Assembly: GCF_030012215.1 (NCBI RefSeq) | Contig: NZ_JASCXX010000024.1 | Span: forward strand, 1 to 64,000 | Source of the DNA: Anaerobaca lacustris | Lineage (GTDB): Bacteria; Planctomycetota; Phycisphaerae; Sedimentisphaerales; Anaerobacaceae | Reading direction: 5' to 3' | Length of the DNA: 64,000 bases | Shown: positions 1-64,000 of the stretch, in pieces | Layout of the letters: each line of letters starts with the position of its first letter | How positions within the stretch are numbered: the first letter of the stretch is position 1 | Notes under the pieces: model-generated | The model's database searches: none | Told to the model about the DNA's origin: nothing | What the model saw: the letters and a program-made list of their open reading frames with translations, nothing else | Translations under genes and position numbers: made by a program

Positions 1-18
1 GCCTTGGTCGGGTCGGTC

Positions 19-47
19 TTGACACGGGGTGGGGCAGGGGCTATGGT
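19..47 (+). promoter_or_regulatory. Predicted sigma70-type promoter
   Basis: TTGACA (19-24) and TATGGT (42-47) are separated by 17 bp. Transcription would start near 54, about 40 bp before the ATG at 95. The -35 is a perfect match; the -10 matches four of six bases. Prediction from sequence only. Confidence 0.45.
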
Positions 48-94
48 GGCGGCTTGGTTTCCACGTGGTCTTGTTTATCGGTAGGGGTGACGGG

Positions 95-1171
95 ATGGTT
101 CGGGCGAGTGTTTTGTCTCGGGTGGTGTGTGCGGGGGTTTTGTGCGGGCTGTGGGTTGGTGCGGCGGGGGCGGTCGAGCCGGGGACGCCGGTCGAGTGCA
201 ACGACGTGGTCATCTATCCCGAGCGATGGGTCGAGTCGAAGACCTCGACGATGCTCTTTCCGTGGCACGGTGAGGAGGTGGTGTTCCTGACGACGCGGGA
301 CGACGTGGACCGCGAGGTGATGGCCCGGCTGCTTTCGCGGCTGGATGGGGGCTGGCGGCTCTATGCCGAGCTGACGGGCCGGCAGCCGGGGCGGCACAAG
401 CACCTCGACGGCAAGCCCACGATGATCGCGGTGCCGAACGCCGGGTTCACCTGCGGGTACGGTTGCGGGTACATCGGTGTCACGGGGATCGAGTATGCCG
501 GCTTCTACGAGCACGACGTCCCGCTGCTGCGGTCGAACCCCAACGCGATGCCGCACTACTACTTCTATGAGATGGGACGCAACTTCTACGTCTTCGAGGA
601 CCGTCACTCGCTGTTCATCACCGGCTACGCCGTATTCATGCGATACGTCTGCATGGACCTGCTGCGGTGCGAGGACCCGGACATCGAGACGCGGCGCGGG
701 ATCGAGGCCGCCGAGAAGCGGTTCGCCGAATCGCAGATGAGCTTTCTCGAAGGGTTCACGACTGTGGCGGGCCTGGATGAGAAGGCGCCGCGGCTTCGGG
801 ACGAGCGGGGCGAGCCGCTGGTGCCGTCGGACCAGCCGGTGATCTATGCCTCAGCCATGCTCAAGCTGCGTCGCGAGTGCGGCGGCGAGCCGTGGCTGAA
901 GCGCTTCTTCGCGCAACTGCTCACCTGTCCGGCGGTCGAGCCGGCCAGCGAGGAGGCGGCCATGCGTCAGTGCGTAAGCTGGCTGGTCTCAGCCTCCTGT
1001 GCGGCCCGGAAGGACCTTTCGCCCGTCTTCGCCGACCGCTGGCGGATGCCGCTTTCGCCCGAGATGAGACAGGCCCTGGCCGCCATCGACTGGACCGAGG
1101 CGAACCTCACCGCCGGTGAGATTCTGCGGGACCTGCCAATCGGTCCGCCTCGGGAGCCTTCCGCGCCGTAG
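95..1171 (+). CDS. Secreted protein of unknown function with a degenerate M60-like motif
   Basis: The frame is open from 29, but ATG 95 is preferred: it follows an AGGGGTGA ribosome-binding site and begins a typical signal peptide (basic start, hydrophobic stretch, cleavage near GAAGAVE). The mature protein of about 335 residues should be exported. Around residues 158-163 it reads YEMGRN, in an aromatic context like the HExGHN zinc motif of M60-type gluzincins, but both histidines are replaced by Tyr and Arg. If the homology is real, it is a non-catalytic relative. A Cys/Gly-rich stretch (TCGYGCGYIG) precedes the motif and could form a disulphide. I cannot assign a function. The convergent neighbour and the predicted promoter at 19-47 suggest a single-gene unit. 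Confidence 0.75.
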   Translation: MVRASVLSRVVCAGVLCGLWVGAAGAVEPGTPVECNDVVIYPERWVESKTSTMLFPWHGEEVVFLTTRDDVDREVMARLLSRLDGGWRLYAELTGRQPGRHKHLDGKPTMIAVPNAGFTCGYGCGYIGVTGIEYAGFYEHDVPLLRSNPNAMPHYYFYEMGRNFYVFEDRHSLFITGYAVFMRYVCMDLLRCEDPDIETRRGIEAAEKRFAESQMSFLEGFTTVAGLDEKAPRLRDERGEPLVPSDQPVIYASAMLKLRRECGGEPWLKRFFAQLLTCPAVEPASEEAAMRQCVSWLVSASCAARKDLSPVFADRWRMPLSPEMRQALAAIDWTEANLTAGEILRDLPIGPPREPSAP

Positions 1172-1252
1172 GGGGTTGTCGGTTCCCAGTTGTCAGTTCC
1201 CGATTCAGAGTTTTCGAGACACGAGCGACGCACGACGCAGGTTGGAGGTTCC

Positions 1253-1341
1253 GCATGGGCTGAAGCCCATCCTACAGATCTACGAGATACGAGTCACGAG
1301 ATACGAGATACGTTTTCAGGCCGGAGGCCCACCATCCTAAC
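1253..1341. repeat. Two REP-like palindromes around ACGAGATACGAG tandem repeats
   Basis: In the gap between two convergent genes, ATGGGCT-GA-AGCCCAT (1255-1270) is followed by CCTAC. On the minus strand this reads GTAG plus a palindrome, the layout of REP sequences used by REP-associated tyrosine transposases. The stretch 1281-1312 is a tandem of ACGAGATACGAG-like units. A second, weaker element (GGCCGGAGGCC followed by CATCCTAA) lies at 1317-1341. The same tandem unit recurs at 3015-3041. No transposase is seen in the window. Confidence 0.55.
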
Positions 1342-1363
1342 GCTTCTGAGGGCGGCGCGAGGG

Positions 1364-2107
1364 TCAGACCGGCCCCATGCCGGAGCGAGAGATGTAGGTT
1401 TCGCCGAGGTCTTGCTCGTCTCGCTTTCTGGCCAGGCTTCCGATGCGCCAGGTCCAGTTTCCATCCCATCCCTGGTCGCGGGCCTGCCTGCATATTTCAA
1501 TGGCCTTGCGATACGAGCCCTCCTGCTCCAGGAGCACGGCCAGCGTCAGGTAGCCCAGGTGGGCGGGCAGCGCCTCGTGCGGGCGCAGACTGTGAAAGGC
1601 CTGGGCCGCCGCTTCCGACATGGCGACCTGCTTGTGGCAGGCGCCGAAGATCAGGTTCAGGGCGTCGGGGAACTGGTCTCGCCACTTGCTGTGCAGGCGA
1701 ATCATCTCCTGATAGACCAGGTGCAGGCCGATCACATCGTCTTCGGCTCGGGCCCTTTCTTGGGCCTTGGCGAGGACTTTGGACGCCAGGTGTCTGTCCT
1801 GCGGCAGGTCTCTCAGACAGGCGGCCAGAGCAGTCAGCAGAACGGCGGCACTGTGGTAGTTCGACGGACCTCGGCCGATGGTCAGCGGCTTGGCGCCGGC
1901 GGCCAGGCCGGAAGGATGAAAGCTCGCCTCGATGTGGTCCCGCTCGACTCTGGTGAAGGCGGACGACCACCAGCCGCCCAGGCCGAAGTAGCCCAACTCT
2001 CCCTCTGTCTCGTTGCATTTGTGCCGAAGACGCCTGATGAGGTCCGTAGCGGCAGCCATCTGTTTTGCCCGTTCTCTACTGGTGTGTGTGAGCGAACCGA
2101 CACCCAT
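1364..2107 (-). CDS. Uncharacterised protein, probably alpha-helical (TPR-like C-terminus)
   Basis: An intact frame of 247 residues with no signal peptide, transmembrane segment or recognisable catalytic motif. The C-terminal half has short amphipathic helices with Ala/Leu/Tyr spacing like tetratricopeptide units (around YLTLAVLLEQEGSYRKAIEI), so a helical-repeat scaffold is possible. An internal Met 17 codons in (2059) is an alternative start; neither start has a strong ribosome-binding site. It lies downstream of hepT on the same strand after about 130 bp, but nothing ties it functionally to that pair. Role unknown. Confidence 0.6.
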   Translation of the reverse strand: MGVGSLTHTSRERAKQMAAATDLIRRLRHKCNETEGELGYFGLGGWWSSAFTRVERDHIEASFHPSGLAAGAKPLTIGRGPSNYHSAAVLLTALAACLRDLPQDRHLASKVLAKAQERARAEDDVIGLHLVYQEMIRLHSKWRDQFPDALNLIFGACHKQVAMSEAAAQAFHSLRPHEALPAHLGYLTLAVLLEQEGSYRKAIEICRQARDQGWDGNWTWRIGSLARKRDEQDLGETYISRSGMGPV

Positions 2108-2238
2108 CCATCCAGGAAACCGTCCATGAAAAGTCTACGAAACAAAGGGCCGGGTGTGAACTCGGGCCGGCGGCAACCTGCGAGAATCTCCCCGGAGGAT
2201 GGTGTGCGGAGGAGGGGGCGAGGGCGGGGCACACCCTC

Positions 2239-2577
2239 CTATTTGCCGCCGAGCTGTTGCAGGCGAAGGAATGCGATCAGCTTGGGGATTTCGGCGTCAG
2301 CGGCTTTGAAGATCTCGCGGAGATCGACGCCACGATAGTGGTGGATGAGCTTGTCCCGCATCCGCGCCGTGGCCGACCAGGGCATGGAAGCGTGGGCGCT
2401 CTTGAAATCGTCGCTGAGTCGCTTGGCAATCTCACCGATCAGGAGGAACTGATGCAGGATGGCCGATTGTGTCTTGGCGTCGGCAGCGAATCGCTCGAAA
2501 TCCATTCGATCCATGAATTGCTCGATCTGCTCGGCGGTACGGAGCATGTCGTGCAGGAGGCTTTCATCACGCGGCAT
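2239..2577 (-). CDS. hepT: HepT-like HEPN ribonuclease toxin (DUF86)
   Basis: A 112-residue all-helical DUF86/HepT protein. The HEPN signature R-x4-H-x-Y is present as RDKLIHHY. In characterised pairs the Arg and His are needed for RNA cleavage and the Tyr is AMPylated by the partner MntA. The start at 2577 is preferred because GAGG lies just upstream and it overlaps the end of mntA by 11 bp, implying translational coupling. A longer in-frame start exists at 2607. In this family the toxin cleaves RNA (tRNA in the studied case) and is neutralised by poly-AMPylation. Function here is inferred from the motif and the pairing. Confidence 0.9.
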   Translation of the reverse strand: MPRDESLLHDMLRTAEQIEQFMDRMDFERFAADAKTQSAILHQFLLIGEIAKRLSDDFKSAHASMPWSATARMRDKLIHHYRGVDLREIFKAADAEIPKLIAFLRLQQLGGK

Positions 2578-2881
2578 AGATCTGCCTCGCGGAGCCGATG
2601 ATTTCACGGCGATAGGTGGGATTCGGGTTCTCCTCGAGGGCCCGGGCGCTGACGAGATCGACCTCTCGTCCGAACAGCCGGCACAACTCGTTCTCCATCG
2701 CGAAATGGTCGAACATGCTCCAGTCGGCGTCGGGAGCGAACGCGACCAGCAGGTCGATGTCGCTGTCGGGGCGCAGGTTGCCCCCGACCGCCGAGCCGAA
2801 GACGGCCAGCCGGCTGATCTTCCAGCGGTTGCAGAACCGCTCGATCTGCTCCTGTGAGACGCCCAAGTCCATCGCCGTCAT
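2567..2881 (-). CDS. mntA: MntA-like minimal nucleotidyltransferase antitoxin
   Basis: A 104-residue minimal nucleotidyltransferase. The signature GS-x10-D-x-D is seen as [18 protein letters not shown] 2881 is chosen because GGAAAGGAAC lies about 8 bp upstream; the frame stays open further upstream but without such a site. The gene directly precedes and overlaps hepT. In studied HepT/MntA modules this enzyme transfers AMP groups to the toxin's tyrosine and so inactivates it; the same is inferred here. The gap upstream carries a palindrome and tandem repeats (2979-3041). Confidence 0.9.
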
Positions 2882-2978
2882 CTGCAAGTTCCTTTCCGAT
2901 CCTGTCCCTGTTGCCTTCCTGCGCACGTGCGTATCATTGTAGCGCCTGGGCGACGGCAATGCAACGGAAAGCCAGGGG

Positions 2979-3041
2979 GATGGTGTGCGGGGCACACCCT
3001 ACGGCTACGGCTTTCACGAGATACGAGCGACGAGATACGAG
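2979..3041. repeat. REP-like palindrome plus ACGAGATACGAG tandem repeat
   Basis: GGTGTGC-GGG-GCACACC (2982-2998) is followed by CTAC, giving a minus-strand GTAG-palindrome. After 12 bp come two ACGAGATACGAG units (3015-3041). The arrangement matches that at 1253-1312 although the palindrome sequence differs. A decayed relative (GGTGTGC ... GCACACC with a long loop) lies near 2204-2233, on the other side of hepT/mntA. Confidence 0.55.
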
Positions 3042-3058
3042 CCCCGGCGGCGGGGGCG

Positions 3059-3067
3059 TGGTATAAT
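3059..3067 (+). promoter_or_regulatory. Extended -10 promoter placing the transcript start at the ATG
   Basis: TGGTATAAT matches the extended -10 form TGnTATAAT, with the hexamer at 3062-3067. The usual start, 7 nt after the hexamer, is position 3074, the A of the downstream ATG. No ribosome-binding site precedes that ATG, so a leaderless mRNA is predicted. No good -35 box is present. Confidence 0.45.
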
Positions 3068-3073
3068 GGGCCG

Positions 3074-4891
3074 ATGGGCAAGAGCGTCAATCCAATCGAT
3101 CGATTCCTACCGACGACGGCCGAGGAGCTGCGCGGTCGCGGGTGGGGCCAGGCGGACGTCATCCTCGTGACGGGCGATGCGTATGTGGACCATCCTTCGT
3201 TCGGGGCGGCGTTGATCGGGCGGTGGCTGGAGAAGTGGGGCTTTCGCGTGGCGATTCTGGCCCAGCCGGACTGGCGGAGCGTCGAGCCGTTCCGGGCTTT
3301 GGGCCGTCCGCGATTGTTCTGGGGGATCACCAGCGGCTGCATCGATTCGCGGCTGAACGACTACGCCTCGCTGGGCCACCGACGCCGGCGGGATGTGTAC
3401 AGTCCCGGCGGGGCGACGGGCCTTCGGCCGGGCCGGCCGCTGCTGGTCTATGCCGCCCGCGCCCGCGAGGCGTATCGGGATGTGCCCATCGTGCTCGGCG
3501 GGCTCGAAGCGAGTCTGCGGCGCCTGGTGCACTACGACTACATCGAGGACCGGCTCAAGCGGTCGGTCCTGGTCGATGCCAAGGCGGACCTTCTGGTTCA
3601 CGGTATGGGCGAGCGGGCGGTGGCCGAGGTTGCCAGGCGTCTGGATGCGGGCCGGTCGATCCAGGAGCTGACCGACATCCCCGGCACGGCGTACATCGCT
3701 CACAGGGGCGTTGTCGTCCCTGACGATGCGGTGCACCTGGCCTCGCTGTCGCAGCAGGGCGAGGATGCTTCGCTGTTCATGGCGACACATCAGCAGTATC
3801 AGTCGCTGGCCCATCCGGCGGGGCGGCCGGTGGTGCAGGAGCAGGACCCCGGGACACTGGTGGTCATGCCGGCGGCCGAGCCGCTGAGCGGCGAGGAACT
3901 GGACGGCCTCTACGATCTGCCGTTCGCTCGGGCGTGGCATCCGCGTTATGACCGCGACGGCGGCGTGCCGGCATTGACGCCGGTGCAGTTCTCGATCACG
4001 ACGCATCGCGGCTGTTTTGGCGGCTGCTCGTTCTGTTCGATCGGGGCCCACCAGGGCCGGCAGATTCGCTCGCGTTCGTTGGACTCGCTTCTGGCCGAGG
4101 CGGACCGGCTTCGCCTGCATCCGGGGTTTCGCGGGACGATCGAGGACCTCGGCGGGCCGTCGGCGAACATGTACGGCATGGACTGCGACGCGAGCGAGAC
4201 GTGCGGGCGGGTCAGTTGCCTGTTTCCAAAGCCTTGCGGGCGGGGCGGTTTCGACCATGGTCCGATGCTCGAGATGATGGAGGCCTTCGTCCGCTGGCGC
4301 GATCGCGGATCGAAGCGGACCAACGTGTTCGTCGCGTCCGGCATTCGTCACGACCTGGCCCTGCGAAGCCGCGACTATCTCGACATGCTCGTTCGTCATT
4401 TCGTCGGCGGGCATCTGAAGGTGGCCCCGGAGCACTACTGTCCGGGCGTTCTGGACCGGATGGGCAAGCCTCATTTCGAGGTGTTCGAGGAATTCGAGCG
4501 ACGGTTCGCCGAGACGTGCCGGCGGGTCGGCAAGGAGGCGTATCTCGTGCCGTACTTCATCAGCGCCCATCCGGCGTGCCGGCCCGAAGACGCCCTGAGG
4601 CTGACCGAGTATCTCGTTTCCCGCTCGTGGCGGCCGCGACAGGTCCAGGACTTCGTGCCGATCCCGCTGACGCTCGCGACGGCGATGTACGTCTCGGGCG
4701 CCGACGCGGCCGGGCAGAAGATCCACGTCCCGACGTCACGCAAAGAGAAGCGTCTCCAGGCGGCGCTGATCCACTACTACCAGAGCGAGAACCGGACGAT
4801 CGTCGCCGAGTTCCTGCGCGAGCGAAAGCGTCCCGACCTGCTGGCCAAGATCGACCATCTTCGCACGCCCAAACCCCGCCGCAGGAAGTAA
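3074..4891 (+). CDS. YgiQ-type radical SAM protein (UPF0313)
   Basis: A 605-residue protein of the YgiQ/UPF0313 family. The N-terminal part ([17 protein letters not shown]) resembles a B12-binding-like domain. The radical SAM cluster motif C-x3-C-x2-C is seen as CFGGCSFC near residue 316. The family has no firmly established substrate. The length is somewhat below the E. coli protein (about 740), mainly at the C-terminus, which here ends in a basic tail (KPRRRK). ATG 3074 gives the expected family start ([13 protein letters not shown]), and the extended -10 box just upstream predicts a leaderless message. The downstream gene is convergent after 14 bp. Confidence 0.9.
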
Positions 4892-4905
4892 CTCCACCTG
4901 TTATA

Positions 4906-5304
4906 TCAGCGGACGAACGTGTCGAAGACCCGGACCGATTTCCAGTTTGCCTTGTTCTCGTCGATGAACGTCTGGTGGTCGGGCGCGTTCTGGTAGAGAT
5001 CGTGGTCGTGCTTGCTCTTGAAGACGATGTGCAGGCTCACGTCCCAGTCGCGCACGTTGACCTCGCGGGCGTGCGAGGCGACGACCTCGCCGGCCGCGAA
5101 CGCCACGATGCCCGGTTCGCCGCTGAGGTACTTGTAGCAGTCGGCGATCAGCCTGGCCCGCGCCGCCTCGGACGGGTCGTTCAGAGCGAAGTAGACGTTG
5201 TGCGCCAGGGCCGGCGGCTTCAGTTCACAGCGGGCCGGCGAATGGGCGCAGCCGCTGGTGGCGAGGACGATCCCGAGTACAACAAGCATGACGCAGTATT
5301 TCAT
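4906..5304 (-). CDS. Dabb-domain lipoprotein
   Basis: A protein of 132 residues. The start at 5304 is chosen because GGGAGG lies 6 bp upstream and the sequence begins with a lipoprotein signal (MKYCVMLVVLGIVL then ATSGC), so it is probably lipid-anchored. The remainder fits a stress-responsive alpha/beta-barrel (Dabb) domain: the start LAHNVYFALNDPSEAAR, the middle DWDVSLHIVFKSKHDHDLY and the end APDHQTFIDEN are typical. Dabb domains occur as small dimeric ferredoxin-like barrels with mostly unknown ligands. An exported lipid-anchored version is less common than the cytosolic form. Substrate unknown. Confidence 0.85.
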   Translation of the reverse strand: MKYCVMLVVLGIVLATSGCAHSPARCELKPPALAHNVYFALNDPSEAARARLIADCYKYLSGEPGIVAFAAGEVVASHAREVNVRDWDVSLHIVFKSKHDHDLYQNAPDHQTFIDENKANWKSVRVFDTFVR

Positions 5305-5655
5305 AACAGCCTCCCAGAAGTTTTTCCGCATGATAGAGACGGCAGGGTTGAAACGCAAGCTTGCGACGCCTTCGACCGGCAAAAGGGGGCATTACGTGTT
5401 TGCGGGTGGCCAGTCGCATGCGCCTTGATGGCAGAGTGCCGTAAGGGCGACGCATGCGTCGCCCTTACCAGAAACGATGGGGCTTGTTGCCGGGCTCTGC
5501 GAAAATCTCCCTGCAAACACCAATCGCACCCCCGGCGAGAGATCCGTCCGGTTGCCTCTTCCCACGGGGTGGGGTTTCGGGTTTGATATTGGGCTGCTCG
5601 GCCGCGGCGGTCGCGGCGAGGGTCGAGGGTTCGGGTCTGTCGAAGGGCTTGGTGT
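5305..5655. other. Intergenic region of about 350 bp
   Basis: Apart from the dispersed repeat at 5434-5531 I see no gene here. Short open frames on both strands lack ribosome-binding sites and arise from the repeat. A GC-rich stretch leads into the DUF486 gene at 5656. Confidence 0.6.
5434..5531 (+). repeat. 98-bp dispersed repeat with a perfect palindrome, copy A
   Basis: This segment aligns without gaps to the reverse complement of 24861-24958, with about 13 mismatches counted by eye (about 87% identity). It opens with a perfect 28-bp palindrome (5441-5468) whose core is GGGCGACGCATGCGTCGCCC, flanked by GTAA and TTAC. The core alone recurs at 11257-11276. The GTA(G/A)-palindrome form resembles REP elements. 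The rest of the unit shows third-position-like changes in one reading frame, but no ribosome-binding site supports translation. Confidence 0.75.
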
Positions 5656-6012
5656 ATGCGTGTGATTCTGACGACGACGCTGCTGTTGTGTTGCAGCAAT
5701 ATCTTCATGACGTTCGCCTGGTACGGGCACCTGCGGAACCTGTCGCATCGGCCGTGGATCATCGCGGCGCTGGTGAGCTGGGGGATCGCGTTCTTCGAGT
5801 ACATGATCCAGGTCCCGGCCAATCGGATGGGGCATTGCGTGCTGAACGTCGGGCAGCTCAAGATCCTCCAGGAGGCGGTCACGCTGACGATCTTCGTGCC
5901 GTTCTCGATCCTGTACATGAAAGAGCAGATCCGGCTGGACTATCTCTGGGCGGGCCTGTGCATCCTCGGCGCGGTCTTCTTTGTCTTCCGTCAGAGGCTC
6001 TTCGGCCAGTGA
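5656..6012 (+). CDS. DMT-superfamily small membrane protein (DUF486)
   Basis: A 118-residue integral membrane protein of the DUF486 family, a four-helix half-size relative of drug/metabolite transporters. Four hydrophobic segments are visible: the N-terminus, around WIIAALVSWGIAFFEYMIQV, around EAVTLTIFVPFSILYM, and the C-terminal LWAGLCILGAVFFVF. The segment QVPANRMGH followed by LNVGQLKILQE is characteristic. Proteins of this size would function as dimers; substrate unknown. ATG 5656 has no strong ribosome-binding site but matches the family N-terminus. Convergent with the next gene. Confidence 0.88.
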   Translation: MRVILTTTLLLCCSNIFMTFAWYGHLRNLSHRPWIIAALVSWGIAFFEYMIQVPANRMGHCVLNVGQLKILQEAVTLTIFVPFSILYMKEQIRLDYLWAGLCILGAVFFVFRQRLFGQ

Positions 6013-6063
6013 CGGCCTCCAAGCCCTTGAGCGTCCCGGCCGTTGTCTGTTGCACCGTCCATG

Positions 6064-7860
6064 CTACGGGTTGGACGCCGGGACGATCCTGAAGACCACT
6101 CCCGTATCGCCATAGGGCCCCAGGGCCGTGCCGGCCAGGACATAGAGTTCGCCGTCGCGGTCCTGCCCCATGCCTTTGAGGAACAGGCCGAGGGGCTGCT
6201 GGTCGGTGCCAACGAGTAGTTCGTCGATCCGTCCGGACCAGAGGTCGGCGACGAAGAGCCGGCCCTGTGGCGTCCTGAACGCACGGGAGAAATCGCCGAA
6301 CACGTACATCGCACGCAATTGAGGAATCTGTGTCCCGGCATACAGGAACCCGCCGACGATGGCCAGGCCGTCGTTGTGGTCGTACTCGGCCACCGGGTCG
6401 ATCAGGGCCGGGTCGTCGAACGGCAGGCCGACGGCGGCGCCTGTGGGATCGAACAGGAAGCTGCCCTCTTTGATGTTCCAGCCGTAGTTGCCGCCCTTGC
6501 GCACGATGTCGATCTCCTCGACAAGGCCTTGGCCGACGTCGGCGACGATCAGCGCGCCGGTGAGCGGCTCGAAGCTGAAGCGGTAGGGATTGCGGAAGCC
6601 ATAGGCGAAGATCTCATCGACGCCGTCGATGCCGACGAACTCGTTGTCCCAGGGGATGCGGTACTGGCCGTTGGCGGCGGCGGGGTTGCGGCTGTGGGGC
6701 GTCGAGGCCGGCGGCAGGGGGTCGATCCGCAGGATGCTGCCGTGGACGGTGTGGATGTTTTGTCCGTTGCCTTGGGGGCCGTGGCCGACCCCGGCGTCGT
6801 TGGATGCGCCGCCGTCGCCGAGAGCGATATAGAGATAGCCGTCCGGGCCGAAGGCGAGATAGCCGCCGTTGTGATTGAACTGCGGCTGGTCGATGCGCAT
6901 GACAACGCGGGTGGTGCTGGGGTTGACGACGTTCTGCAGGCGGGCCAACTGCCACTCGGTGATGACGCTCTGGTGGTTGATCTGCTCGGGCGTGATGTCC
7001 AGCGTGAAGTCGGCCGGCCCGTTCACCGGCTCGCTGGTGTAGGTGTACAACGTGCGGTAGCCGGGATGGCCGAACTCGGCGAAGTGCGGGTGGAATGCCA
7101 GACCGAGGAGGCCGCGCTCGTCGTAATCGTCCTCATCGAAACTGCCGAAGATGCCCAGCGGCTGGACGAGGCGGTCCCGCACGTCAAGGAACGGCGTGGC
7201 CTGGAGCTGGCCCTGTTCGACGACGCGTACCAGGCCGGCCTGATCGACGATGTAGAGCCGCCCGGCAGCGACCGGGTCGGGTTGCAGGTCCACAGGGGCG
7301 ATCAGCCCGGAGGCGACGATCTCCAGGTCGATCCGGACCGGCGATGGATCGATGCGGTCGGCGATCGGCAGGCCCGTGATCGTGAAATCGCCTCGCATGT
7401 CCATGAAGTGAGGCCGGCATCGGTAGCCGGGCGTGCGGCCGCCCTCGACCATTGCCTGGTACAGTTCGGTCGTCAGCGTGAATGCGACCGTTCCTTGGCC
7501 GTCGTCCTGCCAGTTGATCTTGGGGTCCGATTCGAGCGGTCCGGCGATCGACATGGACAGCAGCACCCGGTCCTGCGTCGGCGACGGCGATTTGGCGATG
7601 ACCTCGAACGGGTGCATCATGTGGTCCGTCACTCTGACCTGATAGCGTTTGCCCAACGCCAGGGGCAGCGTCGGGTCGGCGCTGCCGATCGTGCCGAGCG
7701 CGGCGTCGGCGGGGGTGAAGGCGTCCAGGCGGTACGAGGCCGAGCCGATGGCGCCAAACGTCCAGGTCACATCCGTCGGCTGGGCCTGGACCGCGTCTCC
7801 GGCGAACAAGACCATCGTCGCCAGGACAACCCTGCCGAATGGAATTCGCAACGTTTTCAT
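6064..7860 (-). CDS. Secreted cupredoxin-like plus glucose/sorbosone dehydrogenase-like protein
   Basis: A 598-residue exported protein with two parts. After a signal peptide (cleavage near AVQAQPT), residues about 28-170 look like a cupredoxin: HPFEVIA supplies an early His, and CRPHFMDM supplies C-x2-H-x3-M, the usual type-1 copper ligand set. Residues about 185-598 form a PQQ-type sugar dehydrogenase (GSDH) beta-propeller, with blocks such as LLGLAFHPHF, FNHNGGYLAFGPDGYLYI and AYGFRNPYRFSF. This predicts a periplasmic sugar oxidation with a built-in copper electron carrier, which is inference. ATG 7860 follows AAGGGAGATTG. It lies just downstream of the GH32 gene on the same strand, a sensible context for extracellular sugar use. 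Confidence 0.85.
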   Translation of the reverse strand: MKTLRIPFGRVVLATMVLFAGDAVQAQPTDVTWTFGAIGSASYRLDAFTPADAALGTIGSADPTLPLALGKRYQVRVTDHMMHPFEVIAKSPSPTQDRVLLSMSIAGPLESDPKINWQDDGQGTVAFTLTTELYQAMVEGGRTPGYRCRPHFMDMRGDFTITGLPIADRIDPSPVRIDLEIVASGLIAPVDLQPDPVAAGRLYIVDQAGLVRVVEQGQLQATPFLDVRDRLVQPLGIFGSFDEDDYDERGLLGLAFHPHFAEFGHPGYRTLYTYTSEPVNGPADFTLDITPEQINHQSVITEWQLARLQNVVNPSTTRVVMRIDQPQFNHNGGYLAFGPDGYLYIALGDGGASNDAGVGHGPQGNGQNIHTVHGSILRIDPLPPASTPHSRNPAAANGQYRIPWDNEFVGIDGVDEIFAYGFRNPYRFSFEPLTGALIVADVGQGLVEEIDIVRKGGNYGWNIKEGSFLFDPTGAAVGLPFDDPALIDPVAEYDHNDGLAIVGGFLYAGTQIPQLRAMYVFGDFSRAFRTPQGRLFVADLWSGRIDELLVGTDQQPLGLFLKGMGQDRDGELYVLAGTALGPYGDTGVVFRIVPASNP

Positions 7861-8067
7861 GGTTCAATCTCCCTTCACACATCGGTATTTCGCGGCAAAC
7901 GATGCAACGCACACGGTTCACTTGGTATAAGACTTGATTGATCCTACTATGTGAACCGGCGCGCAGTTCAACCGTTTGGGTGCTGTCTGGCAAGAAAAAC
8001 GGCGCACGGAGAGGGCGGCCATCCCCTATGTTTCTTCAGGTGTATCGGTTGCGTGCCGGACCGGCGA

Positions 8068-10182
8068 TTATGGCCAGGTCGAGGCGATCTCGAAGACCTC
8101 CAGCGACTCGACGGCGATCGGGCCGCCCTCGCAGAAGAAACGCAACGACCGATTCTCGTCGGCGAACTTGACGCCCATCGGCATGTAGAGCCGGCCGGTG
8201 TTGGCGAAGACCTCGATCGAGGTGCGATCGACCAGGACGTCCAACTCGATCGCGCCATCCTTGGGTGACAACGGGGCGGTCTTGTCCAGGCAGGAGAGCT
8301 GGCGGGCCTTGGCGTCGTAGACGATGCGGACGCCTCGGATGTCCAGGGTCACGCGTTCGGCATCGCCCGGCTCGAAGCGGGTGCGGATGCGAAGCAGGTC
8401 GCCCCGGACGCCGCTGAGCAGGTCCTTTCGCGGCGTGAGCTTTTCGTTCGTCCAGGTCCGAAGGGGCGTCTGAATCCGTTCGATCTCCCGGACCGGCACG
8501 GCGAACAGGCGCGGGCCGTCGTCGGTTGTTCGCAGGGTCAGTTCGACGGGAAACAGCATCATCTGGTTGAACGGCATGCCCGGCATCTCGACGCGGCCCC
8601 AGGCGATCTGGATCCGCCGGCCGTCAGCGGGCGGGATGTCGCTGTAGGTCTGCGAGGCGTAGAAGCAGTTGCCGTAGTCGAACCGGATCTTGTCCGATTC
8701 GGGCGTGAAGGTCTTGCCGTCGAACGCGCCGATCAGATAGGTGCCGTCGGCGGCGTACAGGACCCAGCGTGCGTTGTCCGCATCGCCGTCGATGGGCAAC
8801 TCGAAGATCTCCGGGCACTCATAGAACCCCTCGATCAGGCTGGCGTACTGCCAGCTCTTGAGGTCGTCGGAGGTGTAGAATGCGATGGTGCGTTTGTCGT
8901 CGATCTCGTGATAGAGGGCCATGACCCAGTGCCGTCCCGGCCCGTACCAGATGACCTTCGGGTCGCGTCCTTGGTGTTTGACGACGGGATTGTCTTCATA
9001 CTCGGTGAAGGTCATTCCGCCGTCGTTGCTGTAGACGATGCACTCGCCCCGTCCGGTGCTGGTGTAGGCGGCCACGATGGGCGGATCGTCGCCGCTCTGA
9101 AAGCCCGCGGTGTCGTTCCCGTCGACCACGGCGCTGCCGGAGAAGCACCAGTCGCCAAACTGCTGCGGATACAGGGCGATGGGAAGCTCGGTCCAGTGGA
9201 CCAGATCGGTGCTGACGGCGTGGCCCCAGTGCATGTTGCCCCACTGGATGCCGTAGGGATTGTGCTGGTAGTAGAGATGGTACAGGCCCTTGTGGAAGAC
9301 GAGCCCGTTGGAGTCGTTGTTCCATCCGCGTCGCGAGGTGAAATGGAACTGCGGGCGATACTTCTCGCGGTACAGGTCTTCGGCCCCCTTGATGTCGTCG
9401 TCCTGGCCGATCAGATTGAGGCCGTGCGAGAAGCGGGGCAGGCCGTCCACCTCGATCGTCGCGGTCTTGCCCCTGAATGCGCTGACGTCCAGGAAGACCC
9501 AGAAGTCGGGATCGGCGTCGGCCAGCTCGATCTCGAATTCGCGGACCGTGCTGCCGTCGATGACGACCCTGGCTCGCCGTTTGGCGGCGCCGTTCTTGAC
9601 GGGGAAGTTGAGATACCGCGCGCTGAGCAGAAGCTCCTTGCTCTGGTCGAAATCGGTCTGCGAGTTGCTCTGGAAGATGTGATCGACGGTGATGTGGCCC
9701 CAGTGCCCGGCGTGGTTGTCCACGATGCGGATGCGTGCGGTCCGGCCGACGAAATCGGAGACGTCCCAGACTCGCGAGGACAATCGTTCGGAGCCGCCCG
9801 GCCGATTGTTGCGTCCGGTGGCCGTGCGAACGATGCGGCCGTCGACGATCAGGTCCATGCAGGTCAGACGGGGATAGCCGCCGCCGCCGATCAGGAAGTG
9901 GATGTAGCGGCGCTCGATCTCGAACGGCGGCGACGTGAGCGTGCCCTTCGATTCGTCACCGTTGAGGAAGCTGTTGACCAGGCCTCGACCTCGGAAGCCG
10001 GTGACCACCAACTGTCCCGGCAGGGTTCCCCTGGCCGGTGCGTTGCCGAAGGCATTGCCGGTCACCTCCCAGCTACCGTAGCCCGGGCCCTCGAAATCGC
10101 AGATCAGCAGGTCCGGTTCGCGCTGGCCCTGGCAGAGGCCGGGCAGGAGCATGGTCAGGAGAATCAAGACCCATCGTTGCAT
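8068..10182 (-). CDS. Secreted GH32 fructan hydrolase (levanase/invertase-like)
   Basis: A 704-residue exported enzyme (signal peptide MQRWVLILLTMLLPGLCQG). Residues about 25-245 form a beta-rich domain seen in front of some levanases (DUF4980-like). The GH32 catalytic domain follows. The nucleophile block, normally WMNDPNG, is WNNDSNG here; the RDP block is GRDPKVIW and the acid/base block is YECPEIF. All three carboxylates are kept, so it should hydrolyse beta-fructosides. A C-terminal beta-sandwich closes the protein (ELDVLVDRTSIEVFAN). Met-to-Asn and Pro-to-Ser changes in the first block could shift specificity. The GSDH-like gene lies 207 bp downstream. Confidence 0.93.
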   Translation of the reverse strand: MQRWVLILLTMLLPGLCQGQREPDLLICDFEGPGYGSWEVTGNAFGNAPARGTLPGQLVVTGFRGRGLVNSFLNGDESKGTLTSPPFEIERRYIHFLIGGGGYPRLTCMDLIVDGRIVRTATGRNNRPGGSERLSSRVWDVSDFVGRTARIRIVDNHAGHWGHITVDHIFQSNSQTDFDQSKELLLSARYLNFPVKNGAAKRRARVVIDGSTVREFEIELADADPDFWVFLDVSAFRGKTATIEVDGLPRFSHGLNLIGQDDDIKGAEDLYREKYRPQFHFTSRRGWNNDSNGLVFHKGLYHLYYQHNPYGIQWGNMHWGHAVSTDLVHWTELPIALYPQQFGDWCFSGSAVVDGNDTAGFQSGDDPPIVAAYTSTGRGECIVYSNDGGMTFTEYEDNPVVKHQGRDPKVIWYGPGRHWVMALYHEIDDKRTIAFYTSDDLKSWQYASLIEGFYECPEIFELPIDGDADNARWVLYAADGTYLIGAFDGKTFTPESDKIRFDYGNCFYASQTYSDIPPADGRRIQIAWGRVEMPGMPFNQMMLFPVELTLRTTDDGPRLFAVPVREIERIQTPLRTWTNEKLTPRKDLLSGVRGDLLRIRTRFEPGDAERVTLDIRGVRIVYDAKARQLSCLDKTAPLSPKDGAIELDVLVDRTSIEVFANTGRLYMPMGVKFADENRSLRFFCEGGPIAVESLEVFEIASTWP

Positions 10183-10338
10183 GGGAGCATCCTTTCCTTC
10201 TTCTTATACCGTTTGCACCGTCTTCGTCGGACCGATTGCACGGCTCGCACGTCTGGATTATGGGGGTTTTGGCCGTTGGGAGCAAGTCTCTGCTGCAGCC
10301 GAATCGCCACCGTCGAACGGCGACGAGCGATTTGGTCC

Positions 10339-10367
10339 TTGTTTTTGTCGGGCGTTTGAAGCATAAC
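10339..10367 (+). promoter_or_regulatory. Predicted promoter of the EamA transporter gene
   Basis: TTGTTT (10339-10344) and CATAAC (10362-10367) are 17 bp apart. A start near 10374 would leave only about 11 nt of leader before ATG 10385, consistent with the lack of a ribosome-binding site there. Confidence 0.4.
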
Positions 10368-10384
10368 AGGCCTCGTGACATAAA

Positions 10385-11242
10385 ATGCAACCCAGACAGA
10401 TCAATCTGATTCAACTCAACGTCGCCGTCCTGATGTGGGGCGGCACCGCGATGTTCGCCAAGGGCGTCGCGCTGCCCGTCTCGCACATCATCGGCCTGCG
10501 ATCGTTGATCGGGGCCGCGGCGCTGCTGGCTATGCTGGTCGTTCTCAAGAGGTCGCTTGGGGCCAACGGGGGCCGGCACTACGTGCTGATGGTCACGCTC
10601 GGATTGCTGCTGTGCGCCCACTGGCTGACCTACTTCAAGGCGCTGAAGGTCTCCACCGCGGCGGTCGGCATTCTGGCCCTGCATACGTATCCGATCCTCA
10701 CGGCGATCATCGAGCCATTTGTCTTCTCCGAGCGGCTGCGCAAGAGCGACATCGCCCTGGCGTTTGCCGTATTCGTCGGGATCCTCATCATGACGCCCAC
10801 GCTGAGCCTCTCGGACACGACGACGCAGGGGATCGTGCTGGGCGTGGTCTCGGGCCTGTTCTTCATGGCCCGCAACCTGCTGACCCGCAAGTACGTCCAT
10901 CAGTACACCAGCAGCGTCCTGATGTTCTGGCAGATGCTGGTGACGGGCCTGGTGCTGCTGCCGTGGCTGCTCGTCGATCGGGTGCCCTGGGCGCCCGGCA
11001 CGGGCGGGTTGCTGCTTCTGCTGGGGGTGGTCTTCACGGCGCTTCCGCACACGCTGTTCTCGGCCAGTTTCAAGCACCTCAGCGCCAAGACGGTCGGGAT
11101 CATCGCGACGCTGCTGCCGTTCTATGCGGCGGTGCTGGGCTACCTGATCCACGACGAAACCCTGTCGCTTCGCACCGTGGCCGGCGGTTCGGTCATCCTT
11201 GCGGCCATCGCCTTTGAGACCGTGCGCAGCGTGCGGACGTGA
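10385..11242 (+). CDS. EamA-family (DMT) transporter
   Basis: A 285-residue inner-membrane protein with ten predicted helices arranged as two EamA repeats. The first repeat starts QLNVAVLMWGGTAMFAKG and contains LRSLIGAAALLAMLVVL; the second starts around TQGIVLGVVSGLFFMARNLL. Members export metabolites or amino acids, but the substrate cannot be read from the sequence. ATG 10385 lacks a ribosome-binding site (GTGACATAAA upstream); a short leader is predicted. A palindromic repeat lies just after the stop codon. Confidence 0.9.
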   Translation: MQPRQINLIQLNVAVLMWGGTAMFAKGVALPVSHIIGLRSLIGAAALLAMLVVLKRSLGANGGRHYVLMVTLGLLLCAHWLTYFKALKVSTAAVGILALHTYPILTAIIEPFVFSERLRKSDIALAFAVFVGILIMTPTLSLSDTTTQGIVLGVVSGLFFMARNLLTRKYVHQYTSSVLMFWQMLVTGLVLLPWLLVDRVPWAPGTGGLLLLLGVVFTALPHTLFSASFKHLSAKTVGIIATLLPFYAAVLGYLIHDETLSLRTVAGGSVILAAIAFETVRSVRT

Positions 11243-11248
11243 TCGGCC

Positions 11249-11280
11249 GTGCCGCAGGGCGACGCATGCGTCGCCCCTAC
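11249..11280. repeat. REP-like palindrome, third copy of the 20-bp core
   Basis: GGGCGACGCATGCGTCGCCC (11257-11276) followed by CTAC, giving GTAG-palindrome on the minus strand. About 8 bp to its left (GTGCCGCA) also match the 98-bp repeat at 5434 and 24861; the right-hand part of that repeat is missing. Confidence 0.7.
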
Positions 11281-11441
11281 ACTTTGCTGCGGCATCAGAA
11301 GCGTTCGGACCTGATCGGCGTACATGCGAATGGGGCGCTTGGCGCTGGCGGCCAGGCCGCCAGCCGTGTAAGATGTGGCGCCGATCCACCCACCAAAGCG
11401 GGGGATCGAGACAAGCACCGGTTTTTCAGAAGGAGCAAGAA

Positions 11442-12134
11442 ATGAACAAGGCAGTCGTGTTGGCGGTCATCAGTGGCAGTCTTTTGCTGTCGTCGTGCGA
11501 TCAGAGTGTATCCGTCCCGCCGAAGACGCACCCGGACGTCAGCTCGTGGAACGACCTGTTCGCCCCGGATTTGTCCGATGCGATCTACCCGGAGGGCATC
11601 TGGACGTTCGAGGACGGGGTCCTGACCGCCAGCGAGGACCAGGCGATCTGGACGAAGAAAGACTATGACAACTTCATCGTGGATCTCGAGTTCAAGACAG
11701 CCGAGGGCACCAACAGCGGCGTGATCGTCTACTGCACCGACATGGAGAACTGGATCCCCAACTCCGTCGAGGTCCAGATCGCCGACGATTTCGCCGAGCA
11801 ATGGGCCAACAGCCCCGGCACCTGGCAGTGCGGGGCGATCTTCGGCCACCTGGCGCCCACCAAGAGCATGGTCAAGAGGCCCGGCGAGTGGAACCGCATG
11901 ACGATCACGTGCCGGGATCAGATGATCTACGTCATGCTCAACGGCGAGATGGTCGCGGTGATGAACATGGCCCTGTGGACCAGCGCCGAGACCAATCCGG
12001 ACGGCAGCGAGATCCCCTCGTGGCTGAGCACGCCGTTTGCCGAGCTGCCTACGCACGGCCACATCGGGCTCCAGGGCAAGCATGCCGGCGCTCCGATCTA
12101 TTTCCGCAACCTGAAGATCAAGGCAATCGACTGA
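11442..12134 (+). CDS. DUF1080 (3-keto-disaccharide hydrolase-like) lipoprotein
   Basis: A 230-residue lipoprotein. ATG 11442 is chosen because AGGAG lies 7 bp upstream and a lipoprotein signal follows (VISGSLLLSSC, lipobox LSSC). The mature part is a DUF1080 jelly-roll: DLFAPDLSDAIYPEGIW, TKKDYDNFIVDLEFKTAEG, NSGVIVYC and the late GHIGLQGKHAGAPIYFRN are family hallmarks. Some members hydrolyse 3-keto-glycosides; many simply bind carbohydrate. The family is greatly expanded in planctomycetes. The location is probably periplasmic and lipid-anchored. Specificity cannot be assigned. Confidence 0.9.
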   Translation: MNKAVVLAVISGSLLLSSCDQSVSVPPKTHPDVSSWNDLFAPDLSDAIYPEGIWTFEDGVLTASEDQAIWTKKDYDNFIVDLEFKTAEGTNSGVIVYCTDMENWIPNSVEVQIADDFAEQWANSPGTWQCGAIFGHLAPTKSMVKRPGEWNRMTITCRDQMIYVMLNGEMVAVMNMALWTSAETNPDGSEIPSWLSTPFAELPTHGHIGLQGKHAGAPIYFRNLKIKAID

Positions 12135-12290
12135 GGCCGGACCTTCCCTCTTTTGTCCAAAATCAGGGAATTCCCCTCTTGGCGTCGTCTGGGCCGAGAG
12201 GGCAATATAGCGTCGTGTGCGTGTTCTTCGTGACGGAGAACTGCCCGCGGGGGCAGGTGAAACCACGGTGTATCAAGGAGAGACAGACCG

Positions 12291-12758
12291 ATGAAGGGCA
12301 ACGACAAGGTCATTGCGGCGCTGGACGCCCGACTGGCCGACGAGCTGACCGCGATCAACCAGTACATGGTCCATGCCGAAATGTGTGCGAACTGGGGTTA
12401 TGGACGCCTTCACGCCGCCATCGAGAAGCGGGCCATCGTCGAGATGAAGCACGCCGAGAAGCTCATCGAGAGGATTCTGTTTCTCGAAGGCAAGCCGACC
12501 GTCAGCAAGTTGAACAAGATCAGCATCGGCGCCGACGTCGAGAAGCAGCTCAAGAACGACTGGAAGGCGGAAGAGACCGCCATCAAGGACTACAACGCCG
12601 ATATCCAGATGGCCGGCGACGTCGGGGACCACGGCACGCGAGAGCTTCTGGTGTCCATCCTTCGCGACGAAGAGGGCCACATCGACTGGATCGAGATGCA
12701 GCTCGACCAGATCAAACAGCTTGGCCTCCAGAACTACCTCGTCGAGCAGATGGAGTAA
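12291..12758 (+). CDS. bfr: Bacterioferritin
   Basis: A 155-residue four-helix iron-storage protein. All ferroxidase ligands sit at the positions known from the E. coli protein: E18, E51, H54, E94, E127 and H130. The haem-binding Met52 is also present (VEMKHAEK), so this is a true haem-type bacterioferritin that would form a 24-mer, oxidise Fe(II) and store Fe(III) in the cytoplasm. AAGGAG lies about 10 bp before ATG 12291. A short GC hairpin (CTGCCC/GGGCAG) lies about 35 bp upstream. No bacterioferritin-associated ferredoxin gene is adjacent. Confidence 0.96.
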   Translation: MKGNDKVIAALDARLADELTAINQYMVHAEMCANWGYGRLHAAIEKRAIVEMKHAEKLIERILFLEGKPTVSKLNKISIGADVEKQLKNDWKAEETAIKDYNADIQMAGDVGDHGTRELLVSILRDEEGHIDWIEMQLDQIKQLGLQNYLVEQME

Positions 12759-12927
12759 CCTGCGCCGTTGCGCGGGGTGTCCAGGTCTTGCACGCTTGGT
12801 CCGCATGCGGTAGTCTGAGCGCCGGGGATTTGTCTTGTTTCCCGGCGCGATGTCGCCTCCCACAGGAGCATTTCGCACTCCGGGCCCCCTGTTGGATGAT
12901 GGGTTTGTGGGCGAGGAGTTCTGCGAT

Positions 12928-13236
12928 ATGTCTGTGTTCGAAGCGATTATGCTGGTCTGTTTCGGGGTGAGCTGGCCGATTTCGATCGCCAAATCGCTGC
13001 GTACGAAGCAGGTCGAGGGCAAGAGCCCGCTGTTCATGGGAATCGTCTGCTTCGGCTATCTCAACGGCGTCCTTTACAAGGCCCTGCACGCCTTCGACTG
13101 GATCATCGTGCTGTACGTCCTGAACATGGTCTTCGTGGCGACGGACCTTTTCCTGTACTTCCACTACACCCGGACCCGGCGGGGGAGCTTGCCTGACGGC
13201 TGGTCCACAAGCCCCCCCGGCGAATGCCCCGTCTGA
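12928..13236 (+). CDS. Small PQ-loop-like membrane protein
   Basis: A 102-residue membrane protein with three predicted helices. ATG 12928 is chosen because GAGGAG lies upstream and the frame further upstream is not protein-like. The stretch FGVSWPISIAKSLRTKQ followed by VEGKSPLFM resembles PQ-loop/SWEET half-transporters, in which a Pro-containing helix is followed by a K-S-L-R-T-K and G-K-S block. A single three-helix unit would need to dimerise. Substrate unknown. Confidence 0.8.
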   Translation: MSVFEAIMLVCFGVSWPISIAKSLRTKQVEGKSPLFMGIVCFGYLNGVLYKALHAFDWIIVLYVLNMVFVATDLFLYFHYTRTRRGSLPDGWSTSPPGECPV

Positions 13237-13276
13237 AGGCCCCGGCCGGGCCACGCTCTGCCCGCTCGATATTCCG

Positions 13277-13305
13277 TTGAATCGCGCCCGGTGCGCGCGT
13301 ATAAT
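13277..13305 (+). promoter_or_regulatory. Strong predicted promoter of argG
   Basis: TTGAAT (13277-13282) and a perfect TATAAT (13300-13305) are 17 bp apart. A start near 13312 would give a leader of about 33 nt before ATG 13345. No arginine-repressor-like operator is evident. Confidence 0.65.
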
Positions 13306-13344
13306 CTGCGTTTTTGAGATTCTTGGCGTTTTGGGGATACCGCT

Positions 13345-14580
13345 ATGGCGAAGAAGCAACAACAGCAGAAGGTCGTGTTGGCATACAGTGGCGGGCTCGA
13401 TACGAGCGTGATCCTGCCCTGGCTGAAGGAAACCTATGGGTACGACGTCATCGCGTTTGCGGCCGAATTGGGGCAGGGCGACGAGCTGGCGGGCATCAAG
13501 AAGAAAGCTCTGGCCAGCGGGGCCAGCAAATGCGTGGTCAAGGACCTGCGCCGCGAGTTCGTCGAGGACTACCTCTGGCCGATGCTCAAGAGCGGCGCCG
13601 TCTACGAGAACGGCTATCTGCTGGGCACCAGCATCGCCAGGCCGCTGATCGCCAAGCATCAGGTGGAGGTCGCGCACGCCGAGAAGGCGACCGCCGTCGC
13701 CCACGGCGCCACGGGCAAGGGCAACGACCAGGTCCGCTTCGAACTGACCTTCATGGCCCTGGACCCAACGCTGGAGATCATCGCCCCGTGGAAGGACCCG
13801 AAATTCAAGCTGACCAGCCGGGAGGCGGCGGTCGACTACGCCAAGAAGCACAACATTCCCATCGAGCAGAGCAAGAAGAAGATTTACTCTCGCGACCGCA
13901 ACCTCTGGCACATCAGCCACGAGGGCGCGGACCTCGAAGACCCGGCCAACGAGCCCAAGGACGATCTGTTCGTGATGTCCCAACCCGTCAGCCAGACGCC
14001 CGACAAGCCTGATTATGTCACCATCGGTTTCCACGAAGGGGTCCCCGTCAAGCTCGACGGCAAGCTGACCAGCGGCGTCAAGATGATCGAGGCGCTCAAC
14101 GAGATCGGCGGCCGGCACGCCGTCGGTCAGGTGGACGTCGTGGAGAACCGCCTGGTGGGCATGAAGTCGCGAGGGGTCTACGAGACGCCCGGCGGCACGA
14201 TCCTGATGACGGCGCACGCGGCCCTGGAAAGCCTCACGATGGAGCGGGAGACGATGCACTACAAGCAGCAGGTGGCGCTGAAGTACGCCGAGCTGGTCTA
14301 TTACGGCCAGTGGTTCAGCCCGCTTCGCGAGGCGCTCGATGCCTTCATCGACGTTACCCAGCGCAGCGTCACGGGCGACGTGCGGGTCAAGCTGTTCAAA
14401 GGCCGTTGCACGCCGGCCGGCATGAAGAGCCCGAACAGCCTGTATCAGGCGGACCTGGCCAGCTTCACGATGGGCGCCGAATACGATCAGATCGACGCCA
14501 AGGGGTTCATTCGCCTGTTCGGGCTGCCCATGAAGGTGGCCGGGGCGGTCAGCCGCAGGGAGCAAAAGGGCGCCAAGTAA
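13345..14580 (+). CDS. argG: Argininosuccinate synthase
   Basis: A 411-residue enzyme that joins citrulline and aspartate with ATP hydrolysis to AMP, the penultimate step of arginine synthesis. The N-terminal PP-loop [10 protein letters not shown] is intact. Further family blocks are GCTGKGN-like [15 protein letters not shown], the substrate region [14 protein letters not shown] and the late [13 protein letters not shown]. The length is normal (about 400). It has its own strong promoter at 13277-13305. The prepilin peptidase gene begins 45 bp after its stop and may be co-transcribed. No other arginine gene is in the window. Confidence 0.97.
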
Positions 14581-14625
14581 CGAACGTTCGAGCGACGGGA
14601 CGCCCGGCACGGCACAGGAGGCGAT

Positions 14626-15807
14626 GTGGCGGCACAGGAATGGATCATCAGTGCGTTTACTTTTGCGTTCGGCTGCTGCATTGGCAGCTTCCTGAACGTC
14701 GTGATCTATCGCCTGCCCCGCGAGAAGTCGCTGGTGAGCCCCGGCTCGGCCTGTCCCGGCTGCGGCAAGCCCATCCGGTTCTACGACAACATCCCGCTGA
14801 TTTCCTGGCTCGTCCTGCGGGCCAGGTGCCGCCATTGTGGCACGGGCATCTCGCCACGGTACTTCATCGTCGAGCTGCTTACGGGCCTGGTGTTTCTCGG
14901 ACTGTACCTGGTCTATTTCCACTCGGCCGTGCGGCTGGGCATGCAGGCGCCAAACGGATGGTTCGTCTATCTGGTCCATGTCATCCTGCTGGCGGCCCTC
15001 ATCGCCGGCTCGGGGATCGACCTGGAGCTTTGGATCATCCCGCTGTCGATCTGCTGGTTCGCCACCGCCGTCGGGTTCGTCGGCTCGGCTGTTGGCGGCT
15101 ATCTGATCGATCCGGAGGTCGTCAGGACTCATTCGCTGCTTCCCGTCGCCTCGCCGACGACCGGGGCACTGGCGCTTGGGGCCGGGATCGGTCTGGCGGC
15201 GAGCCTGCTGCTTCTCAAGGCGGGTCTGCTCAAACGCAGCTATGAAATCCCCGAGACGGGCGAGAAGCCCGAGCCGGTCGAAGAGAAGCCGAAGGTGGAG
15301 AAGGGGGCGTTCCCATTTGCCGACGATCCCGAATTCAACCATCGCCTCGAAGCGATGAGGGAGATCGTCTTTCTGACGCCCGTGATCGTTGGCGCGATCG
15401 TGGCCAACGCCGTACTGACCCGGTCGGGCCCGCTGGCGGCAGGGTGGGCCGGCCTCCTGGAGGTTCCTGCCGTTGCGGGGTTCCTCGGCAGTTTCTTGGG
15501 CTACTTCGTCGGCTGCGCGGTCGTCTGGGCGACCCGGGTCCTGGGGACCCTGGCCTTCGGCAAGGAGGCGATGGGGCTCGGCGACGTCCACCTGATGGGG
15601 GCCGCCGGGGCGGTGATCGGCCCGGTGATGGTGGTCGTCGCGTTCTTCGTTGCCCCGTTCTTCGGGCTCGGCTGGGCGCTGTTCCAGATGGTTTTCAAAA
15701 AAATCCGCCAGATTCCCTACGGTCCATTCTTGTCTTTCGCCGTCTTGACGGTTATGATTCTTCACGATTGGATACTCAAGGAGTGTGCCTTCCTTTTCTT
15801 GCACTGA
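14626..15807 (+). CDS. Prepilin peptidase (A24 family) with an inserted segment
   Basis: A 393-residue bifunctional membrane peptidase/methylase that processes type IV pilin or type II secretion pseudopilins. GTG 14626 is used as the start because AGGAGG lies 5 bp upstream. The N-terminal part carries [13 protein letters not shown] and two CxxC pairs (CPGCGKP and CRHCGTG) of the methylase domain. The peptidase aspartates are expected in an early membrane segment and in [10 protein letters not shown] (GxGD). Between helices there is an extra charged segment of about 60-80 residues (around [15 protein letters not shown]), making it longer than the usual 250-290 residues. The window's secretin could be part of the same machinery. 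Confidence 0.92.
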
Positions 15808-15848
15808 GAGGGCATTGCTGCGTTCATGGGATTGCAAGGAGGTTTCGA

Positions 15849-16508
15849 ATGCACGTCGTCAAAGTCAGACTGATTGTCCCGCTGCTGTTGGTCGTTGGAT
15901 TGTCCCTGGTTTCCGGCTGCACCGACTACAAGAAGAAATACGACTATCTCAACGTCGAGCACCAGAACCTCAAGGGGCGTTTTGAGAACCTCCAGAATGA
16001 GAAGCAGCAACTCGCCCAGCGCATCAGCCAGGACCAGCGGACGATCGACGAACTGCGTCGGCAGATCGAGGAGCTGAACCAGACGCCCGCCGAGGCGACC
16101 GGATTTGGCGAGGGCTACGATGTGGCCTTCGATGCGGCGGCCGGGACGATCACCGTGACGCTGCCCAACACGATCCTCTTCGAGTCGGGCAAGGCGGAGC
16201 TCAAGAGCGCTACCAGCGCCGAACTCGACCACATCCTGTCCGTTCTGAAATCGAAGTATGCGGGCAAGGCGATCGATGTTGTGGGCCACACGGACACCGA
16301 TCCGATCAAGAAATCGCCCTGGAAAGACAATTGGGAGCTGTCGGCCCAGCGGGCGCTTTCCGTAACGCGGTACCTGATGAACCAGGGCATACCGGCCTCG
16401 GAGATTCGCGCCGCAGGCTGCGGTCCGGCCCGGCCGATTGCCCCGAACACGACGGTGGCCGGCAAGGCCAAAAACCGTCGTGTGGAGATCGTCGTCAGTA
16501 TGCGGTAG
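15849..16508 (+). CDS. OmpA-family (Pal-like) lipoprotein
   Basis: A 219-residue protein starting at ATG 15849, preceded by AAGGAGG 7 bp upstream. It has a lipoprotein signal (LLLVVGLSLVSGC, lipobox VSGC). A coiled coil of about 50 residues follows (DYLNVEHQNLKGRFENLQNE region), then an OmpA C-terminal domain: ILFESGKAEL, VVGHTDTDPI, NWELSAQRALSV and KNRRVEIVV. The conserved Asp and Arg that bind meso-diaminopimelate of peptidoglycan (in HTDTD and in NRRVEI) are present. It should anchor the outer membrane to the cell wall and is evidence for a Gram-negative envelope. Confidence 0.94.
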   Translation: MHVVKVRLIVPLLLVVGLSLVSGCTDYKKKYDYLNVEHQNLKGRFENLQNEKQQLAQRISQDQRTIDELRRQIEELNQTPAEATGFGEGYDVAFDAAAGTITVTLPNTILFESGKAELKSATSAELDHILSVLKSKYAGKAIDVVGHTDTDPIKKSPWKDNWELSAQRALSVTRYLMNQGIPASEIRAAGCGPARPIAPNTTVAGKAKNRRVEIVVSMR

Positions 16509-16557
16509 GGGATGCCGAGGTGACGTGCCTCAATGCCCGTCGTTGTGACCGGCTGGC

Positions 16558-16767
16558 CTATTCCTCTTGCGACGGCGCCACGGAGATCACGAATTCGTGC
16601 TGCGCCGGGTCGAACCGGACCTCTTCAACGACCCCCGATACGGGACAGATATGCGCTGCCTCCGCACTGACTGCCGCGCAGAGGTTCTGTCCTTTGCGCA
16701 CGAAATCGCCCGCGTGGACCGCGGGCGACTCCGTGGCATCGATTCGTAAGATCCATCGTGCGGTCAT
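16558..16767 (-). CDS. Tiny barrel-sandwich (biotinyl/lipoyl-like) protein without the lysine
   Basis: A 69-residue protein whose ATG overlaps the stop of the alkaline phosphatase gene by 4 bp (ATGA), so it is translationally coupled. The pattern AVHAGDFVRKGQNLCAAV ... ICPVSGVVEEVRFD is that of a barrel-sandwich hybrid fold as in biotin- or lipoyl-carrier domains or RnfC-type domains. The central Met-Lys-Met of carrier proteins is absent; PVSGVV takes its place, so no biotin or lipoate should be attached. Why such a domain is coupled to a phosphatase is unclear. Fold assignment is inference. Confidence 0.7.
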   Translation of the reverse strand: MTARWILRIDATESPAVHAGDFVRKGQNLCAAVSAEAAHICPVSGVVEEVRFDPAQHEFVISVAPSQEE

Positions 16768-18005
16768 TGTCTGGCTTGCGGAAAGGGTTTGATCCCCAGC
16801 GCCTGGGCAATCTTCTGGGGGATGTCCGTGTTGTCGTAGACCCCGCCGAACAGCTCAGACCTCGGTCCGATGGCAAACACCGGCACGGGCGCAGCCGAAT
16901 GTCCCTTCGTCGACCAGTGCACTTTGATGTTGTCGCCGTCGAGATCGCCGTCCGGGATGGTCAGGCCACCGGTTTCGTGGTCGGCGGTGACCACGACGAG
17001 GGTCCGGCCGTCGGCCAGGGCGAAGTTGACGGCCTCGCGCACCGCCTCGTCGAACAACAGCGTCTGCCGTACGCAGTTGGCGGCGTCGTTGGCGTGGCAG
17101 GCCCAGTCGATCTGGCTGCCCTCGACCATGAGGAAGAAGCCCCTGCCATACTTCCGCGAATCGGCGGCGGTCTCATCGAGCAGTGAGACGGCCTTCTTCG
17201 TCATCTCGGCCAGCATCGGTTCCGGCGCAAAGGTTGTCATCCCGTCGAGGTGAAACAGGCCCAGCACGCGTGGACCGCTGATCCAGCGCAACTGATTGGC
17301 CGTCTCGATGACGGCGTATCCGGCGTCCCTGGCCTCGGCGAGCAGATCCTTGTCGTCTTTTCGGCCGCTCTTGGATTCGGACTGCGGCAGGAAGTACTTG
17401 CGACCCCCTCCGAACAGGACGTTGATTCGATTGCCGATCAGGTGCTCGGCGATCGTGTCCTCCATCTTGCGGCTCTTGACGTGCGCGCCGAACGAAGCGG
17501 GCGTGGCGTGCGAGATCGTGGAGGTGGCCACGAGGCCGGTGGCCATCCCCTTGGCCTGGGCGGCCTCGAGGATGGTGTAGTAGGGCGTCCCATCCGGGGC
17601 CACGCCGATCATTCCGTTCTTCGTCTTGATCCCACAGGCCAGGGCGGTGCCGGCGGCGGCCGAATCCGTCACGAGCTTGTCGGCCGAGTGCGTGCGAATC
17701 AGGCCGTGGACGGGCAGAAGCTGCATGTTCAGCTTGCCCTGGGCCCCCATCGCCTTCATGCGGGCCAGCATCACCTGGCTGAGGCCCATGCCGTCGCCGA
17801 TGAGCAGGATGACGTTGCGCACCCTCGGGGGCACCGCCGGATAGACGCGATCACGGGCGGGCGGGCGATAGAAGCTGATGTCGTTCGCATCGTTCTTGGG
17901 ATTCGGATAATCCACGCCCGATGCGGCGGACAGGATGGTGGACAAGAGGATTACGATGGTGACGGCGGTGGTGGTGACTGGCAACGCTCTGCGACTCTTC
18001 ATCAT
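16764..18005 (-). CDS. Alkaline phosphatase, exported
   Basis: A 413-residue PhoA-type enzyme with an N-terminal signal (TVVIVILLSTILSAASG-like hydrophobic run). Metal and catalytic blocks are visible: LLIGDGMGLSQ (metal Asp), KLVTDSAAAGTALACG (catalytic Ser), VEGSQIDWACHAND, VVTADHETGG and KGHSAAPVPVFA. It releases phosphate from monoesters in the periplasm. ATG 18005 follows AAAGGAG. The gene starts 18 bp after comEC, and the 69-residue barrel protein is coupled to its end, so the three form an operon. A Pho-type operator is not visible. Confidence 0.95.
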   Translation of the reverse strand: MMKSRRALPVTTTAVTIVILLSTILSAASGVDYPNPKNDANDISFYRPPARDRVYPAVPPRVRNVILLIGDGMGLSQVMLARMKAMGAQGKLNMQLLPVHGLIRTHSADKLVTDSAAAGTALACGIKTKNGMIGVAPDGTPYYTILEAAQAKGMATGLVATSTISHATPASFGAHVKSRKMEDTIAEHLIGNRINVLFGGGRKYFLPQSESKSGRKDDKDLLAEARDAGYAVIETANQLRWISGPRVLGLFHLDGMTTFAPEPMLAEMTKKAVSLLDETAADSRKYGRGFFLMVEGSQIDWACHANDAANCVRQTLLFDEAVREAVNFALADGRTLVVVTADHETGGLTIPDGDLDGDNIKVHWSTKGHSAAPVPVFAIGPRSELFGGVYDNTDIPQKIAQALGIKPFPQARQ

Positions 18006-18023
18006 CGGGCGAATCTCCTTTGC

Positions 18024-20594
18024 TTAAGGGTGAATATACCCTGTCGTTGATACCATACCATCGCTCTCTACGCAAACGGTTATTGCCCCGTTCGAAGCGG
18101 TAGAGAACTTCGTGACATCTTCTTCTTCGGTCAAATGGCCGGTTTGTGTGTACTGCTTTCGATTGCAACTGCGTATTTGCACGCTGGGGCTGATGCGACG
18201 CAGAAACGCGTCGTCCAGCGTCCTGGTCGATCCGTGGTGCGGGACAACCACGATATCGGCGGTCAGGTCAGGATATCGGACCAGGATTTGCTGCTGGGCA
18301 TATTGCTCGATATCGGAGCACAGAAGGATTTTCACGCCCGCGAATTCGATCAGACAGACCAGCGACCGGTCGTTGTCGCTGAGATGGTCTGCAACCGCCG
18401 GTTCGTCGGGCGGCCAGAGCAGTTGAATCGTCGCGTCGCCGGAGCCAAGGGATATCGGCAAAGGCTCGATCTCGCGACCTCTCTTGCGGAGTGACCTGAT
18501 CAGCAGTTCCGTCGTGGGGTCGGTCGGCGGCCGGGCAAGAAGCGACCGGCCGCCGTAGACGTGACGGACCCTGCATCCGTCGAGTATCTCCGGGACCCCG
18601 TTGACGTGGTCGATGTCGCCGTGGCTGAGGACGACCGCGTGTAGATTCGCGATGCCCATCCAGTTCAGGAAGGGCCGTACGATTCGCGATCCGACGTCGC
18701 GTTGGTATATGGACCCGGCGTCGAACAGAATGGTCTCCGTGCCCGGAAGTTGCACGACGATCGCCTGGCCATGTCCGACGTCCAGGCAGGTCATTTGCAG
18801 GCGGTCTCGATGGGTGCGGCCCCATTTCGCCACGCCGATCCATGCGATCAGCAGGATGCCCGTCGCGAGGCAAAGGGCACGCTTGGGCAGGGGACGGCGG
18901 GTCCGTCCGAATCGGGCGAAGAGGACCAGTGCGTAGTATGCTGCCACCAGCCCGATCGGTACGCGGCCGACGAGCAGGGTGTTGACATTCAGGTGGCTCA
19001 GCAGCGTCACGATCCGGACGAGTAGATCTGTGGCGACAGCCAGGAGCGTCCCGAGAAGGCCGGCCAGGGTGGGCAGCAGGAAGAACAGGACGATCTTCAG
19101 AAAGCCCGCCGTCAGGATCATGGCCACCAGCGGAAAGACCAGCACCGTCCAGAAGCCGGCCAGCGGCGCGATCGTCCAGAAATGGTAGAGCAGGATTCCG
19201 GCGCCCCCGATCCAGGCGCCCAGGCCGGCCGCAAAGAGGCGGATCGCGCCGCCGCCGATTCGCCGGACCGCGTAGGCCGCCAGGCTCCCGGACGCACCTT
19301 TGCGTCGGAACTGGTCGTGTGTGAGGTCGTGGATGAAGCCCTCGATCGGGTCGGTCAGTGCGAGGATTCCCGCTACGGCGGCAAACGAGAGCTGCCAGCC
19401 CGCTTCGAACACATGCGTCGGCCGGACCAGCAGCAGCACGATGGCGGCCAGGCACAGGCAGTTGAAGGCACCCGTGCGACGACGTGCGACAATGGCGACG
19501 CAGAATACCCACACGATGATCGCCGCACGAATGGTAGGCGCCCGCGCCGGAACGGCCAGCAGGAACGCGGCCGTGGCGATGGCGCATACGATGGCTCGCC
19601 CCGGCTTCATCAATCCGGCCGTCCTGCCCAGCCGCCAGACCAGGCCCGCAAAGATGCCCAGGTGCATGCCGGAGAGGCTGACGAAATGCAGCAGTCCCGT
19701 CCTGCGAAACGCCTCGTACGTCCGCCGGTCGATGCGGTCCCTGTCTCCTAACAGCAATGCCGCCGCCAATCCATGAGGGTCTTCCAAGGCTACGGGGCCG
19801 GAGAGAAGCGCCTCTGAGGCCGCCTGCGACACTTTCGCCTGCAATCGGCCCAGGAGGTGCCGGCTGTCGCTTCGGTATCCCTTGATGGCGTCGCCCGACG
19901 GAACGGAGGCGCCGACGTGGATGTTCTTGCGTGCCAGGTGCGTAGCCAGATCGAACTGGCCGGGGTTCGTCGGCCCGCCGAACCGATACAGCCAGCAATA
20001 CGCCACGATGGTGTCGCCTGCACTCAGGCCGGGCGTAGGCTCGTCCACCTGCACTCTGAGCGTGCCGCTGACGTCGATCCAGCCACGGTCCGTATGAATC
20101 CCGTCGAGCTTCAGGTAGAACACCGTTGACGGGTCGGCAAACGCCAATTCGGCAAAGCACCAATCGTTGCGGATGCGCGCCGGCGGCGTCAGGATGCGGC
20201 CCCGTATGGTCGCCAAAACCCGCTCGTCTGTGACAAACCGCCGGATATCGCCATTTCCCACGGCCGTGAAGACGGCCAGGCGAACCGCGCCGAGCCCCGC
20301 GAAGCAGAGCAGGGCGCCCCACGCCGCAACTGCGGGCCGAAGGCGGCGGTGGGTGCAGACCATTGCCAGGCAGAGCGCCGCCGAAGCGAGAAGCGGCAGG
20401 ACGAACTCCGGGCGGAGTCGGGCCGACGAATCGGCCGGTCCGAACCGTGCCATGGCCGCGTTCTGCGCGACGATTCCCGCCATGAGGCCGACGGCGGGAA
20501 AGAACAGACCGGCGGCGTCGATCAGCCGCGCGTGCAGACTCCGCCCGCCAAGCTGTGCCTCGATGAGGGCCAACCTTCTCCGGATCTCGTCCAT
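18024..20594 (-). CDS. comEC: ComEC/Rec2 DNA-uptake channel
   Basis: An 856-residue membrane protein. An N-terminal DUF4131 region (about 20-240) is followed by the polytopic Competence domain (about 260-560, starting near GLLHFVSLSGMHLG) and a C-terminal metallo-beta-lactamase domain (about 600-845, with TILFDAG, VVLSHGDIDHVNG and VVPHHGS). It transports single-stranded DNA across the inner membrane during transformation; the lactamase part is thought to degrade the other strand. The length is normal for the three-domain form. ATG 20594 lacks a clear ribosome-binding site. No other competence gene is adjacent, but prepilin peptidase and a secretin are in the window. Confidence 0.94.
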   Translation of the reverse strand: MDEIRRRLALIEAQLGGRSLHARLIDAAGLFFPAVGLMAGIVAQNAAMARFGPADSSARLRPEFVLPLLASAALCLAMVCTHRRLRPAVAAWGALLCFAGLGAVRLAVFTAVGNGDIRRFVTDERVLATIRGRILTPPARIRNDWCFAELAFADPSTVFYLKLDGIHTDRGWIDVSGTLRVQVDEPTPGLSAGDTIVAYCWLYRFGGPTNPGQFDLATHLARKNIHVGASVPSGDAIKGYRSDSRHLLGRLQAKVSQAASEALLSGPVALEDPHGLAAALLLGDRDRIDRRTYEAFRRTGLLHFVSLSGMHLGIFAGLVWRLGRTAGLMKPGRAIVCAIATAAFLLAVPARAPTIRAAIIVWVFCVAIVARRRTGAFNCLCLAAIVLLLVRPTHVFEAGWQLSFAAVAGILALTDPIEGFIHDLTHDQFRRKGASGSLAAYAVRRIGGGAIRLFAAGLGAWIGGAGILLYHFWTIAPLAGFWTVLVFPLVAMILTAGFLKIVLFFLLPTLAGLLGTLLAVATDLLVRIVTLLSHLNVNTLLVGRVPIGLVAAYYALVLFARFGRTRRPLPKRALCLATGILLIAWIGVAKWGRTHRDRLQMTCLDVGHGQAIVVQLPGTETILFDAGSIYQRDVGSRIVRPFLNWMGIANLHAVVLSHGDIDHVNGVPEILDGCRVRHVYGGRSLLARPPTDPTTELLIRSLRKRGREIEPLPISLGSGDATIQLLWPPDEPAVADHLSDNDRSLVCLIEFAGVKILLCSDIEQYAQQQILVRYPDLTADIVVVPHHGSTRTLDDAFLRRISPSVQIRSCNRKQYTQTGHLTEEEDVTKFSTASNGAITVCVESDGMVSTTGYIHP

Positions 20595-20747
20595 AATGCT
20601 GCGGATATTCTACCCGAAATCCGGCCATTGGACCAGACCCAAGCGCCACATTTCCGGACGGGGCCGGTTTTGGGGCTGTAGACGGGGGTGGAGGGAAAGC
20701 GGCAGGGGTTGCAGGAAGGCGCGACTTTCAGCCGAACCGGGCAGTCA

Positions 20748-20941
20748 TCATGTTGTCTGGATGCTCCCGTCTTCGGAGATATCCACCTGGGCGGACAGGG
20801 TCTTCGTCGACTGGAACGCGAATTCCTGCCTGCCGCGGACGACGACCTTGTCGCGATCGGCGATCAGTTGCAGGGGCCGGTCCGGGTCGCGCCGGCGGAG
20901 GACATTGGCCAGAAGGAAAGCCTTTTCGAGGCCGTCGCCCC
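20748..20941 (-). pseudogene. Second copy of the 3' end of the transglutaminase-like gene
   Basis: This stretch matches 22991-23184, the last ~195 bp of the neighbouring gene, with about 10 mismatches and no gap (about 95% identity by eye). The frame is kept to the stop: it ends QVDISEDGSIQTT where the full gene ends QVDVSEDGSIQTK. Shared sequence continues about 11 bp past the stop (CCGGGCAG). Most differences are silent or conservative, so this copy diverged while under coding selection and is not a fresh duplication. There is no upstream part and no start. Together with the full gene it brackets the two-gene island. Confidence 0.9.
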
Positions 20942-20992
20942 CGGCGGACGAGACGCCCCCTTCGCAACCCCTGGCCTTGAGGCTGTCGCATG

Positions 20993-21856
20993 TTAGAACG
21001 GTTCCTTGAGTTGCTTTTCGATATCGCCAACGAGAGATTCGACCAAACAGATGATGCTGTGAATGTCTTCAGGCGTAACGTCTATCGCGTTCCCGTCTTT
21101 GTCCTGACCATTTCGGTGTACGAGATGGTGTCTCTTGGTGATCGCCTTCATCATTGGCCCAATATTGCCGAGATCCGCGTTAAGGGTAGCCTTATACATC
21201 GACTTGATTCGCCCGAGGTTATGCCACACGATATCTGCTAGATGACTGCCTACCTTGACCTCAATGGTTTCGGCAGCTTTCAGCACTTGGGACAAGGGAA
21301 TCTTCTCGCTGCCGAAGTGTGATGCTGATTCGACAAACTTGCGAAGCGCCTCACGGTCGTTCATTACCCGCTTGATGAATTTGTCGGACAAGTAGGTTTC
21401 GAGAGCCGTGATTACATTAACGAAGAGCAAGCAGTAGAACTTGCCGGCGGTTTCTTTGGGAATATCAACCGAAAGGAGCCGGCGGACATCACTTATCGCA
21501 CTGGTGAATTGTTCATAGCAGTTCTCAATTGCAGCTACATCATCAAGGTAGTAATCCTCATAGTCACCAGGTGATTCAACTGGTGCCCACTCGAGACATT
21601 CTCTTTCGAGCTCGTTGGCGACTCTGTCTATGACCTCTTCAGAGACATAGCCCGCGAATTGTTCTTCAAGCTGCTCACGAGCATCGTAAGGCCCTCCCCA
21701 AATCCACTGGTACCCACCTTCTCGTGATTCGTACGGAGTTCTGTGAACGGGATCTTCGAAGTGCTCGAAGAACCACTTACGCATGACTTCGGTCTGCACA
21801 CCTTGGTCATACTTGCCGAGCTGATCGAGTGACAATGAAATCGTTATGTCGCACAT
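20993..21856 (-). CDS. HEPN-like protein, candidate RNase of a defence or toxin module
   Basis: A 287-residue cytosolic protein, mostly helical, with no signal or transmembrane segment. Near the C-terminus (about 242-247) it carries RHHLVHRNGQDKDG, which fits the R-x4-H motif of HEPN ribonucleases followed by a conserved-looking H-R-N-G-x-x-K-D-G. The N-terminal part has REGGYQWIWGGPYDAREQL, a distinctive block I cannot assign with certainty. ATG 21856 is preferred (GAGG about 10 bp upstream); ATG 21865 is an alternative. Base composition is clearly lower in GC (about 45-50%) than the flanks. It follows the PD-(D/E)XK gene by 69 bp on the same strand. The role is inferred from motif and context. 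Confidence 0.8.
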   Translation of the reverse strand: MCDITISLSLDQLGKYDQGVQTEVMRKWFFEHFEDPVHRTPYESREGGYQWIWGGPYDAREQLEEQFAGYVSEEVIDRVANELERECLEWAPVESPGDYEDYYLDDVAAIENCYEQFTSAISDVRRLLSVDIPKETAGKFYCLLFVNVITALETYLSDKFIKRVMNDREALRKFVESASHFGSEKIPLSQVLKAAETIEVKVGSHLADIVWHNLGRIKSMYKATLNADLGNIGPMMKAITKRHHLVHRNGQDKDGNAIDVTPEDIHSIICLVESLVGDIEKQLKEPF

Positions 21857-21925
21857 GGTGACCATACCTCACTTACTATGCATCTGTGGCTTTCTTGCCA
21901 AAAAGACTTCGCGACTAAGAGAATG

Positions 21926-22810
21926 TCACCAATTTGGCAAAGCCGCTTCAAGTAGTTGCCAGAGATTGTCGAAATGGGCTCTGGACGGCGAGTCAGCGCT
22001 CACCGTGTCCAGCTTGCTCCACAATCCGATCAGCGCCCACGACTTCTCTCCGCCCTCCACCGTAGAAGCCGGGCAGATTACGGACTCATATACAACCACG
22101 AAACCCACATTGGCACGCCCTATCCACTGCACGATAAACGGCAGCAACTGCTCGCCGAACGCCTTCGTTCGAGCGGCATGAGCCTGCATTAATGACCGGT
22201 CAGGCACATGCTCTGACAATGGCGAGCAAGCAGCATTATAGGCCAGTGACACATCGATCACAATCACGCCTCCTATTTGCGCGTCAAGGATCTGTTTCGC
22301 AGCCTTGCGGATGTGCTTTCTAACCATCTTCAGGTTCTTGGTACGTTTCGCTTCAAGCGCCCAACGCCCAGCCGGTGCGGTCACGATCCAGTCGGGCCCA
22401 GCCCCGGGTAACCCTCCGACTTCAAGGCCTCCCCGATCGGCAAGTGCCGCGAGAAATAGCTCGAACTGGGCATTGCGCCCGGGAGTGTGCGTTCCGGAAT
22501 CGGCCGGATGCATTGAGTCGCGCAGACTGTCCACGAACCGATCTGCAAATGGAGGCCCCATAAGTCTCTCTCCAAGCACGTGAATCATAAAGGAATACTC
22601 CTGAATGTCCTTGAGTGACTGCACGAAATGGCGCCAGTCTGCGTGGTCACTATAGATGACTTGCTGCGTCTTCGCGATGAGCTGGCATTGCCTGGAGAGG
22701 CGGTTCTGATCAGATACTCGGAGTTGAGGATGGGCTTGAAGCCATGACAGGACATGGGCTGCCATCTCACGCTGCGTCAGGTGTGGCAGTTCATTCGGAA
22801 ACAGGTTCAT
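21926..22810 (-). CDS. PD-(D/E)XK nuclease-like protein, partner of the HEPN-like gene
   Basis: A protein of about 294 residues. The centre shows a restriction-endonuclease-type core: an early Glu in NAQFELFLAAL, then GAGPDWIV and WALEAKRTK, giving D-x12-E-x-K, the active-site spacing of PD-(D/E)XK nucleases. The N-terminal third is helical, and the C-terminal third has a hydrophobic strand pattern (VGFVVVYESVI). No methyltransferase, helicase or specificity subunit is nearby, so it is not an ordinary restriction system. The start is uncertain: ATG 22810 is used, but TTG 22834 and GTG codons near a GGGAGG are possible. Probably the first gene of a two-gene unit. Confidence 0.8.
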   Translation of the reverse strand: MNLFPNELPHLTQREMAAHVLSWLQAHPQLRVSDQNRLSRQCQLIAKTQQVIYSDHADWRHFVQSLKDIQEYSFMIHVLGERLMGPPFADRFVDSLRDSMHPADSGTHTPGRNAQFELFLAALADRGGLEVGGLPGAGPDWIVTAPAGRWALEAKRTKNLKMVRKHIRKAAKQILDAQIGGVIVIDVSLAYNAACSPLSEHVPDRSLMQAHAARTKAFGEQLLPFIVQWIGRANVGFVVVYESVICPASTVEGGEKSWALIGLWSKLDTVSADSPSRAHFDNLWQLLEAALPNW

Positions 22811-22990
22811 GGCGAAGAACACAACCTCCCGCAAAATTCCCCGGCGAGATTACTCTTCAGAATGCCTCTCAGTCTCCCATGTTGTCTCTCAAAGTTGTGA
22901 TTTCATTATACACCCCATTGTTGGTGCGGGCAAGGGACAATTCGGACAGCCGGAGGGATGGAGGGATTCGATTGGCGGCCCGGGCAGTCA

Positions 22991-24739
22991 TCATTTTGTC
23001 TGGATGCTCCCGTCTTCGGAGACGTCCACCTGGGCGGACAGGGTCTTCGTGGATTGGAACGCGAATTCCTGTTTGCCGCGAACGACGACCTTGTCGCGAT
23101 CGGCGATCAGTTGCAGGGGCCGGTCCGGGTCGCGCCGGCGGAGGACATTGGCCAGGAGGAAGGCCTTTTCGAGGCCGTCGCCCCGGCCGAAGTTGGCGAC
23201 CTCGTCGGGCTGGGCGAGACGGTTGCCGTCGTAGATCGAGGCCGATTCCAGACCGTCGAGCCAGGCACGGACCTCCTCGACGGGTTTGTCGCCGGCTCGT
23301 TCGAGCGAGACCGGATTGCGTTCGACGGCCGCCTTGACGAACGGCCGCCAGTCACAGGTCTCCATGTCACGAAGGGCGTAGAAAGCCAGATCGACGGTCG
23401 GGTGAGTCTGCCGCATCGACTGGAGCTGCGCGACGATCTCCTCACGGCTCTGATCGACCGACAACCGGATGGGCTCGACGGTCTTGAAGCTCTTCTGTCT
23501 GCCGGGCAGCCTCGGCTGGATGTGCAGGAAGTCCGCAAGCAGTTCAACCATCTTCCCTGCGTCGGGCACGTGCGGTTCGAGGAAACGGCTCATCGCTTCG
23601 CGGCCGGACGATTCCCTGAGGTTCGGCTTCTGCTCGGTGAGGAACGCATCCAATCGGTCGCAGCGGACGCGTCCCGGGATCTCATAGCGCACGAAGTCTT
23701 CATCATGCACCTCGGCCAGGAGCTTGTCGTGGGTCGCATCGCCGATCTTGTAGGGGCTGCCATGTTCGTAACTGAAGAGCGTCTCGGCCTTGAGGAACTG
23801 CGGCTGGCCGTGACAGTCGCGACAGATCTGGAAGCACTTCTGATACTGCGTCTGGCAGCGCAGGAAGCTGGCGAAGCTCGTAATGGTCGGATCGGTCGAG
23901 AGATACTCACCGAGCCGGTGCGTGAAATGGTCGTACGCCTTCGGGTCGATCGTGGCGTCGTCGTAGAAGCAGTGGATGTATCCGCTCGGATGCGCGACGA
24001 TGGTCACCTGCTCGTTGCGCAGGGCCCGCTGGGCCTTGTAGGAGATCTCGGTGCCGTTGAACCACATCGTCTTGGTCACCAGCCGGCGGTTGTTGGTCAG
24101 GATGCCGTCCTGCATGTCGATGAAGTTCTGCGAATGCAGCGGCGTGAGGATCAGGTAAATGTCCTCGAGCGGCACCCCGCAGACGATGAAGGCCGCCGCC
24201 GCGTAAAGCGTTGCGAGCGACACGCACTCGCCGGCCGCCTTGCCGTAGCCCGGCTTGAAACGAAACGCGTCCATCGCCTCGACCGTCTCGGTCTTCCAGT
24301 AGGGAATGATATCACCGTCGTACTTGTCCAGTCCGAAATGTTTGCGGATATCGACGTCGAAGTAGTACTGGTCGCCCGTGTAGCCGAACAGGGCGTTGCT
24401 GGCGGCGATCTGTTCGGGGCGGATCACGTGCCGGAAGCGCTCGACCTCGGTTGCCTGTTTGGTCAGGCCCCAGGTCTCCAGGTCGAGGTTGAAGTCGAAC
24501 TCGTCCATGATGTACTGGCGCATCCGCATCAGCCGGCGGTAGCTCGTCTTGCCGTCCAGCTTGGCGAAGCAATCGACCTGACGCCACTTCCACAGCAGCG
24601 GGCTCATGATGTTGGCCAGCACGAGGCTGTACATCAGCTCCGGAAAGACGAACACCTCCATGTCCGAAAGCGTGATCGCCGACGAGTACTTCTCCAGGTC
24701 CTTCGCGTTCATCCGTTCGATTCCCCAATCCAATGCCAC
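22991..24739 (-). CDS. Transglutaminase-like protein of unknown role
   Basis: A protein of 573-582 residues without signal peptide. The central part (about 165-215) has AAGECVSLATLYAAA followed by LTPLHSQNFID, the Cys and His spacing of transglutaminase/papain-like enzymes, so a thiol active site is possible. A CxxC pair (FQICRDCHG) follows. The rest is unfamiliar. ATG 24739 is the longest start; ATG 24712 has GGGGAA about 8 bp upstream and is equally likely. The last ~195 bp occur a second time at 20748-20941 beyond the two-gene island, making this 3' end the apparent boundary of an insertion. The island lies directly downstream. Confidence 0.8.
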   Translation of the reverse strand: MALDWGIERMNAKDLEKYSSAITLSDMEVFVFPELMYSLVLANIMSPLLWKWRQVDCFAKLDGKTSYRRLMRMRQYIMDEFDFNLDLETWGLTKQATEVERFRHVIRPEQIAASNALFGYTGDQYYFDVDIRKHFGLDKYDGDIIPYWKTETVEAMDAFRFKPGYGKAAGECVSLATLYAAAAFIVCGVPLEDIYLILTPLHSQNFIDMQDGILTNNRRLVTKTMWFNGTEISYKAQRALRNEQVTIVAHPSGYIHCFYDDATIDPKAYDHFTHRLGEYLSTDPTITSFASFLRCQTQYQKCFQICRDCHGQPQFLKAETLFSYEHGSPYKIGDATHDKLLAEVHDEDFVRYEIPGRVRCDRLDAFLTEQKPNLRESSGREAMSRFLEPHVPDAGKMVELLADFLHIQPRLPGRQKSFKTVEPIRLSVDQSREEIVAQLQSMRQTHPTVDLAFYALRDMETCDWRPFVKAAVERNPVSLERAGDKPVEEVRAWLDGLESASIYDGNRLAQPDEVANFGRGDGLEKAFLLANVLRRRDPDRPLQLIADRDKVVVRGKQEFAFQSTKTLSAQVDVSEDGSIQTK

Positions 24740-25066
24740 CGTTGCCGCCCAGCCGCACCAGCGATACGTCCCGCCCGCCGCCGCAGTTTACCAGAAATCG
24801 CAGCAACCGCAATCCAAAGACGCAGAGGACCGTCGGTGCCTTTCCCCAACCCTGTATCGAGGGTGCTATTCATGTTGGCAGGTAGCTTCTCGCAGAGCCC
24901 GGCGACAAGTCCCATCCTTGCCGGTAGGGGCGACGCATGCGTCGCCCTTACGGCACTCCATTGGTCGCCTTGACAGCCACGCGATCGATCCCGACAATGG
25001 TCCACGACACTTGGACAGTGGCCCTGCTAAGATGGTCGAACCTCACAACCTGACAATCGAGGATGC
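24740..25066. other. Intergenic region of about 330 bp
   Basis: This gap holds copy B of the 98-bp repeat (24861-24958). Outside the repeat I see no gene, RNA hairpin or clear promoter. It separates two divergently oriented genes. Confidence 0.6.
24861..24958 (-). repeat. 98-bp dispersed repeat with palindrome, copy B
   Basis: Reverse-oriented counterpart of 5434-5531: gapless over 98 bp with about 13 mismatches. The palindrome core GGGCGACGCATGCGTCGCCC is at 24928-24947, flanked by GTAG and TTAC (24924-24951). Copies 19 kb apart in opposite orientation, both intergenic. Confidence 0.75.
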
Positions 25067-25288
25067 ATGATGCAGGATTATCATATCAACATCTTCTACT
25101 CACGGGACGACGGCGGATACATCGCCGACATACCCGACCTGGAGGCCTGCTCCGCCTTCGGACGAACGCCGGCCGAGGCCTTGGAGGAAGTGGAGAAAGC
25201 AAAGGCCCTCTGGTTGGAGACTGCCAAGGCCGAGGGCAAGCCGATCCCAGTCCCGCGATACCGCCCCGCAATCTACCACGCGGGCTGA
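25067..25288 (+). CDS. HicB-like antitoxin-family protein, no HicA seen
   Basis: A 73-residue protein of the HicB family: DYHINIFYSRDDGGYIADIP then LEACSAFGRTPAEALEEV is the characteristic partial RNase-H-like fold that binds HicA toxins. It ends with a short tail (PVPRYRPAIYHAG) and lacks a DNA-binding domain. Normally a 60-80-residue HicA gene is next to it; I find no such frame within about 300 bp on either side, so this is an orphan or belongs to the solitary HicB-like group. An alternative ATG lies one codon downstream. No strong ribosome-binding site is visible. Confidence 0.85.
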   Translation: MMQDYHINIFYSRDDGGYIADIPDLEACSAFGRTPAEALEEVEKAKALWLETAKAEGKPIPVPRYRPAIYHAG

Positions 25289-25349
25289 TTTGGGGTAGCA
25301 AGTACTTCGCGCAGCCTATCCTGCTGGCGCCATGACAGGGAGACGGTTG

Positions 25350-26237
25350 TCAGCGGGCGGACCGATCCGCACGGCGAAGGCACACTTCGCGTAGTTCGCA
25401 GGGTCGGCAGTCGGGGCGCGGGCGGCCGGTGCAGTCGTCGAGGATTCCGATGCGGGACAGGGCGAAATCGTATTTGACCGGGTCGGCCGGGGCGATGGCG
25501 GCGAAACGTTCCGTGACCTGCACGGCGGTCGATTGGGAGATCGTATTGCTGTCGTGCAGACCGAGGATGCGGCAGAGGCGGGCCATGTGCACGTCGAGCG
25601 GGACGATCAGCCTGGCCGGGTGGAGGCTCTTCCACAATCCCGGGTCGACGTCATCGGCTCGGACCATCCATCTCAGGAACAGGTGCAGTCTCTTGCTCGC
25701 GCTGCCCCGACTGGGACTGGCCAGCAGGTACATCAGGCCCCGGCTGACGTGTCCGCCGTGCTTGGCGGCGTAGGCATCCGTCAGGCGATCGCAGAACCTC
25801 GCCAGCGAAGACAGAACGTTCGGTGCGCTCGGATCGTATCCATCGACGAAGAACGCCTCCATACTGCCATGCCTGCGGAGGACGGGACGCAGCAACGCCA
25901 GCAGATCGGCCACATCTTCGCCGGTCGTGAAGCGGTGCTTGAAACCGGCCAGCCGTGATCGACGCGACGGAGAGAAGCTCGTCACGAAATCATACGGACG
26001 GCAATCCATGCGAGCGAACAGGTCGTTCAGACTTCGCTGGATCTGCTGCACGCGACCGTAGGCGAGGGCCGCCGCTAAAAAGCAGGCAACCTCTGCGTCC
26101 TGCGGCCGGTCGAACCGATAGGCGAATTGAAGCGGATCGGCGCCGATGAACCGTCGATGATTGTACCGCGCGTGGACCCGTTCGAGGATCTCCGCCAGGA
26201 CGCCGGCTCGTGGAGGCGATGCAAGCGAGACGGTCAT
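25350..26237 (-). CDS. TIGR02757-family protein (DUF2400)
   Basis: A 295-residue protein of the TIGR02757/DUF2400 family, whose function is unknown. Typical blocks are HARYNHRRFIGADPLQF near the start, DAEVACFLAAALAYGRV, and ARLCRILGLHDSN. The C-terminus has four cysteines in CTGRPRPDCRPCELREVC, similar to the iron-sulphur loop of endonuclease III-type glycosylases, so a helix-hairpin-helix DNA-repair-like fold is possible (inference). ATG 26237 is chosen because it overlaps the cheD stop by 4 bp (ATGA). It is the last gene of the korA-led run. Confidence 0.9.
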   Translation of the reverse strand: MTVSLASPPRAGVLAEILERVHARYNHRRFIGADPLQFAYRFDRPQDAEVACFLAAALAYGRVQQIQRSLNDLFARMDCRPYDFVTSFSPSRRSRLAGFKHRFTTGEDVADLLALLRPVLRRHGSMEAFFVDGYDPSAPNVLSSLARFCDRLTDAYAAKHGGHVSRGLMYLLASPSRGSASKRLHLFLRWMVRADDVDPGLWKSLHPARLIVPLDVHMARLCRILGLHDSNTISQSTAVQVTERFAAIAPADPVKYDFALSRIGILDDCTGRPRPDCRPCELREVCLRRADRSAR

Positions 26238-26719
26238 TCGGTCCTCTGCGGCGTCTTCTTGCGCGGGATGTCGCCTGCGAAGCGGCATTCGATCTCGCCC
26301 GTCTGCGTGTTGAACCTGACGCGCCGCCCGCGCGAGCCGCCGACCTCCTGGCGGACGACGCGGATGCCCGCGGCCTTCAGGACCTCCAGGGCTGCCGCGA
26401 CGTTGGCTTGGCCGATGCCCCCGTCGGTGTTGGCGGTCTTCAATACCGCCGCCCCGCCGAAGATGCCGGCACGATAATGACGAGGCTCGGCGTCGATCTT
26501 CAGCATGGCCTTGACGATCTGCCGGGTCGCGCTGGTCCCATAGGTGCCGATCTGTGGGTCGGATTCGTTCTTCGGCCGGTCGCGGAGGAAGTGGTTCATC
26601 GCTCCGAAACCCTCTTTGGCGTTGTACAGACAGACGGTGACACAGGAACCGACAAGGGTCTCGGTCATCACCGGCCGGCGGGACGCATGGAACTCGCCCG
26701 GCCGCAGGAACTTTCGCAT
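26234..26719 (-). CDS. cheD: CheD chemoreceptor glutamine deamidase
   Basis: A 161-residue CheD. Active-site blocks are present: GSCVTVCLYNAKEGFGAMNHF supplies the catalytic Cys and His (the Cys in GSCV, the His in MNHF), with the later GTYGTSATR and IFGGAAVL. CheD deamidates specific glutamines on methyl-accepting receptors and in some bacteria binds CheC. The start at 26719 gives the usual length; the frame continues upstream into the ABC gene. No other chemotaxis or flagellar gene lies in the window, so its place within a metabolic operon is unexpected. The gene after it starts inside its stop codon. Confidence 0.93.
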   Translation of the reverse strand: MRKFLRPGEFHASRRPVMTETLVGSCVTVCLYNAKEGFGAMNHFLRDRPKNESDPQIGTYGTSATRQIVKAMLKIDAEPRHYRAGIFGGAAVLKTANTDGGIGQANVAAALEVLKAAGIRVVRQEVGGSRGRRVRFNTQTGEIECRFAGDIPRKKTPQRTE

Positions 26720-26756
26720 CAATGCCGTCACAGCAATCGCAGCCCCCCAGGAAAGA

Positions 26757-27566
26757 TCACCCCAAATCGGTGGCACCAACGCCGGCGAGAAACCGCCCGT
26801 TGCTCTTGACCACCTCGACATCACAGTCGAACAGCGCCGTCAGACGGGCCGACGTCAGCAGATCGTCCGGCGCCCCCTGGCCGACCACTCGGCCGCCCTT
26901 CATCAACACGATCTTGTCAACCGCCTTCGGCAGCTCGTCGAGATGATGCGAGACAATCACCACCGTCGGCGGCCGGCTTCGCGCCAGCAGTCGATCCAGC
27001 ACGGCGACGCAGGCCGCCCGCGAGCCGATGTCCAATCCCACCGTCGGCTCGTCAAGCAGCAGGATCCTCGCGTTCGAGACCATCGCCCGGGCCAGAAGCG
27101 TCTTCATCTGCTCGCCGCTGGACAGATCCCCATACGCCCGCCCGCCGATCGCACTCAGGCCGACCGAGGCCATCTCCTCGTCCACGCGCCGCCACTGACT
27201 GTCGGTCACATCGCAATGCAGAGGCAACACGATCGTCCCGAACAGCCCGGTGGCCACAACGTCGCGGATGCACATCCGGTCGTCGAATTTCGGCGCCCGC
27301 GAAGGCTCGATCAGGCCGATCTGGCGGCGGACGTCCGCAAGGTTAACCCGCCCATAGGTGCGGTCGTCCACGCGGACCGTTCCGGTCGAGGGCCAGAGGT
27401 ACCCGGCCAGCACCGCCATCAGCGCCGACTTGCCCGAGCCGTTGGGCCCGAGGATCGCACAGCAACTTCCCGCGTCCACCGTCAGACTGACACCGGCGAG
27501 GATCTCGTTGCCCCTGCGGACAACTCCGACGTTCTTCAGTTCTATCGCACTGCTATTCAAAGCCAA
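26757..27566 (-). CDS. ABC transporter ATP-binding protein without adjacent permease
   Basis: A 269-residue ABC ATPase. Walker A is GPNGSGKSAL, the signature is LSSGEQ, Walker B is ILLLDEPTVGLD and the H-loop is VIVSHH. The layout resembles ATPases of metal/siderophore importers or the ModF type. The family needs a membrane partner, but none is next to it; the neighbours are a reductase-like gene and cheD. The annotated start is a TTG (27566) with weak ribosome-binding support, 22 bp after the previous stop. Substrate unknown. Confidence 0.88.
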   Translation of the reverse strand: MALNSSAIELKNVGVVRRGNEILAGVSLTVDAGSCCAILGPNGSGKSALMAVLAGYLWPSTGTVRVDDRTYGRVNLADVRRQIGLIEPSRAPKFDDRMCIRDVVATGLFGTIVLPLHCDVTDSQWRRVDEEMASVGLSAIGGRAYGDLSSGEQMKTLLARAMVSNARILLLDEPTVGLDIGSRAACVAVLDRLLARSRPPTVVIVSHHLDELPKAVDKIVLMKGGRVVGQGAPDDLLTSARLTALFDCDVEVVKSNGRFLAGVGATDLG

Positions 27567-27587
27567 ACCGATGCCCCACGCCCGCTG

Positions 27588-28274
27588 CTATGTACCCGCC
27601 GCCGGGGCCGAGTCGTCCAGCACAGCCTTGCGGAATTCGTCCAGGCCGCCCATCTTCTCGATCATGGCCCCCAGACGTCTGTGCGGTCCGGCGTTGGCCC
27701 TGTAATAGTCGATGATCCGGTCGAGCAGTCCCATCGCCTGCTCTTCGGTCAGGTCGCGGGCCAGCTCCTCGGCCAGGCGGGGCTTGACGCCCCCGTTGCC
27801 GCCGACGAGGACCCGCCAGCCCTTGGGCGTTCCGACCAGCCCGATGTCCTTGATGCACGTCTCGGCGCACTGGTGGGGGCAGCCGCTGACCCCGATCTTG
27901 AATTTGCCGGGAAGCTCCATGCCGTGATACTTGCCGTCGAGTTTGAGCCCCAGCGAGAGGCTGTCCTGCTGGCCGCGCTTGCAGAAGGTCGTGCCGGGAC
28001 AGGCCTTGACGCTGCGCACGCACAGCCCGACGGCGAACCCGGGCGACATCCCCAGTTCGGACCAGATGGCATCGACGTCCTTCTCCGCGACGCCCACGAT
28101 GGCGATGCGGGCGGCGCTGGTGATCTTCAGGGCCTGGGCCCCGTATTTCTCGGCGACGTCGGCCAGGCGCCGCAGCGTCTCCGGCTGCACGACGCCGCAT
28201 GGAATATGTGGGGCCACCGCATACGTCTGCCTGTCACGCTGTACGATCGCCCCTTTGTCCCCATCGTTGAGCAT
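27588..28274 (-). CDS. Small nitrite/sulfite reductase-like siroheme protein
   Basis: A 228-residue protein matching one repeat of the nitrite/sulfite reductase fold: a ferrodoxin-like half (HIPCGVVQPETLRRL) and a 4Fe-4S/siroheme half. The cluster cysteines are in CVRSVKACPGTTFCKRG and SGCPHQCAETC. A single-repeat form is much shorter than assimilatory reductases (500 residues or more) and is like small reductases and coenzyme-F420-type domains of anaerobes. Electron donor and substrate are unknown; adjacency to korAB, which makes reduced ferredoxin, is suggestive. AGGAG lies about 8 bp before ATG 28274. Confidence 0.88.
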   Translation of the reverse strand: MLNDGDKGAIVQRDRQTYAVAPHIPCGVVQPETLRRLADVAEKYGAQALKITSAARIAIVGVAEKDVDAIWSELGMSPGFAVGLCVRSVKACPGTTFCKRGQQDSLSLGLKLDGKYHGMELPGKFKIGVSGCPHQCAETCIKDIGLVGTPKGWRVLVGGNGGVKPRLAEELARDLTEEQAMGLLDRIIDYYRANAGPHRRLGAMIEKMGGLDEFRKAVLDDSAPAAGT

Positions 28275-28286
28275 TCCCGATTCTCC

Positions 28287-29153
28287 TCAGCCGGCCATCT
28301 TGAATGTGTCGATCAGTGCGGCGAGCCTCCCGACGTCCACGTCCCGTTCGCAGAGTGGACGCTTGTCCTCGCGATACATCTGTGTGTTCTCTTCGAAGCT
28401 GTCCTTCGGATGGACGTAGAAGACGCCGAGGGGCAGCCGGTCCGTTTCCGTCGCGCGGGCGAAGGCAGCCGTACGGTCCGAGGGATCGTGCGAGTCGTCG
28501 AGGTAGTACACGTGGTCCTTGAACCACTGATACGTGTTGAGCTTGTTGAACGTCACGCAGGGCTGGAAGATGTCCACCAGGGCGTAGCCTTTGTGGCGGA
28601 TGGCCCGCTTGAGGATCTCCTTGGTCTGTTCGCGGTCGCCCGAGCTGGCCCGCGCGACGAAGCTGGCGTCCAGCGCGATGGCGACGGCCAGCGGGTTGAA
28701 CGGTTCGAGGATCACGCCGGCGACCTGAACGGGCGTCTTGAACCCGCGCCGGCTCGTCGGCGAGGCCTGGCCTTTCGTCAAGCCATAGACCATGTTGTCG
28801 TGTACGATGTTGGTGATGTCGGGGTTGCGGCGGATGCAGTGGATGAAATGGTTGCCGCCCTCGCCGTACATGTCCCCGTCGCCGCTCTCGGCGATCACCG
28901 TCAGCTTGGGATTGACGGCCTTGATCGCCGTGGCCGGCGGCAGCGCCCGGCCGTGCAGGCCGTTGAAGAAGTGGCACTTGAGATAGTGCGGAATCTTCGC
29001 CGCCTGCCCGATCCCGGAGACCATGACGAGCTGCTTCGGATCGATCGCCAGTTCGGTCAGCGTCTCCTTCAGCGTCTTGAGGATCGGAAAATTGCCGCAT
29101 CCCGGACACCAGGCAATGTCGATGTCACCCATCTCGAAAACATCCGTCGCCAT
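28287..29153 (-). CDS. korB: 2-oxoacid:ferredoxin oxidoreductase, beta subunit
   Basis: A 288-residue thiamine-diphosphate-binding subunit. [10 protein letters not shown] starts the family; the TPP/Mg motif is [24 protein letters not shown]-like [16 protein letters not shown] follows. With the alpha/gamma chain encoded just upstream it oxidatively decarboxylates a 2-oxoacid (2-oxoglutarate is the usual assignment for this two-gene type) to an acyl-CoA and reduces ferredoxin. Which 2-oxoacid is used cannot be decided from sequence. 26 bp separate it from korA. It is cytosolic and oxygen-sensitive in studied members. Confidence 0.94.
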
Positions 29154-29179
29154 CAGAACCCCGCAATATGGATTGTTGA

Positions 29180-30913
29180 TTATTGATGATTGATAATTTC
29201 GGTGAGTCCTTCGACCACATCTTCGACGGTGAAGCCGAGTCCATCGTATTTGACCAGCCCTTCGTCTACATCCACACCCGCGTGCAGGCGAATCAGCTTG
29301 CGGAACTGGCCCGTCGCGTTGCCCTCGACCGCGACCGTCTTTCGGGCCTTGCCGATGAGATCGGCCGTGCTTGGATGCAGCGGATACACCTGGCTGTAAT
29401 GCAGCATCGCGGTGTCGGTCCGGCCCATCTCGCCCAGGGCCTCCTTGACAACGTGGTAGGTCGAGCCCCAGCAGATCACGAGCCTCTTGTAGTCCTTGGG
29501 GCCCACCAACTCCGGGCGAACGATGTCCTTCCGCAAGGCTTCGCCCTTGGCCAGCCGCTTGTCCACCATCGCCACGCGCACGTCGAGGTCTTCGGTGATG
29601 TGGCCTTCCTCGTCGTGCTCGTCACTGTCGACGGCGACCAGCCCCGAGCCGTAGCCGGGGATGCCGCGAGGAGAAATCCCGTTCCTCGTCAATTCGTAAC
29701 GGCGATAGTCCTTGGTGGTCTTGACGATGTGTTTCTCCACCTTTGTCCTGGCCGGGTCGAACGCCTTGAGATTGTAGTAGGAGTCCATCAGATGCTGATC
29801 GGTCAGGATGAATGCGGGGACCTGGTACTTATCAGCGAGGTTGAACGCCTTCTGCGTCAGATAGAAGGCCTGTTCGAGCGTCCCCGGCGCAAAGAGGATT
29901 CGCGGAAATTCCCCGTGTCCGGCGTAGAGCGCCAGTTCGAGGTCGGCCTGCTCGGTTCGCGTGGGCAGGCCCGTCGCCGGCCCGGGCCGCTGGGCCAGGT
30001 GAATCACCACAGGACACTCGAGCATGCCCGCCAGGCTCACGCCCTCGGTCATCAGGGCAAAGCCGCCGCCGGACGTGGTCACCATGGCGCGGGCCCCGGC
30101 ATAGGATGCGCCGATCGCCATGTTGATCGCCGCGATCTCGTCTTCGGCCTGCTCGGCCAGGACCCCTTGTTCGAGGCCGTGCTGAGCGAGAAAGGTCAGC
30201 ACGCCGGTCGATGGTGACATGGGGTACGACGAAACGAAATTGCAGCCGCCGGCAATGGCTCCGAGCCCGACCGCCTCCGCGCCGCTGAGCAGCAGCTCGT
30301 CATTGACTTTGGCGCTCGGTTTGAAGGTCAGCCGGATCTCGTTTGGCACATCGAGCTTTCCGATCGCGTCGAAGCCGCCTTGCACCGCCTTGACGTTGTT
30401 GGCGACAATCTCCGAAGACTTCTTGGCGAAGAACCGTTGCACGTAGGTGGCAACGGCGTCCAGGTCGAGCCCGAGCAGGCCTGCGACGGCCCCGACCGCC
30501 ACGACATTCGAGTAGATCTTGCCGCCGATCTCCGTGGCGATCTCGGTGAAGGGGACGGCGAGGGTGCGATTCGACTCGATGGCCTCGTCGGCGACCACCT
30601 CGCGCTCTCCGACCACCACGGTCTGGGGTGAGAGCCTCTCGGCCACGTGGGCGACCGCGCCGGCGTTCAGGGGCACGAGGACGTCCATCCGGTCGACCAA
30701 TGCCGATACTCGCTTGCCGGAAACGCGGATCGTGGTCGAATTGGCCCCGCCCCGCACGCGGGACATGTACTCCTTTGTCGCGAAGACGTGATAGCCGGCG
30801 GTCTTCAGGATGCGCGTCAGCAGAGTCTCCACCGTCTGCACCCCTTGGCCAGCCTGCCCGCACAGGACAATGGATACGTCCCGTCGGGTCGCCATCCCTT
30901 TTGGGTCCTTCAT
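29180..30913 (-). CDS. korA: 2-oxoacid:ferredoxin oxidoreductase, fused gamma-alpha subunit
   Basis: A 577-residue fusion. Residues about 10-195 are the gamma domain ([34 protein letters not shown]), and about 200-577 the alpha domain ([13 protein letters not shown]-like [16 protein letters not shown], then [16 protein letters not shown]). ATG 30913 is preferred (GAGG 8 bp upstream); ATG 30895 is an alternative. It is the first gene of a run continuing through korB, the reductase-like gene, the ABC ATPase, cheD and the TIGR02757 gene, all on one strand with gaps below 40 bp. A good promoter lies at 30986-31013. The last codons (IINHQ) are written in an AT-rich tandem stretch (about 29174-29199) unlike its surroundings. 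Confidence 0.94.
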
Positions 30914-30985
30914 TGAGTCATCCTCGATTCACTTGACTCCAACAGGCCTGTGGAGGGGCTTGCCATCCACGATGCCATCATTGGT

Positions 30986-31013
30986 ATTATGCTTCACGAC
31001 GTGGGCGTGTCAA
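30986..31013 (-). promoter_or_regulatory. Predicted promoter of the korA operon
   Basis: On the minus strand TTGACA (31013-31008) and CATAAT (30991-30986) are 16 bp apart. A start near 30979 gives a leader of about 65 nt to ATG 30913. The two boxes match five or six of six bases each. Confidence 0.65.
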
Positions 31014-31085
31014 TGGTTCGGTGTTTCCCGGAGATCGTGGGGGAGTTGACCGCCGAACACCGCCCGACGGGCGGAATCTCTCTTC

Positions 31086-31577
31086 TCAGACGGTTTGTTC
31101 GAGGGCCTGGACGAGGATGCGGACGTGCTTCATCTCCTCCTGAATGACCTGTTCGAGGACCTGGCGGTCCGTCTGATGCGCCAGGAAACCCTTCAATCCG
31201 GTGTAGTACACGATCGAGTCCTTCTCCTTTTCGATCGCCATTCGCAGAACATCGGTCCGGCTTTCGCTGCCGGTGAGTTCCCGGCTCGGATCGGGCTGAA
31301 TCCCGAAAACCGCCAGTCCCGCCAGGGCCTGAGCGTCGATGCCGTCGATCCGATCCGGGTCAACGTGCCCCGGCTGCCGGCCCTCGGCGGTCAGTCGCTC
31401 GCGCATCTGCCCGAACAGCTCGACGTGGCGGGCTTCCCACTGGGCCAACTGGACGAAGAGCGTGCTGATGCGGTCATCGCTGCACAGCCCGGCCGCCCGG
31501 CGGTAGAACTTCACCCCGTTGCGCTCGATCTTCTCGGCGATCTCCAGAACATCATAACCGCCTATTTTCGCGTCCAT
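31086..31577 (-). CDS. Rubrerythrin-like ferritin-family protein
   Basis: A 163-residue four-helix protein. The start at 31577 is chosen because GGGAGCC lies upstream and the preceding frame is not protein-like. Helix motifs carrying di-iron ligands are visible: KIERNGVKFYRRAA (Glu), QWEARHVELF (E-x-x-H), EKEKDSIVYYTGL (Glu) and QEEMKHVRIL (E-x-x-H). There is no rubredoxin domain, so it is an erythrin-type protein likely to reduce peroxides or bind iron in the cytoplasm. It lies between the korA promoter and the Bax1/XPB pair, as a separate unit. Confidence 0.88.
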   Translation of the reverse strand: MDAKIGGYDVLEIAEKIERNGVKFYRRAAGLCSDDRISTLFVQLAQWEARHVELFGQMRERLTAEGRQPGHVDPDRIDGIDAQALAGLAVFGIQPDPSRELTGSESRTDVLRMAIEKEKDSIVYYTGLKGFLAHQTDRQVLEQVIQEEMKHVRILVQALEQTV

Positions 31578-31712
31578 CACTGTGGCTCCCGTATCCGGAT
31601 CGTTCTCTGCCTGTCTGGATCGGACCGGCCCCCGGAACCAGAACCGGTCATGGACAGGAGTATAACGCGCACGGCAATGGACACCCACAACAAAGGACAT
31701 GCACCTGTGACA

Positions 31713-32933
31713 TCAGTTGCCGGCGGTGCGTTTGCCTCGGATCGCCTCCAGCAGTTCCATCAGCGGCGCCAGTCTCAGGGCCGTCTTGTAGACCAGTACG
31801 TTCTCCAAGATGCGCGCCCCTTCCCGGACGGACGCCTGCGGGACGGCGATCAGGATGTTGTGATGCCGAAACTGCCGAAGGGTTTCGCGTTTGCTGGCCA
31901 GATACTCCGGCGTCCAGAAGCCGACGATCTCCAGAAACACCTCCGTTCCATCGTCATGGCGAAACGTGAAATCCGGGAGGAAGGTCTTCTGGCAATCGTG
32001 CAGGATCTCGCCTTCACGAATCAACTGCCAGCCATCGCGTTTTGGCCCGAACTTCCCGGCGAAGGATTCCTCCAGGGCCGAGTCGAATTCCTCCGGCGCA
32101 GGCAAATGGCTGGTGAACCGATCCCGGTCGCAGACCGCCAGTGTGGCGCGAGTATTCCAGGGCGTCCGCACGATGGCCGTCATGCTCCAGCCCTCGCAAG
32201 CGAGCAAGGCCGGCAGGAACCTTGCGAAGTTCACACCGTAGCGGCGTGTCTCCCGCAGCACCGAGGCGGGCCCCGAGAAGCTCAGACGGAAGTGCGAAGG
32301 ACCAAGCCGTACGATCTCGTGCAGCAGCCGTGCCAGCTTAGCGTATCGGACGATGGTCTTCAGGTCCTCGGTGGCCACAACCGTCATGCTCTCGGCCCGG
32401 TAGAGGCACGCCTGAAGCTGGGCCACATTGTAGCGAGACAGAAGGGCGGCTGGGTCGGGATAGCCGGCAAACTCCTCCAGAGGCTGGTACGCCATGACAT
32501 CGGCATACAGCGCACGGTCTATCTCATCCCACGGCATGCCCAAGCTCTCTGCAAGAGCGGTCTTCGCTTTGCCTTCCTCATGCTCGAAGAGCTGGTCCGA
32601 CTGCTGAACCAGCGGATGGAAACACGCGACCTGTGAGAACACCTCCAGCCGCAGCCTGGACGCCTTGCCGGCCGGGTCGGTCTGGAAAGTGGACTTGTCA
32701 TCGAGCAGCTTGCAGAACGCCTGGATTCGCCGAACCGGGCAGTTGGGTTCATCGGCGAAGATCGCCTCGATCTGCTGGTGCAGCCAGCGCCGCTGGCGGC
32801 CGAGACCGGTGCGATAGACCGCCAGCATCCGCTCGGCATAGTCCACGTAGTGCCGATGCCGGGTCTGTGTCAGGCGGTCGGGAATGGCCCGGCCCGCCTC
32901 ATACTCGACGATGGAGTGTTCGCTCGTAAGCAT
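31713..32933 (-). CDS. Bax1-like nuclease (DUF790), partner of XPB
   Basis: A 406-residue DUF790 protein. In archaea this family (Bax1) forms a complex with XPB helicase and cuts DNA bubble structures with a PD-(D/E)XK-type site. The motif is seen near the C-terminus: LPDFTFRHDDGTEVFLEIVG with the following FWTPEYL, where PDF, then E-x-V-G-F-W after about ten residues, is the family signature. The N-terminal part is helical and rich in Arg and Gln. Its start overlaps the end of the helicase gene by 35 bp. The pair is the expected two-gene module; function here is inferred from family and linkage. Confidence 0.92.
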   Translation of the reverse strand: MLTSEHSIVEYEAGRAIPDRLTQTRHRHYVDYAERMLAVYRTGLGRQRRWLHQQIEAIFADEPNCPVRRIQAFCKLLDDKSTFQTDPAGKASRLRLEVFSQVACFHPLVQQSDQLFEHEEGKAKTALAESLGMPWDEIDRALYADVMAYQPLEEFAGYPDPAALLSRYNVAQLQACLYRAESMTVVATEDLKTIVRYAKLARLLHEIVRLGPSHFRLSFSGPASVLRETRRYGVNFARFLPALLACEGWSMTAIVRTPWNTRATLAVCDRDRFTSHLPAPEEFDSALEESFAGKFGPKRDGWQLIREGEILHDCQKTFLPDFTFRHDDGTEVFLEIVGFWTPEYLASKRETLRQFRHHNILIAVPQASVREGARILENVLVYKTALRLAPLMELLEAIRGKRTAGN

Positions 32934-34314
32934 CGCTTCGGCGTCTCTTTCGGGAACGCTCGACCTCCTTGGTATCCTCGCAAACGACCTCGTACAGGGT
33001 GGCCCTGGAATTGCCGGACCTTCGCAGGACGCGGCCGAGTCTCTGGGTGGCCTGCCGCGTCGAACCCTGGCCGCCGATCACCACCGCCACCTTCGCCTCC
33101 GGCACATCCACCCCTTCGTCGAGGACCCGGTTCGCGACGAGGACGCTGAAGAGTCCCTTGGCGAACCCTTCCAGAACGGCCAGCCGCTCGCGCTTACGCG
33201 TATGGGACAGGATCGTTGGCAGCAGAAACCGCCTGGAGACCTCGATCGCCATGGCGTTGGAGCCTGCGAACACCAGAATCTGCTGGCCGTTGTGCAGGCG
33301 GAAGATGTCCTCGAGCACGCGGAGTTTTTCGGCGGCCCGGTTCTCGATGGACTGCTTGAGATAGTAACTCTTCTGCGCATGCCGGGCCTCGGGGTCCGTG
33401 CCTGACTCCTTGCAGAGGTCCTGCCACGCATAGTTCGGGAGGTCTTTGCGACGCGATGCGATGAACTGGCGGACCGTTCGGCTGCAATGGTCGTAGATCA
33501 CTTGTTCGTCGTCGTTCAGCGCGACCGGGATACGCACGACGTCAAAATCGGCGAGGGCCGAGCCCTTGGCCTTGTGGAAGGGCATGCGATACGCGACGGG
33601 GCCGATGAGCCAGTCCAGGTCGGCGTGCAGGCCGTCGGACCGTTCGGGCGTCGCCGTCAGTCCGAGCCGCAGGGGGGCGGTGCTGAGAATCGCCGCCTCG
33701 CGCCGGCACTTGCCCGGCAGGTGATGCTCCTCGTCGAAGACCAGCAGGCCGAATCCGGCTCCCATTTTGTCCATGTGAATGTAGGCGCTGTCATAGGTCG
33801 TTACGGTCACCGGCCGGATGTCGAAGAGGTTGTCGCCGACGATGCCCGCATCGTAGCCGAAGGTTGCCAGAATCCGCCTGTGCCACTGATACATCAAATC
33901 GCGCACGGGCGCGACGATCAGCGTCGCCACCTTGGCCTCGGCCATGGTCGCGAAGGCCACCTCGGTTTTGCCGGTCCCCGTGGGCATGATGATCTGACCT
34001 CGCCGGCCCGCCTGGACCCAGGCGGCAAGGGCCTCCGCCTGCTCCGGCCTCAGTTCGGGCAACTCCGTTTTTGGCCAGGAGACGGAGACGGGTTGCGGAA
34101 CATCATCCCGACAGCCTCCAGCGGCCCGGATCCAAGCATAGTGAATTGCATCGCATCGCCAGGCCCCGACGCGATGGTCCCATGCCCAGACGGAAGGGTC
34201 GGGAATGGTGGGGGGCTCCGTACGTTCCAAGCCCGCCAGCAGGAGCGTACCCCGATCGAATGACAGGGATACCTGGCCTGGTGTATTTGTATGGGCTATC
34301 TGGTTCGTTTTCAT
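32899..34314 (-). CDS. XPB-like superfamily 2 DNA helicase
   Basis: A 471-residue SF2 helicase. Motifs: Q-region LRPEQAEALAAW, I MPTGTGKTEVAF, Ia APVRDLMYQW, II FDEEHHLPG (DEEH rather than DEAD), III LGLTATPERSDG, VI QATQRLGRVLRRSG. The N-terminal DRD-like domain is short. XPB unwinds DNA around lesions in nucleotide excision repair and, with Bax1, gives a helicase-nuclease. ATG 34314 is used; an upstream Met (34356) is possible. A promoter is predicted at 34326-34353. Seen in archaea and scattered bacteria, so horizontal origin is possible, but GC here is like the flanks. Confidence 0.93.
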   Translation of the reverse strand: MKTNQIAHTNTPGQVSLSFDRGTLLLAGLERTEPPTIPDPSVWAWDHRVGAWRCDAIHYAWIRAAGGCRDDVPQPVSVSWPKTELPELRPEQAEALAAWVQAGRRGQIIMPTGTGKTEVAFATMAEAKVATLIVAPVRDLMYQWHRRILATFGYDAGIVGDNLFDIRPVTVTTYDSAYIHMDKMGAGFGLLVFDEEHHLPGKCRREAAILSTAPLRLGLTATPERSDGLHADLDWLIGPVAYRMPFHKAKGSALADFDVVRIPVALNDDEQVIYDHCSRTVRQFIASRRKDLPNYAWQDLCKESGTDPEARHAQKSYYLKQSIENRAAEKLRVLEDIFRLHNGQQILVFAGSNAMAIEVSRRFLLPTILSHTRKRERLAVLEGFAKGLFSVLVANRVLDEGVDVPEAKVAVVIGGQGSTRQATQRLGRVLRRSGNSRATLYEVVCEDTKEVERSRKRRRSDAYERTLHRRV

Positions 34315-34325
34315 ATCAGCGCTAT

Positions 34326-34353
34326 ATGATAGACATGTCCCGTTATGCCGCAA
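34326..34353 (-). promoter_or_regulatory. Predicted promoter of the XPB-Bax1 pair
   Basis: On the minus strand TTGCGG (34353-34348) and TATCAT (34331-34326) are 16 bp apart. The transcript would begin about 5-8 nt before ATG 34314, giving a very short leader without a ribosome-binding site. Confidence 0.35.
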
Positions 34354-34417
34354 CAAAGAAGACTATCGATGCGCAACGGTCGTCTCGTGAACTCCTGTGA
34401 ATTCGCCGAGGTGGCTG

Positions 34418-34446
34418 TTGTTTGGAGTGAGGCGGCAGGGTATAAA
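34418..34446 (+). promoter_or_regulatory. Predicted promoter of the isomerase-like gene
   Basis: TTGTTT (34418-34423) and TATAAA (34441-34446) with a 17-bp spacer, giving a start near 34453 and a leader of about 77 nt. Confidence 0.5.
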
Positions 34447-34529
34447 CGAGAGCGGTTTGGGTTTGATCTCGTACAGAACGTCTGTCGGCAGGGATTTCAC
34501 AGGACTCCACTCGGGGAAAGGAACAGGAG

Positions 34530-35453
34530 ATGAACGACGCTCGCAAGAACGCAGAAACCGGCAAAGCTGTCGGTGAAGGCTCTCTCACGCGCCGTGATGT
34601 GCTGACCGCTGCGGCGGCCGTGATCGGCGCCTCGTCCGGACTGATGGGGTTGCCGAAGGCGGCGCGGGGCCAGACCGGAAGAGTCGTGAAGAACGGACGG
34701 ATCAAACAATCGATCTGCGGCGGGTGTCTGCGCGGGATGAAGCTGGACCAGGAGCAGACGGCCAGGCTGCTGGTCGAGATGGGCCTGGTCGGTCGCGACT
34801 TGGTCGGCAGGAACGACTGGGACGTGCTCAAGAAGTACGATCTGGTCGCGACCATGGTGCCGGGGGCCGGGTCGATCAGGCAGGGGCTCAACGACAAGTC
34901 GATGCACCCCAAGTTCATGGAGAGTTTCCGGACGAACATCAAGGCGGCGGCCGACTACAAGTGGCCCAACGTGATCTGCATGGCCGGCGACCGGGGCGGG
35001 ATCGGCGAGGAGGAGGGGATGGACAACTGCCAGGCCATCCTCAAAGAGGCGGTCAAGATCGCCGAGGACTGCGACGTGACCATCTGCATGGAGCTGCTCA
35101 ACAGCAAGGTCGATCACCCCGGCTACATGTGCGACAACTACCCGTGGGCCTTCGAGCTGTGCCGCCGGGTGGACTCGCCGCGATTCAAGATGCTCTTCGA
35201 CATCTATCACATGCAGATCATGGAGGGCGACCTGATCGCCACGATCCGCAAGAACATCCAGCACATCGGCCACTTCCATACGGCGGGCGTGCCGGGCCGG
35301 CACGAACTCGATGAGAACCAGGAGATCTACTACCCGGCCGTCATGCGCGCCATCGTGGAGACCGGATACGACGGCTACGTGGCGCATGAGTACACCCCGA
35401 CGCGCGATCCTCTGGAGTCGCTCGTGCAGGCGGTGAAGGCCTGTGACGTATAG
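34530..35453 (+). CDS. Tat-exported TIM-barrel isomerase-like protein
   Basis: A 307-residue protein. The N-terminus carries a twin-arginine signal (LTRRDVLTAAAAVIGASSG). The body is a xylose isomerase-like/hydroxypyruvate isomerase-family TIM barrel: QSICGGCLRGMKLDQEQTAR, MELLNSKVDHPGYMCD, FKMLFDIYHMQIMEGDL and HIGHFHTAGVPGRHE give the metal-binding Glu, Asp, His and Glu set of the family. Hydroxypyruvate isomerase activity is the nearest named function, but periplasmic planctomycete relatives are mostly uncharacterised sugar epimerase/isomerase-like proteins. A purine-rich ribosome-binding region precedes ATG 34530. Confidence 0.9.
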   Translation: MNDARKNAETGKAVGEGSLTRRDVLTAAAAVIGASSGLMGLPKAARGQTGRVVKNGRIKQSICGGCLRGMKLDQEQTARLLVEMGLVGRDLVGRNDWDVLKKYDLVATMVPGAGSIRQGLNDKSMHPKFMESFRTNIKAAADYKWPNVICMAGDRGGIGEEEGMDNCQAILKEAVKIAEDCDVTICMELLNSKVDHPGYMCDNYPWAFELCRRVDSPRFKMLFDIYHMQIMEGDLIATIRKNIQHIGHFHTAGVPGRHELDENQEIYYPAVMRAIVETGYDGYVAHEYTPTRDPLESLVQAVKACDV

Positions 35454-35511
35454 GCAGGCGGCCACACGACAAGGCGCTGCCGCCCCGTCCGGGGGAGGCG
35501 TTTCGATTGGG

Positions 35512-35540
35512 TTGTGGCCGCCGGCGGGGCGGGGTAGAAT
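35512..35540 (+). promoter_or_regulatory. Predicted promoter of the kinase-phosphatase genes
   Basis: TTGTGG (35512-35517) and TAGAAT (35535-35540) with a 17-bp spacer. A start near 35547 would fall after the upstream ATG at 35544 and before TTG 35622, supporting the latter as the real start. Confidence 0.45.
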
Positions 35541-35621
35541 AGCATGGTCGCAGATGACGCGGCGGAAAGCCTTGGCGTGAGAGCCGACCCGCTCGCCGCA
35601 TCGGGCGGCAGGAGCAACGCA

Positions 35622-36944
35622 TTGACCGAGACGCACGAGCTATCTCTGACCGGCAAGAAGGTTCGCCTCGCCGTGGGCCAGCGGCTGGGCAAGTACCGCC
35701 TGGAGGCCCATCTGGGCACCGGCGGCAGTTGCGAGGTCTGGCGGGCCAGGGACAGCGTCGAGGACATCCGCGTGGCCCTGAAGATCCCGCTGTTGGGTGT
35801 CGGCGGCGAGCGGGACAGCGAGCAACTGTTTCGCGAGGTGCGGCTCGTCGCCAAGCTGCGGCACCCGCATATCATGCCGATCAAGAACGCCGATGTGATC
35901 GACGGCTACGCGGTCCTGGCGACCGAGCTGTCGGTCGGGACCCTGGAAGACCGCTCACGACCGATGTCGGTTCGACGAATCCTGTCGATCGCGCTCCAGG
36001 TGCTTGACGGGCTGGCCTACGCGCATCGGCATCGGGTGGTGCATTGCGACGTGACGCCCAACAACATCTTCCTGTTCCCGGACGGTCGCGTGGCGCTGGG
36101 CGATTTCGGTATCAGTTTGAAGATCAAGGGCCGCATGGCGACGGTGGACGACTTCGGCACGCCCGGCTACGTCGCGCCCGAGCAGGCCTACGGCAAGCCC
36201 ACGTATCAGAGCGATTGTTTCGCCGTCGCCCTGATTCTCTACGAGTATCTGACCGGGGTTCTGCCGCGATGGCCGTTCCGTTGGCCGCCTCGGGGCTACC
36301 AGCGGCTGCGCGAACGGACGAGTCTGGCGATGCTGGCGTTTCTCAAGCGGGCGCTGGCGATCGATCCGCAGCGCCGGTTCGCAGACGCTGAGGAGATGCG
36401 GGCCGCGCTGATCGAGGTGCTGCCGAAGGGCCTTCGTCTGGCCGTCGGCGGCAAGGGCCACGACCGGCAGAAGCTCGACTGGCGCAAGGTGCGGCGCGGT
36501 GCGTTTCTGAAACGATACGACAAGGTCCTGTCGGCGTCGTTCCGGTGCGTCGATTGCGGCGAGCCGATCGCCGAGACCATGGAAATCTGTCCCTGGTGCG
36601 GCAGCGAGCGGAATCGGTTCGAGGCGAGCACCACGCGGAGTCACATCTGTCCGCGCTGCGGCAAGGGAGTGCTGCCCGAATGGCGATACTGCCCCTGGTG
36701 CTACGGTCCGGGCTTCCAATCGCCGAGCGAGACGCACACGAAGGGCGTCCGCTATCATGGGCGATGCACTTATTGCGGCGGTGGGCTGATGCGGTTCATG
36801 CGGTATTGTCCGTGGTGTCGGCGGAAAGTCCGTAAGCCCTGGCACGTCCGCCCGTTCGGCGAGGTCTGTGGCCGGTGCAAGTGGTCCGTGGACACGGAGT
36901 TCTGGAGCCACTGCCCGTGGTGCAAGCAGTGTCTGGTCGAGTGA
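35622..36944 (+). CDS. Ser/Thr protein kinase with four C-terminal zinc ribbons
   Basis: A 440-residue protein (466 if ATG 35544 is used). TTG 35622 is preferred: AGGAG lies 7 bp upstream, and the predicted transcript begins at about 35547. Kinase domain (about 20-280): glycine loop LGTGGSCEVW, Lys in VALKIP, catalytic loop VVHCDVTPNN (HCD in place of HRD; the Asp is kept), metal motif GDFGIS and APEQAYG. The tail (about 310-440) has four paired cysteine knuckles, each ending CPWC: CVDC/CPWC, CPRC/CPWC, CTYC/CPWC and CGRC/CPWC. There is no transmembrane helix, so it is a soluble kinase with a zinc-binding tail that probably recognises RNA or protein. A PP2C phosphatase gene follows 19 bp later. 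Confidence 0.9.
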   Translation: MTETHELSLTGKKVRLAVGQRLGKYRLEAHLGTGGSCEVWRARDSVEDIRVALKIPLLGVGGERDSEQLFREVRLVAKLRHPHIMPIKNADVIDGYAVLATELSVGTLEDRSRPMSVRRILSIALQVLDGLAYAHRHRVVHCDVTPNNIFLFPDGRVALGDFGISLKIKGRMATVDDFGTPGYVAPEQAYGKPTYQSDCFAVALILYEYLTGVLPRWPFRWPPRGYQRLRERTSLAMLAFLKRALAIDPQRRFADAEEMRAALIEVLPKGLRLAVGGKGHDRQKLDWRKVRRGAFLKRYDKVLSASFRCVDCGEPIAETMEICPWCGSERNRFEASTTRSHICPRCGKGVLPEWRYCPWCYGPGFQSPSETHTKGVRYHGRCTYCGGGLMRFMRYCPWCRRKVRKPWHVRPFGEVCGRCKWSVDTEFWSHCPWCKQCLVE

Positions 36945-36963
36945 ACCGAGCAAGGAGGTGCCG

Positions 36964-37752
36964 ATGATCGAGCCGTCGGGCGCAGCCGAAGGCACATCAG
37001 GTGAATTTCTCTGGGCGGCCGCCAGCGATATCGGCAGGCTGCGAGAGGACAATCAGGACGCCTTTGCCGCCGAGCCCGAGGCGGGGCTGTTCCTCGTGGT
37101 GGACGGGATGGGGGGCCATCGCGGCGGGGCCATCGCCGCCGGGACGGTCGCACAGGACCTTCCCCCCGTCGTCGAACTCGGCCTGGACCGTCTGCGAACG
37201 CGCAACGGTCGCTCGATTCGACGTCTGCTGCGGAAGGCGATCCTCGACCAGAACCACCACGTCAGACGCGAAGGTGACAGCGAAAGCGGCTGTATCGGGA
37301 TGGGGGCGACCCTGGTTCTGGCTCTGTTTTCCGGCGACCGCGTCTACACCGCCAACGTGGGTGACAGCCGTATCTACCGCCTGCGCAACGGCCGGCTCCG
37401 GCAATTCAGCGAGGACCATTCGGTGGTTTCCGAGCTGCTCGGCGCCGGGCAGATCACGCCGGATGAGGCGGCCAACCACGTGGACCAGGGCGTGGTCACC
37501 CAGTACATGGGCATGCCGGAAGCCGTCGAACCGCACGTCCGCTCGGCGGCGCTGAAGCCGGGCGATCGGTTCCTGCTCTGCACGGACGGCCTGACCGACC
37601 TGGTGAGCGACGAGGCCATCGCAGAGATTCTCGCGGCGAACTCCGAACCCCAAGCGGTGTGCCGTGCGCTCGTGGAGGCCGCCAACCGCGCCGGGGGCAC
37701 CGACAATGTGACGGTCGTCGTCGTGGTCCGGACGGGCAACGGACGGCCGTAG
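36964..37752 (+). CDS. PP2C-family protein phosphatase
   Basis: A 262-residue metal-dependent Ser/Thr phosphatase. ATG 36964 follows AAGGAGGTG. Metal-binding motifs are complete: RLREDNQDAF, VVDGMGGHRGG, CTDGLTDLV and GGTDNVTVVVV. It has no membrane anchor, unlike many bacterial Stp/PrpC-type enzymes, and is somewhat longer at the N-terminus. Placement 19 bp after a kinase gene is the standard kinase/phosphatase pairing, so it most likely reverses that kinase's phosphorylations, and possibly dephosphorylates the kinase itself (inference). Confidence 0.94.
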   Translation: MIEPSGAAEGTSGEFLWAAASDIGRLREDNQDAFAAEPEAGLFLVVDGMGGHRGGAIAAGTVAQDLPPVVELGLDRLRTRNGRSIRRLLRKAILDQNHHVRREGDSESGCIGMGATLVLALFSGDRVYTANVGDSRIYRLRNGRLRQFSEDHSVVSELLGAGQITPDEAANHVDQGVVTQYMGMPEAVEPHVRSAALKPGDRFLLCTDGLTDLVSDEAIAEILAANSEPQAVCRALVEAANRAGGTDNVTVVVVVRTGNGRP

Positions 37753-37874
37753 ATCGGGCTGCCGGCTCAGATCGCACGAGTTTTGCCGTGTTTTGCGTTC
37801 CTTCCTTGCGGAGTGCTCCTGAGGCCGCTATGATGGGCCGAAATCCGAGAGGGCAATCACGTTTGGAGAGAATC

Positions 37875-38837
37875 ATGGCGCACAAGTTCATCACGGAGAT
37901 CGAGCCGGCTGAGACGATCAACGACATCTATCTGGTTCGCGACCCGATCCTGCGCAGCACCACGAAGGGCGATCTGTACATTGCGATGTTCCTGTGCGAC
38001 CGGACCGGCCAGTTGAACGGCCGGATGTGGCAGGCCAGCGAGATGGTCTATAAGTCGCTTCCGAAACCCGGCTTCGTCCACGTCAAGGGCCGCAGCGAGC
38101 TGTACCAGAACAACCTGCAGATTGTCGTCAATACGATTACGCCGATCGATCCGAGCAAAGTCACTGTCGAGGATTTCCTGCCGCGCACGACCGGCGACGT
38201 CGCGCAGATGTTCGCGGAGGTCAAGCAGATCGTCGGCGAGATCGGCAACGCGTCCCTGAAGGCGTTGATGGGGGCGTTTCTGAGCGACAAGGAGATGATG
38301 GACAACTTCTGTTCGGCGCCCGGCGGCATGAAGCTGCACCACGGCTGCATCGGCGGCTTGCTCGAGCACACGCACAACATGCTCCGCGTGGCCCGCGCGA
38401 TCCTTCCGCTCTATCCGCACGTCCAGGGCGACCTGGTGCTGGCCGGCGTTTTTCTGCACGACATGGGCAAGACCGAGGAGCTGTCGTACGACATGGCTTT
38501 CTCGTATACCGACTCGGGCCAGTTGATCGGGCATATCAACAAGACGCTGCTGATGATCCACCGCAAGGCCGATGCGCTGCGGGCTGAAGGCGTTGAAATC
38601 AATCCGGAGGTTCTCGACGCCCTGGGGCACATCATCCTGGCGCATCACGGCCAGTACGAGTTCGGCTCGCCCAAGCTGCCGGCGACGGCCGAGGCCTTCA
38701 TGGTCTACTACATCGACGACCTCGACGCCAAGATGAATCAGGTCAACGCGGCGATCGAAGGGGAGGTCAGCGACGCGAACTGGACCGCCTTTCAGGGACC
38801 GCTCCAGACGCGTCTGTACCGCAAACGCATCGAATAG
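37875..38837 (+). CDS. YhaM-type 3'-5' exoribonuclease with HD domain
   Basis: A 320-residue protein. An N-terminal OB fold (about 1-115, DLYIAMFLCDRTGQLNGRMW) is followed by an HD phosphohydrolase domain (about 155-300): KLHHGCIGGLLEHTHNMLRV, LAGVFLHDMGKTEEL and HIILAHHGQYEFG supply the His/Asp metal ligands. This architecture is that of YhaM, which degrades RNA (and single-stranded DNA) from the 3' end in Gram-positive bacteria; here it is in a Gram-negative-type genome. ATG 37875 is used since the family begins at this point. Possibly co-transcribed with the phosphatase gene 120 bp upstream. Confidence 0.92.
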   Translation: MAHKFITEIEPAETINDIYLVRDPILRSTTKGDLYIAMFLCDRTGQLNGRMWQASEMVYKSLPKPGFVHVKGRSELYQNNLQIVVNTITPIDPSKVTVEDFLPRTTGDVAQMFAEVKQIVGEIGNASLKALMGAFLSDKEMMDNFCSAPGGMKLHHGCIGGLLEHTHNMLRVARAILPLYPHVQGDLVLAGVFLHDMGKTEELSYDMAFSYTDSGQLIGHINKTLLMIHRKADALRAEGVEINPEVLDALGHIILAHHGQYEFGSPKLPATAEAFMVYYIDDLDAKMNQVNAAIEGEVSDANWTAFQGPLQTRLYRKRIE

Positions 38838-38852
38838 GGCCCGTTGGTGCTC

Positions 38853-40229
38853 TCAGGAGGCAGGTCGTTCTGGCCCGTCGCCAGGTATGCCTTCGTCGAG
38901 CGGCTCCGCCTGAAGGATCTCGCGGAGGCTGTGCCTGGCGAGAAAGCGCCGCTGGGCCTGCACGAGCCTGCCGAGCATTTCGGGCTCGTTCAGATCGGGC
39001 TGGGCCAGCGCCGCGGCCGCCAGCGCCTCGGTGATTTCCGATAACGTGATGTGCTCCGGGTCCCTGGCCGGGACGAACCCCACCTCCGGCTCCGACGTCT
39101 TGACCAGAAGCTTCGCCTTCACGAGGTAGTCGAGAATGTCGTCGCCCAACTCCAGCGGCAGGCGGAGTCGATTGCACAGGGCCTCGCACGACAGGGGCCC
39201 TTCATCCCGCGCGAAGGTCCGGGCGATCTCCCGTGCGATGTTGATCACCGTCAGATCGTTCGTGATGAAGTACTCCTGTTTGCCGCCCTTGGACGATTCG
39301 ATCTCGGCGGCATCGAGCGTCTTGAGGTGCTGGGTCGTATAGGTCAGTTGGAGCCCGAACAGGGCGATCAGCCAGGTGATGTGGATCCAGAAGACGCTCA
39401 GGGGGATCAGGCCCAGGACGCCGTAGATCTTGCTGTAGGGGATGAATTGCGTCACGTACGTGCTGAAGCCGTGTTTGGCGAAGCTCCAGACCAGGGCGGC
39501 GACGGCCGCGCCCCAGAGAGCGGCGGCCGGATTGACCTTCGTGCTCGGCAGAACGAAATAGAGCAGGAAGAAGGCCAGCAGAGACAGAAGATAGGACAGA
39601 ATCAGCGGCACGACCCGATAGGCCAGCACCGTCGTTTCGATGTCCCGAATAGCGGCGTATTGCGTGGTGACGTAGATGCCCACCCCCACGAGCAGCGGGC
39701 CGAGGGTCAGCAGCGCCCAGTAGTTGATCATCCGGTGCAGGAAGCTGCGCCCGCGCGAGACGTGCCAGATATGGTTGAACGCCCGCTCGATGGTCGACAG
39801 CAGCGCCAGGGCCGCCCAGATGACGAGCACGGCGCTGAGCAGACTCAGCGATTTGCTGTCGATCCCGCCGAAGAATCGCCCGATAATGCCGTCGAGATAG
39901 TCGGTGAGCATCACCTTCTGGTCCGGGTCCTCTTCGTCCTGGCTGTACTCGATCTTCGTCAAGTGCAGTTGCTCGTAGGCAAACAGCTTCAACCGGTCGC
40001 CGATGTCCTGATACGCGGGGAACGACTGGAAGATCAGCAGCACCACGATCGCCAAAGGGACCAGGCCGAAGATCGTGTAGTACGACAGGGCCGCCGCCTG
40101 CTGGGCGGCGCGATTGCGTTTGAGCAGCCGGATGCAGTGCGACCACAGCTTGATCTGGAACACCAGAAACCGGCTGGCCCGGCCCAGTTGTGCTGTGGGC
40201 GTCGTCGATAGGTCTCTCAGCAGTTTCAT
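38853..40229 (-). CDS. YihY/BrkB-family membrane protein
   Basis: A 458-residue inner-membrane protein of the YihY/UPF0761 family, once called ribonuclease BN in error. Helices start after QQAAALSYYTIFGLVPLAIV, and the family block LSTIERAFNHIWHVSRGRSF is present, followed by five more membrane segments to about residue 295. The C-terminal 140 residues form a soluble winged-helix-like tail (GPLSCEALCNRLRLP) ending in a charged stretch, an extension found in some members. Function unknown; transport or envelope integrity has been suggested. Its start lies 10 bp after the AsmA-like gene, so the two are one operon. Confidence 0.9.
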   Translation of the reverse strand: MKLLRDLSTTPTAQLGRASRFLVFQIKLWSHCIRLLKRNRAAQQAAALSYYTIFGLVPLAIVVLLIFQSFPAYQDIGDRLKLFAYEQLHLTKIEYSQDEEDPDQKVMLTDYLDGIIGRFFGGIDSKSLSLLSAVLVIWAALALLSTIERAFNHIWHVSRGRSFLHRMINYWALLTLGPLLVGVGIYVTTQYAAIRDIETTVLAYRVVPLILSYLLSLLAFFLLYFVLPSTKVNPAAALWGAAVAALVWSFAKHGFSTYVTQFIPYSKIYGVLGLIPLSVFWIHITWLIALFGLQLTYTTQHLKTLDAAEIESSKGGKQEYFITNDLTVINIAREIARTFARDEGPLSCEALCNRLRLPLELGDDILDYLVKAKLLVKTSEPEVGFVPARDPEHITLSEITEALAAAALAQPDLNEPEMLGRLVQAQRRFLARHSLREILQAEPLDEGIPGDGPERPAS

Positions 40230-40239
40230 ACGCGTCCAC

Positions 40240-43200
40240 TCATCCGAATAGATCGCCCAGCCCCCGGAACAACTGCTCCTGGAGCAGCCGGCCGAGGTCC
40301 AGTTTGGGCTGGCTGATGGTCCCGGTCAGGGGGACCGCAATGCGGGGCCCGGCCTTGTCCTCTCTATCGGCCCTTGCCGTACGCCCCTTGAGCGTCCACG
40401 GCAACGTGACGGTCATATCGAGCCGTCCGTCCAGGCCGATGGCCCCGGCGAAGTTGATGGGGCTGTTCTCCACGTCGATCTGCATGTTGTCGTATCGGAC
40501 GATGCCGTCGCGAAGCACGATGTTCGTCGGACGAACGGTCAGTCTCTGGCCCCGCAGGCTCTGCCCCGTGGCCTTGAGGATCTCCTCGAGCAGGCCGGAG
40601 GCCTCCAGGAGCACCTTGTCGGCCGAGAACGTTCCTGAGACCTCCGCCTTTCGTTCCAGTCCTTCGGCCAGCGGAATGGCCAGGGTTCGGCAGTCGAAGT
40701 GGGCGATGCCGCTGATACCCGTCACGTTGGCGAACAACGGATTGACGTATTGCAGCAGGGCGCCCGTCATCTCCCGGTTCAGCTCGATGCCTCTGGCCAG
40801 CATCAGCGGCTCCGGGGTGCGCAGCAGCCGGTCCTTCTCCTTGAAGTCGGCCTGGCCGGCGAAGTTGAGCTGGCCGTTGTTGACGGTGGTGCTGAACGGC
40901 TCGATCGTCATGAAGCCCTTCTCGATCCGGACCTGCACGTCGGTCGAGCCGATGTTCAATCCCTTGTAGTAGGCGCTGTCGAACCCGGTCCGGGCCGAGC
41001 CGTCGAGGTTCGCCATCAGGGCGTTGGGATCGTCGGCGGGATACGCGCTTGTGAAGTTCAACGAGATGGCCCGACGGCCGGACATCTCCAGCCCTTCGGG
41101 AACGACGCCCGAGGCGATCTGACCTACCGCCGCCCAGTCGCATTCGCCCTCGATCGTCCCCTCCACCTGGACACGCCTGTCTTGAACGGTCCGCTTGATC
41201 TGCCCTTTCTGGATCGTGATCTGAGGACTGTTCAAGACAAATGTTTCCACGTTGACGTTCACGTTCTCGTCTTCCGGAGCGATCACCACGTCGAACGTCG
41301 TCGTGATCTGCTTCTGGCTGAACGGTTCCTCGCCGGGTGTGGCGAGCACGAAATTCTGAATCCGGGTGTCGTCGGTCCGGATGCGATAGGCGCCTTGTTC
41401 GCCCGTCACGGTCAGCGTGGATTCGCCGATTCCCTCCAGGCGGGTGCTTGCAGGAAGTGACGCGAAGAGCACGGCATACGGCGCGATCTTCTCCAGATCG
41501 AGGTTCCGAGCCGAGAGATCCACCCGCATCGGGACGGGCGACGACTCATCGAGCGGGATCGCGGCGTTCTGGACGGCGATGGCGCCGAAACTGCCCTGAG
41601 CGTCGAGATGGTGCACAGCGAGCGCCTGGTTCGTCGAATCCACGTCGAGTGCGAACGCGATGTCCGCGGCCGGCTCGGAGACGCTGTTGCCGTCGGCGGC
41701 GGTCAAGACCATCTGGCGCACGAAAGCCGTTCCGGTGATCCCTATGTGCTCGTCGCGGATGGCAACCTTCCCTTTGCTCGTCACCTGGCCCGCCATCTGG
41801 TAGGGGCCGAGATCGGCGAACTGGCCCAGTTCGGATTGGAGCCCGGCAAGGTCGATCCGGCCGTCGTAGGCGATGTCGTTGAAGTCGCCGGTGGCGGTGA
41901 CTTTGGCGAACGCCGCCGTCAGGTCCATTGCATCGAGCCGCACGCTGCTGTCATCGGCGGACAGCCTGAGATTTGCGACGACCGGTTCGCTGAGAGCCAG
42001 GGGTTTGCCATCCACCGTTCCGGCCAGACCGGTGACTGTCGTCTGCGCGACCACAGTTGCGCGGCCGGTCACGGTGGCGGTGTCGATGCTCCCCTCGGCC
42101 TTGCCGCCCGTGATCTGCATGCCCTCCTTCAAGCCGAAGGTGTTCGGCATCTGCGAAAGCAGGGCGGGCAGGTTGCAGTCGAAGTTGCCCTTGAGGCTGT
42201 ACGTCGAGTCGCTTCCGAGAAGGTCGGTCAGAGACGTGGCCGTCAGGGGCACCGTCCCGGCCGCCGTGACGTTCGCCCAGTCGGTGTGGGCGTTCAACTG
42301 CTCGACCCGGATGGTCTGATCCTGCCGCATCAGCTTGGCGTCGACCGTCAGTTGGGATGTTTGCACTCGATCGCCCTTCAACAGGGCGCCGCTGATGTCC
42401 ACGTCGCGACCGGCCACGGCGGCCGTCAGTGTCGCCAACTCACCGTCCTGAACGGCGGTGGTGATATTCGCCGAAAGCCGACCGCGGGCCTGCAATTCGA
42501 TTCCGGCCAACTCGAAGATCGGCGCCAGGGAATCGAGCTTCAGGTCGTTGACCTCGACCACCACGTCGCCGCTGGTGCCCTTGAAGGTCCAGCCTCGAGC
42601 TTTGGCGGGTGTGACCGTGGCCGCGGCGTGGACCGTGGCGGCCTCTTCGCCCTCGCCGACGACCATCTTCGCCTCAAAGCGAGAGGTCTGGCCAGGTAGG
42701 CGGAGGTTCAGCGTCGAATTCAGTTGCGCGATCTGGACCGCCTTCCCGGTCGTGTCCGTGACGCGAATGCTGCCGTCGTTGACCGCGATGTCACTGAGGA
42801 TCGCCAGGCCGGCGGCGGGGGAGACCGACGATGCCGAGTCGCCGGGCTGAGCGGGAGCAGAGGCCGGCCGCTTGCGAAGGTCGATCTCGATCGTCGGGCG
42901 GTCGATGACCGTGCGACCCAGCGAGAGCGTCCCCCCGAGAAGCGCTCCCAGGCGAGGCTGGGCATCGATCCCCGCGATGCTCACGGCGGCCCAGCCGGTC
43001 GGCTCGCGAAAGCGGAAATCCGAGACCTGAACGCCTTTCCACCACCCCACGGAGAGGCGACCGATGTCGGCGGTTCCTCCGGTGGATTGGCTGATCTTCG
43101 TCTGGATCATGCGCCGAAATCCATCCGACGACAGAACCACCGGGGCCAGTGCGAACAACACTACGATCAGGAGAATGCCACCGATCAACACCCACGGCCA

Positions 43201-43257
43201 CTTTCGGGTTCGCTTCCTTCTCGCCGCGTCCTGCCTGCCACCGTCTTGCGTTGCCAT
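40240..43257 (-). CDS. AsmA-like (DUF748) outer-membrane biogenesis protein
   Basis: A 1005-residue protein with one N-terminal transmembrane anchor (WVLIGGILLIVVLFALAPVVL) and a long periplasmic part of repeated beta-strands. The opening (SSDGFRRMIQTKISQSTGG) and the end (GTISQPKLDLGRLLQEQLF) are typical of AsmA/TamB-like proteins, which are thought to bridge the envelope and carry phospholipids to the outer membrane. Direct internal repeats are not exact but beta-periodicity is strong. AAGGAG lies 9 bp before ATG 43257. It lies upstream of the YihY-like gene, 10 bp apart. Confidence 0.88.
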   Translation of the reverse strand: MATQDGGRQDAARRKRTRKWPWVLIGGILLIVVLFALAPVVLSSDGFRRMIQTKISQSTGGTADIGRLSVGWWKGVQVSDFRFREPTGWAAVSIAGIDAQPRLGALLGGTLSLGRTVIDRPTIEIDLRKRPASAPAQPGDSASSVSPAAGLAILSDIAVNDGSIRVTDTTGKAVQIAQLNSTLNLRLPGQTSRFEAKMVVGEGEEAATVHAAATVTPAKARGWTFKGTSGDVVVEVNDLKLDSLAPIFELAGIELQARGRLSANITTAVQDGELATLTAAVAGRDVDISGALLKGDRVQTSQLTVDAKLMRQDQTIRVEQLNAHTDWANVTAAGTVPLTATSLTDLLGSDSTYSLKGNFDCNLPALLSQMPNTFGLKEGMQITGGKAEGSIDTATVTGRATVVAQTTVTGLAGTVDGKPLALSEPVVANLRLSADDSSVRLDAMDLTAAFAKVTATGDFNDIAYDGRIDLAGLQSELGQFADLGPYQMAGQVTSKGKVAIRDEHIGITGTAFVRQMVLTAADGNSVSEPAADIAFALDVDSTNQALAVHHLDAQGSFGAIAVQNAAIPLDESSPVPMRVDLSARNLDLEKIAPYAVLFASLPASTRLEGIGESTLTVTGEQGAYRIRTDDTRIQNFVLATPGEEPFSQKQITTTFDVVIAPEDENVNVNVETFVLNSPQITIQKGQIKRTVQDRRVQVEGTIEGECDWAAVGQIASGVVPEGLEMSGRRAISLNFTSAYPADDPNALMANLDGSARTGFDSAYYKGLNIGSTDVQVRIEKGFMTIEPFSTTVNNGQLNFAGQADFKEKDRLLRTPEPLMLARGIELNREMTGALLQYVNPLFANVTGISGIAHFDCRTLAIPLAEGLERKAEVSGTFSADKVLLEASGLLEEILKATGQSLRGQRLTVRPTNIVLRDGIVRYDNMQIDVENSPINFAGAIGLDGRLDMTVTLPWTLKGRTARADREDKAGPRIAVPLTGTISQPKLDLGRLLQEQLFRGLGDLFG

Positions 43258-43502
43258 GTCGCTGCTCCTTATGCCCGTTGTCTCACGAATGCCCGCTCGT
43301 CCATCATCCGCCGGATGGCCGGTCTTCTCCAGCGCAAAAGCCAGGAATCGGCCGGGTCCTCCGCACGCGCCGGTTCCTCCTGCACTACGTCAGGGGTGCG
43401 GGGCAGTTCGGAGCAGGGGGGGATGAACTCCGTTGGGCGGATCACTTGTGTATTCGTGCCGGCAGTGCCCATCCGGTCTGAGGCGCAGCACGAGAGGCCG
43501 AA

Positions 43503-44063
43503 TCAGCTCTCCATGATCTCCTTGGCCTTGTGCGCGACCATGCCGTCCACCTTGTCGGAGAACTCCTTCGTGATGTCGTCGCACTGCTTCCTGCCGGCCT
43601 GGAGATCGTCCTCCGTGATCGCCTTGTCCTTCTGCTGCTGTTCGAGCTGCTTGATGGTGTCGCGTCGTACGTTGCGAATGCTGACCTTCGTCTGCTCGCC
43701 GGCCTGCTTGGCCTGCTGAACGAGTTGTTTCCTTCGCTCCTCGCTCAGCGGGGGAATGTTCAAGCGAATGAACTTGCCTTCCACGATCGGCGCGATGCTC
43801 AGATCGCTGCTCTTGATGGCCTTCTCGATGTCCTTGACCGAGGCCGGGTCGAACGGTTTGATCACGAGCTGGTCCACCTCAGGAGCGGACACCGTCGCGA
43901 GAGATTTCAGAGGGGTGAGGTTGCCGTAGTACTCGATTCTCAGGTGGTCGACCAGTCCGGGGGTGGCCCGCCCGCCACGAAAAGCCCTCAGTTCGTCCTG
44001 GAGCACCTCGACAGCCTTGCGCATTTTGGAGCTGCTTTCTGAGATCGTTCCTTGCATCGGCAT
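43503..44063 (-). CDS. frr: Ribosome recycling factor
   Basis: A 186-residue two-domain factor that with EF-G splits the post-termination ribosome. Family blocks include KAVEVLQDELRAFRGGRATP, KPFDPASVKDIEKAI, LNIPPLSEERRKQLV and RNVRRDTIKQLE. Length and order are normal. GAGGT lies 6 bp before ATG 44063. It follows pyrH by 45 bp in the rpsB-tsf-pyrH-frr cluster common across bacteria. Confidence 0.97.
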   Translation of the reverse strand: MPMQGTISESSSKMRKAVEVLQDELRAFRGGRATPGLVDHLRIEYYGNLTPLKSLATVSAPEVDQLVIKPFDPASVKDIEKAIKSSDLSIAPIVEGKFIRLNIPPLSEERRKQLVQQAKQAGEQTKVSIRNVRRDTIKQLEQQQKDKAITEDDLQAGRKQCDDITKEFSDKVDGMVAHKAKEIMES

Positions 44064-44108
44064 GGCTTACCTCGTCACTCTAAGATTTTGTCCCGGCAAC
44101 GCGCGGTG

Positions 44109-44831
44109 TCAAGCCGGCCCGATCACGGTGCCGATCGGGTCGCCGCAGATCGCCTTGGCGATGTTGCCCTTCCTGAAGATGTTCAAAACAATGATCGGGA
44201 TCCCGTTGTCCCGGCACAGGCTGATGGCCGCGTGGTCCATGATGCGCAGACCCTGCTGGAGAACCTCCGCGTACGAGATGCGGTCGAAGAGCCTCGCCTG
44301 GGGGTTCTTCTTGGGATCGTCACTGTAGACCCCATCGACCTTGGTCGCCTTGATGAGCAGGTCCGCATCGAGCTCGGACGCCCGCAGTGCCGCACACGTG
44401 TCGGTGGTGAAGAAGGGATTGCCCGTCCCGCCGGCCAGGATGGTCACCCGGCCGCCTTCGAGATGATGCAGGGCCCGACGGCGGATGAACGGCTCGCACA
44501 TGGCCGCGACCTCGATCGCGCTGAGGACCCGCGTGGGCTGGCCCATCTTTTCCAGCGTTTCCTGGAGGGCGCAGGCATTGATGATCGTGGCCAGCATGCC
44601 CATGTAGTCGGCGGTATTGCGTGGGATGTGACTGGTGCGGGAGAAGGTCTCCCCTCGGAGGATGTTGCCGGCGCCGACGACGATGGCGACCTGCGGCCCC
44701 ATCCTGCAGACCTCGATGACGCGCTCGGCGATGGATTCCAGTGTGGCCCCGTTGATGCCGAACTCGCCCGGCTCGCAGAAGCTCTCGCCGGAGAGCTTCA
44801 GCAAAACGCGTTTGTACCGACATTCACCCAT
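44109..44831 (-). CDS. pyrH: Uridylate kinase
   Basis: A 240-residue UMP kinase. ATG 44831 gives MGECRYKRVLLKLSGESF, the standard family start; the frame is open for hundreds of bp further upstream but that part is antisense-like and out of family. Other blocks: VVGAGNILRG, LAGGTGNPFFTTDT and KATKVDGVYSDDP. It phosphorylates UMP to UDP and is a hexameric cytosolic enzyme with feedback by UTP in studied species. Located between tsf and frr as in most bacteria; 71 bp separate it from tsf. Confidence 0.96.
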   Translation of the reverse strand: MGECRYKRVLLKLSGESFCEPGEFGINGATLESIAERVIEVCRMGPQVAIVVGAGNILRGETFSRTSHIPRNTADYMGMLATIINACALQETLEKMGQPTRVLSAIEVAAMCEPFIRRRALHHLEGGRVTILAGGTGNPFFTTDTCAALRASELDADLLIKATKVDGVYSDDPKKNPQARLFDRISYAEVLQQGLRIMDHAAISLCRDNGIPIIVLNIFRKGNIAKAICGDPIGTVIGPA

Positions 44832-44902
44832 GACTTCGACAGGCCCTTCCGTGGTAGTGGTCCGGCTGGTGATCCCGTTGCCCAAGAGGCTCGCCGGGGC
44901 AA

Positions 44903-45769
44903 TCAGCCGACATCGAACCGGACGAACCGAACGATCGCGGCGGTGCCCCCGGATGCCTTGGCGGCTTCGGCGATTACCTGGCCGACGGTCTTGCTGTCGT
45001 CTTTGACGAAGGGCTGCTCCAGCAGGCAGTTCTCGGCATAGAATTTCTTCATCTTCCCTTCGACGATGCGCTCGACGATCTCGGCCGGCTTGCCCGTGAC
45101 CTGCTCGGCGTAGACCGCTTTTTCCTTCTCGATGAGCTCCGGATCGATGCCGCTCTTGTCCAGCGCCAGCGGCTTGCTGGCGGTGATGTGCATCGCCACG
45201 TCCATCGCGGCCCGCTTTAGAGCATCCGCCTCGGCGACCTTCGCGTCGCTCGCGTCGATCTGTATCATCGTGCCCACTTTGCTGTTGAAGTGGATATAGG
45301 TGGCGATGAGCCCCGGCCCGTCCAGACGGAAACGAGCGTAGTCCCCGACGAGGGTCTTCTCGCCCGTCTTGCTGACGATCTCGGTCAGGACGTCGTTGAA
45401 GGCTTTCCCATCTTTGGCCGTACCGAGCAGGGCGTCGGCGCTTTCGTCGGCGGAGCAGACCAGGGCGTATTCGGCCAGGAGATTGGCGGCCGCGACGAAA
45501 TCGGCGCTCTTGGCGACGAAGTCGGTCTCGCAGCACAGCGAGGCCAGAATGCCCGTCTTGCCACCGTCGGCGGTCGCGGAGACGACCACGCCGTTCGACG
45601 TCTCTCGTTCGGCTCGTTTGGCCAGCGTGGCCAGGCCCTTCTTTCGGAGGATCTCCAGCGCCTGTTCGACATCGCCGGCGGCCTCACTGAGGGCCTTCTT
45701 GCAGTCCATCATGCCCTGCCCGGACATCTTGCGAAGTTTCATCACGGCCGAAGCTGAGATCTCTGCCAT
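44903..45769 (-). CDS. tsf: Elongation factor Ts
   Basis: A 288-residue guanine-nucleotide exchange factor for EF-Tu. The N-terminal helical domain starts SAVMKLRKMSGQGMMDCKKA (the TDF/MDC-type block), followed by ANNEVDFVAK-like CCETDFVAKSADF and the core AMHITASKPL. Length is normal. AGGAG lies 8 bp before ATG 45769. The 191-bp gap to rpsB contains strong overlapping hairpins (45858-45925). Confidence 0.97.
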   Translation of the reverse strand: MAEISASAVMKLRKMSGQGMMDCKKALSEAAGDVEQALEILRKKGLATLAKRAERETSNGVVVSATADGGKTGILASLCCETDFVAKSADFVAAANLLAEYALVCSADESADALLGTAKDGKAFNDVLTEIVSKTGEKTLVGDYARFRLDGPGLIATYIHFNSKVGTMIQIDASDAKVAEADALKRAAMDVAMHITASKPLALDKSGIDPELIEKEKAVYAEQVTGKPAEIVERIVEGKMKKFYAENCLLEQPFVKDDSKTVGQVIAEAAKASGGTAAIVRFVRFDVG

Positions 45770-45857
45770 TGGGTTGACTCCTGTCTTGCTCTTTCTAAGA
45801 TTGACGAATTGCGGAGAAAGCCACCCAATTCAGCGGAACCGGGATTTCCTCCGCCGA

Positions 45858-45925
45858 GGCGAGTCGAGAACCCCTACTCGCCGTCTTGACGGCGTCCCTG
45901 TCGGACCCCCGACCCACAGGGTTCT
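45858..45925 (-). promoter_or_regulatory. Overlapping hairpins between rpsB and tsf
   Basis: Within the rpsB-tsf gap three sets of pairings exist. CGCCGTC/GACGGCG (45879-45885 with 45888-45894) makes a tight hairpin. CCCTGTCGG with CCGA and ACAGGG (about 45896-45921) makes a second. AGAACCC/GGGTTCT (45867-45873 with 45919-45925) can close both into a three-way junction. A rival pairing GGCGAGT/ACTCGCC (45858-45864 with 45876-45882) excludes the first hairpin and the closing stem. Mutually exclusive stems between these two genes suggest attenuation or processing; no U-run terminator is present. Confidence 0.45.
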
Positions 45926-45960
45926 CCTGTCTTTGCGCCGGTGGGCAGGCAGGTCGGCCG

Positions 45961-46845
45961 TTATACGCCGGATGCGGGCTGGTCGGATTCCTGCGGCGTG
46001 ACGCTTTCCTCCGGCTCAGGTGCAAACTCAGGTTCGTCGGACTGTTCGTCGGCCGCGACCGCCGTCGCCGAGGCGGCCCCGTCGGCACGGGCCATGACCG
46101 GGCGGCGACTTGGGCGAGCCTTACGCGGCCGTGCGTCGACCGACTCCTGCTGTCGGACGGAGACCATCGTCTTGCCGACCGCTACCGCGTCGGCGAGTTC
46201 GTTGAGAATGATCTCCACGGCGCGGATGGAATCGTCGTTGGCGGGAATGGCCACATCCACGGTGTCGGGATCCGAATCCGTGTCGAGCACGCCGGCCGTC
46301 GGAATGCCGAGCTTGGCCGCTTCCCGCAACGCCAGGTACTCCTTCTTGGCGTCGACCACCACGATGGCCCCCGGCAGACGCGACATCTTCCGTACGCCGT
46401 CGAGGTTGGTGCGGATCTTCCGCATCTCGCGTTTGAGACGAGAGGCCTGCTTCTTGCTCTCGGCCTCAAGCGAGCCGTCCTGCTCCATCGCCTCCAGTTG
46501 TTCGAGACGCTGGAGACGCGAACGCACGGTCCGGAAGTTCGTCAGCATTCCGCCGAGCCATCGCTCCGAGACGTGATGCATCCCGCATCGCTTGGCTGCG
46601 GCTTCAACAGCTTTCTGGGCCTGCCGTTTCGTCCCCACAAAGACGACGTCGCCACCGGAAGCGACGATCTCTGCCAGGAGTTTCTTGGCAATGAGCACGC
46701 CCTTGAGTGTCTTCTTGACGTCGATGATATGAATGGTTCCCCGCTTGGCAAAGATATAGGGGGCCATTTTCGGGTTCCATCGACTCACGCCGTGCCCGAA
46801 ATGCACTCCTGCGTTGATAAGCTCCCGCGCCAATTGTTTAGCCAC
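45961..46845 (-). CDS. rpsB: 30S ribosomal protein S2
   Basis: A 294-residue S2 protein. GTG 46845 is chosen as the start: GGAGG lies 5 bp before it and the protein then starts MAKQLARELINAGVHFGHGV, matching the family. A longer frame to 46887 exists but would waste this ribosome-binding site. Blocks RWNPKMAPYIFAKR, HIIDVKKTL and GTKRQAQKAVEAAAKRCG are typical. The last ~50 residues form an extension rich in Ala, Arg, Glu and Ser (from about RPRKARPSRRP on) absent from E. coli S2. First gene of the rpsB-tsf-pyrH-frr cluster with its own promoter. Confidence 0.96.
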   Translation of the reverse strand: MAKQLARELINAGVHFGHGVSRWNPKMAPYIFAKRGTIHIIDVKKTLKGVLIAKKLLAEIVASGGDVVFVGTKRQAQKAVEAAAKRCGMHHVSERWLGGMLTNFRTVRSRLQRLEQLEAMEQDGSLEAESKKQASRLKREMRKIRTNLDGVRKMSRLPGAIVVVDAKKEYLALREAAKLGIPTAGVLDTDSDPDTVDVAIPANDDSIRAVEIILNELADAVAVGKTMVSVRQQESVDARPRKARPSRRPVMARADGAASATAVAADEQSDEPEFAPEPEESVTPQESDQPASGV

Positions 46846-46907
46846 AAAAACCTCCAAATTGCCTCTGACTCGTCTTACGTGGGCCACGCAAACCGCTAAA
46901 CCCCAAA

Positions 46908-46936
46908 AACTTAATGGAATTTCGCGGTCGTGTCAA
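46908..46936 (-). promoter_or_regulatory. Predicted promoter of the rpsB cluster
   Basis: On the minus strand TTGACA (46936-46931) is followed after 17 bp by TAAGTT (46913-46908). The -35 is perfect; the -10 is weak. A leader of about 55 nt would precede GTG 46845. Confidence 0.5.
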
Positions 46937-47108
46937 GTTTTTATGGCGATAATTTCTTCGAAATCGCGCGCGCACCGATCTTCGCTCGGCCACGGCCGAT
47001 CTGCATCGGCGGCCGTGGAGCGATTCGGCGCCCTTGGGGCCTGCGTGGGGTGCCCTGGCGCGGTGTTCCTCCGCCGTCTCCGAATCCTCACGGATATCGG
47101 GGCAGCGC

Positions 47109-47534
47109 TCAATACCACACGGTTACGATGATATTGGGCTCTGTCTTCTTGGCTTGGACCTCCCCCGTGGTCACATTCGTGTGCTTGATACAGACCTCGG
47201 GGTGCTCCTTGAGCCACGAGGCGATCTGTTCGTCCATGAATTCCAGCGCGCCCGGGTGCAGCTTGGTGAAGAACGTCTTGATGCCCGTGATTCTCTCGGT
47301 GATGGGGGCCGGCGGGGCGACGGGCTTTCTGGCGACCGGAATCGGGGTCCTCGGCGCCGGGACAGGCGTCTTTGCCGCGGAAGGCTGGCCCCCTCCGCCC
47401 AGGTTCAGGGGGGCCCGCGAGACGCTCGGCGGGTTGCCGGCCGGAGGATTGCCCCGCGGGGTCGGCTTGCCGAGGCCGTCATCAAAGGGAATGGGTTTCT
47501 CGACGGGGTCGTTGCTGTTGCCCAAGTTGTCCAT
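47109..47534 (-). CDS. Proline-rich protein with a small C-terminal domain, unknown
   Basis: A 141-residue protein. Residues 1-80 are low-complexity and rich in Pro, Ala and Lys (such as PVPAPRTPIPVARKP), likely unstructured. Residues about 80-141 form a compact segment (FFTKLHPGALEFMDEQIASW then VCIKHTNVTTGEV). GGAGGGA lies upstream of ATG 47534, so translation is credible. No signal peptide. It follows the secretin gene by 183 bp on the same strand. I do not recognise the family; a linker-plus-domain accessory protein is possible. Confidence 0.7.
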   Translation of the reverse strand: MDNLGNSNDPVEKPIPFDDGLGKPTPRGNPPAGNPPSVSRAPLNLGGGGQPSAAKTPVPAPRTPIPVARKPVAPPAPITERITGIKTFFTKLHPGALEFMDEQIASWLKEHPEVCIKHTNVTTGEVQAKKTEPNIIVTVWY

Positions 47535-47717
47535 CTACTGTCCCTCCAGAAAGGTCAGTCTGCGAAATCCTGAGCTACATACAGTGTTGTCCGTGCGAAA
47601 GCCCGTCCGGGGGCTTCATGGCAGACCCGGACGCGATGGGGATAAGCGTCCTTTGTCCTGCTGTTTTCTCCTGCTCCGGTGCTTCCTTATCGTCCCGATG
47701 TCGTTCCCGACTCCATA

Positions 47718-49298
47718 TCAGGCCGGTGGTTCCGGCTGTGGCGGCGCGGGGTTTTGCTCTGTCTGGTCTTCCTGCCCGGTCTCGGTCTCGGTCTGGTCGT
47801 CCTGCGATTCCGCCTCGGCCGGTTCCTCTTCATCCTGGATCTGCTGGCCCGCTCGCATCGCCTCCAGGCGAGCGGCCGTTCTTTCCGCGTCCTCCATCGA
47901 CCGCATCCGCGTTCTGCGAGCGTCAAGGAGACGTTCTCGCTGCAGCTCGCGCGCCTCGATCCGCCGTTCGTTGTCTTCCTCGCGTGCCCTGATCCCCAGC
48001 GGGTCCGTCACCGCCTCGTGGATGGCCTGCGTCATCGGCGAAGCGTGCTTTTCGTGCAGCATCTCGACAATGTCCGCATTGGGTTTGCCGCCCGTCGAGA
48101 TCGTGGGCGTCAGGATGAAAATCACCTCTGTGGCCCGTTCCTCGAAGTCCCGACCGCTGAACAGCAGGTTCAACCCGGGGATGTCCTTGAGGATCGGCAC
48201 GCCACGAATCACGTCGCGTTTCTCGCTCTTGCGGATGCCGCCGATGATCAGGCTCTCGCCGATGCGAACGCGGTTGTCCTTGTTGGTAATGGTCCGTTCG
48301 GTGACGATCGGCGTCTGTTTGATGCCTTCGGGCGTCATATAGGCGGCGATTTGGGCCGAAGTCTGCAAGCCGATATACCCGTTGGCGTATACGTGCGGGG
48401 TGATCTCAAGCTGGTCGACGATGTCGTAGTACTCCGTCTGCGTCCGCAGGACGGGGGTCCCCCCGAAGCCACCGCTCTGGACGGTCACCTGCTGGAGCGG
48501 CACGTGCTGGCGGGATTGGATCTTGGCGGACTGACCGTTGACGACCTCCAGCGTGGGATTCATGAGGATTTTCAGATAGCCCCGCGAGACGAGGATGTCG
48601 ACGAGGGCCTCGAACCGATCCCGACTGATGCCGGCTTTGAGGCCGAACTTCTCGCGGGCCGGGTCGCGAAGCGACGCGCCGGGAAAAGCCAGACCGTCGG
48701 GGGGCTCGCCGCCCAGTTTGATCTCGCCGAAGAGGTTCTCGATCATCATCGAGGTCTCGCGATCGACGGTCAGGTCTGCGTACAGTTCGGAGACCAAACA
48801 GTCAATCTTGACCTGGATCGGGGGGATATCGGTTTCGTTGATGAGTTCGAGGACGGCGTCGATGTCCGTCTCCAACGGGGCGCGAACGATCAACTGGTTC
48901 GTCGCTGGATTGGCCGTGACCGTGTAGTCCTGCACGGTCGTGGATTGCCCCTTCTGATTGAACAACTGCGTGGCGAACTGCTCGTGGATGATCTGCCGCA
49001 TGCTCACCGCTGTGTGGTGCCGGCAGAAATACACCAGTTTCCACTCCTCGGCGCCACCGACGGTCTGTTTGAACTTCCTGGGGGGCGACCTGTAGATTTC
49101 CGGCGGGCGAATGTTGGGATCGGCAACGGTTTCGATTCTGCTGATGTCGCGCAGAATGTTCTGCGCTTCGATCGCGGTACCCCTCTCGTCAGGCCAGTCG
49201 TGGCAGCCCGAAAGGGCGATGGTCCCCAAAACGACGAGAGCCAACAACAGTATCCCAGCGTTGTGGCTGATCTGTCGTCTGTCATCAGTCATTCGCAT
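47718..49298 (-). CDS. Secretin-family outer-membrane lipoprotein
   Basis: A 526-residue protein with a lipoprotein-type signal (LLLALVVLGTIALSGC). Residues about 130-230 contain N-domain-like repeats (TVTANPATNQLIVRAPLET), and the secretin core spans about 260-470: VVNGQSAKIQSRQHVPLQQV, LEITPHVYANGYIGLQTSAQ, RIGESLIIGGIRKSEK and GVPILKDIPGLNLLFSG. It should form the gated outer-membrane ring of a type II secretion or type IV pilus machine. The tail after about 480 is charged, with many Arg/Glu. No ATPase or pilin gene is adjacent; the prepilin peptidase is at 14.6 kb. A promoter is predicted at 49391-49418. Confidence 0.92.
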   Translation of the reverse strand: MRMTDDRRQISHNAGILLLALVVLGTIALSGCHDWPDERGTAIEAQNILRDISRIETVADPNIRPPEIYRSPPRKFKQTVGGAEEWKLVYFCRHHTAVSMRQIIHEQFATQLFNQKGQSTTVQDYTVTANPATNQLIVRAPLETDIDAVLELINETDIPPIQVKIDCLVSELYADLTVDRETSMMIENLFGEIKLGGEPPDGLAFPGASLRDPAREKFGLKAGISRDRFEALVDILVSRGYLKILMNPTLEVVNGQSAKIQSRQHVPLQQVTVQSGGFGGTPVLRTQTEYYDIVDQLEITPHVYANGYIGLQTSAQIAAYMTPEGIKQTPIVTERTITNKDNRVRIGESLIIGGIRKSEKRDVIRGVPILKDIPGLNLLFSGRDFEERATEVIFILTPTISTGGKPNADIVEMLHEKHASPMTQAIHEAVTDPLGIRAREEDNERRIEARELQRERLLDARRTRMRSMEDAERTAARLEAMRAGQQIQDEEEPAEAESQDDQTETETGQEDQTEQNPAPPQPEPPA

Positions 49299-49390
49299 GC
49301 TACCTGTCGTTTCTATCTACCTACGCTACAACATCCGTGTTGTTCTACCCTCACAACATCCAGCCGTACAGGTAGACGCCAACTCAAAGT

Positions 49391-49418
49391 ATTCTATTTC
49401 ATCTAGTGTTATCGTCAA
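49391..49418 (-). promoter_or_regulatory. Predicted promoter of the secretin gene
   Basis: On the minus strand TTGACG (49418-49413) and TAGAAT (49396-49391) are 16 bp apart, giving a start near 49384 and a leader of about 85 nt. The leader contains the inverted repeat ACAACA-TCCG-TGTTGT (49328-49343), a possible operator or hairpin. Confidence 0.5.
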
Positions 49419-49484
49419 GGGCATTTTGATTGGATTAACAAAAATGGAGGTTTTGATCTTGCCCAGATTAAAAAGAGTGGACGA

Positions 49485-50858
49485 ATGTCACTTTTTGGCG
49501 TATCAGTGCCGTTTATGACGCGAAAAAGATCGAAAGATGTCACAATCGGGTTCATTGCGCTGGGCTGTCCAAAGAACGTGGTCGACAGCGAGAGGATGCT
49601 GGCGCACCTCGTGGAGGCCGGTTTCCTGATCGCTGCCGATCCTTCGCAGGCCGACGCGGTCATCATCAACACGTGCGGCTTCATCGAGCCGGCGAAGGTC
49701 GAATCCCTCGACGCTGTAGCGCAGGCGGTGGCCGACAAACGCAAGGGCCGCGTCAAGAAGGTTATCGTCGCCGGCTGTCTGTCGCAGCGTCTGGGCGAAC
49801 ACCTGCTCGAAGAGGCCGAGGGCGTCGATGCCGTCGTCGGGCTCGAGCACAGAGACGATATCGCCCGAATCGTCCGACAGGCGTTGTCGGCCGGGACACC
49901 GACCGTCTACAGAGACCAGACATCCCCGGCCGTTGCCGACGATCGAGTGCGCCTGCGGATTGGGCCGGCCCATTCGGCCTATCTTCGCATCAGCGAAGGC
50001 TGCGATCATCGTTGCTCGTTCTGCACCATTCCCGCCATTCGCGGGCCGTTTCGCAGCAAGCCGGTGGAACTCGTTTTGGAGGAGGCGAGGGAACTGGTTG
50101 CCTCCGGGGCCGTGGAGCTGAACGTCATCGGACAGGACACGACGATCTACGGGCGCGACCTGAAGATGGCCGCCGGTCTGGCCCGGCTGCTGCCCGAGTT
50201 GCAGAAGATCGCGGGTCTTGCCTGGATTCGGCTGCTCTACGCCTATCCCAAGGGCATTACGGAGGATCTCATCGAGGCGATTGCCCGCTGCGACAAGGTC
50301 CTGCACTATCTGGACATCCCGATTCAGCATGCGGCCGACAAAGTCCTCCGCGCGATGCGGCGTCCGGACACCCAGGCCGGCCTGAAAGCCATGATCGAGC
50401 GTCTTCGCACGGCGATCCCCGACGTGGTCCTGCGGACGACGGTGATCGTGGGCTTCCCCGGTGAGGGCGACGAGGACTTCGCCGAACTGCTCGAGTTCGT
50501 CAAATGGGCACAATTCGACGCCTTGGGGGCGTTCACGTTCTTCCCTGAGACGGGCACGCCGGCGGCGGGATTTCCCGACCAGGTCCCCGACGACGTCAAG
50601 CAGGACCGGCTCGATGCCCTCATGCTCGCGCAGCAGGAGATCGCCTTCACGAAAAATCGGGCGCGCGTGGGCAGCCGGGTGACGTGCCTGATCGATTCGG
50701 TCGAACCTCAGGGGGTCGGATACGGACGGTTCTACGGACAGGCGCCCGACATCGACGGGGTGTGCATCGTGACCAACTGCACGGCCGCGCCGGGCGGCTG
50801 GGCCGAGGGGACGGTCGTGGGCACCCGCGACTATGATTTGCTCGTCGAACAAATTTGA
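49485..50858 (+). CDS. rimO: Ribosomal protein S12 methylthiotransferase RimO
   Basis: A 457-residue radical SAM enzyme that adds a methylthio group to Asp of S12. The N-terminal domain has three cysteines for the auxiliary cluster (ALGCPKNVVDSE, INTCGFIEPAK, VAGCLSQR), the central radical SAM motif is CDHRCSFC, and the C-terminal TRAM domain ends the protein (VGSRVTCLIDSVEPQGVGYG). ATG 49485 is the longest start; ATG 49515 is an alternative nearer the usual family length. The family resembles MiaB; RimO is favoured by the VVDSE block and length. The pgsA gene follows at 39 bp. Confidence 0.93.
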   Translation: MSLFGVSVPFMTRKRSKDVTIGFIALGCPKNVVDSERMLAHLVEAGFLIAADPSQADAVIINTCGFIEPAKVESLDAVAQAVADKRKGRVKKVIVAGCLSQRLGEHLLEEAEGVDAVVGLEHRDDIARIVRQALSAGTPTVYRDQTSPAVADDRVRLRIGPAHSAYLRISEGCDHRCSFCTIPAIRGPFRSKPVELVLEEARELVASGAVELNVIGQDTTIYGRDLKMAAGLARLLPELQKIAGLAWIRLLYAYPKGITEDLIEAIARCDKVLHYLDIPIQHAADKVLRAMRRPDTQAGLKAMIERLRTAIPDVVLRTTVIVGFPGEGDEDFAELLEFVKWAQFDALGAFTFFPETGTPAAGFPDQVPDDVKQDRLDALMLAQQEIAFTKNRARVGSRVTCLIDSVEPQGVGYGRFYGQAPDIDGVCIVTNCTAAPGGWAEGTVVGTRDYDLLVEQI

Positions 50859-50896
50859 GGTTGAAGCGGGTCGGGGGCTTCTATAAACTCTTCGCC

Positions 50897-51538
50897 ATGC
50901 TACGACATCTGCCGAACATTCTGACCTTCATCCGGCTCGGCCTGTCCATTGTTTTTCTCTGGATGATTCTCTACAGCCCTCACGTCGAACGCCGTGTGGC
51001 CTTCTTGAATGGGGCCTTCGTCCTGTTCGTCGTGGCGGGCCTGACCGACGTCGCCGACGGCATCGCGGCGCGTCGCTTCAACGCCACCAGCAAGTTCGGA
51101 CGCATGGTCGATCCGCTGGCGGACAAGCTGCTCGTGGTCGGAGCGTTCGGCTGTTTTGCCCTGATCGGCGAGCCCAGGCTTTTCGATTGGTCTTCCCGGA
51201 CGCTGGCGGTGATCCATTGGTTCGTCGTCGCGGTCCTCGCGTGCCGGGAGATCTATGTCACCATCTTGCGGCACATCGCCGAGGCGAAAGGAATCAACTT
51301 CGCCGCCACGGCCTCGGGCAAGATCAAGATGCTGCTGCAATCGTTCGCCATCGGCACCGTGTTGGTCAAGATGGCCTATGTCCCGGACCGGACCTGGGGG
51401 TACTGGTTCACCTCGGTGACGTTCGCGGCCATGATCGTGGCGACCATCGTCTCCGGCTTTCTGGCGACGCGCCGCCCGAGTTGGCGACAGTTCAAGAAGG
51501 AAGGAACACCCCATGAATCGTCCGCCCCATCGTCCTGA
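50897..51538 (+). CDS. pgsA: CDP-alcohol phosphatidyltransferase, PgsA-type
   Basis: A 213-residue membrane enzyme. The family motif D-x2-D-G-x2-A-R-x8-G-x3-D-x3-D is seen as DVADGIAARRFNATSKFG followed by RMVDPLADK. Five to six hydrophobic helices surround it, starting LPNILTFIRLGLSIVFLWMI. It probably makes phosphatidylglycerophosphate from CDP-diacylglycerol and glycerol-3-phosphate. ATG 50897 matches the usual start; a TTG at 50855 would overlap the rimO stop. The end overlaps the start of the GH16 gene by 26 bp. Confidence 0.9.
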   Translation: MLRHLPNILTFIRLGLSIVFLWMILYSPHVERRVAFLNGAFVLFVVAGLTDVADGIAARRFNATSKFGRMVDPLADKLLVVGAFGCFALIGEPRLFDWSSRTLAVIHWFVVAVLACREIYVTILRHIAEAKGINFAATASGKIKMLLQSFAIGTVLVKMAYVPDRTWGYWFTSVTFAAMIVATIVSGFLATRRPSWRQFKKEGTPHESSAPSS

Positions 51539-52310
51539 TCGCATCGTTCTCGTGTCCGCGATTCTTGCAGCGGCTGCCCTCGTTGGCCCGGTTCAGGCCG
51601 CCGATGAGTTTCTGCCTGCCCTAGCCGAAGGGCACCGGTGGCAGCTCGCCTGGAGCGATGAGTTCGACGGGACCGAAATCGACCAGTCGAAGTGGGACGT
51701 GATGGGTGACTGGAAGCGACGCGACGGGTTCTGGGTCAAGGAAGACGCCTACCTCGACGGGCAGGGCCATCTGATCCTGCGAACGAAGAAGGACGGCGAC
51801 CGGTACACGTGCGGGGCCGTTCGAACGCGGGGCAAGTTCGAGCATCGCTACGGCTACTGGGTTTGCCGGTGCAAGTTCCCGACGCAGCCGGGACATTGGC
51901 CGGCCTTCTGGCTCTACACGGATACGGTCGGCCGGGTGGGCGACGACGGCCGCGACGGCACGGAAATCGATATCATGGAGAAACCCTGGCGCGAGGACCG
52001 CATCACGCAGAACCTGCACTGGGACGGGTACGGCCAGGACCATCGGCACGTCGGGACCACGTTTACCGTTCCGGGCCTGAGCGAGGGCTTCCATACGTTC
52101 GGTCTCTATTGGACGCCCGACGAGTACGTCTTCTACGTCAACGGCCAGGAGACCTGGCGCACCAGCGCCGGGGGCGTCTCACAGGTCCCCCTGTACGCCA
52201 AGCTCACCGAGGAGATCGGCAAGTGGGGCGGTGACATCGCCGAGGCCAAACTGCCCGACCATTTCGTGGTCGATTACGTTCGCGTCTACGACGTGGTGGA
52301 CGAACCGTAG
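51513..52310 (+). CDS. Secreted GH16 glycoside hydrolase
   Basis: A 265-residue exported enzyme. A signal peptide (ILAAAALVGPVQA) is followed by a GH16 beta-jelly-roll: LAWSDEFDGTEIDQSKWD, WVKEDAYLDGQGHLIL and the catalytic motif GTEIDIMEKPW, with nucleophile and acid/base glutamates in E-I-D-I-M-E. Members hydrolyse beta-glucans or marine galactans; specificity cannot be read here. AAGGAAGG lies before ATG 51513. It starts 26 bp inside the end of pgsA, and its own end overlaps the convergent HD gene by 25 bp. Confidence 0.94.
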   Translation: MNRPPHRPDRIVLVSAILAAAALVGPVQAADEFLPALAEGHRWQLAWSDEFDGTEIDQSKWDVMGDWKRRDGFWVKEDAYLDGQGHLILRTKKDGDRYTCGAVRTRGKFEHRYGYWVCRCKFPTQPGHWPAFWLYTDTVGRVGDDGRDGTEIDIMEKPWREDRITQNLHWDGYGQDHRHVGTTFTVPGLSEGFHTFGLYWTPDEYVFYVNGQETWRTSAGGVSQVPLYAKLTEEIGKWGGDIAEAKLPDHFVVDYVRVYDVVDEP

Positions 52311-52975
52311 TCGGTCGAGCAACGCTCGATGAGTTCATCGGTCACGTCGTCGGGCGCCAGGTCGATAGCGCCGAAGATCTCCGCTTCGAGCTCGAAGATT
52401 CGGGCGTCCACCGCCTTTTCCGTTTCCACGCAACGGGCAATGCCCGCCTTGGCCATGGCGAGAGCGCTTCGTCGATGGGCGTCCTCGAGCCGGTCGTTCA
52501 GCGGGACGATGGTGTCGTGCATCGCCCGCTTGTCGGCGTAATAGACGAGCTTCTCCTCCCACGATTGCGGGCAATCGGTTTCATCCAGCACCGCGACGTA
52601 GCGATGTCGGCGAATCGTGGTTGCCAGCACGGGATATCTGTCCTTGAGAAATGCGTCGGCGGCGTCTTCGTGCCGAACGTGGCCGTGCCGGGCCTTGAGC
52701 CGGCGCCAGCGGTGCTTGTCGTCCTCGGTCACCGGCTGCTCGAACCAGCGGAAATCTTCGAGCGGGAAATCGCAGACGCGGAACAAGTCGTGCAGCAGGC
52801 ACGCCCGCTCGACCAGTTCGACATCGACTTCGATGCCGCGCTCCATCAGCTTGTTCGCCAGGAATACAGCCAGTCGGGCCACCGTTTCGTTGTGCCGTGC
52901 GATGTGGATCGGGACGTGGCAGTTCCGGATCATCGACAGGCATTCTTCATGACTGGGAAGGGCATACTCTCTCAT
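52286..52975 (-). CDS. HD-domain hydrolase
   Basis: A 229-residue HD-superfamily protein. The metal-binding residues are seen as HIARHNETVARLAVFL (His), ERACLLHDLFRVCDF (His-Asp) and LVYYADKRAM (Asp). HD proteins of this length act as nucleotidases or phosphodiesterases; the substrate is unknown. An inserted segment (about EQPVTEDDKHRWRRLKARHG) lies between the HD and later His residues. GGAAG lies 6 bp before ATG 52975. The 3' end overlaps the convergent GH16 gene by 25 bp. Confidence 0.88.
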   Translation of the reverse strand: MREYALPSHEECLSMIRNCHVPIHIARHNETVARLAVFLANKLMERGIEVDVELVERACLLHDLFRVCDFPLEDFRWFEQPVTEDDKHRWRRLKARHGHVRHEDAADAFLKDRYPVLATTIRRHRYVAVLDETDCPQSWEEKLVYYADKRAMHDTIVPLNDRLEDAHRRSALAMAKAGIARCVETEKAVDARIFELEAEIFGAIDLAPDDVTDELIERCSTDYGSSTTS

Positions 52976-53033
52976 ACGTCACTTCCAGAAACGGGTCGTT
53001 GGGCCTGTGGCAGCGATGCCGCCCGCCGAATTA

Positions 53034-53243
53034 CTACATGCGGGCCTCGATCATCTCGCGGGTGATGATGACCTTGCCCTCGTCGCATTCGTCGCACCGC
53101 CGGACGATCTGTGCGGGGATCTGCCGGCCTGTGTCGATGGCCCCGCCGTACAGCACCACGTCTTCGCCGATCACGTCTTCCAGATCGATCTCATTGACGT
53201 GCTGCCCTCGACCCGTACACGGCACCTTGATGATGTTAGCCAT
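53034..53243 (-). CDS. Small conserved-looking protein with a CxxC pair
   Basis: A 69-residue protein beginning MANIIKVPCTGRGQHVNEID. It ends with RRCDECDEGKVIITREM, a single CxxC, with another Cys near the start, so it could hold a zinc or cluster only as a multimer. GAGGA lies 8 bp before ATG 53243. No signal or membrane segment. I do not recognise it by name; the ribosome-binding site and compact content make it a likely real gene. Confidence 0.7.
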   Translation of the reverse strand: MANIIKVPCTGRGQHVNEIDLEDVIGEDVVLYGGAIDTGRQIPAQIVRRCDECDEGKVIITREMIEARM

Positions 53244-53431
53244 CGATGCGTTCCTCGAAAACTGACAATGCTCATAGGGTTCGGCCTCATGCGCGAGTGC
53301 CGCTCTTGCGTGTCGTACGTTCCATCACAAGCGAGAGTCTGTCACGATACCCTCCGCATCCTAACGCACTCTCTCTCTATCGGCAAGCGATCCACGGCGA
53401 TTCGCGCGCGAAGCGGTCGCCGGTCGAAGGG

Positions 53432-55657
53432 TCACGCTTCGGGAACGGCCTCCATCACGGCCAGGTAGAACCCGCCCTCAGGAGCGCCGTCCTGCGGCCA
53501 GTGGTACAACTCCTCGACGTGCGCGCCACGGAGGACATCGTAGAGGTGCTCCTGCTCTTCCAGCGAGCCGGTTACGATCTGAAGCGGTTGTCCACGGTCG
53601 AGAAGACCGCGCACCTCGTTGGCATCGACCCATCGCTTGTATGTGTGAAGATAGAGTTGAAGGGTCACGGGCGTGTGGACGTGCGTCAGTGCCGTCGGAT
53701 CGATGCCCGCCTCGCGCAGCGCCTTGGCGGCCTGGCGCACCTCGACGCTGTAGTTGGTCGTGCCCGCCCGCCGCACGTCCATTGTGTGATACGTCCAATA
53801 CGCGAATCCCATCAGGATCAGACACGTCGCCGCCGCACAGCCCGTCAGCAGGCGATCGCCGAGCGGTTCTCTCAGGCGCGCGATCTGACGACCCGCCAGC
53901 AGCGCGCCCGCCGGCCACAGTGGCAGCAGCAGGTCGGCCCGGTGGTGGGCTGCGAGTGAGAACATGGCCATGCCCGCAACCAACCAGCAGGCCAGGAACC
54001 GCTCGAATCGTCGTTCGATCGCCTGCGCTGCCGGATGGAAGACAACCCGCCAGAGCCCGATGAACGTAAACAGGCTGAACGGCAGGAACCGGCCCAACAG
54101 GTAGATCGTGGGCTTGGCCAGGTTCTGGCCGGGAAACGAGTGTTTGTGCGCTCCGGTGGCCTGACCGAAAAGTTCCTGCACGATCATTTTGTCGATGAGG
54201 GCGTATCCGCTGACGTGCAGGGCGAGCAGGAACCAGCCCAGGCACAGGGCCAGGTAGATCGCGATTCCGACGGCGTGCGACCCCCGCGGTCGCGGGGTGG
54301 TCGGGTCGGTCCGTCGCTCCCAGAAGAAGGCCAGCAGGCCGGCGGCGCCCAGCAGCAGTCCCAGGGGCCCTTTGATCAGCGTGGCGGCCGCCGCCGCCAG
54401 CCAGAAGGGCGTCCACCCGCCGCCGCGATTCCAGGCTCGCCAGGCCGCCAGGGCCACCAGCGCCACGGCCAGCGCGAAGAGCGGATCGGTACGGACAATC
54501 GCCACGTGTTTGGCGACGATAGGGGCCATCGCCGTGGCCAGTCCGGCGAAACCGCCAGCCATCCATCCGAAGGATCGCGATCCTACGGCGAAAACCAGCA
54601 GCGACAGGGCCAGCACGGAAACGAACGACGGCAGGGTTAGCGTGAGGCGGTTTATGCCCCCGATCTTCGCCAGGGCGGCCGTGATCCACGTATGCAGCGG
54701 GGGCTTGGAGGTGATGCGATTCTGCACGTCATGCTGCACGACCCAGTTGCCGGCCCAGGCGGCGTCCATGATGTAGCCGACGTTGCGGTTCTGCGCGTAG
54801 CCTTCGAGGTCCGACGGGCCGGAAAGACGCACCAGGTAGAGCGCAACGACCGCAGCGGAGATCACTGCGCCCCAGAGCAGCGCGTGCGGAGCGGCCTTGC
54901 GGAAGACCCGTCGAATTCTCCTGCGACCCAGCCAGAGTCCGGAAAGCAGAACCACCAGTGCCGCGGCGAGCAACTGACTGACGCTTTCCCACGTCTGGTC
55001 ATCCACGAGTCCGCCGGCAATCAACAGGACGACAAGACCCGCGGGGAGGAAGCCGAAAAGCGAACCGATAACGAACTGGACGCTGGTCACGGAGCTTAGC
55101 CCCAGACCGAGGTTGATGACCAGGCCGCCGATGGGCAACTGCCGCGCCATCACGACCGACCAGACCGATGGCGGGACCGTCAGCACCTTGCCGGCCGACG
55201 GATGGCGATCGAGCCAGTTGCTGAACCAGTCCCGTCCGGCCCAGCGGGCGCACAGGAACGCCGCATAGGCGCCGGCCAACGTGCCGACGTGCACCAGCAG
55301 CAGGCCTTTCCAGAACCCGAACATCAGGCCGGCCAGGCCGTAGAAGATCAGGCGCGGCGTGCCTACTGCGACCAGAATCGCGACGATGGGAACGAAGACC
55401 AGTTCCGCCCACACGTTCCCCTCGTCGAGCAGGGCCCGCAGGCGGTGAAAATCCATCAACACCTCACCCAACGGCGTCAGTCGGAGCAGCGCCGTTGCAG
55501 CGGCCGCCAGGCCGATCAGTACGGCGATGCGGGCGCGCTGCTTCAACGGCTGGTCGGACGTGTCGCCCTCGGTCGTCTCGCCCGGCAGGTTCAGTTTCGT
55601 CTCATCCAATGCTGTCGCCAGTGGAGGTGCCGCTGCAGGGCCTGTCGGTGCGCTCAT
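53432..55657 (-). CDS. Fused VTT (SNARE-associated) and GT39/ArnT-like glycosyltransferase
   Basis: A 741-residue membrane protein. Residues about 60-250 resemble the TVP38/DedA (VTT) fold: FVPIVAILVAVGTPRLIFYG then LMFGFWKGLLLVHVGTLAG. Residues about 270-660 are a GT39-type transferase like ArnT or PMT: NVGYIMDAAWAGNWVVQHD, the segment SKPPLHTWITAALAKIGG, and VRTDPLFALAVALVALAA. A soluble tail of about 110 residues ends it. GT39 enzymes move sugars from a lipid-linked donor to lipid A or proteins. The start at 55657 overlaps the GT2 gene by 4 bp (ATGA); earlier frame is open to 55747. Fusing a VTT domain to a GT39 is unusual. Confidence 0.85.
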   Translation of the reverse strand: MSAPTGPAAAPPLATALDETKLNLPGETTEGDTSDQPLKQRARIAVLIGLAAAATALLRLTPLGEVLMDFHRLRALLDEGNVWAELVFVPIVAILVAVGTPRLIFYGLAGLMFGFWKGLLLVHVGTLAGAYAAFLCARWAGRDWFSNWLDRHPSAGKVLTVPPSVWSVVMARQLPIGGLVINLGLGLSSVTSVQFVIGSLFGFLPAGLVVLLIAGGLVDDQTWESVSQLLAAALVVLLSGLWLGRRRIRRVFRKAAPHALLWGAVISAAVVALYLVRLSGPSDLEGYAQNRNVGYIMDAAWAGNWVVQHDVQNRITSKPPLHTWITAALAKIGGINRLTLTLPSFVSVLALSLLVFAVGSRSFGWMAGGFAGLATAMAPIVAKHVAIVRTDPLFALAVALVALAAWRAWNRGGGWTPFWLAAAAATLIKGPLGLLLGAAGLLAFFWERRTDPTTPRPRGSHAVGIAIYLALCLGWFLLALHVSGYALIDKMIVQELFGQATGAHKHSFPGQNLAKPTIYLLGRFLPFSLFTFIGLWRVVFHPAAQAIERRFERFLACWLVAGMAMFSLAAHHRADLLLPLWPAGALLAGRQIARLREPLGDRLLTGCAAATCLILMGFAYWTYHTMDVRRAGTTNYSVEVRQAAKALREAGIDPTALTHVHTPVTLQLYLHTYKRWVDANEVRGLLDRGQPLQIVTGSLEEQEHLYDVLRGAHVEELYHWPQDGAPEGGFYLAVMEAVPEA

Positions 55658-56439
55658 GGGTGGCCCTCCGTCGGCTCGACTCGGACAGCGGGGACCGCCC
55701 GCGCCAGGTACCAGCGGACGCCGAGGTAATCCCGCAACCCTCGCCACAGGCGGTCGTGCAGACCGTACTTCGACAGGCCGTGCAGGCGAGGCCGGTGGTT
55801 GACCGGCAACTCCTCAACACGAAACCCTTGTCCTCGCAGCAGGGTGGGCAGGAAACGATGCATCCCGTTGAAGACCGGCACCTCCGCGAGGCAGGCCCGG
55901 CCGACGATGCGAATGCCGCAGCCGCTGTCACTGATGCGATCGCCCGTGACCCGGTTGCGAAAGCCGTTGCCTACGCGGGACGAAATTCGCTTGAGCCAGT
56001 TGTCGCGTCGCACGGTGCGCACGCCGGTGACGCCGTCGGCGCCCGTCGCCAGCAGATGTGCCAGCAGGCGGGGCAGGTCGTTCGGATCGTTCTGTCCGTC
56101 GCCGTCGAGGGTGGCCACCCAGGCGCCTCGTGCGTGGCGAAAGCCCGTTGCCACCGCGGCGCTCTGGCCGCAGTTGTGTCGATGCTTCAGAATGCGCAGG
56201 GGCGCTGCGACCCGCCCGCCCGCCAGACGTGCGGCCGAGCCATCCGTGCTGGCGTCGTCCACGAACAGCACTTCGAACGGTCGCTTTGTCGTCGTCATCG
56301 CCGCCACGATCTCCTGGCACAACGATTCCACGTTGTCGGCCTCATTGAAGACGGGAACCACCACCGAGATATCGATGCTGGGCGGCGATTCCTGCTGGGA
56401 TTTGCCATATACGTTGTTTGGCGCTGTTGGTTCGATCAT
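55654..56439 (-). CDS. GT2 glycosyltransferase, polyprenyl-phosphate mannose synthase-like
   Basis: A 261-residue GT-A enzyme without the membrane tail of many relatives. Blocks VVPVFNEADNVESLC, VLFVDDASTDGS, GARGAWVATLDGDGQNDPND-type DGDGQNDP and SDSGCGIRI are those of dolichol-phosphate mannosyltransferase/polyprenyl-phosphate sugar synthases. It would load a sugar from a nucleotide donor onto a lipid phosphate at the cytoplasmic face; the fused GT39 gene, coupled by a 4-bp overlap, would then use that donor outside. Sugar identity is not determinable. Confidence 0.92.
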   Translation of the reverse strand: MIEPTAPNNVYGKSQQESPPSIDISVVVPVFNEADNVESLCQEIVAAMTTTKRPFEVLFVDDASTDGSAARLAGGRVAAPLRILKHRHNCGQSAAVATGFRHARGAWVATLDGDGQNDPNDLPRLLAHLLATGADGVTGVRTVRRDNWLKRISSRVGNGFRNRVTGDRISDSGCGIRIVGRACLAEVPVFNGMHRFLPTLLRGQGFRVEELPVNHRPRLHGLSKYGLHDRLWRGLRDYLGVRWYLARAVPAVRVEPTEGHP

Positions 56440-56633
56440 ATGCGTTTGCCCTGTCTGTCGACGCCGACGTTGCGCCTTTGCTACAGGAATTGAGTGCGAA
56501 ACGCAAGGGCTTTCGGTCCGCCGCGTTGTTGCCCTGTGGCATCGGCGTCGGCGCTGGTCCTTGACCGCCGTCGGGCAAAATCGTATGCTGTCTGTAGATG
56601 AGTAGAATCCGATGTGGATATGGATAGGAGTTC

Positions 56634-57164
56634 ATGGGTCTTCGTGAGTCGATTCTTCGCCGGCTTCCGGACAGAAACAGGCTGCGGCGGTCGTTCCTTT
56701 ATCGGGTGTTCGGCAAGGGGATCCTGGCCCGAGACCTGTGGCACTTCGACGCGCGCTCCCTGGCGGGCGGAGCCGCCCTTGGCCTGTTCATCGCGTTCAC
56801 GCCGACGATCCCGTTCCAGATGCTGCTGGCCTGCGTCGGCGTACTGTACTTCCGGGTGAACCTGCCCATCGCTCTGCTGGCCTGCTGGGTCACCAATCCG
56901 CTCACCGCCGTGCCCATCTACATGACGGCCTGGCGACTCGGCCACTTTGTCCTGTACGCGATCCCTTACGCCGATGAGTACATCGCTGCGTACGCTGCAG
57001 CCGGGCGGGGCAGGATCATCATGGGCTCGTTCTGTCTGTGGACCGGCTGCCTCATCCTCGGCACAGTCGCTGCGGTCGTGGGCAACGTGCTGATCCGATG
57101 GCTCTGGAAGGGCGCCCACCTGGCGCACCCGCGCCGAAAACGCCCCAAACGGTCTCAGCCGTAG
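56634..57164 (+). CDS. DUF2062 membrane protein
   Basis: A 176-residue protein of the DUF2062 family, function unknown. A basic N-terminus (RRLPDRNRLRRS) precedes three to four hydrophobic segments; the family block PTIPFQMLLACVGVLYFRVN and WVTNPLTAVPIYM is clear. The tail is very basic (AHPRRKRPKRSQP). AGGAG lies just before ATG 56634. It stands alone, divergent from the GT2 gene. DUF2062 proteins sometimes occur near glycosyltransferases, consistent with an envelope role (inference). Confidence 0.88.
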   Translation: MGLRESILRRLPDRNRLRRSFLYRVFGKGILARDLWHFDARSLAGGAALGLFIAFTPTIPFQMLLACVGVLYFRVNLPIALLACWVTNPLTAVPIYMTAWRLGHFVLYAIPYADEYIAAYAAAGRGRIIMGSFCLWTGCLILGTVAAVVGNVLIRWLWKGAHLAHPRRKRPKRSQP

Positions 57165-57223
57165 CGTCGAACGGGCGGTTCGTTCGTCGCTGGCACATGG
57201 CCCAATAGTCGTCCGCCGCGATG

Positions 57224-58399
57224 CTACTGCGAGGAGGTGGCAGCGTCCTCGACGAGCACGTTGCGCAGGTAGATGTGCAGGCTGCCGTTCCAGGGCTTGG
57301 TGGCGATGTCGATGTCACCGTCGCCATCCACGTCGGCGGCCTTGGCCTCGTGACAGCGTTTGCCTTCGAGGATCAGGTGCTCCTTCCACCGGCGGCCTTT
57401 GCCGTCGAGGTTCTCCCAGATGAAGCACTTCCGGGTGTCCTTGGAGAGGGGGCCGCCGCCGCTGAAGACGTCCAGGCGGCCGTTGTTGTTGAAATCGGCC
57501 ACGGCGAGCGAATGGAAATCCTGGTTGGTGTGGTTCGCCGAGATCAGGTGGAACTGCCAGGCGCGTCCTTTGCCCTTGTTCTCCCACCAGAAGACGCGGC
57601 CGTCCGGCGTATCGGCCTCGGCCTGGATGATGTCCATCTCGCCGTTGCCGCTCAGGTCGCAGACCCAGGTCTTCAAGGCCAAGCCGTAGCGCTCGGGCCG
57701 GCTGCCGTCCGGCGGCGTCAGGACCGCGTGCTCGATCCATTTCGTGCCCTTGCCGTCGGCATTCTCGAACCACACGTCGCCGCGTACGACGTCGTTGTGC
57801 CCGTTGCCGGTCAGATCGCCGACGCCCATCGGGTCCACCCCGCCGTGGATGCCGGGCCCGATCCGGTGCTCGACCCATTTCTCTCGTGGATCGTCCGGAA
57901 TCTTGTACCAGACGAGATATGGGTGCCTCTTGTCGTCACTGCACGCGACGACGTCGAGCTTGCCGTCGCCGTCGATATCGGCGGCGACCATGTCGTGGTT
58001 GGCGATGGCCCCCGTTTCATATCGCTCGAAGCGCTCCTCGCGCGGCCGGCCGGTGTTGCGGTACCATGCCGTGCCGGCGACCACGTCGATCCAGCCGTCG
58101 CCGTCGATGTCGAACGCCGTGCCGCCGACGTCCGTGCGGGCCCCCTCGCCGATATCGTGTTGAATCCACTTGTCGGGCGCGACATACTGGAACCACCACA
58201 TCTTGCCCGACTGACCGACGACCCAGTCGAGTTTGCCGTCCTTGTCGATATCGACCAACGCCGTCTGGCCCATTCGCATCCCGACGTCGGCAATCTCATG
58301 ACACTCGAATCGCGGCATCGCGCCGAACAGGGAGCCTGTCACCATACAAGCGAACAGAAGGAGTATCAGGAGGTCTCTCATGCCGTTGTTTCGAATCAT
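57224..58399 (-). CDS. Secreted VCBS/FG-GAP repeat protein
   Basis: A 391-residue exported protein (signal LLILLLFACMVTGSLFG). It contains about seven repeats with Ca-binding-like cores: DIDKDGKLDW, DIDGDGWIDV, DIDGDGKLDV, DLTGNGHNDV, DLSGNGEMDI, DFNNNGRLDV and DVDGDGDIDI. These make a seven-bladed beta-propeller, like integrin-type FG-GAP domains, and mediate binding to carbohydrates or other surface partners. There is no separate catalytic domain. AAAGGAA lies before ATG 58399. It is downstream of the LamG gene, with a terminator between them. Confidence 0.9.
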   Translation of the reverse strand: MIRNNGMRDLLILLLFACMVTGSLFGAMPRFECHEIADVGMRMGQTALVDIDKDGKLDWVVGQSGKMWWFQYVAPDKWIQHDIGEGARTDVGGTAFDIDGDGWIDVVAGTAWYRNTGRPREERFERYETGAIANHDMVAADIDGDGKLDVVACSDDKRHPYLVWYKIPDDPREKWVEHRIGPGIHGGVDPMGVGDLTGNGHNDVVRGDVWFENADGKGTKWIEHAVLTPPDGSRPERYGLALKTWVCDLSGNGEMDIIQAEADTPDGRVFWWENKGKGRAWQFHLISANHTNQDFHSLAVADFNNNGRLDVFSGGGPLSKDTRKCFIWENLDGKGRRWKEHLILEGKRCHEAKAADVDGDGDIDIATKPWNGSLHIYLRNVLVEDAATSSQ

Positions 58400-58446
58400 G
58401 GCGGTTCCTTTCAGATGATTCAGTCCTTCCCTGGCCGACGAAAATG

Positions 58447-58475
58447 GGAGCCCCTGCCATGACGGGCAGGGGCTC
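58447..58475 (-). terminator. Rho-independent-type terminator after the LamG gene
   Basis: GGAGCCCCTGCC (58447-58458) pairs with GGCAGGGGCTCC (58464-58475), a perfect 12-bp stem with a 5-nt loop. On the minus strand it is followed by CATTTTCG, a short T-rich run, so it fits the end of the gene at 58522-61284. Position and strength are clear; the U-run is short. Confidence 0.7.
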
Positions 58476-58521
58476 CGTTTCGTCGATGTTCCGATCGCAC
58501 AAGACCTCGTCGCAGGCCTCT

Positions 58522-61284
58522 CTACGGCACGATCGCGCCGAGGAATTCCACTTCGGCGATCTGCATGAGACCGTCGTTGTTCGGACGAAGGGTCGGGAAC
58601 AGGAGTTGATAGTACCTGTACGCGACGGTGTTCTCGAACTCGATGGGTGTGGCGTTCCTGGTGAACCGCGGCCAGACCGTGGCCTGGCTGAAATCGACAA
58701 TGTCGCCGGCGGCAATCAGCGTGTACGGCCCGTCGATGCTCGCATTCGAGCCGTAGAGTTCAAACGAGGTCGGGTCCCGGCCATAATCGTCGTTGGCGGT
58801 GGTGAAGGTCAGTCCCGTGACAATCGCCGAGCCGACCAGCGGCGCGACCTGGAACCCCGTGGGCTGGCTGCCGCCCTTGCGGTGCAGGTACTTCGTGTTG
58901 ACGTTGTCGTCGATGGCCATCTCGGGTGCCTCATTGGCCGGCCAGTCGCCGTCGTTCGGAACGCCCTGCACGGTGTCGCCGGCGCCGGTGACGTCGGGGA
59001 AGGTGTAGTCGAGCACCTCGGGATACAGTCGGATGTCGTCGATGTACAGGACGCCCGTCGCACCAGCACCCTCAATGCCGATCGTCAGCGAGGTGACGCT
59101 GCTGACGTTGCCGGCCTGGGACAGATCGATGCTCCACAGTTGCCAGGACGGGCGGGCGATGTTCACGGCCGGGCCGTCATAGGCGATCTTGGTATTGTTG
59201 ATTTTCACATACAATTGGCCGGTGTTGCCCTCGGCGCCGTAGAAGTACAGCGACAGGCTCTCGATGCCGTACTGCGTCCAGTCGGCCGTCAACGCGTAGT
59301 CGGCCTCGGAGGTGGCCACGGTGCTGTTGTCGTACGACAGCGGCATCGACTGGCGGCCGCTGTGGACGATGGTGCGCTCGGCGAACGGGGTGTTCAGATG
59401 GCCGACGGTCGAGCCGGTGTCGTTTACCCAGCCGTCGAGCCAGGTGTCGAAGATCGCTTCGCCGGCCTCGATGTCGTCGGTGTAGCTCTCGAAATCCTCG
59501 ACGACGATGAACTCCTGGGCGGTGAAGCTCCAGACGTCGCCTTCCCACGACTCGGTCTCCTGGATCGCGTTGACCTGCCAGTAGTACGTGGTGGCGAGAT
59601 TCAGCGCACCGGGGCTGTAGCTGTTGCCGGTCACGGTGCCGGCCAGCGCCAGCGCATCGGCTTCGGTGCCAAGGTACACTTCATGTGAGACGGCGTCACG
59701 TCCGGCTCTCCAGGCCAGCGCGCCGTCCACGCTGACATCGGCAGCGTCGTCGGCCGGCTGCGGCTGACGGGCGTGAGCGGGGATGTACATGAAGCGGACC
59801 TCACTGAGGCCATATTGGCCCATCATCCCCCAGCCGCTGTTGACGGTCAGGCGGACGAAGCGGGCGGCCACGCCCTCGAGGGCAACCGTCGTATTGGCCG
59901 TATACGTCGCCGCGGCGGTGGCCTGGCTCAACTGCACGTCGCCCAGCACGGCCCAGTCCTCGCCATCGACCGAGTACTCGACGGTGACGTCCTTGAGTCC
60001 GAAGCCCAACAGCATCTCGAACTGGACGTTGTAGTTCCAGACGAGCATCTCATGGAGTTTGTAAAGGCGGTCGAACTCGAACTGGATGTACAGCGGCTCG
60101 TCGCCGGGCCGGGCCACCCACATATCGCCGGCGGCGGTCGAGTGCTGGTCGTCGGCGTTCAAGCCCGATCCGTTGACCGTATTCTGCGGACCGGCTCCCT
60201 CGTCGAAAACGCCGTTGCTGGTGGCGAAGACGCCCGTTACCGGGTAGGCGAGTGGCTCGGCCGTGAAACTCCAGGTCTCCCCCTTGAAGATCGCGTTGTC
60301 CGGCGCGCCGTTGACCTCATCGATGCGCCAGTAGTAGGTCTGACCGAAATCGAGGAGTCCGGGCGGGTCGAATGTGGCGCCGGCCTGACCCTGGCTGAGC
60401 AGCACGCCCATCGGATTGCCCCGGCCGGCGGTGTTGACGTCGTCGAACGAGGCGCCGAAGTACACGTCATGCGTGACGGCATACTCGCCTGCCTCCCAGC
60501 TCAAAACCACATCGCGCGGAATATCGCTCGCTTCGTTCTCCGGCGCCGGGTTGGAGGCCAGTTCCAGACCCGGACCGCGCCCCGTCATGGCCAGTTGAAT
60601 CTCCTCAATCGTCAGGGCCGTATCGTAGAGACGGAAGTCGTCGATCATGCCCCGGTACCACCCTTCGAGGAGGCTGGGCTTGGTGCCGATGGTGAACTTG
60701 GTGACGCCCTCCATCGTATTGGTCATGCCGGTCCCGCTGTGCCAGAGTTCGCCGTTGATGTAGATCTGCTGATCGCCGGTGTCGGCGTTCTTGAGGAAGG
60801 TCCAGAAGGTCCAGGTGCCCTCGTAGTCGGCCGGATCGGCCGCTCTTTCGATGCGGTTGTAGCCCGGCCCGCCTGTGTCGAAGTACACGTTGCCGTTGCT
60901 CCACGGCACGTGGGCGCTCATCCTCCGGGCTTCGTTGTTGGCGGGGTCGGAGAAAGCCCCGAAGATGAAGTTGGCCTGCGGCTGCTGGTCCGGGTCGCCG
61001 TAGGCCCAGAACGATACGGTCGCCTGCCTCTCGATCGTGGACCACGACTCCGGGGGGACGTCCACATAGGAGGTCCCCTGGAAATCCAGGGCGCCGCCGT
61101 AGTGTCCGGCGACCCAGATGGGATCGGTGATCGTCCCGTGGTACCCCCGGCCGGAACTGTCCTTGGCGATCGAGCCCGATCCGTCGTCGAACTTCCACCA
61201 GCCCACCAGAGCCGCCTCGGAGACACTCGCCAGGGCCAGCCCCAGGACAACAACGCATATCACGGCATTGATTCGTCTACACAT
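58522..61284 (-). CDS. Secreted multi-domain protein: LamG, discoidin-type and Fn3-like modules
   Basis: A 920-residue exported protein. ATG 61284 has AAGGAGG at the usual distance and a signal peptide (VICVVVLGLALASVSEA). Order of parts: a LamG jelly-roll (about 25-230: LVGWWKFDDGSGSIAKDSSG, YINGELWHSG), an Fn3-like segment (VLSWEAGEYAVTHDVYFG), a discoidin-like F5/8 domain (about 400-520: ILVWNYN-type MLVWNYNVQFEML, VEYSVDGEDWAVLGD), a second Fn3-like segment, a beta-sandwich (VVEDFESYTDDIEAGEAIFD) and a second F5/8-like end (FELYGSNAS, MQIAEVEFLG). Such proteins bind polysaccharide on the cell surface. No PEP-CTERM or sortase signal is seen. Confidence 0.88.
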   Translation of the reverse strand: MCRRINAVICVVVLGLALASVSEAALVGWWKFDDGSGSIAKDSSGRGYHGTITDPIWVAGHYGGALDFQGTSYVDVPPESWSTIERQATVSFWAYGDPDQQPQANFIFGAFSDPANNEARRMSAHVPWSNGNVYFDTGGPGYNRIERAADPADYEGTWTFWTFLKNADTGDQQIYINGELWHSGTGMTNTMEGVTKFTIGTKPSLLEGWYRGMIDDFRLYDTALTIEEIQLAMTGRGPGLELASNPAPENEASDIPRDVVLSWEAGEYAVTHDVYFGASFDDVNTAGRGNPMGVLLSQGQAGATFDPPGLLDFGQTYYWRIDEVNGAPDNAIFKGETWSFTAEPLAYPVTGVFATSNGVFDEGAGPQNTVNGSGLNADDQHSTAAGDMWVARPGDEPLYIQFEFDRLYKLHEMLVWNYNVQFEMLLGFGLKDVTVEYSVDGEDWAVLGDVQLSQATAAATYTANTTVALEGVAARFVRLTVNSGWGMMGQYGLSEVRFMYIPAHARQPQPADDAADVSVDGALAWRAGRDAVSHEVYLGTEADALALAGTVTGNSYSPGALNLATTYYWQVNAIQETESWEGDVWSFTAQEFIVVEDFESYTDDIEAGEAIFDTWLDGWVNDTGSTVGHLNTPFAERTIVHSGRQSMPLSYDNSTVATSEADYALTADWTQYGIESLSLYFYGAEGNTGQLYVKINNTKIAYDGPAVNIARPSWQLWSIDLSQAGNVSSVTSLTIGIEGAGATGVLYIDDIRLYPEVLDYTFPDVTGAGDTVQGVPNDGDWPANEAPEMAIDDNVNTKYLHRKGGSQPTGFQVAPLVGSAIVTGLTFTTANDDYGRDPTSFELYGSNASIDGPYTLIAAGDIVDFSQATVWPRFTRNATPIEFENTVAYRYYQLLFPTLRPNNDGLMQIAEVEFLGAIVP

Positions 61285-61915
61285 GATGATCCTCCTTCGA
61301 GCCAACGATGAAATGGCACCATACTGCGTCTTGGTCACGCGCCAAAACCGCGTCTCTCCCCCGGACTGTCCTTGTGTGCGAAACGAGTGAGAACCCGCAC
61401 GTTCACCTCCTTCCCGTAGAGAACCAGCGGTCTGTGAAATGGATGTACTGCATCTGTGATGCGAGGAGCTTCCGCACCCAACGCCCCGGCCCTGCTGTGC
61501 GTGTGGCAGAACACTTTGCGTCAGGACCTCCAACCGAACGGAACCGGCGGCCGGCGGCAGGGGAAGAGGGCCCTGGAACCACTGCCCGGCCGAGCGGATC
61601 CCTCGAATGTGCCCATCTGCGATCATCATAGCGTACGACCGGCCGATGGGGCAAACGTATTCTTCGGCGCAACCTCTCTTTCTATCGGCTCCCATCGCGT
61701 CGATCTTCAGTCATATAGACCCCGGAACTGGACGTCGATAGCAGCCGCTCCGGCGCGAGCCGGCCGGATTGAGACTTGCGATCTGCTGCAAAGCCGCTAC
61801 AGTGGGTGGTGATGTGCGCCTGATCGAAGAAGGCCGAATCCGGGGGGATAAGCGTATCGCTGGTTCCGCCCCGGTACGCGACAACACAATCCCTTTTTGT
61901 TGGGGAGCGTCCGAT
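61285..61915. other. Intergenic region of about 630 bp with divergent genes
   Basis: The gap separates the LamG gene (minus) and the trehalose gene (plus). I see a predicted promoter (61776-61803) and, on the minus strand, a 21-codon frame starting at GTG 61400 with a near-perfect AAGGAGGTGAAC site (61401-61412) and stopping at 61335-61337. It is not in phase with the LamG gene. Otherwise no gene or repeat. Confidence 0.5.
61776..61803 (+). promoter_or_regulatory. Possible promoter of the trehalose gene
   Basis: TTGCGA (61776-61781) and TACAGT (61798-61803) with a 16-bp spacer, giving a start near 61810 and a leader of about 105 nt. Both boxes are imperfect. Confidence 0.35.
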
Positions 61916-64000
61916 ATGCGAAAACTCATCGTTGCCGCCAACCGTTTGCCCGTTACCGTTTCCATGCGGGATGGACAGTACCAGTTTCGCCCCAGTCCCG
62001 GGGGTCTGGCCGTCGGGCTGTCGTGCCTGCCCGATTCGCTGGAGCGACTCTGGATGGGCTGGCCCGGGGTCTCCAGCGAACGGCTGACGCCGGAAGACAA
62101 GGACCGCATCCGAGAGTCCCTGCGTCAGCAGAATTCCGCGCCGGTGTTTTTGTCTCAGAGGCAGATCGATCAATATTACCTGGGCTTCTGCAACAAGACG
62201 ATCTGGCCCCTGTTCCACTATTTTCCGGTCCGCACGGTGTTCGAGCAGCAGTTCTGGAAGGCGTATCGGCAGGTCAACCACTTGTTCTGCGAAGAGCTGC
62301 TCAAGGTGGCCGAGCCGGGCGATTCCGTTTGGGTGCACGATTTCCAGTTGATGCTGCTTCCCCGTCTGCTTCGCGAGAAGATGCCCGATCTGACCATCGG
62401 GTACTTCCACCACATCCCCTGGCCTTCCTTCGAGCTGTTCCGCCTGCTGCCCTGGCGCGAGGAGATTCTCGACGGCCTGCTGGGCGCGGACCTGGTCGGG
62501 TTCCACACATACGATTACGTGCGTCACTTCCTCAGCAGCGTCTCGCGGATCAGCGGTCTGGAACACACGCTGGGCGAGGTCAACGCCCACAACCGGATCC
62601 TCAAGGTGGACGCCTTTCCGATGGGCATCGACTACAACCGGTACGCTGGGGCAATCGACGACGGGGAGGTCAAGGCCGAAATCGACCGGATTCGCGGCAT
62701 CGTCGGCGAGCGGAAGATCATCGTCTCCGTCGATCGACTCGATTACACCAAAGGCATCGTGGAGCGTCTGGAGGCCTTCGACTGGTTCCTCAGCACCCAT
62801 CCCGAGTACAAGGGCCAGGTCACGCTGATCATCGTGGCTGTGCCGTCCCGCTCGGGCATCGAGGACTACAAACAGCTTCGGGGACACCTCGAGCAGCTCG
62901 TGGGGCGCGTCAACGGCGAGCACGGCTCGATCGGCTACATGCCCGTATGGTACCTGTACCGTTTCATGCCGTTCAAGAAGCTGACGGCACTCTACAACGC
63001 CGCCGACGTCGCGCTGATCACCCCGCTGCGCGATGGGATGAACCTGATCGCCAAGGAGTTTGTGGCGACCAAGAACGGCGGACCGGGGGTGCTGATTCTC
63101 AGTGAGATGACCGGGGCCGCCAGCGAACTGGGAGAGGCCCTGACCGTCAACGCCAACGACAAGACGGCCATCGTTCGCGCGATTCAGGAGGCTCTGGAGA
63201 TGCCCCTTGCCGAGCAGTGCGAACGCAATCGCGTCATGCAGGAGCGTTTGAAGCGCTACGACATCGTGCGGTGGAGCACCGACTTCATTCACGCGCTGAA
63301 CGAGATCGGGGTTCGGCAGCAGGGGGTCTCGGTGCACAAGCTGGGGCCGGCGGCACGGGAGACACTGGTCCGGCAGTACCAGACCGCCGACAAGAGGCTG
63401 TTTCTCCTGGACTACGATGGAACGCTGGTGGGCTTCCAGGGCCGTCCGGCCAAGGCGGGGCCGGATGAAGAGATCCTGATGCTTCTCAATCGATTGACGC
63501 AACACGAGAGCAACTGCGTTGCGATTATCAGCGGTCGAGACAAGGACACCCTGGAGAAATGGCTGGGAAGCCTGCCCGTTCACATCATCGCCGAGCACGG
63601 CGGCTGGCTGCGCGAGTTCGGCGAGTCGTGGCGCAGTTTCCAGCCGGTCAACGAGCAATGGAAGCACGCCGTCAAGCCGATCATGGACCTTTATTCGGAC
63701 CGCACGCCCGGATCGATCGTGGAAGAGAAGGATTTTTCTCTGGTTTGGCATTACCGTCGAGCCGACCCCACGTTGGCGTCCGTGCGAACGCACGAACTGC
63801 GGGACGCCCTGGTGAACCTGACCGAGAATATGGACGTAGGTGTCTTTGAGGGCAGCAAGATCCTCGAGGTGCGAAAGCACGGCGTCAACAAGGGTCGAGC
63901 CGCTGAGTTCCTGCTGGCCCGGCAAGCGTGGAGCTTCGTGCTGGCGGCCGGCGACGATTATACCGATGAAGAAATGTTCGCAGTCCTGCCGGAGACGGCG
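61916..64000 (+). CDS. Trehalose-6-phosphate synthase/phosphatase fusion, 3' end cut off
   Basis: The frame is open from ATG 61916 to the last base (695 codons, no stop), so the gene continues beyond the window. GGGGAG lies about 8 bp before the start. Residues 1-470 are a GT20 synthase: [48 protein letters not shown]. The remainder is a HAD phosphatase (OtsB type): [45 protein letters not shown] and [12 protein letters not shown]. It makes trehalose-6-phosphate from UDP-glucose and glucose-6-phosphate and then removes the phosphate, giving trehalose for osmotic and stress protection. Only the last ~30-50 residues of the phosphatase are missing. Confidence 0.96.

Follow-up and report, generated by a model that had tools for sequence, protein, structure and literature searches.

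The window analysed here, a stretch of 64,000 nucleotides from Anaerobaca lacustris, carries two overlapping genes on its minus strand (Table 1). The first encodes a GT2 protein. The second is a single open frame that yields a protein of 741 aa from its ATG; the program-made list of open reading frames begins this frame at a GTG at 55747, within the GT2 gene. Two Pfam domains of the 741-aa protein score above their cut-offs, VTT_dom of the VTT superfamily (PF09335; residues 101–212, E 1.2e-12, 48.8 bits, cut-off 33.9) and PMT_2 (residues 317–472, E 2.5e-12, 47.7 bits, cut-off 26.1), in agreement with the original prediction of a TVP38/DedA-like half and an ArnT-like half in one frame. The assignment of the second half to GT39 (GT-C fold) is supported by both profile and fold: Foldseek and VIA match it to ArnT (5f15, Z 35.6, rmsd 3.7 over 386 residues), and the sole PDB sequence match of the protein, ArnT 5ezm, covers this half (E 4.9e-7, with E up to 1 considered). 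The strict ArnT family of NCBIfam scores 17.9 bits versus a cut-off of 567, so naming lipid A as the acceptor in this genome would be guesswork. A basic linker joins the halves and is probably cytoplasmic by the positive-inside rule. Helix 1 of ArnT begins in the cytoplasm, and with a cytoplasmic linker the first GT39 helix could start there in the same way.

Table 1. Features of the GT2 and VTT-GT39 genes (positions in the window).
Feature	Position	Strand	Basis or remark
GT2 gene, 261 aa, ArnC/GtrB-like candidate polyprenyl-phosphate sugar synthase	55654..56439	-	PF00535
ATGA overlap, GT2 stop TGA / fusion start ATG	55654..55657	-	recurs in orthologue
VTT-GT39 fusion gene, 741 aa	53432..55657	-	open frame, two Pfam domains, full-length orthologue
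VTT half, residues ~36-245	54923..55552	-	VTT_dom 55022-55357, AF2 model
First re-entrant tip, Gly-Thr-Pro-Arg with Arg102	55352..55363	-	Arg102 marks linked VTT subfamily
Second re-entrant tip, Arg172 and Pro175	55124..55144	-	both invariant in 30-row alignment
Basic linker RRRIRRVFRK, residues 245-254	54896..54925	-	joins last VTT helix to first GT39 helix
GT39 (GT-C, ArnT-fold) half, residues ~256-741	53435..54892	-	PMT_2 54239-54709, ArnT structure match
Ala288 codon GCG	54794..54796	-	aligns with ArnT Asp55

The GT2 protein (PF00535, E 3.6e-27) has the ArnC equivalog as its top NCBIfam match (E 1.8e-33), at 115.9 bits versus a strict cut-off of 529. When 294 genomes were searched with it, the eight best matches other than itself all lay directly before a VTT gene. 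DUF2062 adjoins the operon and is kept in the orthologous locus described below; it was not found beside GT2-VTT elsewhere and was therefore dropped as a member of the system. GT2-DUF2062 fusions occur elsewhere.

Another genome of the genus (G294, LVBB01000010.1) contains a fused orthologue. The match spans residues 1–741 at 73% identity, the accompanying GT2 protein is 84% identical, and the ATGA overlap is the same. A frameshift or mis-assembly in the window is therefore unlikely, and with the N-terminal half being a VTT domain, neither of the observations named beforehand as refuting the fusion was made. The 733 aligned codons differ at 296 third and 95 second positions. Identity is 76% in the VTT part and 75% in the GT39 part, which points to similar constraint on both halves.

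The domain search suggested with the original prediction recovered the fusion in this second genome and nowhere else in the samples searched. Among the matches listed for 294 genomes of the phylum (best three candidates per genome), the only fusion is that of the window. The 161 genomes of the order (best six candidates per genome), which include five other genomes of the genus, contain it in the window genome and G294 only, and it was not found in the 299 genomes of the Pseudomonadota sample (best three candidates per genome). No fusion was found on plasmids, where one record matched by the VTT part only. A set of 205 loci gave 6368 stop-to-stop frames with a length of 90 residues or more, and no fusion appeared in it beyond these two genes and their copies. 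With the best three or six candidates scored per genome, a more divergent fusion may have escaped notice; the contig scan that found the orthologue detects close relatives only. A match to residues 187–623 in G231 was rejected, as it contains five internal stops and corresponds to a GT39 frame with no VTT. Among the titles and abstract openings listed from the open-licence PMC literature, none deals with a VTT-GT39 fusion or a GT2-VTT-GT39 system.

Unfused GT2, VTT and GT39 genes are neighbours both in further Planctomycetota and among Pseudomonadota, three plasmids included, which suggests a putative dedicated sugar-carrying route across the membrane. Twelve Planctomycetota VTT genes lie directly beside a GT2 and/or GT39 gene, in the orders GT2-VTT-GT39 (three), GT39-GT2-VTT (four), GT2-VTT (four) and VTT-GT39 (one); five of these sets are without one partner in the stretch read, and the contig ends nearby in G089 and G236. 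For the Pseudomonadota sample, the surroundings of 14 VTT genes were read and include four triads and two GT2-VTT pairs (the triad VTT of G622 is row L170). All three named plasmid regions that were read contain a triad. Two of these triads have a two-component system nearby and are accompanied by an annotated phosphoethanolamine-lipid A transferase and a diacylglycerol kinase. A double overlap, GT2 ATGA VTT ATGA GT39, is present in G019 and G192. The linked GT39s fall into at least four GT39 clades of a quick tree made without bootstraps, on which the linkage label needs four changes, three of them forced by starred branches. The predicted coupling of the fusion to GT2, here an ArnC-like protein, is supported, and, going further than the original prediction, the gene set recurs unfused in two phyla. 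In the window and in the unfused sets alike, GT2 and GT-C genes cluster with a membrane protein gene, as in three-component glycosylation systems, and the VTT protein would be the transporter of the set.

The AF2 model of residues 36–260 (mean pLDDT 87.1) has helix breaks at both re-entrant tips (fragment residues 63–66 and 139–142), predicting two broken re-entrant helices; Foldseek gave no match to solved VTT structures at E ≤ 0.001. The undecaprenyl phosphate (Und-P) flippases of COG0586 are described with acidic Glu39 and Asp51 at the first re-entrant tip and two arginines at the second, and COG0398 DedA proteins with no acidic residues at the first tip and one or both arginines missing at the second (PMC10127716). 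In the fusion VTT the first tip has hydrophobic residues and Gly-Thr-Pro-Arg instead of the acidic pair, and the second has a single arginine, Arg172. The VTT tree groups it with rows of COG0398 type, and it is probably COG0398-like. The same source considers members of that group unlikely to be Und-P flippases and possibly phospholipid scramblases.

The VTT tree comprises 47 rows chosen from 110 VTT frames, many of them duplicates, and 14 host rows (of 22 read, from 34 matches). Both fused VTTs and all 18 linked VTTs fall into one clade of 24 rows (98/93), to which 4 of the 41 unlinked rows also belong, so that a single VTT clade is found with several kinds of GT39 partner. Linkage follows a Pro-Arg pair at the first tip: where surroundings were read, 18 of the 25 VTTs with Pro-Arg are linked to GT2 or GT39, versus none of the 24 without it. 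The seven Pro-Arg VTTs with no such neighbour are L019, L031, L174, L181 and L192–L194. Pro-Arg was taken as the mark, and not Gly-x-Pro-Arg, because L029 has Ala-Ile-Pro-Arg and L181 has Leu-Pro-Arg; L198 has Gly-Val-Pro-Arg. Linked and unlinked VTTs number 12 and 4 with Pro-Arg and 0 and 19 without it in Planctomycetota, and 6 and 3 versus 0 and 5 in Pseudomonadota. The Fisher p values (2e-6, 0.03 and, pooled, 5e-8) are only a guide, since related genes are counted as independent in these hand-made tallies and the rows were picked by likeness to the window protein.

We propose, with a probability of about 0.5, that GT2, VTT and GT39 make up a three-component system of extracytoplasmic glycosylation, with a distinct VTT subfamily in the flippase slot, fused here to GT39. 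We infer every biochemical step, as well as the sugar and the acceptor. On the cytoplasmic side, the GT2 protein would charge undecaprenyl phosphate with the sugar. VTT would then take the carrier through the membrane, and the periplasmic GT39 enzyme would transfer the sugar to an acceptor in the envelope. The genes for VTT and GT39 have merged in this genus and encode one protein. Outward transport of the loaded carrier by VTT seems slightly more likely than return of the empty one. More tentatively, and at less than even odds, the Gly-x-Pro-Arg VTTs may constitute a new class of undecaprenyl-phosphate-monosaccharide flippases, an alternative to GtrA, ArnEF and MATE without proton-titratable tip residues, whose members have changed partners among several kinds of GT39, and in the window, with flippase and transferase in one polypeptide, the loaded carrier might pass directly into the active site. 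The original prediction that one polypeptide flips and uses the carrier is supported as regards the domains and the coupling to GT2, and is weakened by a VTT half that is not of COG0586 type and by the alanine at position 288 discussed below.

It is doubtful, though conceivable, that the VTT half works as a recycling flippase, which returns the empty Und-P released outside by GT39 to the inner leaflet for reloading by GT2, so that the fusion closes the carrier cycle. Return of Und-P is the activity reported for bacterial DedA proteins in PMC12826051. Loss of a DedA protein lowers lipid A Ara4N in Burkholderia, and one Pseudomonas strain loses this modification altogether (PMC7835334, PMC12893004). 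PopT was not found in the orthologue genome. However, the fusion VTT is without the acidic pair and one of the two arginines that mark Und-P flippases, and a branch (99/90) separates it from nine host rows that we judge by sequence to be COG0586- or COG1238-like. PopT is present in the window genome, and several triad hosts carry further VTTs judged COG0586-like.

The GT39 half departs from ArnT at the catalytic site. In both fused genes Ala288 stands at the position of ArnT Asp55, the usual catalytic-site aspartate. Asp occupies this column in 19 of 27 rows, including all 13 near relatives, and is reported for all transferases found in the search of PMC7801869. In its first periplasmic loop ArnT has Asp-Glu and Arg-Tyr-Ala motifs (PMC5377068, PMC7801869), where the fused half has Ala288-Gln289 and Arg291-Asn292. 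It could be imagined that this half is no longer a transferase and serves VTT as a carrier-binding or docking module, while another GT39 performs the chemistry; the genome has four other PMT_2 matches, one of them beside a second GT2. We consider this unlikely, given that the half is 75% identical across two genomes with mostly third-position change, Lys318 of the Lys-Pro motif is kept in 27 of 27 rows, and the Asp391 column contains Asp in 23 rows and Glu in 4. Moreover, Asp is also missing from the 288 column in six other rows, of which five show Glu one column further on and one a gap there, and Glu285, which no row but the two fused ones contains, might be the acid in a shifted position.

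A chance merger of neighbours, with VTT a phospholipid scramblase having no special tie to the transferase, would suit the possible scramblase role of COG0398 relatives (PMC10127716), the existence of VTT fusions to unrelated enzymes (Pyr_redox) and the restriction of the fusion to one genus in the samples searched, but it is very improbable in view of the linkage repeated in two phyla and several gene orders, the GT39 partners from different clades and the confinement of linkage, among the surroundings read, to VTTs with Pro-Arg.

It is often context that leads to the assignment of flippases for lipid-linked single sugars, and a 2024 paper states for the proteins it discusses that flipping has yet to be directly demonstrated (PMC11127046). 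The role of COG0398-type DedA proteins in bacteria is likewise described as open (PMC10127716). Both questions become testable with a natural fusion and with a VTT subfamily that is linked to GT2 and GT39 in two phyla and bears a signature residue where its substrate is proposed to bind.

The proposed system resembles the three-component Gtr systems and their relatives, described with proposed GtrA, SMR or MATE flippases, in its plan and gene clustering (GtrB of GT2 type, GtrA and a GT-C enzyme; PMC11127046). In contrast to these systems, VTT takes the flippase slot and is fused to the GT-C enzyme, and a search of the window genome for GtrA and SMR gave no match. The Arn pathway (ArnC, ArnEF, ArnT) is similar in that the GT2 protein is nearest to ArnC, the GT39 half has the ArnT fold, and two of the three plasmid triads lie beside an annotated lipid A modifying enzyme. 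It differs in the strict ArnT and ArnC cut-offs, which neither protein reaches, in the residue at the Asp55 position and in the presence of VTT in the place of ArnEF. The Bordetella lgm locus was also weighed as a parallel; its gene lgmD is described as not essential. With the DedA/UptA Und-P flippases (COG0586) the fusion VTT shares the superfamily and two re-entrant helices, but not the acidic pair, the second arginine or the tree branch. COG0398 (TVP38) DedA proteins, including VTT-Pyr_redox fusions, are alike in having no acidic pair and a single second-tip arginine, whereas in the fusion VTT Gly-x-Pro-Arg replaces their usual first-tip Pro-Gly and the partner is a glycosyltransferase. VTT domains joined to enzymes are known from DedA fusions with rhodanese and PAP2 (COG0586) and with Pyr_redox (COG0398); unlike here, GT39 is not among the partners named in the passages of PMC10127716 on such fusions.

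The fusion is encoded by a single open frame whose product carries two domains, VTT_dom (residues 101-212) and PMT_2 (residues 317-472), each above its curated Pfam cut-off. The only PDB sequence match of the fusion at E up to 1 is ArnT (5ezm, E 4.9e-7), in the second half. The neighboring GT2 protein belongs to PF00535; its closest likeness is ArnC, at a score far under the ArnC equivalog cut-off. The original observation of a VTT half joined in frame to an ArnT-like half and overlapping the GT2 gene stands.

Positions of the fusion operon, its surroundings and other loci mentioned in the text
Feature	Location	Positions	Strand	Remark
VTT-GT39 fusion gene	window	53432-55657	-	741 residues; single open frame, ATG at 55657
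GT2 gene	window	55654-56439	-	stop overlaps start of fusion as ATGA
DUF2062 membrane protein gene	window	56634-57164	+	divergent from GT2 gene
FG-GAP repeat protein gene	window	57224-58399	-	upstream of operon
Long frame	window	58522-61695	-	upstream of operon
Second GT2 gene	contig 15 (L162, 54000-66000)	59603-60268		PMT_2 match at 60859, about 0.6 kb downstream
VTT-Pyr_redox fusion	L037	442-2724	+	
VTT-Pyr_redox fusion	L053	76-2238	+	
601-aa frame	L198	7038-8840	-	upstream of GT2-VTT pair; no Pfam match at E 0.001

The entire fusion protein is also encoded, at 73% identity, in the MAG Phycisphaerales bacterium Planc_01 (LVBB01000010.1, G294), the only one with the fusion among five further genomes of the genus that were searched. 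A GT2 gene 84% identical precedes it with the identical ATGA overlap, and DUF2062 and FG-GAP genes resembling those of the window adjoin it. Codon differences between the orthologues are predominantly at third positions in both the VTT and GT39 halves. The fusion is real. The DUF2062 gene is kept at the orthologue locus (L075) and was met at none of the other GT2-VTT loci; the orthologue contig (L032) also has counterparts of the FG-GAP gene and of the end of the protein from the long frame. The window's own family includes VTT-Pyr_redox fusions as well, with either domain first.

Searches with the fusion protein and with the GT2 protein covered 294 genomes of the phylum; we read the surroundings of matches and marked domains with purpose-built profiles. 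A VTT gene directly follows GT2 in all eight best non-self GT2 matches. Twelve Planctomycetota VTT genes adjoin GT2 and/or GT39 genes, in the orders GT2-VTT-GT39 (G026, G192, G019), GT39-GT2-VTT (G179, G045, G135, G066), GT2-VTT (G236, G108, G051, G089) and VTT-GT39 (G123, the only linked set lacking GT2). In G019 and G192 both junctions overlap by ATGA, so the loss of one stop would yield a window-like fusion. The VTTs of G154 and G035 (L019, L031) rank high and are unlinked. We also read 20 more stretches, from around VTT matches lower in the ranking: no GT39 and no strong GT2 match adjoins the VTT in any of them, and weak GT2 matches lie 0.7 and 3.2 kb off in two.

The second sample comprised 299 genomes of Pseudomonadota, the phylum of an Acetobacteraceae MAG. 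Among the matches listed, none spans both fusion halves. The 14 VTT surroundings read in this sample comprise four GT2-VTT-GT39 triads (G622, G738, G715, G518), two GT2-VTT pairs (G739, G611) and eight unlinked genes. A sensor kinase gene adjoins the G622 triad. All three plasmid regions read (L206-L208, from Alteromonas macleodii, Salinimonas iocasae and Glaciecola sp.) contain the triad close to metal-efflux genes. Genes for a phosphoethanolamine-lipid A transferase and a diacylglycerol kinase come after it in the Alteromonas and Salinimonas regions, with a two-component system alongside. Lipid A is a plausible acceptor in these Gammaproteobacteria. The 601-aa frame of L198 lies upstream of a GT2-VTT pair.

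In a tree of 61 chosen VTT rows, one clade (support 98/93) unites the two fused VTTs, the 18 linked ones without exception, and four of 41 unlinked rows (L019, L192, L193, L194). A 99/90 branch separates this clade and COG0398-type rows from nine host proteins, judged by sequence to be COG0586- or COG1238-like. The first re-entrant tip reads Pro-Arg in every one of the 18 linked rows and in the three plasmid VTTs, as Gly-x-Pro-Arg in every case except L029; most unlinked rows have Pro-Gly at this tip. Where surroundings were read, 18 of 25 VTTs with tip-1 Pro-Arg are linked, versus none of 24 without it. The Gly-x-Pro-Arg genes of L192, L193 and L194 stand alone, the nearest 5 kb or so containing neither GT2 nor GT39, and another use of the subfamily is possible.

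The only VTT in the window genome (98% complete) is the fused one. This genome also has one PopT and five PMT_2 matches, and no GtrA or SMR match; one of the PMT_2 matches lies beside the second GT2 gene on contig 15, with no VTT nearby. The orthologue genome has neither a PopT nor a GtrA match.

The full-length fusion model (mean pLDDT 77.8) superimposes on ArnT with undecaprenyl phosphate (Und-P; 5f15) with Z 35.6 and rmsd 3.7 over 386 residues. Lys318 and Asp391 are retained; the position of ArnT Asp55 is Ala288 in both fused genes. Asp occupies this column in 19 of 27 rows, including all 13 near relatives, and is missing from six non-fused rows. Glu285, three residues away and unique to the fused rows, may or may not replace it. 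The GT39 tree places the fused half among GT39s from G313 and from families f16 and f22, none seen beside a VTT. The clades that contain linked GT39s are different ones (f47; f26; f33; Pseudomonadota); hence the kind of VTT is constant and the transferase varies.

The VTT-GT2-GT39 linkage is stronger than the original prediction could know. Its proposal that one polypeptide could flip and use the carrier loaded by GT2 is half supported. The best reading is a VTT that would handle the lipid carrier in the service of one GT2/GT39 pathway; it may move that carrier outward or inward, loaded or empty, and the fused GT39 may or may not transfer sugar.

Residue criteria for Und-P flippases are an acidic pair at the first re-entrant tip and two arginines at the second (Todor et al., PMC10127716); the fused VTT lacks the acidic pair and has one of these arginines. 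Both tip motifs are predicted at helix breaks (AF2 model, mean pLDDT 87.1), and the arginines, one at each tip, could serve to bind a phosphate. Together with the lack of an evident proton-coupling acid, they would fit facilitated movement of a phosphate-linked lipid.
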